Positions 1-29,035 of a stretch of DNA of 29,035 bases are shown here, one piece after another. The stretch's first letter is position 1. Each line of letters opens with the position of its first letter. Source of the stretch: a virus. Below the pieces are notes generated by a model, which made no database searches, was not told the DNA's origin, and saw only the letters and a program-made list of their open reading frames with translations. Both the position numbers and the translations under genes were made by a program. The DNA is taken from the IMG/VR virus record IMGVR_UViG_3300015360_000149, positions 1 through 29,035 of that record. The stretch is one strand, 5' to 3'.

Positions 1-112
1 CTGTTGAACTGATCTGAACTTCCACAAGATTCGTGTTTACCCCCTTGCTTGCAAACTCAAGCAGCGGAAGCAGCATTTCGTTGGGAATGTCTGAGTCATT
101 GTAGACGCGCAT
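1..112 (-). CDS. Leftward gene, 5' end only (runs off the window)
   Basis: An ATG at 112-110 opens a frame that stays open to the edge of the window. It encodes at least 37 residues, beginning MRVYNDSDIPNEMLLPLLEF. A good Shine-Dalgarno AAAAGGAGT lies about 8 nt upstream of the ATG, and a near-consensus promoter lies 46-73 bp further up, so this is a genuine gene start. The visible part is acidic and helical and shows no catalytic motif. Its beginning faintly resembles phage SprT-like putative metallopeptidases, but the metal-binding part would be outside the window, so I assign no function. The start codon sits inside a copy of the 9-mer ATTATGCGC, the half-site of the repeat cluster at 221-310. 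Confidence 0.75.
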   Translation of the reverse strand, partial: MRVYNDSDIPNEMLLPLLEFASKGVNTNLVEVQISST

Positions 113-157
113 AATTAAATACTCCTTTTCAGTAACAATGGTTTTGTACAGAGAACA

Positions 158-185
158 AGTATACATAGAACCTATCATTTGTCAA
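158..185 (-). promoter_or_regulatory. Sigma70-like leftward promoter
   Basis: Read on the minus strand, TTGACA (180-185) is followed after 16 bp by TATACT (158-163). These are 6/6 and 5/6 matches to the sigma70 consensus. It lies 46 bp upstream of the ATG at 112 and points at it. The repeat cluster begins 35 bp behind the -35 box, where an activator or repressor could act. Confidence 0.75.
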
Positions 186-220
186 GGGGCTTAGAATGAA
201 GCGCTCTATGGTGTGGGGAC

Positions 221-310
221 GCATAATGCTCTATTATGCGCATAATGCTCTATTATGCGCATAATGCTCTATTATGCGCTATATTATGCGCTAAATACTA
301 TATTATGCGC
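221..310. repeat. Tandem 19-bp palindromic repeats plus half-sites (operator/iteron-like)
   Basis: Three perfect, directly adjacent copies of GCATAATGCTCTATTATGC occupy 221-239, 240-258 and 259-277. Each unit is an inverted repeat (GCATAAT/ATTATGC around GCTCT), and the junctions create two perfect 14-bp palindromes ATTATGCGCATAAT at 233-246 and 252-265. Two further half-sites ATTATGCGC follow at 283-291 and 302-310. On the plus strand the 9-mer thus occurs five times, at 233, 252, 271, 283 and 302. The steps are 19, 19, 12 and 19 bp, close to whole or near-whole helical turns. A multi-site operator, replication iterons or a partition site would all look like this. The closeness to the promoter at 158-185 favours a regulatory role. 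Confidence 0.85.
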
Positions 311-842
311 TATATTGATTACATTTTGTATTATTTTGTGTACTTGTTTAGGTGTAAGCCACGGCTTCTATCCCTCACATCTTTCCGCTGAGCACTGAAC
401 CATGAGCAAGATAAATAAACATATACCCACATTGGATATACACTTATTATATTGTCAATGATCCAGCGTAGCGCAAACTGGATGCAAGAGTGGGGTATCA
501 AAAACTGAAAGAAACGCCTGTCGAAAACAACCTTCTGTGAGGTACCCGTTGATAAGCCGAATCAGCGCGGGTTTTATGGGCGTCTGACAATCAGGAATGG
601 CTACACCTGCTGGACAGCTTGTGAGGCTGCTATCGTTCTGATTATGGAGTTATCCCCACATCATCTTTTCCAGCCATTATTCGGACGACCTACGGTTTTT
701 CTGTTTCTGCGGAACCGTTCGGTTAGTAACGCACGGAATACTTTAATGAGCCGGGGTTTCTTTGCAACTGAAAAACAGAAGATTTTTAACCCCTGAAGCC
801 CTGTAGCACTCTACGTTGGTTTTTGAGTCAAATTCAGACTTG

Positions 843-870
843 TTGACAAGCATAAGTGCTGAAGTATAGG
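843..870 (+). promoter_or_regulatory. Candidate rightward promoter for the membrane-protein genes
   Basis: TTGACA (843-848, full consensus) is followed after 16 bp by TATAGG (865-870, 4/6). TAGGAT at 18 bp spacing is an alternative -10. It lies upstream of the first rightward gene (937). The palindrome at 905-921 would be transcribed in the leader. Confidence 0.5.
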
Positions 871-904
871 ATTTTCATTGTTAAGGGGGGTTTTAACCGC
901 TTTT

Positions 905-921
905 GTCCAATATAATTGGAC
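905..921. promoter_or_regulatory. Perfect operator-like palindrome
   Basis: GTCCAAT-ATA-ATTGGAC is a perfect 7-bp inverted repeat with a 3-bp centre, 15 bp upstream of the ATG at 937. It encloses a consensus -10 hexamer TATAAT (911-916), although no good -35 lies at the right distance. As DNA it resembles a repressor operator. As RNA it would fold into a 7-bp hairpin just before the ribosome-binding site. It differs in sequence from the 19-bp repeats. Confidence 0.55.
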
Positions 922-936
922 GGATAGGACAATCTC

Positions 937-1050
937 ATGCCCGTAACCAAGTCTGACGCCAAAGAACAAAAGGCTGACGCCAAAGCGCACAAAGCTGAAG
1001 TTAAGGCGCAGAAATCGGGCACTGTCCGCCGTACTTCCAAGCGTCGTTAA
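937..1050 (+). CDS. Small basic Lys/Ala-rich protein, unknown function
   Basis: A 37-residue frame starts at ATG 937 and reads MPVTKSDAKEQKADAKAHKA and onward, ending in the basic tail RRTSKRR. A purine-rich GGATAGGAC stretch upstream can serve as ribosome-binding site. The repeated D/E-A-K-x-x-K pattern predicts a single, highly charged amphipathic helix, and the C-terminus could bind nucleic acid. It heads the rightward gene set directly behind the palindrome at 905-921. No family was recognised. The gene is short, so the coding call rests on the start context, the helical periodicity and its position. Confidence 0.5.
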   Translation: MPVTKSDAKEQKADAKAHKAEVKAQKSGTVRRTSKRR

Positions 1051-1089
1051 GTTGTTCCGCAGCTTTTGGAAAGCCTAAAGGGATTACAC

Positions 1090-1281
1090 ATGATTGGACT
1101 CATCATTTTTATTGCGCTCATGGGGTTGCTCGTCTGGGCAGTCACAACCTTCATCCCGATGCCCGCCAGTTTTAAGACTGCAATTTTTGTGGTTGCGGTT
1201 GTCATCTTAATTCTTGTCGTGCTGAACGCCTTTGGCCTGTTAAGTGGCGTTCGCGACGTGGATGTGCCCCGAATCGATTAG
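1090..1281 (+). CDS. Small two-helix membrane protein
   Basis: The ATG at 1090 is preceded by AAAGGG at good spacing and is preferred over the upstream TTG (1066). The 63-residue product has two strongly hydrophobic segments, about residues 2-19 and 29-53, joined by a short FIPMPASFK linker, and a short acidic tail. Small two-TM proteins with a MP-x-x-FK linker are common hypothetical proteins in phage and bacterial genomes. It is followed without a gap by the next membrane gene (TAG at 1279-1281, ATG at 1282). In a phage, clustered small membrane proteins often form a holin/lysis cassette, but nothing here proves that. Confidence 0.7.
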   Translation: MIGLIIFIALMGLLVWAVTTFIPMPASFKTAIFVVAVVILILVVLNAFGLLSGVRDVDVPRID

Positions 1282-1668
1282 ATGGAACGAACGCAAATGA
1301 AACCCGAAATGCCACCGTTTGATTCGCGAATTGTTGAATGGCTCATCGCCGGGTTGAGCCTGCTTATCGGCGTGCATCTGTTGCTTCCGATGCAAAGTTT
1401 CGGCAACGTGCAGACGCTGGAAGTTTTCTCGCGGATGATGCCGGAATGGTGTCTGGCCACGATATGGCTCGCCCTTGCCACGATGAAATTCGCGAGCTTG
1501 GTTTCGGGCCGGTTCGCGAATATCTCACTTGGAATATCGGCGGCGTGGTGGGCCTTCAGCGGCTTCACTCAGCTTGTCTCGAATCCCTACTCGTCCACAG
1601 CGGCGGAACGATTGTTTATCGCCGTGGTTCACCTGCTCATTATCTGGCGGGGGATAAGACGTGGGTGA
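1282..1668 (+). CDS. Multi-pass membrane protein, unknown function
   Basis: The frame encodes 128 residues with four hydrophobic stretches: about 19-40, 52-72, 78-98 and 107-124. A short basic tail WRGIRRG follows, suggesting a four-helix inner-membrane protein. It starts directly after the stop of the previous gene. ATG 1297 is an alternative start with a somewhat better purine tract (GGAAC) in front. Its 3' end overlaps the next gene by 8 bp, so the two are probably translationally coupled. I recognise no family. A holin-like role is possible from size and context only. Confidence 0.7.
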   Translation: MERTQMKPEMPPFDSRIVEWLIAGLSLLIGVHLLLPMQSFGNVQTLEVFSRMMPEWCLATIWLALATMKFASLVSGRFANISLGISAAWWAFSGFTQLVSNPYSSTAAERLFIAVVHLLIIWRGIRRG

Positions 1669-1936
1669 GTGGGCGACAATCATCGGCGTACTCGGCGCGA
1701 GTTTCTTCGGCGCAATCGCGGCTTGGATAGCACGCGGCACGAAGAAGGACGCGCTGGACGAGAAATTCATGAGCAAACTCATCGCCCGAATCCAATATCT
1801 GGAAGAGCAAAACGCGAAGCTCACCGAACAAGTTGACCGGCTGCGTGAGGAATTGCATGTTGAGTGCGGCAGGTATTCGGAGCTTGAGAAGAAGTTGAAA
1901 TATGTGGAACGGCTGGTCGAGGGTCGCCGCAAATGA
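1661..1936 (+). CDS. Single-TM coiled-coil protein (possible lysis accessory/spanin-like)
   Basis: A GTG start at 1661, preceded by GGGGGA, gives 91 residues. An N-terminal hydrophobic segment (about residues 5-24, TIIGVLGASFFGAIAAWIA) is followed by a long charged coiled coil (about 30-85) with clear heptads. This is the topology of inner-membrane spanins and of several holin-associated proteins. No lipoprotein partner with a lipobox is encoded next door. The stop overlaps the start of the next gene (ATGA at 1933-1936). The frame is clearly the coding one, because the opposite-strand frame has low-complexity Ser/Arg composition. The lysis function is inferred. Confidence 0.7.
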   Translation: MGEWATIIGVLGASFFGAIAAWIARGTKKDALDEKFMSKLIARIQYLEEQNAKLTEQVDRLREELHVECGRYSELEKKLKYVERLVEGRRK

Positions 1937-2064
1937 ACACCGCCACGCTGGTAGTAATCGGCCTCATCGCCACGGTCATTTCGTGGGTAGTCATTTTGAT
2001 ACTCATGCGAAACGCGAAGCCGCCGCGAGACCCGCAGCCGCCGACCGGGAGAATGTTGCCGTGA
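1933..2064 (+). CDS. 43-residue single-TM peptide
   Basis: This small frame overlaps the preceding stop by ATGA and encodes 43 residues. A hydrophobic helix (about residues 4-24, TLVVIGLIATVISWVVILIL) is followed by a positively charged, proline-rich tail ending PPTGRMLP. Start coupling and the typical N-out or N-in TM design support a real gene. It is the last gene before the terminator at 2201-2240. It could be a small holin, antiholin or spanin component. No sequence family is recognised. Confidence 0.6.
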   Translation: MNTATLVVIGLIATVISWVVILILMRNAKPPRDPQPPTGRMLP

Positions 2065-2200
2065 TGTACTGCCGCTTTTCGATGTACCGACTCATCGCGT
2101 CGTAGGCGGAATCGTGGATCGTATCGCGGTTTTGGAAAAATCGTCCTATACCGGGGCAGACGGCGTAGCCTTGTGTGCTATTCCTCACTCTTTTTTTTGG

Positions 2201-2240
2201 GCCGGTGAGGGCGTCTACGCGGCACTCTCAGCGGCTTTTT
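2201..2240 (+). terminator. Intrinsic terminator of the rightward genes
   Basis: GCCGGTGAG (2201-2209) pairs with CTCAGCGGC (2227-2235), with one central G-G mismatch, and is followed at once by TTTTT (2236-2240). The T-run lies on the plus-strand side only, so it stops rightward transcription just before it would collide with the leftward operon ending at 2254. I see no equally clear terminator for the leftward operon. Confidence 0.7.
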
Positions 2241-2253
2241 GATTCAGAGGGGG

Positions 2254-2574
2254 TCAAAGTGGGGTATTCCTGCTCCACCACGCCTGCAATCGCCCTGTAA
2301 GGGTAGCTGGCCGGTCTGTGGGTGGGGTTGGCAGGCTGTGGGCGTGCTCAATGCGGTATTGGGCTTCTGCCACCATATCCTTGAGCGTATCCGCAGCCAT
2401 AACCTTCAATTCTTCCAACGCTTCCTGATGCCTCAAGTCCTTTTCAACAAGAAACTTTCTAAAGGCTGCTTCTGTTTCTGATGCAAGGCCCGCGTGAAAG
2501 CGCATCATGTTGGCAAGGCCCATTGGCTTGCCATCCACTTCGATCAGTCCCGTGTCTCTGAATTCAATCGTCAT
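2254..2574 (-). CDS. Small coiled-coil protein at the end of the tail operon
   Basis: The frame encodes 106 residues from ATG 2574, with AAGGTGAAGG in front. GTG 2583 would add three residues. After a short N-terminal strand (TIEFRDTGLIEVDGKPMGLA) comes a long helical region, about residues 25-80, rich in Ala, Glu and Lys. The tail is basic and proline-containing and includes AWWSRN. No family is recognised. Its place as last gene after the tail-tip and DUF2793 genes suggests a small virion or fibre-associated protein. Confidence 0.65.
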   Translation of the reverse strand: MTIEFRDTGLIEVDGKPMGLANMMRFHAGLASETEAAFRKFLVEKDLRHQEALEELKVMAADTLKDMVAEAQYRIEHAHSLPTPPTDRPATLTGRLQAWWSRNTPL

Positions 2575-2588
2575 AGCCTTCACCTTGT

Positions 2589-3368
2589 TTACACCAGCGC
2601 GGCAGGAACCTTTTCAACCAGCACAAACTTACAGGAAATAGTTCCACCAGCGGCTTCCCCCACCACCTTCAAGGTGTAGGCCGTGGTGGTCAGATTCAAA
2701 CTGCTTAGCGCTACTAAAATTACGGGGTTTCCGGGGACGAGTCCTTTTCCCGTAATTGATCCAAAAATGGTTACTGTCGTGTTTGAAGTTCTGGCGATGT
2801 ACACATCAAAGAGCAGATTGGAACCCGAAGCTGGTGCAGACGTTTCAGTAAAAATAGTGGTGTTAAAGTAAAGGCTAACAAAAGCGTCAGCGGCGGCTGT
2901 GTTTAATTCAAACCCATATTGCGCGTGCAGCATATCCCCGTCATTCACCAAAGTTGCTGCCGGGATTGAAATCGTCTTTAGGTCTGCCGGGCTTGTCGTG
3001 GTTGTGGTGATTACTATGCCGTTGCTTTGAAGGGTGATTTTGCCTTCGGCGTACCACACCGTTCCGTTGTAGCGCATAAAGCATTTTTCATCATCCACCC
3101 AAGCACGAAAGCCCTGCTTCGGTGCCAAATACTTCCACCCACTAACGTACCACGCAACCTTATTGGCTTGTGCAGCCCACACTCCCGTAGGTGCAGCACC
3201 AATCAGATAACGATCCCCCTCTACCGGCGCTCCGGGGGGCGTATTGGTGCGATCTTTAACCGACAACTGGCATAGGGCATCCAGCCGATAGCTGTTGTCG
3301 TTGACGATGGATTCAGCGCCGTTCTGTCCCTCACTTAAAACGTCCAACGCTAATTGTGGTGTTGCCAT
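2589..3368 (-). CDS. DUF2793-type tail/fibre-associated protein
   Basis: The product has 259 residues. The N-terminal 110 residues carry the DUF2793 pattern seen in phage and GTA-related proteins. It begins with PQLALDVLSEGQNG and a short LDALCQLSV segment. Then come PPGAPVEGDRYLIG, a W-A-A/K-V-A-W stretch, and GWKYLAPKQGFRAWVDDE leading to YNGTVWYAEG. The remaining 150 residues are Thr/Val-rich beta structure without recognised motifs, typical of a fibre or receptor-facing domain. It follows the tip protein gene by 15 bp and has CAGGAACG before its ATG. The exact role is unknown; a receptor-binding or tip-decorating function is inferred from position. Confidence 0.75.
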   Translation of the reverse strand: MATPQLALDVLSEGQNGAESIVNDNSYRLDALCQLSVKDRTNTPPGAPVEGDRYLIGAAPTGVWAAQANKVAWYVSGWKYLAPKQGFRAWVDDEKCFMRYNGTVWYAEGKITLQSNGIVITTTTTSPADLKTISIPAATLVNDGDMLHAQYGFELNTAAADAFVSLYFNTTIFTETSAPASGSNLLFDVYIARTSNTTVTIFGSITGKGLVPGNPVILVALSSLNLTTTAYTLKVVGEAAGGTISCKFVLVEKVPAALV

Positions 3369-3383
3369 GATTCGTTCCTGTTC

Positions 3384-5717
3384 TTAAATTAAGGTTGCCG
3401 ATGCCAGATTGCCGCGCCCAACGAACCTTCCTAGTTGATATAGCTCTACATAAACTTGCCCGCCGGGTACTATCATCCCATCCTCAGTCTGAAAGCTCTT
3501 AGTGTAATTGTAAAAAGTTGCATCTGTGACGCGCACAGTCCGCAGCAACGTACCAGCTATGGTGTTCTCATAAATCAGCACGTCATACCTCTCAAATGGC
3601 TCATCCAGCGGATTAGCGGAACCCCCGAATATGCGCGACACATAACGGGATCGACGCTGCCAAGTGATGTAGATGTCGAAAGCACCACCCTTAGACGTGT
3701 CGCGCTGAACGGGGCGGGGCCGGAAATTCTTTACGTTCTCACCATTCGGTGTGAACAAGCTGCCAACGTAATCCCCGGCGTTGGCATACAGCGGCACGGC
3801 TTTAAGGTAAATCGCTTGATTTATTTCCGCTGTTTCAATTGGAATAAACACAACGGTGCTTTGATCCAGTAAAATAAACCTATCACCAATAACGTGCCCG
3901 CCTAAATCACTGACATCCATTGTGTCCCGCCGACCCCGGTAGAGATTACTAAGGCGGTACTGGTTTGTGCCGATGGAAGCCACTGTTTCAAACGCAATGA
4001 TCTCATTCCCGACTAAAGCCCAATTCGTTCCCCGATTGACTTGATCTGCTGTAGCCGATGCCAATGATCCATTGAGTAAAGTCACGTCAACGAAGTTAAT
4101 GGTGTCCTTTACATCAACAGAAGCAGAAGGAACAGCATTAGTTGTAGCCCCTATTATGCCTTCATCAGAGAGTCTTTCAAACTCGTCAAATTCAACATTG
4201 TCTGTGCTTCCATAAATAACTGCGCCTCTGAACTCAGTAGCCACGTTAGTTGCACAAACCGCCACATAAAAGCCGGGTTGCTGAACCTCACCATCCGCCA
4301 ATGGGGGAAGGTTTAACGCATGAAAGGTAAGCGTGGGCGGGGCATAAGGAATATGGCCCGTGGGTGTGCCAGACGACGTACCCGGCGTGGAAGAAAGGGT
4401 TTGGGATTGCTCAAGCACCCCTTTTACTTGCGTGATTAAGTTGTAGCCCTGATTGGCTTCAGTTATGCGCACGGAAAATACCTGTGTGCCGTCCGTGATG
4501 ACCAGTAAATCTCCTTCCTCAATGGAAATCCACCGGGGTGGCAACGTGAATTCTGCATAAGAGCGATAAGCATAGAGACTATAAAGTTCACGCTCTGCAA
4601 TTGCTCTTGCCTGTCCGGGTGTGAGCACCATAGGCATGTTGATGGTGGCCGTGATGCGATTAACACGTTCATTTAATTTAGCGCGTTGAGAAGCCTGCTG
4701 AAAGTCGTTAGTGGTGTCGATGTAGGTCACGATCATTTCATCAGGCAGTCTGCGGGTAGGATTATCTGTCAGCGTGAGCACTTGGGGCACTTGTTGGTCA
4801 AGTTCGTGCGCCGCCATGTCAATGTACTCAACATTGGTGGAACCAGAAGATCGCCTTGGAAAGAAATGAAGTGTCCCCGCGCGTTCACGGGCTTCAATTG
4901 CAAATGCCAGCAACAAAGGCTCAAGGGCTTGGATGGTGTTCTGCGGGCCGGAAAGTAAATAACCCTTTACCAGATCGAGCGCGCTTAGCGCAGAATAATC
5001 AAACGCAGGTGGGATAACGCCAAGCCTACCCACAATCGTAAGCACCGCCGATGCCAGCGTAGGCGTTACAGTCTGTTTAACCAAAAACGTGAAGTTGGGA
5101 ATGCGGTTTCCAAAGTCAGCAAGCTGCAAAGACTTTATTTTTACATAAGCAATTCCAATGTGGGCCTGCATCTCCCCCGCTCCCGCAAGAGCTTCGAGAT
5201 CAGTATCAACTGTGGTTTGTGTGCCGTTGTAAATATCTAAATCCAAATAGCGAGCATCAAACACACCATTATCATAAACCACCTTGCCGTCTGCCCAAAT
5301 CGTTTGGATACTGCTGATTGGCCCTTCACAGACACCAATCGCTATGGTGATTGAGTAAGAATAGCTTGTGACCTTACTGCCCCCAATGCCCCCAATGCCC
5401 CCTACGCGTTTGCGCTTACGCCGCTCAACCAGCGGCCCGGCATAGATCAAAGTTCCCGCCACACGCGCTCCATCCCCTACAACAAAGTTGATGGGAGAGC
5501 CTTCACTGTTCGTTTGAATTTGAAAGTCATCCAGACGTGGGCCGGATACTTTTTGATTATTAAAAAGTGGAAAGAGAAAGGTCTGGTCAAGAATTCCACC
5601 GATGCTGCCGCCAATAGCGCCGCCAATTGCAGCCCCGGTCAATCCGAGAAAAGCGCCGGTAGGAAATAGCCCACCGCCGATTAACGAACCCGCTGCAAAG
5701 AGAGCAAGCGTAGCCAC
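3384..5717 (-). CDS. Large tail-tip/hub protein (GTA g15 / Phage-tail_3 type)
   Basis: The GTG start at 5717 is preceded by AAAGG. The 777-residue product begins with a glycine-rich hydrophobic segment (GAAIGGAIGGSIGGILDQ). It has a middle motif SLQLADFGNRIPNFTFLV (about residue 200) that is characteristic of tip-attachment proteins of the GTA/lambda J type. An ERELYSLYAYRSYAEFTLPP stretch (about 375-395) and beta-rich C-terminal domains that look fibronectin-like follow. It sits directly after NlpC/P60, DUF2163 and DUF2460 genes, exactly where the RcGTA megatron gene lies. The protein should form the central tail spike that contacts and penetrates the cell envelope. It is shorter than the roughly 1,300-residue GTA protein, and I see no TIM-barrel-like part. 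Confidence 0.85.
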   Translation of the reverse strand: MATLALFAAGSLIGGGLFPTGAFLGLTGAAIGGAIGGSIGGILDQTFLFPLFNNQKVSGPRLDDFQIQTNSEGSPINFVVGDGARVAGTLIYAGPLVERRKRKRVGGIGGIGGSKVTSYSYSITIAIGVCEGPISSIQTIWADGKVVYDNGVFDARYLDLDIYNGTQTTVDTDLEALAGAGEMQAHIGIAYVKIKSLQLADFGNRIPNFTFLVKQTVTPTLASAVLTIVGRLGVIPPAFDYSALSALDLVKGYLLSGPQNTIQALEPLLLAFAIEARERAGTLHFFPRRSSGSTNVEYIDMAAHELDQQVPQVLTLTDNPTRRLPDEMIVTYIDTTNDFQQASQRAKLNERVNRITATINMPMVLTPGQARAIAERELYSLYAYRSYAEFTLPPRWISIEEGDLLVITDGTQVFSVRITEANQGYNLITQVKGVLEQSQTLSSTPGTSSGTPTGHIPYAPPTLTFHALNLPPLADGEVQQPGFYVAVCATNVATEFRGAVIYGSTDNVEFDEFERLSDEGIIGATTNAVPSASVDVKDTINFVDVTLLNGSLASATADQVNRGTNWALVGNEIIAFETVASIGTNQYRLSNLYRGRRDTMDVSDLGGHVIGDRFILLDQSTVVFIPIETAEINQAIYLKAVPLYANAGDYVGSLFTPNGENVKNFRPRPVQRDTSKGGAFDIYITWQRRSRYVSRIFGGSANPLDEPFERYDVLIYENTIAGTLLRTVRVTDATFYNYTKSFQTEDGMIVPGGQVYVELYQLGRFVGRGNLASATLI

Positions 5718-5761
5718 GTTCGTCTACCTTTCTATTAGGCGTAAAGCCCTTGCCGTGTTGA

Positions 5762-6223
5762 TTATTGCCATAAATCAAACCCATCTTCATACTGCAAATG
5801 CGGCGACTTCCAAACTGAGTGCAGATGACGGTGATAACCGGGACTGAAGCGCACCTCAATCACCTTGCCTGATTCACCACTGTCGGCGTGAATTAAACCA
5901 TAATCAGTAACCACCGCAATGTGTGTAGGTATTTTGTGAATTCCAGAGAAGTAAAATAAAGCCACGTCACCCGGTTTAATGACGCCCGTGGGCCGGGGTT
6001 CTCCCAACGAAGCCAGCACAACGCTTAACAAGTCTTGATCTGGTGAAGCCGGATAAACCCAACCCGAATCGAGTTGAATCCCATTTAATTCAAATGCTTT
6101 CAAAACGATGCCAATGCAGTCCAGCCCGTTTTCTATAGAGCGCCCCATGTGCGTAAATTTAAGCCCCACTAGACTTCGCGCTGCAGCAACTAAAACACGG
6201 TTACTTATTTTAGCTTTTTCCAT
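5762..6223 (-). CDS. NlpC/P60 cysteine peptidase of the tail tip
   Basis: From ATG 6223 the product has 153 residues. The NlpC/P60 core is visible: catalytic Cys36 in GLDCIGIV, His101 in PTHIAVVTDYG, a third polar residue His112 in LIHADSG, and the PGDVALFYF strand (84-92). The family cleaves peptide cross-links of peptidoglycan. In this tail position it locally opens the wall during DNA injection (RcGTA g14 equivalent). The longest open frame reaches 6337, but the extra residues overlap the DUF2163 gene and do not belong to the domain. ATG 6244 is another possible start, but its purine tract abuts it. It overlaps the upstream gene by 14 bp. Confidence 0.9.
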   Translation of the reverse strand: MEKAKISNRVLVAAARSLVGLKFTHMGRSIENGLDCIGIVLKAFELNGIQLDSGWVYPASPDQDLLSVVLASLGEPRPTGVIKPGDVALFYFSGIHKIPTHIAVVTDYGLIHADSGESGKVIEVRFSPGYHRHLHSVWKSPHLQYEDGFDLWQ

Positions 6224-7061
6224 CGGGCGTTGCTCTCGCAACATCTCCCCCCGGAATGTAAGGAAATCCGCCGAAGCGCACACCGTTACTGAACTTGGTT
6301 TTGCAAGTGGTGAATAGCTTATCGCACCCCGCCACAATTACGAAAGTATCACCAATTACAATGTCAAAGGGTAGCGCGAGCCACAGCGCCACATCACCAC
6401 TGGCATTAAGGTACGTTTTAACATCAGCCACAAGATTCAAATTAGCCCCGCCCGTCCACGTCAATTTACCATAATTGAAGTAGCCATCAGCGTTCGCCAA
6501 GCCGCTTTGAAAGCGCGTGCGCGATGTAGTTACGGCAGTGACCGCGCCAGTGAAAGTGAAAGATGCCAAATTTTTTCCGCACTGCGCATCACCCAAAACG
6601 AAGCGGCAGTCCCGCGTATAGTACGAGCCAATTTCCTTCTCCAACCACGTCGTAATGCCCGCCAGCGTTCCCTGCCATTCCTCAACGCTAAAGGTGACTT
6701 CATCAATCCAGTAGGTGTTGGTATAGAACGCCCCCAACGCCAAATCATCCCAAGCCACCAGCAGTTCTTCCACTTTGGCGTCACGGTATCGACCTGCGCG
6801 TAGATCATCATTGGTTATTGAATCCGAAGTAATGACCCCAAGCGCATCACGGTTACGCGAGCGCATACCACTTTGCTTTTGCGCTGCGGACGCATTAAAT
6901 CCAACGCCGGGATAGTAAATGTTGCTGCTAAACAAAATCTCCTGATCGTGATCCGTGAAGCGCAGAATAACCCCATCCGTGCGCGTGATGACGTAAAGCG
7001 TGCATAAACACAACGCCCCACTATCCAGCACTGCTTTTTGTGCGATGGTAAGTGTTATCAT
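6210..7061 (-). CDS. DUF2163 / phage BR0599-type tail hub protein
   Basis: The 283-residue product starts at ATG 7061, in an ATGA overlap with the previous stop. An upstream in-frame start at 7088 is unlikely. The DUF2163 region covers roughly the first 160 residues (ITRTDGVILRFTDHDQEI, then a Y-x-P-G-x-G-F motif). The C-terminal BR0599 module has the conserved cysteines of RDCRFVLGDAQCGKNL and GCDKLFTTCKTKF, followed by GGFPYIPGGD. In RcGTA the equivalent (g13) forms the hub between the distal tail ring and the central spike. The genes on both sides (DUF2460 and NlpC/P60) match that order. Confidence 0.9.
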   Translation of the reverse strand: MITLTIAQKAVLDSGALCLCTLYVITRTDGVILRFTDHDQEILFSSNIYYPGVGFNASAAQKQSGMRSRNRDALGVITSDSITNDDLRAGRYRDAKVEELLVAWDDLALGAFYTNTYWIDEVTFSVEEWQGTLAGITTWLEKEIGSYYTRDCRFVLGDAQCGKNLASFTFTGAVTAVTTSRTRFQSGLANADGYFNYGKLTWTGGANLNLVADVKTYLNASGDVALWLALPFDIVIGDTFVIVAGCDKLFTTCKTKFSNGVRFGGFPYIPGGDVARATPDGKS

Positions 7062-8881
7062 ATTCCATCTGTCCAGTCTGACTTCCACACCGACACATTG
7101 CCCGACCCTGAGGGCGCATAATGATAGCTAAGTGTATCCGGGCTTCCCCCACCATAGGTTATGATCTCAGTTCCCCCACCAGTAAGAACCGTCCAATCGC
7201 CCGTATCGAAAATAACAAAGTCATTACCCGTACCCATCCAGTTTTTAATGAAAAGCTGGATGCGCAGGCAGTCAAACACAAAGGGGCTGAGTTGCTTTAT
7301 AAGCCTCATGTGAACCCGATACAATTTAGGCTCAGAGGCTACTAATGCTCCGGCGGTAATCACTGATCCCATGTCATCGGTACTGTTGATCTTTCTTCGC
7401 GCAACGTGCCATTCCAGATTGTACTCCGTGGCATTAACCAAGCCGTACCCGGTGGGTGTTATAGCACCAATAACCGGCCCCTTCATTTGGGTTACTTGCT
7501 GCATTTCTTCACTCGCAAGCATGTGCGCGCTCGCGTACATGACTCGCGTATCCGCTCCTTTTGGTCGCGAGAAGTAGAGATTTATCGGGTCGCCCCAAAC
7601 AATAGAAGTGCCCCCTGCGCCGCCCCCACTGGGTTTCGCGGAATCAATTCCTTGTGACATCAACACAGAACCCGGCAAACCTTGAGAAGGGGGCTTCACA
7701 ACGGGTGAAATCTCCGGTTGACCCGAACCGTGTTCTAAACACGCTGTATTATGAACGCGCTGGCAAGACGAGTGGATTTCTGACCACGGAGAATTGTTAT
7801 CACTGAATCCCCCAAATACTGGAACTTCGATGGAAGCATTAGAAAAGAAGATATGGAAGATTCCCCCAACCTTACAATCAATGTTGTCCGCAAGTGTTCT
7901 AGGCGTCCACCGCCACATCACTTCGTAATATCTGCCGGGAATGTTTAATAGAGTGGTCTTATCTACCCAATTGTAAAAAACACCCGTGCCCTTCGTTACC
8001 CCCGCAACCAGTTCTGCGGCAGTCAACGTGTAATCCAGTCCGGTTAGGTCGTTCAAATTCGATTCAAGTACAAACCAATTGTTTCCTTCATTAAACTGAT
8101 AACCGGGGCCGGGCAATCCAGTGACGTAAAACACAGCGGGCAAAGCCGTGTTGATGGGGGTTCTTTCACAAGCCTCTCCAACTTCGCCCGGTGTCGGTGG
8201 GGGCACTTCAGGATTACCGGGCGTTGTATCCAACACAGCCGTTGAATCCACGCGAATTTCAATCAGCGAAATATCCGGCGTCTGATTCTTATTGAAGGCT
8301 TCAATGGTCAGTGAAAGAATATCCACGGCATCATCAAAACGTACCGGCACGTCGAACTCACAGCCACATGAAATGACATCACTAGGGGCCACCGCAGCCG
8401 CAAAAGTTATGCGCCCGGTAGCGTAATTCACAGTAAACCCACTAAGCACTTGCACATTGTTCTTACCAAGCACCAGCGTACCGACCACGGGCTTATTGAT
8501 CTTGCGTGTAAAAGTCAGTGCGCCGAACGTGTACGTTTTGGCGATCTGAAAGATAGTGAATGTTCCATCAGTGGGCTGACACACCACGTCAGAGATTGTT
8601 GGAACGCTGCGGCTATCAGCAGCCGTCGTGAAGTCCATCCAATCTTTGAAACGAAATCCTCGCGCCGGGCCTTTTCGACCGATGTAGAATTCAATCAGCG
8701 TATCGAGTTGCGTGGATGTTTTGAGAACGGGGGCAAGATTGTACTTATGCAGCGGGGCGCGCCAGCGCACAATTCTACGCTCCTGTCCGCCATGCAGGCG
8801 CACCACCGTATTGTTGAAGGATGGCCCGCCCCTTGAGCCAAACGTCAAACGCTCTGGTAAACGGACTTCATCAAAATCCAT
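7058..8881 (-). CDS. DUF2460 distal-tail protein with a large novel C-terminal extension
   Basis: The 607-residue product is about three times the usual DUF2460 length of roughly 210. Residues 1-210 are a full DUF2460 domain: RRIVRWRAPLHKYNLAP, FYIGRKGPARGFRFKDWMDF, FQIAKTYTFG, NYATGRITFAAAVAPSD, FDVPVRFDD and ISLIEIR. A Pro-rich linker (PGNPEVPPPTPGEVG) leads into about 370 residues with no family I recognise. These are aromatic- and beta-rich with scattered cysteines (GGFSDNNSPW, SCQRVHNTAC), and a glycine linker SGGGAGG splits them into two parts. The extension resembles the added carbohydrate-binding domains of evolved Dit proteins in other siphophages, so a peripheral receptor-binding role is likely but inferred. 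It follows an unextended paralogue. Confidence 0.85.
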   Translation of the reverse strand: MDFDEVRLPERLTFGSRGGPSFNNTVVRLHGGQERRIVRWRAPLHKYNLAPVLKTSTQLDTLIEFYIGRKGPARGFRFKDWMDFTTAADSRSVPTISDVVCQPTDGTFTIFQIAKTYTFGALTFTRKINKPVVGTLVLGKNNVQVLSGFTVNYATGRITFAAAVAPSDVISCGCEFDVPVRFDDAVDILSLTIEAFNKNQTPDISLIEIRVDSTAVLDTTPGNPEVPPPTPGEVGEACERTPINTALPAVFYVTGLPGPGYQFNEGNNWFVLESNLNDLTGLDYTLTAAELVAGVTKGTGVFYNWVDKTTLLNIPGRYYEVMWRWTPRTLADNIDCKVGGIFHIFFSNASIEVPVFGGFSDNNSPWSEIHSSCQRVHNTACLEHGSGQPEISPVVKPPSQGLPGSVLMSQGIDSAKPSGGGAGGTSIVWGDPINLYFSRPKGADTRVMYASAHMLASEEMQQVTQMKGPVIGAITPTGYGLVNATEYNLEWHVARRKINSTDDMGSVITAGALVASEPKLYRVHMRLIKQLSPFVFDCLRIQLFIKNWMGTGNDFVIFDTGDWTVLTGGGTEIITYGGGSPDTLSYHYAPSGSGNVSVWKSDWTDGI

Positions 8882-8882
8882 T

Positions 8883-9503
8883 TTAAGTCAGCCTCAATTC
8901 AATAAGTTCCAAACTCTCAATGGAAGCGTTTTCATGGTCGTCAATCGAAACGATAAGCTGTTCACCATTAAAGCGGACAGGGGTGTGGAATAAAAACCCC
9001 GCCTTGTATGCGCCTGTTGGGGTGTACCCCGTCAAAACGCCCGTCTCATAGTTCACCGTTACTGATCCCGTGACATTCACACCCACATCTGAAATAAGCA
9101 CTGTTCCAAGAATCGGTTTATAGATGGGCTTAACAACAACGGTGCCTGCAATGTCGTAGGTTTTCGCCAAGCGATAAACACCACCCGTCAGCAGGATGGT
9201 CTGATCCAACATGGTCGGCGTGCCACGATGATTAGCCGCCGATGAAAAATCCAGCTTGTCTTTAAGCCTAAATCCTTTAGCACTGCCGTAGTGGTTGTAA
9301 TAAAAGGCGCGAATCTGATCCATTTCCGTGAACGACCGATTCTGGTAATTCACCGTGTACCGATTTAATGGAGCAGCCCACCGCGCCTTAGGGTGTGTCC
9401 AGCCACTATCCAGCGAAAACATGCGGGTAGAATACCCACGCCCATGCTCGGTCTGATAGCCGTAACCGTGCGGCAGAATTTCTTCACTGAAGTCGTCCAT
9501 CAT
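8883..9503 (-). CDS. DUF2460 distal tail protein
   Basis: This 206-residue protein is a DUF2460 domain of normal length: HPKARWAAPLNRYTVNYQNR, FYYNHYGSAKGFRLKDKLDF, YRLAKTYDIAG, NYETGVLTGYTP, FHTPVRFNGE and SLELIELRLT. DUF2460 proteins (RcGTA g12) form the ring that closes the tail tube and holds the hub. It starts at the first ATG of an ATGATG pair right after the tape-measure stop (TAAATGATG). The next gene encodes a clearly homologous but extended copy, so the pair probably arose by duplication. Confidence 0.9.
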   Translation of the reverse strand: MMDDFSEEILPHGYGYQTEHGRGYSTRMFSLDSGWTHPKARWAAPLNRYTVNYQNRSFTEMDQIRAFYYNHYGSAKGFRLKDKLDFSSAANHRGTPTMLDQTILLTGGVYRLAKTYDIAGTVVVKPIYKPILGTVLISDVGVNVTGSVTVNYETGVLTGYTPTGAYKAGFLFHTPVRFNGEQLIVSIDDHENASIESLELIELRLT

Positions 9504-12248
9504 TTACCTTTTGCGCACTGCGCGAGAAAGGTCGCCCGTGATCTGGCTCTTGCTTCGGCGGAAGCTGTCCGCGTCTTTGGTGTAGACGTTCATTACCACA
9601 TTGTTAGAACTACCGCCGTTCATCTCAACCCCCAACCGTCCGTTTGCGCCGCGTTTTAAGGGCATGATTGCTTCGGGGCCACGTTCACCCATAACGCCTA
9701 TTGGAAAGGCTGTGCTGCGGCTGAACACGCCCCCGTTGGCAAACGGTACAGCGGGCCTGAGATTGATTGCATTGTCTATTGCAGCTTGTCCCGCTGCAAA
9801 GCCCACATTGGGCGAGCGGTAACTGCCGGTTGGAGTGCTTCCCCCAAACAAACCTACGCCAAAGCGACTCAAAAATCCGAATATGCCGGTGGACACGGCA
9901 CTTGCGACGGGCTGTGCTACAGCCTGTTGGAACACCATCTTCAGCACAGCCTTGATGAACTCACCAATGGCTTCGGTGGCGGACTTGGCGGAGAAGATGA
10001 TGTCGGTGAAGGCATCCGAAAAGGCATCCCCAACTCTGAAAGCAATTTCTTCCAATTTTTTCAACTGATTTAACTTGTCTAATGATGCAGCGTATTCATC
10101 TGTCAACTGAGTTACCTTTATCAGATCATCCCCATACGCTTCAAGCGCATCATCTTGAAAGCTGTATAATTCCAGTGTGCGCTCTTGAGCTTCCCGCGAC
10201 TTACCCGCAAGCTGAATTTCCGTGCGTAGATTTTGTAATCTGCGCTCTATGTTATTGATACTGCTGTCCTCGTTTTTTGGCCTCACCAGTTTGGACAAAT
10301 CAGGCGCAAGTGCGGCACGTTCTTGTTCTTCTTTTGAGGCTTGCTGAAGCTCGTCCACCATTTTTACGAACATTGGCCCACCCACCGCGTTCGCCATCAC
10401 ACCCCTTAGCCCACGGGGTTTATCCAATTCTTTGATAAAGGCAGCATACTCAGCAGAAACCACGGCGCTTAATTCCCCAAATTGCTCCTTCACCAGCTTC
10501 AGTACATCTGGGAAGTTTCCAGAAAATTGTGCTTTGACACTTTCCCAATATGACTTTCCTGTTAAGTGGTTTTCCAAACCGTGTTTGGTAGCCTTTCCTG
10601 CAAATTCAACTGCTATATTCCCCATCGTAGTTGCCAGCACACTCAGATTTAAGGCGCGCTCTTCTAAGAATTTGTTGCCTGCATCATCCAAACTTTTTCC
10701 TAAGGCTAGATAAGGATCGCCCGTGGCCCCTGCGCCCAAACCAATAGTTGCAGCTTTTGCAAGGGTTGCAAGATTAGAGTTTAGTCCGGTGTTATACGCG
10801 ATTAGCGCATCAAGCACTCCTAATGGAGCACTTAAAGTTTCAAGCCCCTTTCTAACAATGCTTTTCATATTTTCCCAAAGAGATTCCCATATAAAAATAA
10901 TTCCAGCTTTCGCTGCCGCAAACGCGAACTTAATGGTGCTAAGCATTGTCTGAAACGCGGAAACCATAAGCGCCCCGGCCTGCTGAACGATCTTAAACTC
11001 GTCATATAGGTATGATCCAAGCGTAAATCCGAGAACTGCTGTCGAAAGTATGGCTAACACAGCAATCAAGGGATAAAACGCAACCACAGCCCCTTTAATA
11101 GCTGCGGGCAACCCAAGAATGATTGTTTTGAAATTCAGCAGATATTTAGCGCCAGTATTAAGCACTCCCGCAAAAGCAATGAACCTTACTGTCGTCGAAA
11201 GCAAAGCCCCACCAATGCCTAAAAGAAAGGTAGCTACTTTAATGGCAATGATGATCTTGAGGAATGTGCCGACAATCTGAAGAATAGGCGCGAGTCTTTC
11301 AAACAAACGCTTTGATGCTTCCAAGCGCGGCGGAAGTCCCGCGAGCAAGCGGATCAAGTCAGTTAAAACCAAGCGTACCGGAACAATTCCCGAATAAAAC
11401 TTGTTAAGAGCGCCCTTCAAGTCGAAAGCCTTTGCAGCTTCCGTGCCAATATCGCGCAACGCAAAGGTTATTTGTTCCACCACTTTGTTAAACGTACCCC
11501 GCAAACTTTCCTGCATAATTTTGGCAAGGTTTTTGAATTTAGGATCGTTGTTAACTCCCGTTGCGATAACCTTCATTGCCTCACCACCATCAATTCGCCC
11601 ACGCTCTATTAACTTAAATAGCTCACCAAAGGTGCCCCCTACGGCGTCTCTAAGATAACCAAAAGAGTTGACGCCGTTCTCGGCAAGAATACGCATGTCC
11701 TGTGTAGCCACACGCCCCTTTAGCGACATCTGTGAAAGTTGGACAATTATGCGCTCCATGTTTTGCTCAGTACCCCCCATAGCCGCAACTATGTTGGACA
11801 GTGCTTTCATGGTAGGTAGGACAGTCTCAGTCTTAAAACCAAGTGCCAGCATGTTTTTGGCAACTTCGGTTAGCCCTCTGAATTGTAGCGGCGTGTTAAT
11901 CGCCAAATCCTGCAATTCCATCAACATCTGATTGGCGCGATCTACATTCCCAACCAATGTTTGAATGGCGACGGTTTGCTGCTCAAACTCAGCGGCCAAT
12001 TTCAAACTTGCTAATGCCGTGCCTAAAAGGGTGACTGCCCCCGCCGTCTGTGCGACTAGCCCAAATAGGCCGCGATAGGCTTGACTGGCCCCATTCACCA
12101 GCGCCGTGTTTGAAAAAAAACTACGATTAAGGCGACCAACCCCGCCCGCTGCATTAACAGACGCGCCAGAAAGTTGCTGAAGCAATCGATTGACAGTGCC
12201 AAGATTACCGGAGTTGACGACGATGTTTAGTACGGCAAGATCAGCCAT
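9504..12248 (-). CDS. Tail tape measure protein
   Basis: The product has 914 residues from an ATG with GGAGTTTATTCA in front. The N-terminal tape-measure domain is clear around residues 70-200 (LAAEFEQQTVAIQTLVGNVD, NTPLQFRGLTEVAKNMLA, VATQDMRILAENGVNSFGYL). Several long hydrophobic segments follow (about 330-440), as expected of a protein that reaches the membrane during DNA entry, then coiled-coil stretches. The C-terminus has the lambda-type ending FANGGVFSRSTAFPIGVMGE-RGPEAIMPL. At about 0.15 nm per residue the length would imply a tail near 135 nm (inference). It follows the tail chaperone genes, as usual. Confidence 0.92.
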   Translation of the reverse strand: MADLAVLNIVVNSGNLGTVNRLLQQLSGASVNAAGGVGRLNRSFFSNTALVNGASQAYRGLFGLVAQTAGAVTLLGTALASLKLAAEFEQQTVAIQTLVGNVDRANQMLMELQDLAINTPLQFRGLTEVAKNMLALGFKTETVLPTMKALSNIVAAMGGTEQNMERIIVQLSQMSLKGRVATQDMRILAENGVNSFGYLRDAVGGTFGELFKLIERGRIDGGEAMKVIATGVNNDPKFKNLAKIMQESLRGTFNKVVEQITFALRDIGTEAAKAFDLKGALNKFYSGIVPVRLVLTDLIRLLAGLPPRLEASKRLFERLAPILQIVGTFLKIIIAIKVATFLLGIGGALLSTTVRFIAFAGVLNTGAKYLLNFKTIILGLPAAIKGAVVAFYPLIAVLAILSTAVLGFTLGSYLYDEFKIVQQAGALMVSAFQTMLSTIKFAFAAAKAGIIFIWESLWENMKSIVRKGLETLSAPLGVLDALIAYNTGLNSNLATLAKAATIGLGAGATGDPYLALGKSLDDAGNKFLEERALNLSVLATTMGNIAVEFAGKATKHGLENHLTGKSYWESVKAQFSGNFPDVLKLVKEQFGELSAVVSAEYAAFIKELDKPRGLRGVMANAVGGPMFVKMVDELQQASKEEQERAALAPDLSKLVRPKNEDSSINNIERRLQNLRTEIQLAGKSREAQERTLELYSFQDDALEAYGDDLIKVTQLTDEYAASLDKLNQLKKLEEIAFRVGDAFSDAFTDIIFSAKSATEAIGEFIKAVLKMVFQQAVAQPVASAVSTGIFGFLSRFGVGLFGGSTPTGSYRSPNVGFAAGQAAIDNAINLRPAVPFANGGVFSRSTAFPIGVMGERGPEAIMPLKRGANGRLGVEMNGGSSNNVVMNVYTKDADSFRRSKSQITGDLSRAVRKR

Positions 12249-12260
12249 TGAATAAACTCC

Positions 12261-12629
12261 TTAGTTGGAAGTTTCCTTTGTTTTGGCGGTCGTTGCAAGC
12301 ATAACCATATCAAGCTGTTTTAGCGTGTTGATTTCCCACGGCTCAAAATCCACACCCATCAGCGCAGAATAGGCGAGAATTTCATTGTATAGAATGGGAA
12401 GTGGGCCTAGCCCGTACTGGCGGGTTTGATTCAATTGAAGGAAGGCTTCCCAAAGGTACAGCAACACAAAGGGAATTTCAGCGTCAGAAAGTTCAGCAGC
12501 TTGCGCAACTTTTTGCCAGCCCTTAGACCGTGAGGCTTGCCGCAGATGGGCTTCTAATGCCACGCCCTTCTCATCTGTTTTGTCCAGCTTGAATCGATCT
12601 TCAGCGGCTGCTAAAAGCTGCGCTATCAG
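12261..12629 (-). CDS. Tail assembly chaperone, GT-type frameshift extension
   Basis: This frame has no good start of its own. The only internal candidate is a GTG at 12563, without a Shine-Dalgarno site. Instead it is the -1 frame continuation of the gene at 12626-13033. After slippage on GGGAAAC the ribosome would continue with LIAQLLAAAEDRFKLDKTDE and reach the stop at 12261, giving a fusion of about 257 residues. The extension carries a helical WEAFLQLNQ segment and EILAYSALMGVDFEPWEINTLKQLD, like DUF1799-type gpT-like tails of chaperones. In lambda, gpG and gpGT load the tape measure and tube subunits, and here too the fusion lies just before the tape measure gene. Confidence 0.8.
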   Translation of the reverse strand: MIAQLLAAAEDRFKLDKTDEKGVALEAHLRQASRSKGWQKVAQAAELSDAEIPFVLLYLWEAFLQLNQTRQYGLGPLPILYNEILAYSALMGVDFEPWEINTLKQLDMVMLATTAKTKETSN

Positions 12630-12635
12630 TTTCCC
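12603..12635 (-). promoter_or_regulatory. Programmed -1 frameshift signal
   Basis: On the minus strand the heptamer GGGAAAC (12629-12635) lies in the exact X-XXY-YYZ phase of the upstream gene (TTG GGA AAC TGA) and directly precedes its stop codon. Four nucleotides later an imperfect hairpin follows: AGCGCAGCT (12616-12624 side) pairs with AGCAGCCGCT (12603-12612), a suitable stimulator. The -1 frame is open for 122 codons. This matches the lambda G/GT arrangement, where the slippery site is GGGAAAG. Confidence 0.85.
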
Positions 12636-13033
12636 AAGAAGTTGCTTCGGTCGTTAAGAAACTCGTCCACTTGTAGGCAGAGCCAGCCACACGCATCGTA
12701 CAGCCTTCTGATGTCATCGGGGCTATCAACGGAGTGTCCTTCAAACTCGACGTTCTCAAGCTCAACCGTAGCCGCTACGCGAAGGGCAGCAGCACTCTCA
12801 ACCAAGCCTTCCACGTCTGCCCCACCGCTTCCCCGGCGTCCCCCAAGCACACTCTTGAGGCTTTTGGTTTGTGCATCTTTTTGCGACTTGAGGGATTCTC
12901 TGGATTCGGGGTTACGCAGCAGGATTCGCACAGTACCACGGGGATCGTCGATGGGCTTTCCGGTTGAGGGGTTGATGACGGTAAGCCACTCGGCCTCTTT
13001 GATGTTTTTGTTGATGTTGGAAAAGTCGGGCAT
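12626..13033 (-). CDS. Tail assembly chaperone, G-type
   Basis: The 135-residue product starts MPDFSNINKNIKEAEWLTVI and then reads NPSTGKPIDDPRGTVRILLR. A basic Lys/Arg-rich stretch and a helical C-terminus (DIRRLYDACGWLCLQVDEFL) follow. Its place between the tail-tube gene and the tape measure, its size, and a slippery heptamer overlapping the last codons identify it as the short chaperone product of the G/GT pair. It would coat the tape measure during tail assembly and be absent from the finished virion. Sequence similarity to named families is weak, so the call rests mainly on context and the frameshift. Confidence 0.8.
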   Translation of the reverse strand: MPDFSNINKNIKEAEWLTVINPSTGKPIDDPRGTVRILLRNPESRESLKSQKDAQTKSLKSVLGGRRGSGGADVEGLVESAAALRVAATVELENVEFEGHSVDSPDDIRRLYDACGWLCLQVDEFLNDRSNFLGN

Positions 13034-13078
13034 GGGAATCTTTGCTCCTGAGTTCGGGCCACAAGGTTGCGCAGCAAA

Positions 13079-14233
13079 TTAAGTGTTGCTGCGTTGAATC
13101 GTCATTGTCGTGTTATACGTCGCGTGCACCAGCCCCATGAAGGCTTGGTTGGCAACAATCGGGCCGGTGCGGGGCGGGTCTTTTTCGTTGCTGCTAATTT
13201 TCAGCCGGGGCACCACTATGGTCATAAAATTCACACCATCAAGATCATCAAACCGGACAGACAGCGCGATTTCATCCTCATTAAAGAAGTTGTTGAAATC
13301 AACCGCGTCTGCCATGAATGCCGAAATGCTGCCGCTCACGCGGGCATCCCCTTCAAAAACTTCAGGAGAAAACCGACTGCCAATAACGCCCTGCGTTGTG
13401 CGGTTGTTGTTGAGCGTAAATTCCAATGAAGTACAAGCAGCATTTTCAACGGCAGACTTAATGAAGATGCCATCAAACGCCGAAAAAGGAGAAGTGGTTG
13501 GCGCAGCCGTTGGCGTACCGAGTGAAGTACCACTCTGCACCCCAAAGGATAGGCCCAACAAAGTCAACGCACATGTAACCATTTGTTCCGGCGTAGCTGT
13601 CACGGTGAGTTGGTTCACGGCCACGCCCCGATAAACTTCGTACAGCGGGACATCGGAAAAACGTCGCTCGAATGTGAAAGTTTTAAGCGTTGAGCCAATG
13701 TCTAAGCGCTTGCCGGGGTAGACCAATGTACGCCCACCCGCAGCAGCGACAGTAACTAGAGTAGTTGCCAGCACCGTAATGGTCGTGGTTCCAACTGCCG
13801 TGACTACCCACGTTCCATTGTTGGCGGGGTTCGCAAAACTCGCGGTGCGAATGGTATCGCCTATGCGAAAACCATCCGCCGTAAACGATCCGGCTGACCG
13901 CGTGAACAGATTGGGTGAAGTCGCCCCAAAGTCCGGGCCACCCGCTACGACAACAGCAGCCCACGTTCCACCCATCGCGGCTTCAAGCATGTCATCGTAA
14001 GACTGACTGCCAAGTTCAAAACCAACCGTGCCCGTCGCGGAATTAAATCCGTGCCGCATATCGGCCACTTGCCGATCTTCCCGCCCCTCGTTCGATTCGA
14101 GTGTGTTGATACTTGGATTTATGGAGCGTTGTGTGTTGCGCAAGCGCTTCATTGTGGGGGCTGCGGGAGTGACGCCCTGTGTCACTTCAGCGACGTAGGA
14201 AAGGCCAACTCTTGCGGCAGAAGCTAAAGGCAT
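13079..14233 (-). CDS. Major tail tube protein
   Basis: The ATG at 14233 has AGGAG five nucleotides upstream. The longer open frame up to 14299 overlaps the preceding gene and is rejected. The 384-residue product starts MPLASAARVGLSYVAEVTQG. It continues with TPAAPTMKRLRNTQRSINPS and LESNEGREDRQVADMRHGFN, a pattern typical of siphophage tail-tube proteins. An inserted beta domain rich in Thr and Val (about residues 95-170) is followed by the conserved F-T-F-E-R-R-F segment. It should form the stacked rings of the tail tube. It follows the tail terminator gene and precedes the chaperones. Confidence 0.85.
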   Translation of the reverse strand: MPLASAARVGLSYVAEVTQGVTPAAPTMKRLRNTQRSINPSINTLESNEGREDRQVADMRHGFNSATGTVGFELGSQSYDDMLEAAMGGTWAAVVVAGGPDFGATSPNLFTRSAGSFTADGFRIGDTIRTASFANPANNGTWVVTAVGTTTITVLATTLVTVAAAGGRTLVYPGKRLDIGSTLKTFTFERRFSDVPLYEVYRGVAVNQLTVTATPEQMVTCALTLLGLSFGVQSGTSLGTPTAAPTTSPFSAFDGIFIKSAVENAACTSLEFTLNNNRTTQGVIGSRFSPEVFEGDARVSGSISAFMADAVDFNNFFNEDEIALSVRFDDLDGVNFMTIVVPRLKISSNEKDPPRTGPIVANQAFMGLVHATYNTTMTIQRSNT

Positions 14234-14241
14234 AACGACTC

Positions 14242-14658
14242 CTAATTGTTTGCTGACCCGTAAACTCGCCAACTGATTAAGGTTGGCACTATGTACCACG
14301 GCTCGTCAATGAACCCTGATACGGTTTCTGCGCGGTCTATTGCAACCTCTAAAGCCCCCGATTGCAAACTTTGTGGAACCGCGAACTGTTCCTTGATTGC
14401 CTTAGCCAGCACGCCCGCAATCTTTGTTCCTTTTCCCGTTGGCCCGTGTACGGCAAACGTGATGATCCCTGTGGCGCTGACCAGATCGCTCGCTACTTGG
14501 CGTTCCCCATCCACCAAAAAGCGCTCACTCACCCACATTGCATTATCCGGTGGATTAAATGCCGTGTTTTCATATTTGCGATAAGCGGCAACGGGCAATC
14601 CGGCAGTCAATGCAAAATGACTGCGCAGAAGGATTCTGACAGCTTCAAGATCAATCAT
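14242..14658 (-). CDS. Tail terminator protein (DUF4128-like)
   Basis: The product has 138 residues and overlaps the stop of the previous gene (ATGA at 14655-14658). It shows a helical N-terminus (IDLEAVRILLRSHFALTAGL), ENTAFNPPDNAMWVSERFLV, a central GIITFAVHGPTGKGT strand-turn, and a C-terminal PTLISWRVYG strand. This fits the tail-terminator/completion fold (lambda gpU group, DUF4128-like), which caps the tail tube and joins it to the head. Its order after the gp10-like protein and before the tube protein is the standard one. Confidence 0.75.
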   Translation of the reverse strand: MIDLEAVRILLRSHFALTAGLPVAAYRKYENTAFNPPDNAMWVSERFLVDGERQVASDLVSATGIITFAVHGPTGKGTKIAGVLAKAIKEQFAVPQSLQSGALEVAIDRAETVSGFIDEPWYIVPTLISWRVYGSANN

Positions 14659-15149
14659 GGAATCCTCGCACCAGCGCCATGCTTATTGATGACATTAACT
14701 ATGCGCACCAGTTCAGCCTGCATTTCCAAAAACGTCCGGTACATGTGCTTGTCGCCCGAACCCCCAACTCGGTTTTCCAGAAAATCCGAATAGTAAATGT
14801 TGTTGGTCAAATAGGCGGGCGTCCCGAACTTTGCTCTATCAGCCACCGCCGCGTTTTCCTTACCCGCATCACGAAAAATGGTTGGAAGTCCGGGCGGGGT
14901 TTCAGCTTTGGCAAGAGAGGCGTTGCCCGACACGTCAAACACGTTGTATTGCGCTTTCAAATCAGGCTTGCCAATGCTTAATCGCCAGTTACCCCGGCTT
15001 CTGCCGGTACGCACCCGGTTTTTTATCATCACGCTTTTTAACCCCGTCAATAACAGGGCGCGCAGAATGATGTCGGGCTTGGCTCTGGTTTTGTTGATGA
15101 ACGCCGTGATGTCGTTCACAAAAGAATAATTATTGCCTTTCTTAGCCAC
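14655..15149 (-). CDS. HK97 gp10-like neck/head-tail protein
   Basis: A GTG start with an AAGGAG-GTAAAGG-like region gives 164 residues. Family-typical elements are a basic segment with TGRSRGNWRLS (about residues 48-58), which matches the T-G-x-x-R-x-x-W pattern of HK97 gp10-like proteins. The later NNIYYSDFLE (about 115-124) matches the family's N-x-x-x-Y-x-x-x-L-E motif. Such proteins build the neck between connector and tail. It lies between the head-closure and tail-terminator genes, as expected. Confidence 0.8.
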   Translation of the reverse strand: MAKKGNNYSFVNDITAFINKTRAKPDIILRALLLTGLKSVMIKNRVRTGRSRGNWRLSIGKPDLKAQYNVFDVSGNASLAKAETPPGLPTIFRDAGKENAAVADRAKFGTPAYLTNNIYYSDFLENRVGGSGDKHMYRTFLEMQAELVRIVNVINKHGAGARIP

Positions 15150-15154
15150 AACCT

Positions 15155-15520
15155 TTACTCCTTCAAATGCAGCACGTAAGCCGCAACTTCATCACCAGAG
15201 TAGATTGGATCAGCCCGCACAACTTTGAAATCAAACCCATCAAACAAGTATCGGTCTGTTTTTGGATCAGGCTCAATGGCTAAACCAAGTGCCCCGACAA
15301 TCACCCACGCCGTAGTTCCCAATTGCAACGAAGCCTCTTTGTACTGGTAAGTGTAATCAGATGGGGGTGAGGCTCGAACGGTGGTGTTTACCGACGCTGA
15401 TACGTTATCCCCGGTCACGGGGTCGTAGGTTTCGGTTTCTCTGAAAATGATACCATCCACGCCCAACGAAGCGAGAACGGACTTGGTGAGTTTGCGAAAA
15501 AGGGTATCAAGTGCTGCCAT
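15155..15520 (-). CDS. Head-closure / head-tail joining protein
   Basis: The 121-residue product has a helical start (MAALDTLFRKLTKSVLASLG) followed by beta strands (GIIFRETETYDPVTGDN, VIVGALGLAIEPDPKTDRYL, FDFKVVRADPIYSGDEVAAY). Size, fold pattern and position between the adaptor and the gp10-like protein fit a head-closure protein (gp16/HK97 gp7 type). I do not recognise a specific Pfam family, so the role is inferred from gene order and the DP-x-T-G-D and IYSGDEVAAY motifs. Confidence 0.65.
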   Translation of the reverse strand: MAALDTLFRKLTKSVLASLGVDGIIFRETETYDPVTGDNVSASVNTTVRASPPSDYTYQYKEASLQLGTTAWVIVGALGLAIEPDPKTDRYLFDGFDFKVVRADPIYSGDEVAAYVLHLKE

Positions 15521-15521
15521 T

Positions 15522-16061
15522 TCAACTTCGCGCGGTTTTTATATGACTCAGGGTAAGGCCGCCCCCCATATTAGAAATACCCAAAGATGCCAGCAGCAGC
15601 CGCACTCTTTCAGGTATCGCGCTGAGGGCTTGCGCTTCACTAAACTTCACCTTCAAAGGCCCGATTACGGCTTCACTAACGATGCGGCCAAGTTCTCGAT
15701 CAAGCGTTGAGCCTGCAAACGGATCACTGCCAATAAGGACAATGGCAAGCTCACAAGTGGCTCTTTTAAGGAGCGTGGGGATTTCATCGTAATCGAATTC
15801 TTCGTAGTCGTAAGACATGGCCCCGACACGGGGCCACCGCAAGGCTTGCTCCACCGTCCGCTTCGTTCCCACAAACGTAAAAGCACTGTCAATCAGAAAG
15901 GTGGCTTCAATAAGCGCGCGGGGCTTGGTTGTGGTATCACCAACCAAAATGCTAGTCCAAACTTCGGAATTAAGGCGTTCTTCTGAAAAGTAAATGTCTG
16001 CCTCAGCTACCGTGACGTAGGAGTTGGCAGTTGCCGATTTTGGAGTGGCATTAAGGGGCAT
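15522..16061 (-). CDS. Head-tail adaptor (DnaT-like/gp6-like)
   Basis: The product has 179 residues. The N-terminal part reads ATANSYVTVAEADIYFSEER with a later LRWPRVGA motif (about residues 73-80). Together they are the signature of the so-called DnaT-like phage family, which acts as head-tail connector adaptor. Helices with ALIEATFLIDSAFTFVG and LLKRATCELAIVLIG follow. It probably docks under the portal as the first connector ring. It is the first connector gene in the transcript after the fibre cassette. Confidence 0.75.
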   Translation of the reverse strand: MPLNATPKSATANSYVTVAEADIYFSEERLNSEVWTSILVGDTTTKPRALIEATFLIDSAFTFVGTKRTVEQALRWPRVGAMSYDYEEFDYDEIPTLLKRATCELAIVLIGSDPFAGSTLDRELGRIVSEAVIGPLKVKFSEAQALSAIPERVRLLLASLGISNMGGGLTLSHIKTARS

Positions 16062-16110
16062 ACGGGTTTATCTCAAACAAAGCCCCGGTGCGTCTTACAG
16101 CACAGTTGGT

Positions 16111-16308
16111 TTACTTATTTTTGCGATTTGACGTTTTGGCGTCCTCGTCGCCCTCAACTTCCTCGCCGTTGGTGGAAAGGCGCTTGCGCTTAAGTGCAAC
16201 CTTTTCGTGAAGATCATCATCGAAATCGGCTTCGTTGATGCGGATTTGCTCCCCTGATTCTTTCAGGGTCACAAGAATGGTGGGCACAAGGTCAACATTA
16301 TCAGGCAT
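16111..16308 (-). CDS. Small acidic/basic virion-associated protein, unknown
   Basis: The ATG at 16308 has AAGGAG six nucleotides upstream, so it is chosen over the frame start at 16335. The 65-residue product has a short beta part (VPTILVTLKES) and then GEQIRINEADFDDDLHEKV, a motif seen in small proteins of siphophage connector regions. It ends in a charged tail rich in Lys, Glu and Asp (EEVEGDEDAKTSNRKNK). The function is not known. It sits between the fibre cassette and the adaptor gene. Confidence 0.65.
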   Translation of the reverse strand: MPDNVDLVPTILVTLKESGEQIRINEADFDDDLHEKVALKRKRLSTNGEEVEGDEDAKTSNRKNK

Positions 16309-16369
16309 GGCAGACTCCTTTTCAAAAAATGCCACGAAAATGTGGCGGTTAAACGATCAAAGTAAAATA

Positions 16370-16735
16370 TCAGGGCGTGGGGCCAACTTCAATATAGCCC
16401 ACGGCATTAAACCAAACGGCATCCGCCCCCACATTCTGAAAGGCACCATTTATGCCTTGACTGTTGCACATCGGGATTACGTTACCCCAATAATGCCCTA
16501 ATGTCGTAGCGGTTGGATTATAGCCTCTGAAAATCTTTCCATCAGTTCCGCCCGTTGCACCATGCACAACAGCGTTGATTAAAGCACTGGTGGTTGAAGC
16601 GATGTTAAGCGAAATGTAAAAAACACGATCCTTCGCCGCAATCACAGCAACTTCATTCGTGAGCAAATCACGCCAGACAATTGCGCTTGAAGTAACCCCC
16701 GGAATGGATTGAGCCGCATAGATTGCACGTTGCAT
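16370..16735 (-). CDS. Hypothetical virion protein
   Basis: The ATG at 16735 follows GGAGA at good spacing, so I prefer it to 16771. The 121 residues (MQRAIYAAQSIPGVTSSAIV and onward) are beta-rich, with small residues and many aromatic/Gly turns (GKIFRGYNPTATTLGHYWGN, GADAVWFNAVGYIEVG). The pattern looks like a structural or fibre-associated domain. No family is recognised. It belongs to the cluster of probable receptor-binding proteins lying between capsid and connector genes. Confidence 0.6.
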   Translation of the reverse strand: MQRAIYAAQSIPGVTSSAIVWRDLLTNEVAVIAAKDRVFYISLNIASTTSALINAVVHGATGGTDGKIFRGYNPTATTLGHYWGNVIPMCNSQGINGAFQNVGADAVWFNAVGYIEVGPTP

Positions 16736-16777
16736 GAGTGATCTCCAAACAAAAACAAACGACCGATACAAGAAAGG

Positions 16778-17734
16778 CTACCAAGTACGAGCAGCAGCAG
16801 CAATCTTCTTAAATTCTGACGTAAGACTCGTGGCGTTCGGGAAACCCAAACTCTTGAATGCCCCACTCTTGCAATTCAAAAGAGCCACTTTAGCACTAGG
16901 GCATCCGCCGAACTGTTTGTTGGTTATCGCAACATCTCCACCAATCTTGCGCGGGTCACGTTGCGGGAAAGTGATACCTTCCCCGGCAAAATGAGGATCA
17001 CCCGTCAACATGATGTATCCGCGTGATTTTACGTTTTTGAACATTACTGAAGCGTGCGGCATAGCTTTGTAAGGCGCGCCATCATTTCCGCGCGGGTTTA
17101 GCCGCCCCACTGAAAAGGAAGTGGATTCAGAATTCTCCAACACCATATTGCCGTGGCGCAATTGAATGCCTTCGTTGCCCTGATCGTTATTGGTGTTATC
17201 CACCTTGACATTTTTAGCAATGCCAAATGCTCCCATGAATCGCAATCCGGCCTGCCCACCGTCTTTTCTCCGTGGCCCACCTACGGAACCGAAGCGCACA
17301 TGAAATCCATCAATGTCCATGTTGCGCACGTCGCCGGGGCGCGAAGGAACGTACTTCTTGGTGGCGGGGTCAAGTTTCAGCATCCAATTGCCGATGTAGC
17401 CACCATACCCAAACAACGGAGCATTAAATACAGCGTTTCTGATGAGGCACTTTGTTCCATAGTCACCATGAATAAGCTGGCCCGGCCCCACCAGATTATT
17501 TGCATCGTAGATTTCAACTTCACCCCCGGCGAGCACGACCAGCCTTGACCAATTTGGAACTTTAATTGCCACGTCGGTTAAGTAGAGTTTGAGCTTCCCA
17601 CCCTTAACCACTTTGAACATGCTAAAATACTTCCCGATTTTATCCAGCGCAGAAAGGTCAAGGTAATCCCCCTTCTGATATTTAACGGTTAGGGGTTTGC
17701 TGACAATCGTTTCTTTCAAGATCGTGCGTTTCAT
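16778..17734 (-). CDS. Putative right-handed beta-helix virion protein
   Basis: The product has 318 residues, with AGAAGGA in front of the ATG. The sequence shows repeated short strands with Asn/Gly turns and evenly spaced hydrophobic residues (GGKLKLYLTDVAIKVPNWSR, RNMDIDGFHVRFGSVGG, GIQLRHGNMVLENSES, MFKNVKSRGYIML). This is typical of parallel beta-helix (pectate-lyase-like) proteins such as tailspikes. No catalytic acidic triad can be picked out by eye. Its neighbours are the glycine-rich adhesin-like protein and the large fibre. A receptor-recognition or polysaccharide-binding role is inferred. Confidence 0.6.
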   Translation of the reverse strand: MKRTILKETIVSKPLTVKYQKGDYLDLSALDKIGKYFSMFKVVKGGKLKLYLTDVAIKVPNWSRLVVLAGGEVEIYDANNLVGPGQLIHGDYGTKCLIRNAVFNAPLFGYGGYIGNWMLKLDPATKKYVPSRPGDVRNMDIDGFHVRFGSVGGPRRKDGGQAGLRFMGAFGIAKNVKVDNTNNDQGNEGIQLRHGNMVLENSESTSFSVGRLNPRGNDGAPYKAMPHASVMFKNVKSRGYIMLTGDPHFAGEGITFPQRDPRKIGGDVAITNKQFGGCPSAKVALLNCKSGAFKSLGFPNATSLTSEFKKIAAAARTW

Positions 17735-17756
17735 CTGAAAATCCTTCTGTTAAAGT

Positions 17757-18389
17757 CTAGTTCGGGTAGAACGTAACAATTATTTTTCCTGCACCACCTA
17801 AGCCGCCAGCATCCAAACTACCACCACCGCCGCCACCGCCGCCGGGCGTGGCCCCGTTAAAACCGGGGCCACCGTTCGGGCCGCCCCCACCACCATTGCC
17901 CCCCGTTGGCCCGGCGGCAGTTCCACCTACCCCCGCCGCAGCCCCCGCATTTGACCCCACTGCCCCATTCCCCGAAACGCAGCCCGATGCACCACCCCCA
18001 CCACCAGTACCATTTCCTTCACTACCACTACCACCACCCCCACCACTAAAACTAACAAAATTAAGTGCCCCGCTATTACTGCCTGCGCTTCCAGTAACAC
18101 TTACTGAACTCCCAAAAGACACCACATTAGTTGCAGAGGCATAGGCACTAACCGTCCATGTAATTTCAGCGCCGTTGGTAACATTTATCCGCCCTGTAGC
18201 GTACCCACCACCACCCCCACCAGTACCAGCATCAGCAGCACCGTCTTGTCCTGTTCCGGTCACTTCACAAATAATGTATCCCGCTGAAGGAGCATAAACT
18301 GTACCAGTGCCCTCACCTGTTTGATTAACAAGCTCTACGGGGCCACTCACCGTAGACCTACTCACATTACCTATTCCAAGATTGTGCAT
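17757..18389 (-). CDS. Glycine-rich adhesin-like receptor-binding protein
   Basis: The 210-residue protein has a compact beta N-terminus (residues 1-50) and then a region dominated by poly-Gly runs of 4-8 residues, separated by short polar loops. It ends in GLGGAGKIIVTFYPN. The layout resembles the polyglycine sandwich domain of the T-even gp38 tip adhesin, where variable loops between glycine motifs bind the receptor, and GKIIVTFY is a usual ending of such Gly-rich phage proteins. It is encoded close to a long fibre gene, as gp38-type adhesins often are. The assignment is by composition and context. Confidence 0.7.
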   Translation of the reverse strand: MHNLGIGNVSRSTVSGPVELVNQTGEGTGTVYAPSAGYIICEVTGTGQDGAADAGTGGGGGGYATGRINVTNGAEITWTVSAYASATNVVSFGSSVSVTGSAGSNSGALNFVSFSGGGGGSGSEGNGTGGGGGASGCVSGNGAVGSNAGAAAGVGGTAAGPTGGNGGGGGPNGGPGFNGATPGGGGGGGGSLDAGGLGGAGKIIVTFYPN

Positions 18390-18409
18390 ACGTCACTCTT
18401 TCACTTTGT

Positions 18410-18766
18410 TTATTTGCTTAGTTCAAAAATCACGGCTTCGGCGTCGGTTTTGGCTTTGACCGCTTCAGCCAGTGCTTTTGCTTTTGCGATGTCCGCAAGG
18501 CTCGTCTGGTCGATCAGTTCTGCAAACAGAGCCGTGCCGCGTTCACGGGCCAACAGCAGCTTCGCAACGATGTCATCGCGTTCGGCGACGGCTGTATCTC
18601 GTTCGGTGGTTGCGGTGGCGATGAGTGCTTCATTAGTGGCGTTCCACGCAGCGGCGGCAGCGGCAATCTCGCCCGCTCTCGCCTTATGGTTTGCCAGTGC
18701 TTCGGCTAGCGTGCCAGCGGGTGTGCCATCAATGATGACTTTTGAAAAGCTGATAACTTCGATCAT
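18410..18766 (-). CDS. Alanine-rich coiled-coil protein
   Basis: The 118 residues begin with a short strand (MIEVISFSKVIIDGTPAG) and then form one long Ala/Glu/Lys helix to the end, with heptad spacing (about residues 20-118). Its Shine-Dalgarno GAGG overlaps the stop codon of the fibre gene upstream (18776), so the two are coupled. It could be a fibre-associated spacer, trimeriser or chaperone. Codon use is GC-richer than in neighbouring genes and resembles the 3' part of the fibre gene, suggesting they moved together. No family is recognised. Confidence 0.65.
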   Translation of the reverse strand: MIEVISFSKVIIDGTPAGTLAEALANHKARAGEIAAAAAAWNATNEALIATATTERDTAVAERDDIVAKLLLARERGTALFAELIDQTSLADIAKAKALAEAVKAKTDAEAVIFELSK

Positions 18767-18775
18767 AGTAAAACC

Positions 18776-21700
18776 TCAGAATGTGATGACGGTCGCCCGC
18801 CATGTTGCGGACGCGGGGTTAATGTCCGCGCCAGTTCCGTTGAAAAGTCGTATTGAAACGGTGTTGGTGGCGGAAACAAAACCAAAGCCAACCAGCCCGG
18901 CTTCAAGTGCCGATGGCGCGCCAAGCTCTACTGTGTCACCAACCGCCGCGCCCGTGACGGTCATGGTTAAAGCCGTGCCAACGGTATTGGCGACAATGTT
19001 CGCGAAGTCGAGTGTGGCGGTTGCGCTCAACAACTGCTTGAACTGCGTCCCGCCGCCGAATGCAAGTGTCGCCTGCGTTCCAGACGCAGGTGCGGACATT
19101 GAGAGTACGCGACACGCACCTTTGAAATTGTAAACGTCCAGAGCAGCCGAGTATTGGCGCGCGGCGTGAACATTGCTGACCGCGGCGGTCGTGATACGGA
19201 ATCGGTCTTGGAGATTTGTCGTGCTGCTGCGGGCTTGGAAGGCTAGGCCGGGGTTGCCGGTCTGGTCGGCGTCATTTAACGTCACCATTCCGGCGGATAC
19301 TCGCGATAGCTTGGTGTCTATCGTTCCGTTGGTAGCGGCTCGAAACTCCAATGTTCCAAGGTGGGAGACGATGATTCTGCCGGTGGAACTACTGACGTAA
19401 AAATTGCCGCCGGAAGCCATAAAGTCTAAGAGGTCATTTCTGAACGCGACGCTGCCGGTTGAACTCGACACCCGGAAAAACACGTTGGCGTTACTGTCCT
19501 GCACCTCGAAATATGTGCCGCTCGTCGTGCTGCTTTTTACCAGCGTGAAGGCGACGGTTGCTCCTGATCGCAACACAATTCCAGAAGCCCCGCCGATAAG
19601 TTCGCCCGTGAATGTTTGTGCTGTTGTCCAAGCGTTCGCGGTGCTAAGCAGCCCAATCGTCGCGCCGCTCGTGCCGGTGTTGACCACCGCTGCCGTGCCG
19701 AGGCCGAGCGTAGTTCGCGCGTCGCTCGCGGCGGCGTCATCGATCAGCGACCGACCGAACGCGGTGAGTGTCGTAACCGCCGCCGTGCCTGAGCCGGTGA
19801 AGTACGGGAGAGCGTTGGCGGCACTCGTCAGCCCCGCGATTGCGGCGAGGTCGGCGTCGTAGGCTTGGACATTCGTGCCGATGACAAGGCCGAGCGTGGT
19901 ACGTTGTGCCGCCGCGTCAACGTCATCAATGAGCGCCCGGCCTGCTACTGTGATATTGCTGGTGGCAATAGTTGTTGATGAAGTGAAATATACAAACTGA
20001 TTTGCAGCAGGGGGCAACGCAGCGACTTCAACAAGATCGATATAATTCTGGGCTGCTGCTACACCCACATAACGGGGATCACGCCGAAGCAACTGCATCT
20101 CATCAATGGTCAAGGCTTTTCTTAAATAGCGCAAATCCCACAAGTGGCAACTTGCCGCGTCTGTGCTCGGCAAAAACCAATGATCTCCAAAATTAAGGTA
20201 TTCACTTGTTCCTGATCCGGCCAATGTGTACGCGGAAGCGGGCGCTGCCGTACCCGCGAGAACACCATCCACATAAATCTTCGCGGATGTTCCACTTTCC
20301 ACCACGACACAGATGAAATGCGGCGTCGTTTGAAGATCAACCCCACAATCATAGGGTGTGGAAGATGTTGTGTTGTATGTGAGTGTGACGTAATTCTGTT
20401 GAGCACCCGCTGTATTCAATCTAACTTGCAGCCACGGCGGATTTGCAAACCCACCCGTTGAGTCCGATAGTGCAATCACGGCACTGTTGGTTGGAACCGT
20501 AGCCACGCCTTTCAGCCAAAACGACAACGTGTACGGCGGTGTGTATTTCTGGAAAGCCCTAGAAATAGGGCTATCTGCTAAAGCCCCCCGCCCCACGATG
20601 TCCACACCCTGTCCAAGAAGGCTATCATGGGCATTCGTGTGAAATCCCGTATCGTAATAAAGATCATTCTGACCAGTGACATCTTTCGTTACTGATGTTG
20701 CGCCCGTACCGATCTCATGGAACAGCCAACGTAACCCACTGGGAAGCCGCCCTACGCGGCTGCTCCCCGTGATGAGTGCTCCATTGGTTATGTTGATTTT
20801 GCAATCCTCGAATTCGTAATTCGAGTAAGCGTTTGCCAGCACAATTCCAAGTTCGGGGTTGATGGGTAAACCACAGTTATTGAAACGTATGCAGGCGGGG
20901 GTTGCGGCTGACCCGGTAACACGCGCTAAATCAGTTTGATTGATAATGGAATCATAAATGCTGAGATTGGCATTCGCCCCCACAATCAAAACGCCGGGAC
21001 TTGGGTTAATGGGATTGGTGCCGTTGCTATTTCCTTGCGCTAAATTATGCAGTGATGCCCACACAGGGCCGTCCGTGGGATTCAGCTTCAAAACAATGGG
21101 GTAGCCGTTGTTGCTTTCAAGCGTGATGTCACGCATTGAAATCGTACCCGCGAATGGGCCACCCCCACGAAAATCAACAAACACACTGCGCCCGTATGGA
21201 GTGCCCGCGCATTGCTCCATATAGATGTCCCCACCATGAAAAACATCCAACAATTGTGTGTTCGTCCCGTTGAGGCCGATGCGCTTAAAGAACAAAGGGT
21301 GATTCTGCACCGACATTGTTTTAACGCCAATGGAGAGGTCGGTGTCCGATCTTCCATCGCTAGTAAACGCCACATCCTCAAACAGAATGTTGTCCGTGCC
21401 CGTATCCGCTGCACCCGTGGAGCACTGCACCCCAATGTCATAGTTGAAAAACGAGACGCGCTTAAAGTGAAGCGCTGTGTTGTTCCAACCGACCGTTTCC
21501 GTAAAGTGGAATAGCTTTCCTGCGCGACTGATGTTTCCCGCAGTGGGAGAAAGCGTCCACTGTTGCCCCGTCAGTGTAAATCCAAAAGTACCAGTGATGG
21601 TAACGCTGGTGGTTGTGTAGGACGCCACCGTGTACGTCCCGGCATTTGTTCCACCATAGATAGTGAGCGTTCCACCCGCATAATTAACCAATGAACTGAT

Positions 21701-22189
21701 CGGTGGAAAGCCAAGAGTAAGGACGTTTCCGGCAGCAGTTGTTTCACCATCAAAGCCCCGGTGAAGGTGTGAAATTTTAGAACCCTGAATGCTGCAATTC
21801 TCAACCACCAGATTGTGCAAGCGTGCGGCGGAAAACATTGTTCCACCATTTGCACCAACCCAAATTAAAGCTGTGGGGCCATTAGCCGTGTTCCAGCCAT
21901 ACGGTGTATCCGGCTCAAACGAAGATCGCTGCTGCCCAATTAAATGAACTGCCGTGGTCTGTGGAATAACCAATGTTTGAGAAATCAGTATCGTGCCAGC
22001 GGGCAAAAACCCAACCGACTTTGTTTCAACCAGTGCGTTAATCCACGCCTGCACGGCGCTTGTGTCATCCGTTATGCCATCTGCGCGGGCATTGAATAGG
22101 CGCACGTCCAACGGCCCCTGCTCAACGGAAAGCTGTGATAGTTTTCCATCTTCGATGTTGACGCCGGGCAACCGTTGATCGATGGGCAT
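18776..22189 (-). CDS. Large tail fibre/tailspike, modular (beta-helix + LamG-like + fibre repeats)
   Basis: The product has 1137 residues. The N-terminal DVRLFNARADGITDDTSAVQ (about 28-47) is the classic entry of pectate-lyase-type beta-helices. Helical coils continue to about residue 500. Residues of about 540-700 look like a concanavalin/LamG-type binding domain (YTLSFWLKG, AKIYVDGVLAGTA, LWDLRYLRKALTIDEMQLLR). Then come phage-fibre repeats with RALIDD and RTTLGL motifs (about 750-770 and 813-836) and YDADLAAIAGL, and a beta C-terminal domain (LDFANIVANTVGTALTMTV). It should bind the host surface. The start overlaps the previous stop (TAATG), with AAGGATAGG in front. The 3' third is clearly GC-richer than the 5' part, indicating a mosaic gene. 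Confidence 0.85.
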   Translation of the reverse strand: MPIDQRLPGVNIEDGKLSQLSVEQGPLDVRLFNARADGITDDTSAVQAWINALVETKSVGFLPAGTILISQTLVIPQTTAVHLIGQQRSSFEPDTPYGWNTANGPTALIWVGANGGTMFSAARLHNLVVENCSIQGSKISHLHRGFDGETTAAGNVLTLGFPPISSLVNYAGGTLTIYGGTNAGTYTVASYTTTSVTITGTFGFTLTGQQWTLSPTAGNISRAGKLFHFTETVGWNNTALHFKRVSFFNYDIGVQCSTGAADTGTDNILFEDVAFTSDGRSDTDLSIGVKTMSVQNHPLFFKRIGLNGTNTQLLDVFHGGDIYMEQCAGTPYGRSVFVDFRGGGPFAGTISMRDITLESNNGYPIVLKLNPTDGPVWASLHNLAQGNSNGTNPINPSPGVLIVGANANLSIYDSIINQTDLARVTGSAATPACIRFNNCGLPINPELGIVLANAYSNYEFEDCKINITNGALITGSSRVGRLPSGLRWLFHEIGTGATSVTKDVTGQNDLYYDTGFHTNAHDSLLGQGVDIVGRGALADSPISRAFQKYTPPYTLSFWLKGVATVPTNSAVIALSDSTGGFANPPWLQVRLNTAGAQQNYVTLTYNTTSSTPYDCGVDLQTTPHFICVVVESGTSAKIYVDGVLAGTAAPASAYTLAGSGTSEYLNFGDHWFLPSTDAASCHLWDLRYLRKALTIDEMQLLRRDPRYVGVAAAQNYIDLVEVAALPPAANQFVYFTSSTTIATSNITVAGRALIDDVDAAAQRTTLGLVIGTNVQAYDADLAAIAGLTSAANALPYFTGSGTAAVTTLTAFGRSLIDDAAASDARTTLGLGTAAVVNTGTSGATIGLLSTANAWTTAQTFTGELIGGASGIVLRSGATVAFTLVKSSTTSGTYFEVQDSNANVFFRVSSSTGSVAFRNDLLDFMASGGNFYVSSSTGRIIVSHLGTLEFRAATNGTIDTKLSRVSAGMVTLNDADQTGNPGLAFQARSSTTNLQDRFRITTAAVSNVHAARQYSAALDVYNFKGACRVLSMSAPASGTQATLAFGGGTQFKQLLSATATLDFANIVANTVGTALTMTVTGAAVGDTVELGAPSALEAGLVGFGFVSATNTVSIRLFNGTGADINPASATWRATVITF

Positions 22190-22677
22190 TACCTATCCTT
22201 CACGGCTTTAATGCTTCGGCTCTTATGAATAGTACCAACCCCACCACCAACCACATCCTTCAAGTCTTTAATGACGCGATTCTTGCGGCTGTTATCAGCC
22301 TTGACGCCAACCGTAGTGACACCTAATCCTACAGCACTGATCCCAAGAATACTGGTAAGCACAACCCCCCACGGCCCCGGCACCGTGGCAATTAGCTGCG
22401 TAAGCCCCGCCGTCATCTGTTGGATCATATTTTCCTGAACTTCGATCACTTTGTAAGATGCGCGGGCTTTGGCTTCAAACTCTATTACGCGAGCGTCTAA
22501 AAACTCCCGTGTAATGAGCACTTTCGGGTCAAGGGGATCGGGCGCTTTGGGCTTATAAAGAAACTGGCACCCCGTCATGGTGAACACCAGCAAAACAGAA
22601 AGCACTGTGTAGCGCGCGTAGTCCAGAAATCTTGGAAGGTGGAGTTTTTCAACAACCTTGTTCCATACGTCGGTCAC
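22189..22677 (-). CDS. Lipoprotein-like membrane protein, unknown
   Basis: A GTG start with AAAGGAG upstream gives 162 residues. A 22-residue polar leader precedes a hydrophobic stretch ending TMTGC, a plausible lipobox with Cys37, though Met at -3 and the long leader are unusual. A helical middle (residues 55-95) is followed by a second hydrophobic segment (GPWGVVLTSILGISAVGLGV) and a basic tail. It lies alone between the capsid terminator and the fibre gene. A holin, spanin-like or superinfection-exclusion protein would fit such a topology, but I cannot choose. Confidence 0.7.
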   Translation of the reverse strand: MTDVWNKVVEKLHLPRFLDYARYTVLSVLLVFTMTGCQFLYKPKAPDPLDPKVLITREFLDARVIEFEAKARASYKVIEVQENMIQQMTAGLTQLIATVPGPWGVVLTSILGISAVGLGVTTVGVKADNSRKNRVIKDLKDVVGGGVGTIHKSRSIKAVKDR

Positions 22678-22690
22678 AATTCTGCGCTCC

Positions 22691-22738
22691 TTTATAAAAA
22701 GACATAACGTGCGTGGGCTATTAACCCACGCACGTCAT
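22691..22738 (-). terminator. Hairpin terminator/attenuator after the capsid gene
   Basis: ACGTGCGTGGG (22707-22717) and CCCACGCACGT (22725-22735) form a perfect 11-bp stem with a 7-nt loop. Three more pairs (CAT/ATG) extend it beyond one mismatch. On the minus strand it is followed by TATGTCTTTTTATAAA. It lies in the 108-bp gap after the capsid gene and should cut down transcription into the fibre and tail genes, leaving capsid mRNA in excess. Confidence 0.8.
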
Positions 22739-22785
22739 GGTGTGGCAAAACGAAGCCGAAGTAAAACGTGCTTACGCCCGTGGGA

Positions 22786-23946
22786 TTAACCGGCAAGCCG
22801 GGTGCCAAGTTCGGGGCGAACAACCTTGCTGCCCCAAAGGGCATCCCAAGTCCAAACCGTCTGCATGTGCTGGCGGCTGACTTGCAAACGAAGCGACATA
22901 CCTGATTCAGGATCGGTGATTGATTCAACAATCGGGCCAAGCCCTCGCCCCGTCTGCTCCAACGGGCGTGAGGCAAACACGAAGGCATCACGGTGGAAGG
23001 CCATGTTGACCACATGGGAAGCCTTCACCGTAATCGCTTCAGAGCCAGCCAGAGCCGTTTTCAGCCCCGGATAGATATCCAGTGTCACTGCCGTAGCTGC
23101 CGCAGCCTGCGTTGCAGCAGCGGTCAGTGCGTAGGTCTGGGTGTGCCCGGCAAAGGTGATGATGTCACCTTCCACCAAAGCACACGCACCTGTGCTTGCC
23201 GCAGTCGTGCAGGCGATAGCTTTCAGCCCCACGGCTTGCGCCGTAGCTGCTTTGGCGATTAGCCCCGTGGTGATCGTGCCCGCCGTGTGGGTGGGCATCA
23301 ATTGTGACATCCACCATGAGAAGCCAAATTTCTCGGCCAAGCGGCCCTTCATAATGTCGTCAACTGACACACCAAAGTTCACGTCTTGGAAGTTCCGCAG
23401 CCCCATCGCCATTCCTTCGGCATCGGGGTTCAGCAAAAATCGCCGATCTGACATGGGGGCAAGCTGCTTGTTCAAATTCGTGCGAGCACCAGTGCCAGAG
23501 AGAATTTCGACACCCGTACCGAAAGGCGTGGTGCCCGCCGTGCCGGTGTACCCGAAAAAGGCTTTGTAGTTGCTCAGCACTTGAGTATTGATTGCATTGG
23601 CGAGCGATTTAATGGCTTCTGCCGCCTGCATCGGGAGCACACCCGTTGAGACTTCCATCTGTTGCTTATCCGTTAAGTGGAAATCGACGTATTTCCAGTT
23701 GTCCAGAGTAATGCTGACAGACGTGGGTGCGGCGCTGCTCGGCACGGGGGGCGTATTTGAGGGCACGACATCAGCGGCAGTCATGGCGCTGGGAATCGGC
23801 ACCTGAATCGTCGCTCCCTTTTGTGCAGCATCAATACCATAGTCGCGATTGGCGAGCATGGGGATGGGGCAATACTCGCGAAGCGCCAGAACGCCTTGTG
23901 CAAGCATCTGCGGAATTACATCGTTGATCGAGAATGTGTTTGGCAT
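22786..23946 (-). CDS. Major capsid protein, P22 gp5-like
   Basis: The product has 386 residues with the pattern of the P22 coat protein family (HK97 fold). The N-terminal ALREYCPIPMLANRDYGIDA leads into KGATIQVPIPSAMTAADVVP, then ITLDNWKYVDFHLTDKQ (about residues 75-95). After an inserted domain (about 235-300) comes VVNMAFHRDAFVFASRPLEQ, a hallmark near the family's C-terminus, followed by SGMSLRLQVSRQH. It builds the icosahedral shell. AAAGG lies seven nucleotides before the ATG. The gene stands at the head of the late operon with its own promoter and terminator. Portal, scaffold and protease genes, normally just upstream, are absent here. Confidence 0.88.
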   Translation of the reverse strand: MPNTFSINDVIPQMLAQGVLALREYCPIPMLANRDYGIDAAQKGATIQVPIPSAMTAADVVPSNTPPVPSSAAPTSVSITLDNWKYVDFHLTDKQQMEVSTGVLPMQAAEAIKSLANAINTQVLSNYKAFFGYTGTAGTTPFGTGVEILSGTGARTNLNKQLAPMSDRRFLLNPDAEGMAMGLRNFQDVNFGVSVDDIMKGRLAEKFGFSWWMSQLMPTHTAGTITTGLIAKAATAQAVGLKAIACTTAASTGACALVEGDIITFAGHTQTYALTAAATQAAAATAVTLDIYPGLKTALAGSEAITVKASHVVNMAFHRDAFVFASRPLEQTGRGLGPIVESITDPESGMSLRLQVSRQHMQTVWTWDALWGSKVVRPELGTRLAG

Positions 23947-23958
23947 CTGCCAACCTTT

Positions 23959-23981
23959 CCAAAAAAGTTAGGAACTTTTGG
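23959..23981 (-). promoter_or_regulatory. Leader hairpin upstream of the capsid start
   Basis: On the minus strand CCAAAAGTT (23973-23981) pairs with AACTTTTTTGG (23959-23969), with a two-base bulge and a three-base loop. The hairpin ends directly against the capsid Shine-Dalgarno sequence GGAAAGG. It could stabilise the abundant capsid mRNA or modulate its translation. There is no terminator-like T-run after the stem. Confidence 0.35.
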
Positions 23982-24118
23982 GCAGGTAGCCACAGCATTA
24001 AGCTGGTGGTCATAGATCAAAAGTATTCAGCATTGCACCGAACACTGGACTTGTTACCAAATCCGAATTGACCTTGAGGGTGGCAAACGCGCCATCTCTT
24101 AGTGCCTTATTGGTCTAA

Positions 24119-24146
24119 ACAATACCGGGCATGGAGATGCAGTCAA
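24119..24146 (-). promoter_or_regulatory. Candidate late promoter for the capsid/tail operon
   Basis: On the minus strand TTGACT (24141-24146, 5/6) is followed after 16 bp by TATTGT (24119-24124, 4/6). It lies between the terminator of the upstream operon and the capsid gene, giving a leader of about 165 nt. It is the only clear promoter-like pair in this 240-bp gap. A phage-specific late promoter cannot be excluded. Confidence 0.5.
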
Positions 24147-24165
24147 GCGCAGAATGAAAAATAAT

Positions 24166-24206
24166 GGAAATCGGCGGGCTTAAAGATTTAGCGCCGAAGC
24201 CCGCCG
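24166..24206 (-). terminator. Intrinsic terminator ending the accessory operon
   Basis: On the minus strand CGGCGGGCTT (24197-24206) pairs perfectly over 10 bp with AAGCCCGCCG (24172-24181) and is followed by ATTTCCATTATTTTTC. The first arm lies inside the last codons of the gene ending at 24188. This separates the accessory operon from the late operon. Confidence 0.75.
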
Positions 24207-24661
24207 GAAATCTCTTTCACGGGAGTTGCCGGGATGATGTTTTTGAAATCGGGCACCCAATACCGATTCATATATCCGGCAACCCCACAATAAGGGCGGT
24301 CGGTGGGAACGGTGATTTCCACCTTTTCAAAAGCATCCAGATCGAGCGCCACGAAAGGATTAAGCAGCGGGCCGACACGCACTACATTTTTTGGATGAAT
24401 GCAAAGCCCATGCAGCCATCCCGTGTTTCCATCAAGGCTGTACTTCAGAGGTCGGATTACATGAACATCCAGAAGCCAGTTCACATAACTTGGCTGACCG
24501 TCCGCGCCTTTGTGTATGCCACTATTATATCGCCCCACAAAACCATAGACGAATTTTTCATTGGTGCTGTAGCTCTTAATGAAAAACTTTGTGGTTTGTT
24601 CCGGGTTATAGCTTGGGTTGAGTACCTTCACCCAACGCTTCGGCAGCTTTGTAATGCACAT
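24188..24661 (-). CDS. Hypothetical protein, last gene of the accessory operon
   Basis: The 157-residue product (MCITKLPKRWVKVLNPSYNP and onward) starts at ATG 24661. Its Shine-Dalgarno AAAGG lies in the last codons of the exonuclease gene, whose stop is one base upstream. The sequence is rich in aromatic and basic residues (FVYGFVGRYNSGIHKG, NWLLDVHVIRPLKYSLDG, VEITVPTDRPYCGVAGYMNR) and looks like a soluble alpha/beta protein. I recognise no family. Coupling to the exonuclease suggests a linked role in DNA metabolism, but this is weak evidence. Confidence 0.7.
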   Translation of the reverse strand: MCITKLPKRWVKVLNPSYNPEQTTKFFIKSYSTNEKFVYGFVGRYNSGIHKGADGQPSYVNWLLDVHVIRPLKYSLDGNTGWLHGLCIHPKNVVRVGPLLNPFVALDLDAFEKVEITVPTDRPYCGVAGYMNRYWVPDFKNIIPATPVKEISGGLRR

Positions 24662-24662
24662 A

Positions 24663-25514
24663 TTAAAAACCTTTGCCAAAATTCGCCCACCGCTTGAAGC
24701 CAAGTTCCTTAAACAGTCCCGCCGCGCGGTGCAGCTTTATGTTTTTCACACTGTACGTCTGCCGCACGCAGGAGATCGGGGCGTCATAGCGCAAGGGAAT
24801 TAACTGCCTTGCCAGTTTGAAAGCGGGTGACAACAAACCAATACGCTCCACGTCAGAAAGCAGTGATTTGCACAGTAGAGCACGGTTGGCTGTTTTGAAT
24901 TTAGTGAGTAGCGCAACCGCACCCTTTTCTCCGATGCCAAGAGCACCTTTTACATTATCCGCAGTATCCCCCACCATGCTGAAATAATCCGTAAGTTGTG
25001 ATAACTCGATCCCATACTTTCGTTCGAGAAATTCTTTGGAAAGCACGCTGTTGGTTTGCAGGCTCAACACTCTGACCATTGGGTAGCCCGCGAGCGTGTA
25101 TAAATCTTTATCATTGCTGACTATGGTGATTTCGAGATCGCTCCACACCACGTTCTTAACCAGAGTGGCAATCAGATCGTCGGCTTCGTACCCCGGCTGC
25201 ATTAAGGTGGGAACTTGCATTATGCGCAGCAGTTCTTTTACGCGCTTGCGCTGGCGTCCGAAGCCTTTTGGTTTTGGCGGGCGCTGCCCCTTGTACGCCG
25301 GGAATAACTTGGTGCGAAATAACGTCTCACGGGGAGCATCGAAAGCCACGGCCACATAATCCAAATTGGCATCCAGCAATCTGAACAGCAGTTGGAAAAA
25401 CTCATTGACTACTTTGGTCGGCTCGCCCGATGGAGATGTAAGTTCCGGTGAACGTGAATAAAACGCTCGGTAAAGTACCGCGTTAGCATCAATAATTGCA
25501 AGTTGCTTATTCAT
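24663..25514 (-). CDS. Free-standing 5'-3' exonuclease (PolA N-terminal/FEN family)
   Basis: The product has 283 residues from ATG 25514. ATG 25538 would add eight residues not typical of the family. Conserved acidic metal ligands are visible: Asp9 (IIDANAVLYRAF), Asp59 (VAFDAPRETLFR), Glu110/Asp112/Asp113 (GYEADDLIATL), Asp135/Asp137 (SNDKDLY) and Asp183/Asp186 (GDTADNVKG). A helix-hairpin-helix GALGIGEKGAVALL follows. The basic AYKGQRPPKP segment is also intact. The enzyme removes RNA primers and flaps during replication. No polymerase domain is fused to it, as in phage T5/T7-type enzymes. The gene is coupled to its neighbours on both sides. Confidence 0.92.
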   Translation of the reverse strand: MNKQLAIIDANAVLYRAFYSRSPELTSPSGEPTKVVNEFFQLLFRLLDANLDYVAVAFDAPRETLFRTKLFPAYKGQRPPKPKGFGRQRKRVKELLRIMQVPTLMQPGYEADDLIATLVKNVVWSDLEITIVSNDKDLYTLAGYPMVRVLSLQTNSVLSKEFLERKYGIELSQLTDYFSMVGDTADNVKGALGIGEKGAVALLTKFKTANRALLCKSLLSDVERIGLLSPAFKLARQLIPLRYDAPISCVRQTYSVKNIKLHRAAGLFKELGFKRWANFGKGF

Positions 25515-25737
25515 TTGGGAAGAATCCTTTTGGCTCATGGGTTATCTCTTTCAACGCTTCCCGATCAACGCCCAAAATAGTGTAACACTCACCCGTGAGG
25601 GTTGATTGAATGCGGATGTAGCGGCATCTGGATTTTATGTACGAGCGCACGATAACCACTTTCATTCTGATGGGCAGATAGATGAGCAAGCCCGCCTTTT
25701 TTGCGTGCAGCACCCTTATGATGCGAAAAGTTCGCAT
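25507..25737 (-). CDS. Small basic hypothetical protein
   Basis: The ATG at 25737 overlaps the previous stop (TGATG), so it is preferred to a TTG at 25740. The 76-residue product begins MRTFRIIRVLHAKKAGLLIY. It is basic and beta-rich (KVVIVRSYIKSRCRYIRIQS), followed by TLTGECYTILGVDREALKEI. The strand-rich layout could be a small SH3/OB-like barrel, which is speculative. It overlaps the exonuclease start by 8 bp and may be expressed with it. Confidence 0.6.
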   Translation of the reverse strand: MRTFRIIRVLHAKKAGLLIYLPIRMKVVIVRSYIKSRCRYIRIQSTLTGECYTILGVDREALKEITHEPKGFFPNE

Positions 25738-26036
25738 CAACTTAGCCGCCTACGCTTCTTTATTGCTGAAGGCTTCTCGGAAAACCACTGCGCATAATGC
25801 TCATCCCAAACAGTAATAAGCCTAGCCATGATTTCCTCTATGCCCTCATCGTCCAGAGGAATGATTGCATCGGCGGGCAGTATCCGGGGGTCAAGCCAAT
25901 GGTGCTCTATCCACTTCTCAATAGCCTTTGACGCGGGACGCCCCATTCGTCGATCAAGACTTAAAATCAAAGTGAACAGTGCTCTTGGCGACAGCCTGCC
26001 AAGCTCTCCGCAGGGGATTCTTTTCACACTATTCAA
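25737..26036 (-). CDS. Hypothetical protein
   Basis: I place the start at TTG 26036. AAAGGAG lies eight nucleotides upstream, and the codon overlaps the HNH stop as TTGA. The in-frame GTG at 26045 has the same Shine-Dalgarno directly against it, with no spacer. The product of 99 residues is helical (SPRALFTLILSLDRRMG, KAIEKWIEHHWLDPRIL, GIEEIMARLITVWDEHYAQW) and ends in a basic KKRRRLS tail. No family is recognised. It sits in a run of overlapping small genes. Confidence 0.6.
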   Translation of the reverse strand: MNSVKRIPCGELGRLSPRALFTLILSLDRRMGRPASKAIEKWIEHHWLDPRILPADAIIPLDDEGIEEIMARLITVWDEHYAQWFSEKPSAIKKRRRLS

Positions 26037-26389
26037 AAAGGGCACTCCTTTGCTTTGAAGCTGGTGCTGTTAAATGAGTTGGCGGCTTTCGTTTCAGGCT
26101 GCATGTGGTCGGGATTCACACAACAGGGATTTTTACACAGATGATGGGCTTCCATGCCATACTCCAACGGGCCGGTGAAGGCTTGGATCGACCAACGATG
26201 CGCCCAAACCATTTTACCCTGATACCAAAATTGCCCGTATCCCTTTTTGTCTTTGTAGGCTTTCCAAAACCAGCAGCCGGTTTCCACATTCACTTTTACT
26301 TTTGAAAGAAAGCGGATGATTTCAGACGGCAGGGGGCGCTGAGTCAACGGTATCCCCGGATGCAGCCTTATTCGCCGTTTGCGTTTCAT
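26033..26389 (-). CDS. HNH endonuclease
   Basis: The 118-residue product contains the phage HNH pattern. GCWFWKAYKDKKGYGQF (38-54) and AHRWSIQAFTGPL (63-75) precede the core EAHHLCKNPCCVNPDHMQP (80-97), with His82/83, Cys85, Cys89, Cys90, Asn92 and His95. Such small proteins nick or cut DNA and often behave as homing or free-standing mobile genes in phages. Its first 68 bp overlap the 3' end of csrA in another frame. No ATG lies between its start and the conserved core, so this overlap seems real. The downstream gene is coupled by TTGA. Confidence 0.88.
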   Translation of the reverse strand: MKRKRRIRLHPGIPLTQRPLPSEIIRFLSKVKVNVETGCWFWKAYKDKKGYGQFWYQGKMVWAHRWSIQAFTGPLEYGMEAHHLCKNPCCVNPDHMQPETKAANSFNSTSFKAKECPF

Positions 26390-26570
26390 TGTTTAATCTT
26401 GCATTTCTTATGGATTCCCACACTTCAAAGCGGTAGATAGGCAGACCCTTTGGTGCGTTAATGCCAATCCGAACCTTACCCCCATCAACAGCGACCACAA
26501 CAATTTCAATGTCCCCGTCACTCGAACCAATCATAATGGACTCATCGGTGCGGCGGGTTAAAACCAACAT
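26322..26570 (-). CDS. csrA: CsrA/RsmA-type RNA-binding regulator with a C-terminal tail
   Basis: The 82-residue product starts MLVLTRRTDESIMIG and continues VRIGINAPKGLPIYRFEVW. This is a full CsrA fold including the RNA-contacting N-terminal strand (Leu4, Arg6, Arg7) and the Arg47 equivalent of E. coli Arg44. CsrA dimers bind GGA motifs in mRNA leaders and change translation and stability. A phage copy could redirect host metabolism or control phage messages. The family ends near residue 61. Here about 21 more residues (ETQTANKAASGDTVDSAPPA) are encoded exactly where the gene overlaps the HNH gene. AAAGGAG precedes the ATG, and the start overlaps the upstream gene by 29 bp. Confidence 0.92.
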   Translation of the reverse strand: MLVLTRRTDESIMIGSSDGDIEIVVVAVDGGKVRIGINAPKGLPIYRFEVWESIRNARLNNETQTANKAASGDTVDSAPPAV

Positions 26571-26949
26571 GCGATTCTCCTTTCAGTAAAGCCTCAATGC
26601 GTTGCCTGATAACCCTGTCAGCCTCATACAACCACCCGTCATAATCCCCAAGCAAATACCCCTCAGTAATGGCACGGTGCTCCTGTAAAAACATGGTTTT
26701 TTTCTCATCAGATAAATTCAACCTTTCAACCGTAACTTCAGAGAGCTTCAGATAGATCGCCAAAGCGTAACGTGCCCAAACCATCTCGTCTCGCGCATAA
26801 TTTCGATGAGGCGTATCGAGCCTTTTGGAAACGGAATCCATCCGGCGCTGTAGGCGTTCTTCCGTTGTTTCTTCAAGTGGTGAAATGAAGTCCAGCCCCA
26901 CAAGAGAGGGGTCATTCAAGGGCACGCTGTAGATTTCAAGGTCGTTCAT
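26542..26949 (-). CDS. Hypothetical helical protein
   Basis: The ATG at 26949 overlaps the 3' end of the cysteine-cluster gene by 14 bp. The longer frame up to 27057 would run far into that gene and is rejected. The 135 residues begin MNDLEIYSVPLNDPSLVGLD. They are mostly helical and charged (EETTEERLQRRMDSVSKRL, NLSDEKKTMFLQEHRAITEG, LYEADRVIRQRIEALLKG). No known motif is visible. Its end overlaps csrA by 29 bp, so the two are probably translated together. Confidence 0.65.
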   Translation of the reverse strand: MNDLEIYSVPLNDPSLVGLDFISPLEETTEERLQRRMDSVSKRLDTPHRNYARDEMVWARYALAIYLKLSEVTVERLNLSDEKKTMFLQEHRAITEGYLLGDYDGWLYEADRVIRQRIEALLKGESHVGFNPPHR

Positions 26950-27373
26950 TTTGTCTTGCTTTCTCGCGCTGAAGGTACTGCCGTAAATATGATGCGGCGT
27001 CATGGTCATCGTAAGCAAAGGTGTGAAGCGTCTCGTCACACGCACCCGTCTTACCATACTCTGCCCACAGCTTTTCTTCTCGTTTTAATGGTATGTTGAC
27101 GTTATACATCCGCTCACACACCATTCTTGGCGAGTGCCCGAACAGGCGGCAGGCAAACGGCCTGACTTCATAAATAGCACAAGTCCCTTCCTGATAGAAA
27201 GGACAGCGATAGCCCTGCTTCACGGGCACGATCTTCTTTTCCTCAATATGCGCCCGCACGCGGTCGTGCTCTGTCTTGGTTGTCAGCACGAACCCACAGC
27301 ACCCACCGCAATCAACATCACAGCGCATGTGCGGCAGCTTTATTTCTTTCATCACTGGCAGTGGAATTTGCAT
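26936..27373 (-). CDS. YkgJ-type cysteine-cluster protein
   Basis: The 145-residue product carries the CxxCxxCC-type cluster: Cys18, Cys22, Cys25 and Cys26 in RCDVDCGGCCGFV, then Cys57 (YRCPFYQEG), Cys65 (TCAIYEVRPFAC) and Cys75, with a further Cys86. This is the pattern of the YkgJ/UPF0153 family, thought to bind zinc or an iron-sulphur cluster. Its function is unknown in general, and it appears in phages and bacteria. Met8 is an alternative start at 27352. It starts 3 bp after the upstream stop. Confidence 0.85.
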   Translation of the reverse strand: MQIPLPVMKEIKLPHMRCDVDCGGCCGFVLTTKTEHDRVRAHIEEKKIVPVKQGYRCPFYQEGTCAIYEVRPFACRLFGHSPRMVCERMYNVNIPLKREEKLWAEYGKTGACDETLHTFAYDDHDAASYLRQYLQREKARQNERP

Positions 27374-27376
27374 GAT

Positions 27377-27637
27377 TTAGTGCCTCTGTTTTGATTCCGG
27401 TGGAAACGCACTTCGGCAAATAAAGTAGGCTTGCTTATAGGCTTCCCACAATTCTTCAGGCACGCCCCCACGTCGATCTGCCCAATGGTCGATTCCTGCA
27501 AGCAACTCACGCAACAGTTTTAGAGCGCCGACGTTTGGCCTGAAATGCTCACACTTCAAATGGTGTCCGTTGCCTAAAAACACATCAGTTAGATGCTCAA
27601 CGCCCCACTCCATACACTCGCACTCCATCGGCAGCAT
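27377..27637 (-). CDS. Hypothetical Cys/His-containing protein
   Basis: The 86-residue product has AAAAGGA before its ATG. It starts with ECECMEWGVEHL and contains further Cys and His residues (GNGHHLKCEHFRP). A helical second half follows (ALKLLRELLAGIDHWADRRG, PEELWEAYKQAYFICRSAF). The spaced Cys/His residues may bind zinc. Its start lies inside the 3' end of the preceding gene (41-bp overlap). Similar small Cys-containing proteins are frequent in phage early regions, but no named family is recognised. Confidence 0.65.
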   Translation of the reverse strand: MLPMECECMEWGVEHLTDVFLGNGHHLKCEHFRPNVGALKLLRELLAGIDHWADRRGGVPEELWEAYKQAYFICRSAFPPESKQRH

Positions 27638-27815
27638 GGGTTATTCCTTTTAATTGTTTGATACGGCGTGCAGTTTTGTTTTTCGCGTAACACCCATTGT
27701 ACCCGTGACGCCACTGGCAGTTGTGTGTTTTACAGTAGTGCCCTACAGAATCGAGACTGCGCTTCCGCAGACAATACCGACAATAAATCGGGCAGTCGCA
27801 TTTAGGCCGTTTCAC
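27597..27815 (-). CDS. Small Cys-rich putative zinc-binding protein
   Basis: A GTG start (GTGA overlap with the previous stop) gives 72 residues. The N-terminal half has CDC-x3-C-x2-C and later Cys and His residues (HYCKTHNCQW, GYNGC). This suggests one or two zinc-binding knuckles, and a basic segment follows (AKNKTARRIKQLKG). Nucleic-acid binding is plausible. The 3' end overlaps the next gene by 41 bp, and the last residues (THAADGVRVYGVGR) come from this overlap. No family is recognised. Confidence 0.6.
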   Translation of the reverse strand: MKRPKCDCPIYCRYCLRKRSLDSVGHYCKTHNCQWRHGYNGCYAKNKTARRIKQLKGITHAADGVRVYGVGR

Positions 27816-28057
27816 TCGGCACCACAGCCGGGTTGTAAATTGTCGTGGTTGTCGATTCTTGAAAGCAGTTCGCGCCCCGACTCTGTGATTGTGAATCTAT
27901 TTGAACCGTAATATCCCTTCCCATCGGTCAAAAAATGTTTAAGGCACAGTATTTGTGCTGGCCTGTAGCTATCGACCGCCCTCTGCGGAAAGAGAAGGCA
28001 CGCTCTCAAAAACCGTTCTTGCGGTGGAGTGATGTTGAATTTGGTTGACTTCTTCAT
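27812..28057 (-). CDS. Small hypothetical protein, possibly winged-helix
   Basis: The 81-residue product (MKKSTKFNITPPQERFLRAC and onward) is preceded by AAGG and starts in a TAATG overlap with the previous stop. Helices (PPQERFLRACLLF, YRPAQILCLKHFL) are followed by a two-strand wing-like element with GYYGSNRFTITESGRELLSR. The TITESGRELL motif is common in winged-helix DNA-binding proteins. A DNA-binding role is therefore possible but unproven. Confidence 0.6.
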   Translation of the reverse strand: MKKSTKFNITPPQERFLRACLLFPQRAVDSYRPAQILCLKHFLTDGKGYYGSNRFTITESGRELLSRIDNHDNLQPGCGAE

Positions 28058-28740
28058 TACGCAAACCTTCTTCCTGCACTATGCCACGTCGGGTCGTCAT
28101 TGCCTTTGTTTTCTGCCGCTTCAATGCTGTACTCCCAATGCTCAAGTAAATTTGAGTAGTCAACTGTGAATTCGCCTACATCTACGGTGGTCAGCCCATA
28201 GCGGCGAATTGGGAGCCAACTCGTTTCACTGTCACGCGCTTTGGCAATCAATCGCCATAACGCCCCCTTCGGTATTGAGAGGCGTGTGAACGCCACCTTT
28301 ATTAAGGCGGTTGGGGTTTTGGTCGGCGAATACTTAACCCCCTCAGTTTCAGGGGGCTTGAGCGCGGCGGTCGGCGTGTTGCGGATGTCGGTTTCGTTCG
28401 CATTAAATCGACGAATGCCCTCGCCGTATGCCTTCAGACAAAATACCAAAGCCGCTCCATCAGCGAAAACATGCACCACGGTTGCATCATGCCAATACCC
28501 TTTGTGTAGCACTTGAATCGGCTTCGTAAAATCTGCTGCTCTCATCATCACGCCTTGTTTAGGTATCGGTTGCGGGGTGTTGCGGATGTCGCGGTTGAGA
28601 TGGTCGAAAGTCACCGCGACTTCAGCGAACACAGGATGGCATACCACCACGGCTCGTTCGCTAGTAAAAAGATGTATCACCGTCGCATCGAACCAACGCC
28701 CGTTGTAAAACACCTGAATTGGCAACTTGAAATCTGTCAT
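28057..28740 (-). CDS. Protein with an internal domain duplication, unknown function
   Basis: The product has 227 residues. Two homologous blocks are obvious, at residues 4-56 and 71-123. Each runs PIQV-x4-G-x-W-x-DAT-V-x-H-x-F and ends N-x-x-DIRNTP. The short strands with a central tryptophan suggest a small SH3- or Tudor-like barrel present twice. The third part (about 135-227) is unrelated, with RLSIPKGALWRLIAKARDSE and a conserved-looking VGEFTVDYSNLLEHWEYSIE. No named family is recognised. It lies early in the leftward accessory operon. Confidence 0.7.
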   Translation of the reverse strand: MTDFKLPIQVFYNGRWFDATVIHLFTSERAVVVCHPVFAEVAVTFDHLNRDIRNTPQPIPKQGVMMRAADFTKPIQVLHKGYWHDATVVHVFADGAALVFCLKAYGEGIRRFNANETDIRNTPTAALKPPETEGVKYSPTKTPTALIKVAFTRLSIPKGALWRLIAKARDSETSWLPIRRYGLTTVDVGEFTVDYSNLLEHWEYSIEAAENKGNDDPTWHSAGRRFA

Positions 28741-28758
28741 ATTCGTTCTCTTCTCTTT

Positions 28759-29001
28759 CTAGTTTACAAGGTACGATTCCGCTTGGCTTTTCATCTTGTT
28801 TTTTGTCGCTCTCACCAGCTTTCTGATACGACGCTCAATCAGCACCTTTATGGTTATTCGACGGCAACCCTCTGCGATACATAGTGCCTCGTTCAGTAGT
28901 GCCAGATCGGTGCATTCACGAATCTTCCGCCGTGCGCAGGCGTTTGGTCTTTTGACGAGCCAATGCAACTCATCACGTCGCGGGTTTTTGATCGCTTTCA
29001 C
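28759..29001 (-). CDS. Small basic helical protein
   Basis: The GTG start at 29001 is preceded by AAGGTGG. The 80-residue product is basic and almost entirely helical: ARRKIRECTDLALLNEAL is followed by EGCRRITIKVLIERRIRKL. This is a short helix-turn-helix-like pattern that is frequent in hypothetical phage proteins. It is the first gene of the leftward run that is fully inside the window, and the operon may begin outside. No function can be given. Confidence 0.6.
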   Translation of the reverse strand: MKAIKNPRRDELHWLVKRPNACARRKIRECTDLALLNEALCIAEGCRRITIKVLIERRIRKLVRATKNKMKSQAESYLVN

Positions 29002-29035
29002 TTCGCACCACCTTCGGAATTGTCTCCTGATCGAA

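Follow-up and report, generated by a model that had tools for sequence, protein, structure and literature searches.

What is a compact row of short palindromic sites doing immediately behind a near-consensus leftward promoter in a freshwater phage? The row lies in the window, i.e., the whole stretch of DNA that was analysed, a 29,035-bp IMG/VR virus record dominated by tail and structural genes on the minus strand; a coat-like protein encoded at 22786–23946 is 45% identical to a region of Vibrio phage MAR10 annotated as major capsid protein. Our answer is that this is a real array, conserved in a close relative, and probably an origin of a familiar type. The genome-wide echo of the array core is the part that is unfamiliar and unusual.

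The architecture proposed in a sequence-only reading of the window was re-read base for base and is as described there. Three adjacent perfect units of GCATAATGCTCTATTATGC occupy positions 221–239, 240–258, and 259–277, and enclose two 14-bp palindromes, ATTATGCGCATAAT; two extra half-sites follow at 283–291 and 302–310. The five same-strand 9-mers, ATTATGCGC, start at 233, 252, 271, 283, and 302 (steps of 19, 19, 12, and 19 bp), and the 35-bp gap is likewise confirmed, as the -35 element of the minus-strand promoter starts at 185 and the repeat units at base 221. The array is described more simply as a row of roughly palindromic 14-bp sites with GCGC in the middle: five are intact (centres at 238–241, 257–260, 276–279, 288–291, and 307–310), and a damaged one, GACGCATAATG, precedes them at about 218–228. 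Counting both strands, ATTATGCGC occurs seven times within 90 bp, whereas in 20 dinucleotide-preserving shuffles of the window any 9-mer reached at most 2–3 copies per 90 bp; the array is thus far above chance expectation. Tandem Repeats Finder scores it at 120 for a period of 19 and at 105 for a period of 31. Reading the array hairpins as terminators was rejected, as the T-tails are weak and the stems are a by-product of the palindromes.

Table 1 Features of the window around the repeat array and example sites of the dispersed core word.
Feature	Position	Strand	Basis or remark
First leftward gene, start MRVYNDSDIPNEM...	1..112	-	Cut by the left end of the window
Sigma-70-type promoter TTGACA-16-TATACT	158..185	-	Reads left, away from the array; identical in G001
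Repeat array of GCGC-centred 14-bp (semi)palindromes	218..316	none	Sequence and repeat tools; same array in G001
Perfect palindrome ATTATGCGCATAAT, copy 1	233..246	none	Sequence
Perfect palindrome ATTATGCGCATAAT, copy 2	252..265	none	Sequence
50-bp stretch with the highest AT content in the window (80%), candidate DNA unwinding element	292..341	none	Right edge of the array and beyond
Apparently non-coding, hypervariable right flank	317..805	none	BLASTN of window against G001, no similarity
Rightward promoter-like site TTGACA-18-TAGGAT	843..872	+	Conserved in G001
Example TTMTGCGC site	22680..22687	+
Example TTMTGCGC site	24147..24154	-
Example TTMTGCGC site	25220..25227	+
Example TTMTGCGC site	25790..25797	-
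Example TTMTGCGC site	26793..26800	-

The one close relative found in the collections searched is IMGVR_UViG_3300020195_000035 (hereafter G001; 51,453 bp), which is 99.6% identical to the window over 11.7 kb. A second contig of 6.7 kb from another sample matches G001 at 99.4%, and the evidence on the array comes from one independent lineage sampled. Loss or degeneration of the array in close relatives had been named as grounds for abandoning it, and neither was found: G001 keeps the array and enlarges it, with eleven GCGC centres at 33152–33317 (steps of 19, 19, 12, 19, 12, 19, 12, 19, 12, and 19 bp), copy numbers in both cases being taken from short-read assemblies and possibly inexact. It stands behind an identical promoter with identical spacing, and register and flank are common to both contigs. 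The alternating steps of 19 and 12 bp in G001 amount to a regular period of 31 bp, or about three helical turns, so that array sites of one class are on the same side of the helix.

To the left of the array the window and G001 are nearly identical. To the right, the corresponding G001 segment of about 458 bp is unrelated to the window by BLASTN, and the array thus borders a hypervariable, apparently non-coding segment, beyond which both genomes rejoin at a common promoter and a plus-strand cluster of small genes (937–2064 in the window). The first gene of this cluster encodes 37 aa in the window (937–1050) and 126 aa in G001 (33922–34302); since start and end are common to both copies, the window copy looks internally shortened.

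The sequence-only reading had stated that no neighbouring feature explains the array, which is wrong on two counts. First, the adjacent promoter opens a replication gene cluster, as seen in G001, where the leftward run comprises a weakly metallopeptidase-like protein, small proteins including a weak HTH protein, a DnaB-like helicase, an SNF2-type helicase, primase, clamp, PolA, clamp loader, a gp32-like protein, UvsX, and SbcCD. The first gene of the run, whose full-length copy in G001 has a weak resemblance to DUF6782 metallopeptidases, has its start codon within a TTATGCGC. The replication module is collinear with that of MAR10 at protein identities of 20–45%, and further genes of the leftward run in G001 encode TerS, TerL with an intein match, portal, and a minor head protein. 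No integrase or repressor was recognised among the scanned proteins of the window and G001, and from these incomplete genomes the phage looks lytic. Rfam and tRNA scans gave no matches, and no DnaA boxes were found close to the array.

Second, the most AT-rich stretch of the genome begins at the array. In both whole records the top 50, 100, and 200 bp by AT content are found at the array or at its right edge. Part of this signal comes from the array, which has a high AT content of its own; outside it, the window flank at 311–360 has 74% AT (top 0.2% of 50-mers) and the G001 flank at 33324–33373 has 70% (top 0.4%), and these two flanks are unrelated in sequence. Composition also differs across the array on a larger scale. 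Minus-strand genes are present on both sides, and their GC skew at fourfold sites is 0.158 on the left (24 genes) vs. 0.053 on the right (23 genes; gene-permutation p 0.0002), a difference to be expected if forks set out both ways from the array region, but one that could stem from expression instead of fork direction.

Taking these observations together, we tentatively regard the array as most likely the replication origin of the phage, of the iteron type (array plus unwinding element), perhaps with an additional role in promoter regulation. Iteron origins have multiple tandem copies of a site of roughly 17–22 bp next to an AT-rich unwinding element; here there are five intact sites in the window and eleven in G001, with a candidate element defined by AT content. 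One of the two steps, 19 bp, is of this order and the other, 12 bp, is shorter than usual for iterons. A phage initiator would bind the cluster cooperatively, on one helix face, and its binding would melt the adjoining AT-rich stretch, which in turn would allow the phage's own DnaB-type helicase to be loaded, and replication would thus start at the array. The gene for the initiator probably belongs to the leftward replication run, the start of which lies 110 bp from the array, and the bound protein may in addition adjust the activity of the adjacent promoter. For initiator and loader the candidates are a winged-HTH-like protein of 109 aa (G001 31472–31801) and a helical protein of 172 aa (G001 31006–31524), the genes of which sit just upstream of DnaB in G001. 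The former, encoded 1.4 kb from the G001 array, matches Pfam HTH_17 at an E value of 0.044 only. No initiator was identified by homology: neither protein has a convincing homologue or detectable sequence similarity to solved initiator or loader structures, and their AlphaFold models are unusable (pLDDT of 45 and 40). Should the array be an origin, it would provide an origin layout and a candidate initiator–loader pair for a phage group in which no close relative has been cultured.

Lambdoid origins combine iterons with an AT-rich tract, with four iterons in lambda and six in Stx phages (PMC7466680); the lambda database record annotates four iterons of 18 bp. These origins resemble the present locus in having tandem palindromic sites spaced by about 18–20 bp beside an AT-rich stretch in the replication region, and in that iteron number varies between close relatives (PMC7466680), as the number of array sites does here. 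In contrast, the array is intergenic, has 5–11 sites with alternating 19/12 spacing, and belongs to a phage with its own DnaB, with no O or P homologue recognised, and with the core dispersed genome-wide. SPP1 origins consist of direct repeats and an AT-rich unwinding element, one of them within the initiator gene 38, and gp38, gp39, and gp40 are initiator, loader, and DnaB, respectively (PMC6316719). The likeness to SPP1 oriL and oriR extends to the repeats, the AT-rich element, and a phage DnaB preceded by two small replication-cluster genes (PMC6316719), whereas the small genes here are without detectable similarity to solved initiators or loaders and there is one array, which is intergenic. 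The iterons of RepA_N-type systems (PLE satellite and staphylococcal plasmids) are semi-palindromic direct repeats bound by the initiator (PMC7145576); those in the array are semi-palindromic direct repeats as well, but unrelated in sequence, and no RepA_N initiator was recognised. By analogy with lambda and SPP1 oriL, which lie within an initiator gene, the intergenic position of the array would count against an origin.

A comparable array was also sought in other genomes. None was present in about 17 distant relatives (DnaB 29–37% identical) over flanks of up to 8 kb around DnaB, which would likewise count against the origin reading; the clusters that were detected near DnaB in those relatives resemble coding repeats, or in the MAR10 group consist of its own scattered word. 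Among 50,697 phage records no phage related to the window by DNA was found, and in IMG/VR the array pattern occurs in G001 only. Four other IMG/VR matches to triple half-sites turned out to be unrelated tandem repeats, and nine matches to GCGCATAAT-N5-ATTATGCGC are single sites within a different, longer palindrome, apparently from one other phage family. Contigs of the latter kind (L020–L028) carry a single palindrome, GCGCATAATCTNAGATTATGCGC or close variants, in an operator-like position before a short gene, with TACGC/GCGTA flanking arms in some of the nine. The array pattern was absent from 84,980 bacterial and archaeal species except for one Dehalococcoidales MAG with a single site, and no array, ahead of a tRNA gene; in this MAG the core word is only about 1.5 times as frequent as the control (125 vs. 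82).

An origin alone leaves unexplained the roughly 50 copies of the array core that are dispersed over the genome. Outside the array, 63.8 kb of non-redundant sequence contains 25 copies of the core, TTATGCGC, vs. 2.6 expected and 27 copies of TTCTGCGC vs. 3.7 expected, giving about 50 dispersed TTMTGCGC sites overall, 19 of which are in the window. Five examples between 22680 and 26800 (Table 1) lie in a part of the window absent from the sequence shared with G001. Under an order-3 model with local repeats discounted, TTATGCGC is the top-ranking word in both genomes (among 21,548 8-mers in G001), and TTCTGCGC comes fifth in G001 and second in the window; in an order-2 ranking both lead the dispersed 8-mers except for repeats coding for Asp/Glu tracts. 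Nearly all other single changes across the eight positions are at or close to background, with a mild, two- to threefold excess of TGATGCGC, TTAAGCGC, and TTGTGCGC. The sites occur on both strands and in all frames, mainly within genes, and the 41 coding copies compare with 6.4 on average (sd 2.2, maximum 14) across 300 synonymous-codon shuffles, so that they cannot be put down to protein sequence or codon choice. The reversed word has one copy vs. 2.9 expected, the arms of the array palindromes (CATAATGC and TATTATG) are not enriched outside the array, and neither the distant relatives MW202864 and L031 nor 20 kb of E. coli show an excess of the TTATGCGC/TTCTGCGC pair; smaller contigs chosen for containing the word are no control for enrichment. 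Conservation between the window and G001 is uninformative (12 of 13 sites vs. 91% background). Orientation is not used as evidence, since 34 of the 52 dispersed sites point towards the array at a p value of 0.04 and the best change point lies elsewhere.

The sharper point is that the core of the array and the foremost dispersed word of the genome are one and the same. A localised control site is thereby tied to a signal that spans the genome of a lytic-looking phage. This identity suggests that one factor may recognise both the array and the dispersed sites and, more generally, that phages may label their genomes with short words for which they have a dedicated reader protein. MAR10 (JX556418) has a word of its own: the first 50 kb contain 161 copies of TTASTAAA (82 and 79 for the two forms, each against an expectation of about 5.4), both inside genes and between them and frequently in the palindromic form TTTASTAAA, and its gene MAR10_085 is annotated as ParB-like. 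A literature search on TTASTAAA found nothing. It is conceivable, if somewhat unlikely, that a single phage-encoded protein reads TTMTGCGC in the array and at about 50 genome sites as a genome-wide addressing system, with an origin or loading site and scattered stations, and that the MAR10 lineage does likewise with TTASTAAA and its ParB-like protein. The stoperators of Cluster A mycobacteriophages are also short sites scattered across a phage genome (PMC6550527). However, they are 13 bp long and mostly in one orientation to transcription, as oriented sites for the repressor of a temperate phage, whereas here an 8-mer occurs on both strands and in all frames, mostly in coding sequence, together with a dense array.

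The main rival to an origin, which might act alone or alongside one and is unlikely in our view as the explanation of the array, is a multi-site regulatory array in which several dimers of a phage activator or repressor would control the leftward replication promoter through contact with RNA polymerase or looping, possibly as autoregulation. Palindromic sites of 14 bp, such as those of the array, are typical dimer sites, and the spacing to the -35 element and the promoter shared with G001 as well as a period that puts the sites on roughly one helix face would suit such control. However, the sites are upstream of the promoter and not over it, and simple blocking is therefore impossible; TTGACA and TATACT make a promoter that hardly needs activation, sixteen half-sites would be a large number for an operator, and the AT-rich neighbour and the skew difference are left unaccounted for. 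Of the three architectures originally proposed (multi-dimer operator, iteron origin, and partition site), position, AT-rich neighbour, and skew favour the iteron origin over a plain operator, and the partition site lacks a recognised ParB or ParA.

A related and distinctly improbable explanation is a nucleation or centromere-like site, where a phage protein recognising TTMTGCGC would load at the array and the roughly 50 other sites in order to organise, segregate, or protect phage DNA. The rank of TTATGCGC and TTCTGCGC among dispersed 8-mers, their spread over strands and frames, and their excess in coding sequence are what such a protein would be expected to leave, and MAR10, with its collinear replication module, pairs a different dispersed word with a ParB-like gene. 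Yet BLAST with MAR10_085 and Pfam searches of the scanned proteins found no ParB-like protein in the window or G001, and no ParA was recognised among them, so that the ParB and ParA genes that accompany a ParABS site were not recognised beside the array in an assembled genome that may be incomplete. Moreover, the array holds the A form of the degenerate base only, and the scattered word could instead reflect the DNA of the host.

It is very unlikely that the array is a palindromic repeat that expanded without having a function, or that it arose in assembly: its copy number differs between two near-identical phages, and assemblers can mis-count tandem units shorter than a read, but two separate contigs carry it in the same flank and register, and the core is exact across units while spacer bases vary and is enriched elsewhere too. 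Least credible is a pac-like packaging site with the terminase small subunit binding the repeats. Some TerS proteins do bind repeated sites and the 109-aa HTH protein is very weakly like TerS DNA-binding domains (E 0.035–0.64), but the recognised TerS (phrog_4102, E 5e-17; G001 12398–12853) and TerL are about 20 kb from the G001 array and not at or near it.

Further features of the two genomes deserve mention in their own right. A phage-borne CsrA homologue (26322–26570 in the window, Pfam E 1.5e-21) adjoins an overlapping HNH endonuclease gene, and the large terminase gene of G001 (L011 10577–12382) matches an intein splicing domain (E 1.2e-7) in the stretch between its terminase parts. The replication cluster of G001 encodes, between clamp and primase, a highly acidic, Asp/Glu-rich protein (L012 5395–6405) with N-terminal similarity to a MAR10 protein. 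The early region of G001 (L011 1–6100) carries at least six copies, on both strands, of near-identical promoters of the form AGCGCTTGACA-17-TATAATGGGAGCATAAC, a family to which the promoter beside the array does not belong.
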